Below, in pieces: positions 1-11,746 of a DNA stretch of 11,746 nucleotides. Each line of letters opens with the position of its first letter. Positions within the stretch are counted from its first letter, which is position 1. A program made the position numbers and the translations under genes. A model generated the notes under the pieces. That model made no database searches, was not told the origin of the DNA, and worked only from the letters and a program-made list of their open reading frames with translations. This stretch comes from an uncultured Eubacteriales bacterium (GTDB taxonomy: Bacteria; Bacillota_A; Clostridia; Christensenellales; Aristaeellaceae), in the NCBI GenBank assembly GCA_902803675.1, contig CADCQZ010000162.1, positions 1-11,746 of the forward strand. The letters are read 5' to 3'.

Positions 1-1463
1 AGGAAGCCCTGGAACATGACCTTGTTTTCAAAATGGGCAAGCAGGGCGCCGAGGGATTCGGGGGTCAGCGCATCGCCGATGATGATGCTGGAAGGACGCC
101 CGCCGGCAAAGGCCTTGTTGGGGTTTTCGTCGTCTTTTCCGCAGGCGAATGCCATGATCTGGGCGGCAACGTTGGCGCAGAGCTTCTGCTGGCTGGTCGT
201 GCCCTGAATGTCAACGTCCACGCCGCACTGGCTGCTGCGGAAGCCCACAAACTGCAGCGGAACGATGTCCGTACCCTGATGCAGGAGCTGATAAAAAGAA
301 TGCTGGCCGTTGGTTCCGGGCTCGCCGAAAATAACGGGGCCGGTGACATAATCCACTTTCTCACCGAAACGGTTGACGGATTTGCCGTTGGATTCCATGT
401 CCAGCTGCTGCAGATGGGCCGGGAAACGGCTGAGCGCCTGAGAATAGGGAAGGACGGCGGTTGCCGGGCAGCCGAGGATGTTCCGCTCATATACGCCGAT
501 CAGGGCGTCCAGCATGTCCGGATTCTGCAGGGGGTCGGGATTGGCGGCCAATTGATCTTCCGCGGCGGCACCGTTCAGGAAACGGGCGAACACATCCGGG
601 CCGAAGGCGAGGCTCAGCACAACGCCGCCGACGCAGGAGCAGGAGGAATAACGGCCGCCGATATAATCGTCCATGAAGAAAGCGGCCAGATAATCGCTGC
701 TGTGGGCCAGGGGAGAGGTCTCGCTGGTGACGGCGACCATATGCTTCGCCGGATCCAGACCGGCTTTCTGAAGGGCTTCCTTCACGAAAGACTCGTTGGT
801 CAGCGTTTCCAGGGTGGTGCCGGACTTGCTCACCAGCACGAACAGGGAGCGGCTCAGGTCGATGGACTTGAGCACGGCGGCCGCGTCATCCGGGTCCACG
901 TTGCTGATGAACCGGGCTTCCATTTTGAAGCAGCCGTTCCGGCGCGCCCAGTTTTCCAGGGCCAGATACATGGCCCGGGGCCCCAGGTCGCTGCCGCCGA
1001 TGCCGATCTGCACCACGGTGGTGAATTTCTCGCCCGCGGCGTTGGTGATCTCGCCCCGGTGCACCCTGAGCGCGAACTCGGCCGCCTTGAGCCGCTGCGC
1101 CTCATAGAACTCACGCTTGTCCACGCCGTCCGCCGTGACGGCGCCGCACAGCTGACCGCGGGTCAGCTGATGGAGCACCAGCCGTTTTTCACCGGTATTG
1201 ATCACCTCGCCGCTCAGCAGCGCCTCGTACTTCTCCCTGAGCTGCATCTCGTCCGCCAGGGCCTGCAGCGCCGCGAGCACTTCGTCATCCACCTGTTTGG
1301 CCGCGTAGTGATACTTCAGGCCGGCCGCCATGGGCACCGCGTATTTCGCGACACGAAGCGCGCCGTTCTCCCCCGTCATGGCCCCGGCGAGGTCCACACG
1401 GTCCTTGAGTGCTGCGAGCCTGCCCCAGGCAGGGAAACAATCGGGATTCTTCCAGGTGATCAT
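1..1463 (-). CDS. pgi: Glucose-6-phosphate isomerase (3' end cut by window edge)
   Basis: Cytosolic enzyme that interconverts glucose-6-phosphate and fructose-6-phosphate in glycolysis and gluconeogenesis. 487 codons are visible; the frame stays open to the left edge, so the stop and roughly 35-40 C-terminal residues lie outside, judging from the usual length of this family. Numbering from the start chosen here, the sequence shows NTGEKRLVLHQLTRGQL near residue 90, the sugar-phosphate SIS signature GIGGSDLG at 154-161, the phosphate loop SKSGTT at 212-217, GGRYSSCS around 280, and GEPGTNGQHS with the catalytic Glu381 and ring-opening His388. The catalytic lysine near the C-terminus falls in the missing part. 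The start at 1463 was chosen because AAGGGAG lies 9 nt upstream. An in-frame ATG at 1499 would add 12 residues but has a poor ribosome site. The gene is divergent from the Rho-family gene. The family call is secure from the motifs. Confidence 0.95.
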   Translation of the reverse strand, partial: MITWKNPDCFPAWGRLAALKDRVDLAGAMTGENGALRVAKYAVPMAAGLKYHYAAKQVDDEVLAALQALADEMQLREKYEALLSGEVINTGEKRLVLHQLTRGQLCGAVTADGVDKREFYEAQRLKAAEFALRVHRGEITNAAGEKFTTVVQIGIGGSDLGPRAMYLALENWARRNGCFKMEARFISNVDPDDAAAVLKSIDLSRSLFVLVSKSGTTLETLTNESFVKEALQKAGLDPAKHMVAVTSETSPLAHSSDYLAAFFMDDYIGGRYSSCSCVGGVVLSLAFGPDVFARFLNGAAAEDQLAANPDPLQNPDMLDALIGVYERNILGCPATAVLPYSQALSRFPAHLQQLDMESNGKSVNRFGEKVDYVTGPVIFGEPGTNGQHSFYQLLHQGTDIVPLQFVGFRSSQCGVDVDIQGTTSQQKLCANVAAQIMAFACGKDDENPNKAFAGGRPSSIIIGDALTPESLGALLAHFENKVMFQGF

Positions 1464-1472
1464 CGTTTTCAG

Positions 1473-1479
1473 CTCCCTT
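1473..1479 (-). promoter_or_regulatory. Ribosome binding site deciding the pgi start
   Basis: On the minus strand this reads AAGGGAG, 9 nt before the ATG at 1463. The upstream in-frame ATG at 1499 has only a weak GGAACGG-like sequence before it. The site therefore favours the shorter protein, although it would itself be coding (part of MIKSIDEREL) if the 1499 start were used. Confidence 0.55.
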
Positions 1480-1509
1480 TCATCGATCGATTTGATCATT
1501 TTTTCCGTT

Positions 1510-1534
1510 CCCGGGCGATCGGTAAGGGCCCGGG
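1510..1534 (-). repeat. GC-rich inverted repeat in the pgi leader
   Basis: CCCGGGC at 1510-1516 and GCCCGGG at 1528-1534 form a perfect 7-bp G/C stem with an 11-nt loop. It lies between the predicted pgi transcription start (near 1541) and the candidate ATG at 1499. If the 1463 start is used, the stem lies well upstream of the ribosome site. It could be an mRNA 5' stabiliser or a protein site. No function can be assigned. Confidence 0.4.
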
Positions 1535-1547
1535 TATTCCCGCCTAC

Positions 1548-1577
1548 ATTATACATGATTTTCGGCCGGGCACGCAA
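1548..1577 (-). promoter_or_regulatory. Predicted sigma-A type promoter of pgi
   Basis: The minus strand has a perfect -10 box TATAAT (complement of 1548-1553), an 18-bp spacer and a weak -35 TTGCGT (complement of 1572-1577, 3 of 6 consensus bases). A TG directly abuts the -10, without the extra base of a classical extended -10. Transcription would begin near 1541 and give a leader of about 78 nt to the chosen ATG. The only other obvious promoter in this gap points the opposite way. Confidence 0.65.
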
Positions 1578-1677
1578 CAGGAAAAAGATGGGCGGCGTCC
1601 GGAACAGGTCAGGGCCGGACGCAAAAAAAGCGACATATTTTGTTTAGGAAAAAGCGGAAATATTACCTGAAAAGTGA

Positions 1678-1706
1678 TTGAAAATTACAGATAAATCTGA
1701 TATCAT
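1678..1706 (+). promoter_or_regulatory. Strong sigma-A type promoter of the Rho-family gene
   Basis: TTGAAA at 1678-1683, an exact 17-bp spacer, then TATCAT at 1701-1706; each box matches 5 of 6 consensus bases. The DNA just upstream is AT-rich with A-tracts, suggesting an UP element. The predicted start is near 1713, giving a leader of about 88 nt. The palindrome at 1714-1727 sits right on the initial transcribed region, where a repressor would block initiation or early elongation. Confidence 0.8.
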
Positions 1707-1713
1707 TACTTTA

Positions 1714-1727
1714 CTGATGTACATCAG
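1714..1727. promoter_or_regulatory. Perfect 14-bp palindrome, candidate operator
   Basis: CTGATGTACATCAG is its own reverse complement over all 14 bases. It begins 7 bp after the -10 box of the Rho-family promoter, so it covers about +1 to +14. Contiguous dyads of this type at this position are typical of sites for dimeric helix-turn-helix repressors. A 7-bp stem with no loop is a poor RNA hairpin, so a DNA site is the better reading. No other copy was noticed in the window and the cognate regulator is unknown. Confidence 0.5.
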
Positions 1728-1799
1728 CCTGCTGCCTGTCCGGCGGCATCCTGCAAAAAAGCCGTAAGGTTTTTCGATAGAGCATGGGGGGATTTTGTC

Positions 1800-3500
1800 A
1801 TGGATCGATATACGGAAATGACCGTATCCGAGCTCAGATCTTTGGCGAAAGAACGCGGCATCAAGCTGCCTGTCGGCTCCGTGAAGCAGACGATCATCGA
1901 TCTGCTGAGCGAAGCCGATAAAGCGAGCGCGCCTCCTCCGGAGAAGCCCCGCGTATATAAGGTCGCGTCCATCATCAGCGACGACGAGGAAGAGGATGAC
2001 ACCACTTCCTATTACAGCCGGCCCACACCGGCAGCCGCGCCTGTTCCCAAGGCGAAGGAGCCCGGCACGAGCACCCTGTCCAGCATCTCCAGCAAGGCCC
2101 CGGCTTTCAACCTGGAGGGCAGCCGCACATGGCACAATCCCCGGGCGTATCAGGCTCAGAGCTCCTACTCCGGCAAGAGCGGCTGGGCTTCCTCCCAGAA
2201 GAGCGGATACATCGCCCAGGAAAAAGCGGCTCTTGAAGCTTCCCGCCAGGGGCAGGCTCCCCAGGAGGGAGGTTACGTTTCCGGCAGGAACGTGAGCGCG
2301 GGCAGGTACGAGCGGCCGATGCCCGATGAGGACAGGCCGGCGAGGGAAGCCCCCGAGGCATCCGGCGTGAACGACTATTCCGGGGCCACGGTGGCCGAGC
2401 TCCTGGCCGCCGGCGACTGCGGCGACGGCAGCGGTGTGCTGGAGATCCATCCCGACGGTTTCGGCTTCCTGCGTTCCGGCAGCGGCAAGAACAACCGGGG
2501 CGATGTCTATGTATCCAACGCCCAGATCCGCAGGTTCAGCCTGCGCACCGGGGATGTGATCGAGGGCAAGACCCGGCCCGGCAAGGACGGGGAACGCTAC
2601 TGTGCCCTGTTGTATATCACGAAGATCAACGGGCTGCCCCCGGAGGAGACGGCCCAGCGCCTCTCCTTTGACGACCTGACGCCCGAGTATCCCGCCGAAA
2701 GGATCACGCTGTCCGAGCCGGATCAGTACGATCCCCTGAACACCGCCATCGACCTGATGTGCCCCATCGGCTTCGGCCAGCGCGCGCTGATATCCCTGCC
2801 GGATGACGAACACGCCGAAGCCTTCAGGAAGAACCTGGTCCGGGCAGTCCGGGCGGCCAAACCCCGGGCCGTGGTGAACACGATCCACGTGGGCGGGCGA
2901 CCTGAAGACCTGGCCGAGATCAAGGCCGCAGAAGACGGCGAGAATCTGTACCTTCCCTGCGACACGCTGCCCGAGCAGGTGATCCGCAGCGCGGATATCG
3001 CCCTGGAGAGGGCCCGGCGGGAGGCGGAAAAGCAGGGGGACGCGGTGCTGATCGTGGACTCCATCGACCAGCTGGCGGAAAACTGTGTGCTGCAGGGCCG
3101 CATAGCCTCCAACGGCGACAGCGTGGGCGCTCCCGCCCTGGGGCGCCTGAGACGCTTCTTCGGGTCGGCCAGAAAGCTCAAGGAGGGCGGCAGCCTGACG
3201 GTGATCGGCCTTACGAAGCGGCCGGTCCAGCCGGAGAGCTTCGCGCAGAGCCTGGAGCGCAGCGCCAACGCCGTGATCCGTCTGCACGCTCAGGACACCG
3301 CGTCGATGCCCCTGGGACTGGACATGGAAGCGAGCCGGTGCGAGCGCCGGGAGCAGCTGCTCACCGCGGAGGACCGGCTCCTGGCGGACAAGATCATGCT
3401 CCGGCTCAAAGGAGCGTCCGATCCCGCCGCCGAGCTGACCGGGCTGATGACCGCGTCAAAGGATTTCAACAAAGTGCTGATGAATATCATGGGCATGTGA
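1800..3500 (+). CDS. Rho-family protein with a degenerate ATPase motor domain
   Basis: 566 residues from the ATG at 1800, which has GGGGGGA 7 nt upstream. Domains in order: a SAP-like Rho_N domain (about 1-36, TVSELRSLAKERGIKLP); a Ser/Tyr/Gln/Gly/Pro-rich, probably disordered linker (about 45-200) with an acidic DDEEEDD patch; a cold-shock RNA-binding domain (about 210-280) with VLEIHPDGFGFLR, Phe221 and Phe223, and DVYVSNAQIRRF; then a Rho-like RecA domain to the end. Canonical Rho uses ATP to move along RNA and terminate transcription. Here the Walker A position, reached without a gap from the conserved IGxGQR, reads LPDDEHAE (333-340) in place of APPKAGKT. The catalytic Glu of IDERPEE is Gly366 (VGGRPED). 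The Q-loop GKVLTGG and the R-loop are replaced. Walker B Asp420 (VLIVDS), RRFFGSAR (451-458) and an Arg aligning with the arginine finger (CERREQLL) remain. Length and an open frame argue against a decaying pseudogene. I infer an RNA-binding Rho paralogue without ATPase activity; an rho symbol is withheld for that reason. It has its own promoter and terminator. Confidence 0.88.
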   Translation: MDRYTEMTVSELRSLAKERGIKLPVGSVKQTIIDLLSEADKASAPPPEKPRVYKVASIISDDEEEDDTTSYYSRPTPAAAPVPKAKEPGTSTLSSISSKAPAFNLEGSRTWHNPRAYQAQSSYSGKSGWASSQKSGYIAQEKAALEASRQGQAPQEGGYVSGRNVSAGRYERPMPDEDRPAREAPEASGVNDYSGATVAELLAAGDCGDGSGVLEIHPDGFGFLRSGSGKNNRGDVYVSNAQIRRFSLRTGDVIEGKTRPGKDGERYCALLYITKINGLPPEETAQRLSFDDLTPEYPAERITLSEPDQYDPLNTAIDLMCPIGFGQRALISLPDDEHAEAFRKNLVRAVRAAKPRAVVNTIHVGGRPEDLAEIKAAEDGENLYLPCDTLPEQVIRSADIALERARREAEKQGDAVLIVDSIDQLAENCVLQGRIASNGDSVGAPALGRLRRFFGSARKLKEGGSLTVIGLTKRPVQPESFAQSLERSANAVIRLHAQDTASMPLGLDMEASRCERREQLLTAEDRLLADKIMLRLKGASDPAAELTGLMTASKDFNKVLMNIMGM

Positions 3501-3523
3501 TCCCATTCGACCGATATCCTTTG

Positions 3524-3547
3524 AGGGCTGCCCCGCGGGGCAGCCCT
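3524..3547 (+). terminator. Terminator-like hairpin after the Rho-family gene
   Basis: AGGGCTGCCCC (3524-3534) and GGGGCAGCCCT (3537-3547) are perfectly complementary around a GC centre, giving about 9 to 10 usable base pairs. It lies 24 nt after the TGA. The T-rich tail after it is weak (TCACGTTTCTCTCC), so intrinsic termination may be incomplete. The strong promoter that follows supports a transcript boundary here. Confidence 0.6.
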
Positions 3548-3607
3548 TCACGTTTCTCTCCGGCAGATCCGCCGCGGAAGACTCCCCCCGGGCCCCCGCG
3601 GGGCAGC
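3531..3607 (+). repeat. Direct 14-bp repeat in the intergenic region
   Basis: CCCCGCGGGGCAGC occurs at 3531-3544, inside the terminator hairpin, and again at 3594-3607. The copies are 63 bp apart. The second copy runs on into the 12-bp palindrome GGCAGCGCTGCC (3602-3613). This may be a duplicated and diverged terminator stem, or chance in GC-rich DNA. Confidence 0.45.
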
Positions 3608-3617
3608 GCTGCCGGAG
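3558..3617 (+). repeat. Inverted repeat upstream of the dxr promoter
   Basis: CTCCGGCAG (3558-3566) and CTGCCGGAG (3609-3617) are perfect 9-bp inverted repeats separated by 42 bp of very GC-rich sequence. That spacer contains its own self-complementary CCCCGCGGGG. It lies between the terminator and the -35 box at 3626, so it could be a second, T-tract-less terminator stem in read-through RNA or a regulatory DNA site. No function is assigned. Confidence 0.45.
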
Positions 3618-3625
3618 GGTCGCTA

Positions 3626-3654
3626 TTGACGTTGAAAAGCAATCCTGCTATGCT
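3626..3654 (+). promoter_or_regulatory. Strong sigma-A type promoter of the dxr-rseP-ispG-polC operon
   Basis: TTGACG at 3626-3631 (5 of 6 consensus), an exact 17-bp spacer, and TATGCT at 3649-3654 (4 of 6). The predicted start is near 3661, leaving a leader of about 37 nt before dxr. No other convincing promoter was seen inside the operon, so this one probably drives all four genes. Confidence 0.75.
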
Positions 3655-3659
3655 GTATA

Positions 3660-3691
3660 TGGGGGTATATCCCCCAGTAAAACAACGGGGG
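3660..3691 (+). promoter_or_regulatory. dxr leader hairpin with a possible alternative pairing
   Basis: TGGGGG (3660-3665) pairs with CCCCCA (3671-3676) around the loop TATAT, at the very 5' end of the predicted mRNA. A second G5 run at 3687-3691 ends 6 nt before the dxr ATG and is the only purine-rich candidate for a ribosome site. The single C5 run could pair with either G5. Pairing with the first would leave the ribosome site open; pairing with the second would cover it. The 5' hairpin may equally be a plain mRNA stabiliser. Confidence 0.4.
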
Positions 3692-3697
3692 CTCCGC

Positions 3698-4840
3698 ATG
3701 CATGAGATAGCTGTCCTGGGCTGCACCGGTTCCATCGGGACGCAGGCCCTTTCCATGATCGATCATTATCCGGACCGTTTCAGTCCGGCCGTGCTCACGG
3801 CCCATTCCCAGGCCGATGAGCTCTTCCGCCTGGTGAGAAAATACCGCCCGAAGCTCGCGGTGCTGACCGGGGGCGAAGTCCCTCTGCCCGAGGATGTCAG
3901 GCACATCTGCGACTGGGCCTTCGGGCCCCGGGGCCTCATCGCCGCGGCGGAGTATCCGCTCTGCGATACGGTGCTCGCCGCGGTGGTGGGCATCGCCGGG
4001 ATGGACGCGGTGATCGCCGCGGGCCGGGCGGGCAAAAGAGTGCTCCTGGCCAACAAGGAGAGCCTGGTGGCCGGCGGCGAGATCGTGATGCGCCTGTTCG
4101 GCGGCCTGGCCGGAGGCCGGCTCCTGCCCGTGGACAGCGAGCACAGCGCCATCTTCCAGTCCATGCTGGGCCGGGAAGGGAACGACGTGGATGAGATCCT
4201 CCTGACAGCCTCCGGAGGGCCCTTCAGGACCTGGCCGAAAGAAAAGATGCTCACCGCGACCGTGGAGGAAGCCCTGGGCCATCCCAACTGGAGCATGGGC
4301 GCCAAGATCACCGTGGACAGCGCCACCATGTTCAACAAGGGCCTGGAGATCATCGAGGCCCGCTGGCTGTTTGATATCCCCCAGGAAAGGATCCGGGTGC
4401 TGGTCCATCCCCAGAGCATCGTCCACTCCGCCGTGCGCTACAAGGACGGGGCCGTGATCGCCCAGATGGGCATCCCGGACATGAAACTGCCGATCCTGTT
4501 CGCCATGGCGTATCCCGAGAGGCTCCCCACCTTCACCCCGCCCCTGGACCTGACCGCCCTGGGACAGTTGACCTTCGAGGAGCCGGATAACGACCGCTTC
4601 CCCGCCATCGCCCTGGCCCGCCGGGCCATCAGTGAGGGCGGGACAGCGCCTACAGTGATGAACGCGGCCAACGAGACCGCCGTGGCCGCTTTCCTGGATC
4701 AACGGATCGCCTTCGGACAGATCTACCCCGTGGTGAGAGAAACGATGGAGCGCGTGCCCGCCTGCCCGGTCCGTGACGCGTCGGACATCCATGAAGCGGA
4801 CGAAAAAGCGCGGCGCGCCGCTGCCGAATTGCTGAGATAA
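3698..4840 (+). CDS. dxr: 1-deoxy-D-xylulose-5-phosphate reductoisomerase
   Basis: Cytosolic NADPH-dependent enzyme that turns 1-deoxy-D-xylulose 5-phosphate into 2-C-methyl-D-erythritol 4-phosphate, the first committed step of the MEP isoprenoid pathway and the target of fosmidomycin. At 380 residues it has normal family length. Visible motifs: the nucleotide-binding loop GCTGSIG at 8-14; LLANKESLV at 116-124; PVDSEHSAIFQ, with metal ligands Asp146 and Glu148; ASGGPFR near 170; HPNWSMGAKITVDSATMFNKGLE at 195-217, ending in the third metal ligand Glu217. The ATG at 3698 was chosen because the protein then starts two residues before the first Rossmann strand (EIAVLG). The open frame upstream is non-coding leader and intergenic DNA. 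It is first in the operon, and the stop is 9 nt before rseP with GGAG directly after it. The usual clostridial upstream partners uppS and cdsA are not next to it here. Confidence 0.96.
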   Translation: MHEIAVLGCTGSIGTQALSMIDHYPDRFSPAVLTAHSQADELFRLVRKYRPKLAVLTGGEVPLPEDVRHICDWAFGPRGLIAAAEYPLCDTVLAAVVGIAGMDAVIAAGRAGKRVLLANKESLVAGGEIVMRLFGGLAGGRLLPVDSEHSAIFQSMLGREGNDVDEILLTASGGPFRTWPKEKMLTATVEEALGHPNWSMGAKITVDSATMFNKGLEIIEARWLFDIPQERIRVLVHPQSIVHSAVRYKDGAVIAQMGIPDMKLPILFAMAYPERLPTFTPPLDLTALGQLTFEEPDNDRFPAIALARRAISEGGTAPTVMNAANETAVAAFLDQRIAFGQIYPVVRETMERVPACPVRDASDIHEADEKARRAAAELLR

Positions 4841-4849
4841 GGAGCGAAT

Positions 4850-5938
4850 ATGACCATCCTGTATGTTCTCCTGGCCCTGCTGCTGCTGGGCATCCTGATC
4901 ATCGTTCATGAGGGCGGGCACTTCCTGGGCGCCCGGCTGACCGGCATCCCGGTGAGGGAATTCGCCATCGGCTTCGGCCCCAGGATCCTGGAAAAAAAGA
5001 GCGCGAAGACCGGTACGAACTTCGTGTTGCGGGCGATCCCCGCGGGCGGCTACTGCGCCTTTTACGGCGAGGACGACCCCGACGCGGAAGAAAAGGACGA
5101 CGAAAGGGCCATGACCCGTTTCCCCGTGTGGAAAAGGATCGTCACCGTGTTCATGGGCCCGGGGATGAACTTCCTTCTGGCCCTGATCGTGGCCTTCGGG
5201 TATTTCGCCTTCACGGGCGAGGCCACCGATGTGGCCTACGGCCGGGCCGTGATCAGCCAGGTCAACGAGGGCGGCCCTGCCTGGGAGGCGGGCATGCGCG
5301 GCGGCGATATCGTCATCAAAGTGAATGGGGAAAAGGCGGAGGGGCTTGACGAAAACGGGAAGACGGCCCTGAGCAGAGCCATCGCCGGCTGGCAGGAAGG
5401 GGACGCCCCGGTGGATGTCACCGTCAGCCGCGGCGGCACGGAGGAAGACCTGGAACTGACGCCCCGCTGGTCCGATGAGCTCAAGGGCATGGCCGTGGGC
5501 ATCGTCTACCAGGTGGAGGCCCGGTACGTGTACAGCCCCGTCGGCCCCTTCAGGGCGCTGCAGCTGAGCGCGGGCTACTGTGTCGAGGCCGGCGGCGCGA
5601 TCCTGGGCGCTCTCAAGCGGCTGGTCACCACCGGCGAGGGGATCGAGGAAACGGGCGGGCCCATCCGCATCATCCAGCTGGTCACCGAGGAGACTCAGGC
5701 CAACGGTTTCTGGGCCTACATCAGCCTGCTGATCCTGATATCGGTCAATCTGGGGCTGATGAACCTGCTGCCCATCCCCGGGCTGGACGGGTCCCGCATC
5801 CTGTTCCTTTTGTTCGAGGGGATCATGAGGCGCCCCGTGAACCGGAAAGTGGAGACCTACATCCATCTGGGAGGCTACGTGCTTTTATTCGGGCTTTTCC
5901 TGGTGCTCACGTACCGCGACATATTGAACCTTTTCTGA
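4850..5938 (+). CDS. rseP: RIP metalloprotease, site-2 protease family (M50)
   Basis: Membrane-embedded zinc protease that cuts transmembrane helices, typically of anti-sigma factors or leftover signal peptides. 362 residues, usual for a single-PDZ clostridial RseP. TM1 (about 2-24) carries the zinc motif HEGGH with His20, Glu21 and His24. GFGP follows at 41-44. A hydrophobic segment at about 97-120 contains FMGPGMNF. A PDZ domain spans roughly 125-215 (ISQVNEGGPAWEAGMRGGDIV). A third helix near 287-310 leads into NLLPIPGLDGSRIL, where Asp313 is the third zinc ligand. A last helix lies near 338-358. The family's usual LDGG is LDGS here, but the ligand is kept, so activity is expected. The start has GGAG 5 nt upstream. 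Its substrate cannot be read from the window: no anti-sigma or sigma gene is adjacent, and the surrounding genes make isoprenoids. Confidence 0.94.
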   Translation: MTILYVLLALLLLGILIIVHEGGHFLGARLTGIPVREFAIGFGPRILEKKSAKTGTNFVLRAIPAGGYCAFYGEDDPDAEEKDDERAMTRFPVWKRIVTVFMGPGMNFLLALIVAFGYFAFTGEATDVAYGRAVISQVNEGGPAWEAGMRGGDIVIKVNGEKAEGLDENGKTALSRAIAGWQEGDAPVDVTVSRGGTEEDLELTPRWSDELKGMAVGIVYQVEARYVYSPVGPFRALQLSAGYCVEAGGAILGALKRLVTTGEGIEETGGPIRIIQLVTEETQANGFWAYISLLILISVNLGLMNLLPIPGLDGSRILFLLFEGIMRRPVNRKVETYIHLGGYVLLFGLFLVLTYRDILNLF

Positions 5939-5945
5939 CCTGCCT

Positions 5946-5954
5946 GAGGGAGGA
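5946..5954 (+). promoter_or_regulatory. Ribosome binding site deciding the ispG start
   Basis: GAGGGAGGA is a strong Shine-Dalgarno sequence. The first ATG, at 5955, directly abuts it, which is too close. The in-frame ATG at 5964 is 10 nt beyond AGGGAGG and gives the N-terminus MTRAVKCG, like the usual start of IspG. The 5964 start is therefore preferred. Confidence 0.75.
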
Positions 5955-5963
5955 ATGACATTT

Positions 5964-7013
5964 ATGACCAGGGCTGTGAAATGCGGTCCCCTTGTGATCG
6001 GCGGAGGCGCGAAGATCTCCGTGCAGAGCATGACCAATACCGATACCCGGGACTGTGAAGCCACCGGCGCGCAGATCGCCCGCCTGTTCGAGAGCGGATG
6101 CGACCTGGTGCGGGTATCCGTATTCGACGAAAAATGCGTGCCCCACCTCAGAAAATACCAGGAGGACGCCCCGGGGCCCCTGAGCGCGGACATCCACTTC
6201 GACGCCCGCCTGGCGGTGGCGGCGGTGGAGAACGGGTTTGCCGCGCTGAGGATCAATCCGGGCAATATCGGCAGCGAGAGCGAAGTGGAGCGGGTGGTGG
6301 ACTGCTGCAAGGCCCACGGGACGCCCATCCGGATCGGCGTGAACTCCGGCTCCCTGGAAAAGGATATCCTGAACGCTCACGGCGGCGTGACCGCCGAGGG
6401 CATGGTGGAATCCGCCCTGAGGCATGTGCGGATCCTGGAGAAACGGGGCTTTGAGGATATCGTGATCTCGCTCAAGTCCACGGATCTGAGGACCACCGTG
6501 GACGCCTACCGCCGCATGGCGAAGATGTGCAGCTATCCCCTGCACGTGGGCATGACGGAAGCGGGCCTGCCCGGCGAGGGCAGCATCAGATCCGCCATCG
6601 GCATCGGCGCGCTGCTGCTGGACGGCATCGGGGACACGATCAGGGTATCCCTGACGGGGGACCCGGCCCTGGAAGCGCCGCTGGGGATCAGCATCCTCAA
6701 GGCTCTGGGCCTGCGGGGCGGCTTCAGGCTGATCGCCTGCCCCACCTGCGGGCGGACCCGCCTGGACACGGCGGCCATCGCCGCCCGGGTGGAGGAAGCC
6801 TTCCGGGATGAAAAAAGAGATATCACCGTCGCCGTCATGGGCTGCGTGGTCAACGGCCCGGGCGAAGCGCGGGGAGCGGACGTGGCCCTGTGCGGCGGCG
6901 TGGACTGCGGCGCGCTGTATATCGGCGGCGAGTACCGCGAGAAGCTGACAGGGGACGTGGCGGAAAAATTCATCGCCCGGGTCAGGAGGTTCCTGGATGA
7001 GCGGGATCGATGA
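5964..7013 (+). CDS. ispG: 4-hydroxy-3-methylbut-2-en-1-yl diphosphate synthase (IspG/GcpE)
   Basis: Cytosolic iron-sulfur enzyme that reduces 2-C-methyl-D-erythritol 2,4-cyclodiphosphate to HMBPP (HMBDP), the next-to-last step of the MEP pathway. 349 residues from the chosen start, normal for the bacterial form without the extra insert domain. An N-terminal TIM-barrel begins SVQSMTNTDTRDCEATGAQI and contains LRINPGNIG and MHVG-like substrate loops (here LHVGMTEAG). The C-terminal cluster domain keeps all four [4Fe-4S] ligands: Cys259 and Cys262 in CPTCGRT, Cys294 in MGCVVNGPGE, and Glu301. An ATG at 5955 would add three residues but lacks proper ribosome-site spacing. The gene starts 25 nt after rseP, and its last 17 bases overlap the start of polC, which implies translational coupling. 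With dxr upstream, two non-consecutive MEP steps share one transcript. Confidence 0.96.
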   Translation: MTRAVKCGPLVIGGGAKISVQSMTNTDTRDCEATGAQIARLFESGCDLVRVSVFDEKCVPHLRKYQEDAPGPLSADIHFDARLAVAAVENGFAALRINPGNIGSESEVERVVDCCKAHGTPIRIGVNSGSLEKDILNAHGGVTAEGMVESALRHVRILEKRGFEDIVISLKSTDLRTTVDAYRRMAKMCSYPLHVGMTEAGLPGEGSIRSAIGIGALLLDGIGDTIRVSLTGDPALEAPLGISILKALGLRGGFRLIACPTCGRTRLDTAAIAARVEEAFRDEKRDITVAVMGCVVNGPGEARGADVALCGGVDCGALYIGGEYREKLTGDVAEKFIARVRRFLDERDR

Positions 7014-10000
7014 ACTGTTCGACCTGATCGCGGCCGCGGCGCCGGAGACCCGGGACAAACTGCGCCTTGAGAGCGTGCGGTACTCCAAAAAGGAGAACCG
7101 GGCATATTTTTCCCTGGAATCCCAGACCCTGATCACGGAAAAGAGCTTCCTGAAGGTCAAGGAGATCCTGCGCCGGGAGTTCCCGCAGATGAAGTGTTCC
7201 CTGAGGATCACCTCACCGGACCTGAAGGACGCTTTCCTTAAGGATCCGGACCGCTATGCCCTGCCCATCAACCAGTACCTGCTGCGCCAGTTCCCCTCCG
7301 TGCGCAGCTGGGAGTTCGACATGCGCTGGATCAGCGAGGGCGGAAGGCTGTACCTGGAGGTGCCCGACGCTTTCGCTCTGCGCTACCTGAAGGAACAGGG
7401 CGCGGAGGAAAAGCTGCGGGAGGCCGTCAAGGGCGTGTTCAAGCTGGACGAGAACGTGACCCTGCGGGTGAGCGGCGACGCCGAAAAACGCCTGAAGGAG
7501 ATCACCGCGGAGCGGGAACGCCAGGAAGTGCTCCTGAAAAAGCGCATGGCGGAGAACGAGGCCAAGGGCGTGACCCTGACGCCCGTGAAAAAGAAGACCG
7601 ATGACAGGATCAAGGGCCGCAAGATCGGCGAGGAGCCCCGGCCCATCGGCGAACTGGACGCGGAGAACGGCACCGCCGTGGTGCACGGCGTGGTGCTCAC
7701 CTGCGAGCGGCGGGACGTGTCGGGCGGCGAGACGGCCCTGTTCACCTTTGACCTGACGGACTACACCGGCACTCTTTGCTGCAAGGTCTTTACCCGGTAC
7801 CGTGAGAAAGTGTACGGCGAGGAAACGGAACCGGTGAGCAAGGTGCCCCTCACCGAAGCGGAACGCCAGGCGGTGGATGAGTTTTATAAGCATTTCCAGC
7901 CCGGAAAGGCCCTTTTGATCCGGGGAGAGATCAAATACGACGATTTCGCCCGGGACCGGGTGATGATGGTGAGGGACGTGACGGCGGATACCTGGCCGGA
8001 GCGCATGGACAACGCCCCGGAAAAGCGCATCGAGCTGCACATGCACACCAATATGAGCAATATGGACGGCATCACCGCTCCGGAAAAGCTCATCGCCCGG
8101 GCCGCCAAATGGGGACACAGCGCCGTGGCGGTCACGGACCACGGCGTGCTGCAGGCCTTTCCGGAAGCTTTCGGCGCCGCGAAAAAGAACGGCATCAAGC
8201 TGATCCCCGGCATGGAAGGCTACATGACCTTCGATGACGACATCGTCCTGAATCCCGGCGGCCGGAGCCTGAAGGATCCCATGGTGGTGCTGGATCTCGA
8301 GACCACCGGGCTCAACGTGCGCAAGGCCCGGATCATCGAGATCGGCGCTGTGCGCATCCGGGACGGCGTGGTGGAGGACCGGCTCAATCTCTTCGTGGAT
8401 CCGGAGATGGACGTGCCCCAGAAGGTCACCGACATCACCCACATCTCCACCCAGATGCTCCGGGGCAGCCCCACGGCGAAGGAGGCCCTTCCCCGGCTGA
8501 TGGAATTCATCGGGGACTGCCCCATCGCCGCCCACAACGCGTCTTTCGACTGCGGCATCCTGTCCTTTGAGCTCAAGCGCCTGGGCCGGGAATGGAACGG
8601 CGCCCGGATCGACACCCTGTCCATGGCCAGGCGGATCTATCCCGACCTGAAATCCTACCGGCTGGGCAGCCTGTGCAAGCACCTGCACGTGTCCCTCAAG
8701 GGCGCTCACCGGGCCGTCAACGACGCGGAAGCCACGGCCAAATGCCTGAGCCTGATGCTGGAGGAGGCCGCCAAAAAGGGCTGCGAGACCCTGGATGACC
8801 TGAACCGCATGTCCGACGCCCCCACCCTGGGCACCAGCTACCACGTGGTGCTCCTGGCCCGGGACCGGGAGGGCCTGGAAAACCTGAACCGGCTGGTGAG
8901 CGAGAGCCACCTCAAGTATTTCCACCGCAAGCCGCTGATCCCCAGAAGCGTGCTGCAGAAGCACCGGGGAGGGCTGCTGGTGGGGTCCGCCTGCGCCGCG
9001 GGCGAACTGTACGACGCCATCCTGCGGGGCGCCGGGGACGACCAGCTCAAAAAGATCGCCCGGTTCTACGACTACCTGGAGATCCAGCCCCTGGGCAACA
9101 ACGCTTTCCTGCTGCGGGACGGCCAGGCGGAGAACGAGGATGAGCTCCGGGACAACAACCGGAAGATCGTCGCCCTGGGAAAGGAGCTGGGCCTGCCCGT
9201 GTGCGCCACGGGGGACGTGCATTTCATCGATCCCGAGGACGCCGTGTTCCGGGCCATCATCCAGGCCGGCCAGGGCTTTGACGACGCGGAGCACCAGCCG
9301 CCCCTGTACCTGAAGACCACCGAAGAGATGCTGGAGGAATTCAGCTACCTGGGTGAGGAGACCTGCCGCAAGGTGGTGCTGGATGATCCGAAGCTCATCG
9401 CATCCCGGATCGGCGATATCACCCTCTACCCCATCCACCCGGAGGGAAAGACCACTTTCTCGCCCTACTGGGAAGAGGCCGAGGGCGACATCACCAATAT
9501 GACCTGGTCGCGGGCCCGGGAGCTGTACGGCGATGACCTGCCCGAGCTGGTCAAAAAGCGCATCGACAAGGAGCTGGGCGCCATCATCGGCTACGGCTAC
9601 GCCACGCTGTACTCCATCGCCAACAAGCTGGTGCAGAAATCCCTGCGGGACCACTACGTGGTGGGCAGCCGCGGATCCGTGGGATCATCCGTCGTGGCCT
9701 TCATGTGCGGCATCACCGAGGTGAACCCCCTGCCGCCCCATTACCAGTGCCCCACCTGCCATAAGGGCTATTTCGACATCCCGAAGGAATTCACCATCGG
9801 GGTGGACCTTCCCGACAAGAACTGCCCCGTCTGCGGGAATCCCCTGCGCAAGGACGGGTATGACATCCCCTTCGAGGTGTTCCTGGGCTTCAAGGGCGAC
9901 AAGGTGCCGGACATCGACCTGAACTTCTCCGGCGAGTACCAGCCCACCGCTCATCAGTACGTCAAGGAGCTGTTCGGATCGGACAACGTGTTCCGGGCCG

Positions 10001-11349
10001 GCACCATCGGCACCCTGGCGGAGAAGACCGCCTACGGTTTCGTGCTCAAGTACCTGGAAGAGCGGAACCTCACCGTGACCGAAGCGGAAAAGCGCCGCCT
10101 GGCCAACGGCTGCGTGGGCGTGAAGCGCACCACGGGCCAGCACCCCGCCGGCATGGTGGTGGTGCCCAAGGGATATGAGATCTACCAGTTCACGGGCATC
10201 CAGCACCCGGCGGACGACATGGAGAGCGACATCGTCACCACCCATTTCGATTTCAACTCCATGCACGACATCCTGGTCAAACTGGACATCCTGGGCCACG
10301 ACGACCCCACCATGCTCCACCTCCTGGAGGAGCTGACGGGCGTGCCGTACCTGGACATCCCCCTGGACGACAAAAAGGTGATGAGCCTGTTCCAGAGCCC
10401 GGAAGCCCTGGGCATCACCAGCGAGGAGCTGGGCTGCAGCACGGGCACCTACGGCGTGCCCGAGTTCGGCACGGGCTTCGTGCGCCAGCTGCTGGACGAC
10501 ACCCGGCCCAGCACCATGCAGGAGCTGGTGCGCATCTCCGGCCTGTCCCACGGCACGAACGTGTGGCTGGGCAACACCAAGGACATCATCGACCAGGGCA
10601 TCGCCACCCTGAGCGATTGCTTCTGCACCCGGGATGACATCATGAACCAGCTGATGAAAATGGGCGTGGAAGCGAAAATGAGTTTCGACATCATGGAATC
10701 CGTCCGCAAGGGCAAGGGCCTCAAGCCCGCCATGGAGGAAGCCATGCACGCCCACAACGTGCCGGAATGGATGATGGAGTCCTGCCGGAAGATCAAATAC
10801 ATGTTCCCCAAGGGCCACGCCGTAGCCTACGTGACCATGGCCCTGCGGGTGGCCTGGTACAAGGTATACCGGCCCCTGGCCTACTACGCGGCCTACTTCA
10901 CCATCCGCGGCGACGGGTTCGACGCCTGCACCATGATCTTCCAGGACGTGAAGAGCGCCCGGAACAAGCTCAGGGAATGCGAAGAGCTGGTGGAGGGCAA
11001 CAAGGACGCCACCGCGAAGGAGCAGAACCAGGTGGTGGCCATGCAGATGGTGCTGGAGATGATGCTGCGCGGCTTCCGTTTCCTGCCGGTGGACCTGTAC
11101 CACAGCCACGTGAGCCGCTTCCAGCCCGTGGATGACACCCACCTGCTGGTGCCCTTCATCTCCATGGGCGGCCTGGGCGAAAGCGCGGCCAAGAGCATCG
11201 TGGAGGCCCGGGAGACCCCCTTCCTGTCCCTGGAGGATCTGACGCGCCGGGCCAAGGTGTCCAGTGCTGTCACGGAGCTGCTCCAGCAGCAGGGCTGTCT
11301 GAAGGACCTGCCCGAAAGCAGCCAGACCAGCCTGCTGGAGGGGCTGTAG
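6997..11349 (+). CDS. polC: DNA polymerase III PolC-type, replicative polymerase with 3'-5' exonuclease
   Basis: Main leading-strand replicase of low-GC-type Gram-positives, working with DnaE and the beta clamp. 1450 residues, the usual PolC length. In order: N-terminal domain (1 to about 215); OB-fold (about 217-335); PHP domain opening with HMHTNMSNMDG (His348, His350) and resuming after the exonuclease; DEDDh exonuclease (about 428-590) with Asp433 and Glu435 in LDLETTG, Asp518 in HNASFD, His571 and Asp576 in HRAVNDAEA; GSRGSVGSS at 890-898; a zinc site with Cys918, Cys921, Cys943 and Cys946; the catalytic aspartates Asp972 and Asp974 in PDIDLNF and Asp1097 in KLDILGHDD; and a helix-hairpin-helix region near the end (ISMGGLGESAAKSIVEA). 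All catalytic residues are present. The start at 6997 has AGGAGG 7 nt upstream, and that site lies inside ispG. It is last in the operon. Confidence 0.98.
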   Translation: MSGIDELFDLIAAAAPETRDKLRLESVRYSKKENRAYFSLESQTLITEKSFLKVKEILRREFPQMKCSLRITSPDLKDAFLKDPDRYALPINQYLLRQFPSVRSWEFDMRWISEGGRLYLEVPDAFALRYLKEQGAEEKLREAVKGVFKLDENVTLRVSGDAEKRLKEITAERERQEVLLKKRMAENEAKGVTLTPVKKKTDDRIKGRKIGEEPRPIGELDAENGTAVVHGVVLTCERRDVSGGETALFTFDLTDYTGTLCCKVFTRYREKVYGEETEPVSKVPLTEAERQAVDEFYKHFQPGKALLIRGEIKYDDFARDRVMMVRDVTADTWPERMDNAPEKRIELHMHTNMSNMDGITAPEKLIARAAKWGHSAVAVTDHGVLQAFPEAFGAAKKNGIKLIPGMEGYMTFDDDIVLNPGGRSLKDPMVVLDLETTGLNVRKARIIEIGAVRIRDGVVEDRLNLFVDPEMDVPQKVTDITHISTQMLRGSPTAKEALPRLMEFIGDCPIAAHNASFDCGILSFELKRLGREWNGARIDTLSMARRIYPDLKSYRLGSLCKHLHVSLKGAHRAVNDAEATAKCLSLMLEEAAKKGCETLDDLNRMSDAPTLGTSYHVVLLARDREGLENLNRLVSESHLKYFHRKPLIPRSVLQKHRGGLLVGSACAAGELYDAILRGAGDDQLKKIARFYDYLEIQPLGNNAFLLRDGQAENEDELRDNNRKIVALGKELGLPVCATGDVHFIDPEDAVFRAIIQAGQGFDDAEHQPPLYLKTTEEMLEEFSYLGEETCRKVVLDDPKLIASRIGDITLYPIHPEGKTTFSPYWEEAEGDITNMTWSRARELYGDDLPELVKKRIDKELGAIIGYGYATLYSIANKLVQKSLRDHYVVGSRGSVGSSVVAFMCGITEVNPLPPHYQCPTCHKGYFDIPKEFTIGVDLPDKNCPVCGNPLRKDGYDIPFEVFLGFKGDKVPDIDLNFSGEYQPTAHQYVKELFGSDNVFRAGTIGTLAEKTAYGFVLKYLEERNLTVTEAEKRRLANGCVGVKRTTGQHPAGMVVVPKGYEIYQFTGIQHPADDMESDIVTTHFDFNSMHDILVKLDILGHDDPTMLHLLEELTGVPYLDIPLDDKKVMSLFQSPEALGITSEELGCSTGTYGVPEFGTGFVRQLLDDTRPSTMQELVRISGLSHGTNVWLGNTKDIIDQGIATLSDCFCTRDDIMNQLMKMGVEAKMSFDIMESVRKGKGLKPAMEEAMHAHNVPEWMMESCRKIKYMFPKGHAVAYVTMALRVAWYKVYRPLAYYAAYFTIRGDGFDACTMIFQDVKSARNKLRECEELVEGNKDATAKEQNQVVAMQMVLEMMLRGFRFLPVDLYHSHVSRFQPVDDTHLLVPFISMGGLGESAAKSIVEARETPFLSLEDLTRRAKVSSAVTELLQQQGCLKDLPESSQTSLLEGL

Positions 11350-11400
11350 GGATACCATCCCTGTTTTCCTTATCAAACGGACGGATGAACGAAATAAAAA

Positions 11401-11424
11401 CGGGCTGCCTTTTCAGGCAGCCCG
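11401..11424 (-). terminator. Intrinsic terminator of the EF-G gene, also at the polC 3' end
   Basis: CGGGCTGCCT (11401-11410), loop TTTC, AGGCAGCCCG (11415-11424): a perfect 10-bp GC-rich stem with a 4-nt loop. Read on the minus strand it is followed at once by TTTTTATTTC, a good U-tract, so it is a strong terminator for the EF-G gene, whose stop is 23 nt away. On the plus strand only CTGTGTTATT follows, so it stops polC transcripts less well, although it can still protect their 3' end. Confidence 0.85.
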
Positions 11425-11447
11425 CTGTGTTATTGGGATCGATGAGA

Positions 11448-11746
11448 TCACTCGTCCTCGTCCTCGTCGGTCTGAGCGTTCTCGATGATCTTCTTGGCCA
11501 CGTCGCCGGGCACTTCCTCGTAGCGCTCAAAGCGCATGGTGAAGGAGCCCCTGGCCTGGGTCATGGAGCGCAGATCCGTCGCGTACTTGAACATTTCGGC
11601 CATAGGCGCTTCGGCGGTGACCCTCTGGAGACCGTCAATCTGGTCCATGCCCATGATCCTGCCGCGGCGCTTGTTCATGTCGCCCATGATGTCGCCCATG
11701 TACTCATCCGGCACGAACACTTCCACGTGCATGATCGGCTCGAGCA
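11448..11746 (-). CDS. fusA: Elongation factor G family protein, C-terminal part (cut by window edge)
   Basis: 98 complete codons of domain V of an EF-G type GTPase, which drives ribosomal translocation; the rest lies beyond the right edge. The visible part begins [20 protein letters not shown] and includes [10 protein letters not shown], then [25 protein letters not shown], the highly conserved domain V strand and helix. It ends in a short acidic tail, QTDEDEDE, before the TGA at 11448-11450. The [19 protein letters not shown] and MTQARGSF wording, together with the acidic tail, reminds me more of the second EF-G-like protein found in many Clostridia than of the str-operon FusA, so the fusA symbol is tentative. 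The gene is convergent with polC, and its promoter is outside the window. Confidence 0.85.

Follow-up and report, generated by a model that had tools for sequence, protein, structure and literature searches.

What can a Rho protein do once it has lost the residues that drive its motor? The question is raised by a rho-like gene in an 11,746-nucleotide stretch of DNA from a gut bacterium, which was analyzed whole and is called the window here. The gene (1800–3500, forward strand, as are all features below unless stated) encodes 566 amino acids in a frame of 566 codons and is a descendant of Rho without ATPase motifs. The initial annotation took its product for an RNA-binding pseudo-Rho lacking both the ATPase and the channel motifs. 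Our analysis supports this description: the nearest proteins, P0002 and P0003, and many genomes likewise lack the motifs.

Motifs lost and retained

The window protein was aligned with sequences of solved Rho structures, including that of E. coli, and with 176 other rows; P0001, the cluster to which it belongs and from which it differs at two residues, was aligned with 11 and with 119 relatives. In all of these alignments LPDDEHAE falls on the P-loop. The P-loop position reads PDDEHAEA (residues 334–341; 2799–2822), with His338, Ala339 and Glu340 in the columns of Gly183, Lys184 and Thr185, the Walker A Gly-Lys-Thr of Rho. The catalytic Glu211 of E. coli is Gly366 (2895–2897; VGGRPED versus IDERPEE), and the arginine valve is retained as R367. 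Both lesions had been read off the unaligned sequence, and the alignments confirm both columns. For what E211, R212, K184 and the Q- and R-loops do, we follow PMC8828861. The Q-loop reads QGRIASNGDSVGAPAL in the window protein versus SGKVLTGGVDANAL in Rho. In the multiple alignment, which is uncertain in this region, the Q-loop positions are Ala and Asp, and no residue of the window protein falls in the R-loop column. Neither loop appears to retain its Rho residues; the two had been described as replaced, but the Q-loop is modified rather than replaced.

The features proposed to have been kept are indeed present. Asp420 (3057–3059) aligns with E. coli D265, which we take to be the Walker B Asp. 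By local alignment, R516 (3345–3347) corresponds to R366, presumably the arginine finger, and P0002 and P0003 also have Arg here; the multiple alignment slips by one column at this position and shows Glu, and the local alignment is preferred there. The primary RNA-site positions, whose residue numbers are likewise our assumption, carry F, F, R, Y, E and Y, identical to those of the outgroup Rho that supplied the numbering.

These positions lie in the Rho_RNA_bind OB domain (residues 211–282; 2430–2645), which is the sole Pfam match of the protein (PF07497, E 5.7e-28); the ATPase family PF00006 was not matched in the Pfam search of the 566 residues. Ahead of it are an N-terminal segment whose start is helical (residues 1–62; 1800–1985) and a linker predicted to be disordered (residues 63–203; 1986–2408; pLDDT mostly below 50). 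The ATPase domain has a confident Rho fold in a predicted single-chain model. With TIGR00767 the protein scores 211 bits against the curated equivalog cut-off for Rho of 509.45, a cut-off also missed by many relatives with intact motifs.

Gene context and signals

A sigma-70-type promoter-like site (TTGAAA-17-TATCAT, with TG ahead of the second hexamer; 1678–1706) was identified by consensus match only, in a scan of 1400–3800 that gave 2 such sites versus 0.5 expected. By eye, a Shine-Dalgarno-like GGGGGGA lies seven bases 5' of the ATG (1786–1792). The long frame and near-consensus promoter had been cited as signs of selection; the frame is as described and the site is promoter-like, but the open frame is weak evidence on its own, because a 547-codon antisense frame over the gene (1644–3287, reverse strand) stays open too, probably as an effect of composition. 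Also seen by eye, 24 bases 3' of the rho stop, is an inverted repeat of G+C with 10-base arms and a 2-base spacer (3525–3546). It is a possible terminator; it has no real T run behind it and is absent from the sites listed by the motif scan of 1400–3800. Within the window, the neighborhood of the gene is pgi / rho-dxr-rseP-ispG-polC.

Conservation among the nearest proteins

Among 7998 candidates scored in a protein search there were 2361 matches, of which the best 120 were listed. The list is headed by P0001 (14 member sequences), P0002 (83% identity) and P0003 (49%), all without PF00006, and Rho proteins at 34–49% identity rank below them among these 120; P0087 is one more PF00006-less protein among the matches listed. 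Compared with P0002, the window protein is most alike in the N-terminal segment (97% identity), the Walker B region (96%) and the RNA-binding domain (94%); the ATPase domain stands at 79% and the P-loop at 35%. The values for P0003, in the order just given, are 51, 58, 64, 37 and 17%. The P-loop position reads LPEGEPGDA in P0002 and IPEEEEDHV in P0003, so the suggestion that a loop of the LPDDEHAE type might be conserved does not hold. The low identity at the P-loop means that this loop is free to change, whereas the Walker B region and the face that binds RNA are constrained. The recurrence of the motif loss in P0002, P0003 and many genomes also bears out that it is no sequencing or assembly error.

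Repeated motif loss in the family

Sixteen loci of genomes, 14 of them used as entry, led to a family of 308 Clostridia genomes. The PolC encoded in the window is 62–64% identical to its 30 best, nearly full-length matches, and less so to the other full-length matches listed, and it nests inside the PolC tree of the family (FastTree, 77 rows) on a long branch (0.44). Because this tree contains genomes of the family only, membership of the window rests on the nesting.

In an even draw of 150 family genomes, sorted by their residues at the aligned motif columns, 96 have a Rho with both motifs, 6 have lost only the catalytic Glu, 13 only the P-loop and 22 both, so that 41 of 150 carry a Rho missing one or both. 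Another 13 have no classifiable Rho, two of these being fragments at contig ends. A larger set, enriched for low scorers, comprises 175 rows (170 genomes, two second copies, the window, P0002 and P0003): 99 rows have both motifs, 13 lack the Glu, 29 the P-loop and 34 both. A classification was possible for 29 of the 30 closest genomes by PolC, and 5 of these have both motifs (1 has lost the Glu, 16 the P-loop and 7 both). The relatives thus do not all carry the normal motifs, the outcome that would have pointed to a fault in this sequence.

The PolC tree requires at least 14 changes of P-loop state and at least 12 of Glu state; if its starred branches only are counted, the intact label must still change 10 times. 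With the motif columns removed, a tree of Rho itself gives 12 changes for the P-loop and 10 for the Glu. Compared by eye, the two trees largely agree in their groups, which fits vertical descent. The five-row PolC clade of the window (support 100) contains two rows with both motifs, one without the Glu and two doubly lesioned, the window among them. In the Rho tree the window groups with G153, G020 and G067 (88% support), a placement we do not take at face value given the long branches.

Shared gene neighborhood was considered as proof of orthology and rejected. In 186 loci around rho genes of relatives, with flanks that are mostly near 2 kb long and never exceed 8 kb, none of dxr, rseP, ispG and pgi was found near rho; an EF-G gene lies several kb from rho in two loci (L003 and L005), and in two loci there is a PolC-like match that is weak, at 23%. 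The case for orthology therefore comes from the trees, and rho has moved either in the lineage of the window or in those of its relatives.

The lesions take different forms. A subclade comprising G104 (locus L129), G144 (L130) and the proteins P0121–P0240 keeps Gly-Lys and has replaced the catalytic Glu. Among the 120 listed of 6976 relatives of the G104 Rho (71–99% identical), Val takes the place of the Glu in 118 and Ile in 2, Gly-Lys is present in 120, and Thr or Ser follows in 109. In the enriched set, the arginine finger is Lys in 9 of the 13 Glu-less rows and Arg in 87 of the 99 rows with both motifs. Judging from these residues, a Rho of the G104 type may bind ATP without hydrolyzing it. 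In all 15 genomes of a P-loop-less PolC clade, D-[RK] takes the place of Gly-Lys (e.g. PPKVDRIALL; loci include L002, L004, L005, L007, L016, L091, L139 and L140), and this nucleotide site has possibly been repurposed. The arginine finger is Ile in G002 and G014 of this clade (and in 9 of the 29 rows that lack the P-loop and keep the Glu).

Five loci (L169–L173) encode extremely degenerate Rho proteins of 520–600 amino acids that score only 68–93 bits with TIGR00767. No or only a weak TIGR00767 match was found in eleven genomes (G034, G102, G121, G152, G017, G049, G113, G125, G128, G139 and G154), which may reflect true loss of rho or incomplete assembly. An order-level TIGR00767 survey, based on scores only, placed 96 of 151 genomes above the cut-off, at least 9 of the 151 belonging to the same family. 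Low-scoring Rho-like frames occur elsewhere in the order in G396, G445 and G339, and degenerate Rho may not be confined to the family of the window.

An intact GxxxxGKT elsewhere in the protein had been named in the initial annotation as grounds for rejecting its reading, and this was checked. A literal GxxxxGKT string, GDVIEGKT, is present at residues 251–258 (2550–2573), inside the RNA-binding OB domain. Of 101 rows whose P-loop is intact, 72 have GxxxxGKT at these columns, as do 20 of the 29 and 7 of the 34 P-loop-less rows and 1 of the 13 Glu-less rows; the two outgroup Rho proteins lack it there. A displaced P-loop at this site was rejected because the string lies in the OB domain, is common where the real P-loop is intact and is missing from the outgroups, so that it was set aside by position only. 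Its likeness to Walker A appears to be one of chance or structural resemblance. A second GxxxxGKT string was found in none of the 63 P-loop-less rows, and the loss of the P-loop withstands this check.

Number of Rho copies

Fourteen relatives each have one Rho-sized gene. They contain 28 weaker matches. Pfam was run on 16 of these and identified 15 as subunits of ATP synthase; the remaining one, an 82-residue frame in G009 with no Pfam match, resembles the C-terminus of Rho and is probably the missing end of the contig-cut Rho of that genome. A second set of six genomes shares G003 with the first, and in four of the six a single contig of 3.26–3.56 Mb makes up most of the assembly; each has one Rho, beside unchecked weaker matches of at most 38 bits. 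Among 150 genomes, only G061 and G093 have two matches above 47 bits: both copies are lesioned in G061 (L161 and L162) and both are intact in G093. In the relatives examined, a degenerate Rho is nearly always the sole Rho.

Selection on lesioned and intact Rho

We calculated dN/dS by the Nei-Gojobori method for 25 chosen pairs of relatives, none of which includes the window, leaving out distant pairs with saturated values. It is below 1 in all 25. In the ATPase domain it is 0.013 for G079-G188 (GKA and Val), 0.062, 0.094 and 0.055 among G002, G004 and G005 (DRL), and 0.156 for G106-G232, next to 0.089 and 0.077 in two pairs with both motifs (G095-G068 and G077-G143); it reaches 0.742 in G067-G020 and 0.341 in G094-G135. 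The lesioned G079-G188, G002/G004/G005 and G106-G232 change at non-synonymous sites 0.45 to 2.16 times as fast as PolC; this ratio is 2.3 to 3.5 in G112-G151, G146-G233 and G094-G135, and 4.1 to 7.6 in G028-G072, G225-G226, G008-G010, G127/G224/G223 and G067-G020. Among pairs with both motifs it is 0.60 to 1.21 (G105-G042, G077-G143, G095-G068 and G038-G103) and 2.4 to 3.1 (G024, G069, G137 and G117). Fast change is not specific to lesioned Rho, because such pairs, G024-G069 (3.08) among them, are also fast. Some Rho proteins predicted to be ATPase-dead are under strong purifying selection (dN/dS 0.013–0.094), and others are relaxed or nearly gone. The domain contrast of the window protein, judged by protein identity, seems to resemble that of the intermediate pairs.

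A proposed motorless Rho and its alternatives

We favor, with moderate confidence, the interpretation that the gene is the vertically inherited rho of its lineage, turned into a non-hydrolyzing, RNA-binding pseudoenzyme. Its sequence retains the primary RNA-site positions of the OB fold, the Walker B Asp and the arginine-finger position, has lost the P-loop and catalytic Glu, and is altered in both channel loops. Such a protein should still bind C-rich nascent RNA. Presumably unable to hydrolyze ATP or to translocate, it would work without a motor, occupying rut-like RNA or sitting on the elongating polymerase, and might bias pausing, RNA decay or translation coupling. Its RecA core would be mainly an assembly scaffold, a role that would explain why the core changes faster than the RNA-binding face. 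Within the family this state arose many times, via different routes. More speculatively, and with a good deal less assurance, the family may repeatedly have evolved a motorless Rho that binds nascent RNA and polymerase and acts by ATP-independent allosteric regulation or termination, with the RecA ring as scaffold and with lineages halted at different stages (ATP bound and unhydrolyzed, or unbound).

The main rival is slow decay, in which Rho is dispensable in this lineage and the gene, still translated, is heading for loss. This probably holds for some relatives, and for the window it is a serious if rather unlikely account. The long PolC branch, the fast lesioned pairs (3.5 to 7.6) and the 13 of 150 genomes without a classifiable Rho fit erosion and speak against a pseudoenzyme. 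So do the very degenerate relatives (G020, G067, G094, G115 and G135), the high dN/dS of two pairs among them and the unconstrained P-loop of the window lineage. Against decay stand the intact frame in proteins about 50% identical (the window and P0003) and the identity of 94–97% with P0002 in the RNA-binding and N-terminal parts versus 79% in the ATPase domain. The promoter-like and ribosome-binding-like sequences point the same way, as does dN/dS below 1 in every pair tested, all drawn from relatives.

Other explanations fare worse. The initial annotation suggested mixed hexamers that tune a canonical Rho, for which the predicted Rho fold and an arginine finger that could act in trans on the site of a neighbor would be suitable. 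Against it stand the single Rho-sized gene in the relatives examined, the two genomes with two matches (2 of 150), neither of which pairs a lesioned with an intact copy, and the broad agreement, judged by eye, of the PolC and Rho trees, as for an orthologue; we regard it as improbable. Continued ATP hydrolysis by a motor whose nucleotide site has been rebuilt is more doubtful yet. The retained Walker B Asp and arginine finger would suit it, and the related clade with D-[RK] in 15 of 15 genomes means that nucleotide sites can be remade in this family, but the loop of the window lineage is acidic and unconserved (HAE, PGD, EDH), no rebuilt site is visible, and the changes extend to the channel loops and to the catalytic Glu, which is lost. 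An artefact of assembly, sequencing or binning would be in keeping with the entries of the relatives, which are titled metagenome-assembled genomes, as the window probably is too. Motif loss recurs, however, in P0002, P0003 and independent assemblies, some with contigs above 3 Mb, and in another subgroup Val or Ile replaces the Glu in every one of the 120 listed proteins, which makes this account next to impossible.

Comparison with known systems

According to PMC8828861, the catalytic residues of Rho are highly conserved among divergent Rho factors. Here a whole family repeatedly departs from this conservation; the protein persists as the one Rho detected, and in some lineages selection on it is strong. 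In searches of the open PMC literature, several of which gave mostly off-topic papers, we recognized none on a naturally ATPase-less Rho. The variants of this family look like natural separation-of-function alleles, and they bear on how much of the work of Rho needs the motor and how much needs binding to RNA and polymerase, a matter related to the catch-up versus stand-by or allosteric routes of termination outlined in PMC10085680. A rho annotation alone is an unsafe basis for inferring Rho-dependent termination.

Non-catalytic subunits also occur in RecA-type rings, such as F1 alpha, which leaves ATP turnover to the active beta subunits next to it; for the window protein, no active partner was seen in relatives. 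NF041509 (paralog_Rho2; Rho, short form), a model of a non-standard Rho, is matched at 2.8e-43, but at 148.6 bits versus a cut-off of 628, and the relatives of the window show no canonical Rho alongside. The Rho of Mycobacterium tuberculosis (7oqh) is likewise divergent, with NTPase and helicase activities described as poor in PMC8828861. From the Rho of E. coli, T. maritima and T. thermophilus (structures; TIGR00767) the window protein differs in having no Walker A Gly-Lys-Thr and no catalytic Glu, an altered Q-loop and an empty R-loop column, and with them it shares the predicted fold from about residue 190, the OB-type primary RNA site, the Walker B Asp, the GQR strand and the arginine-finger position.
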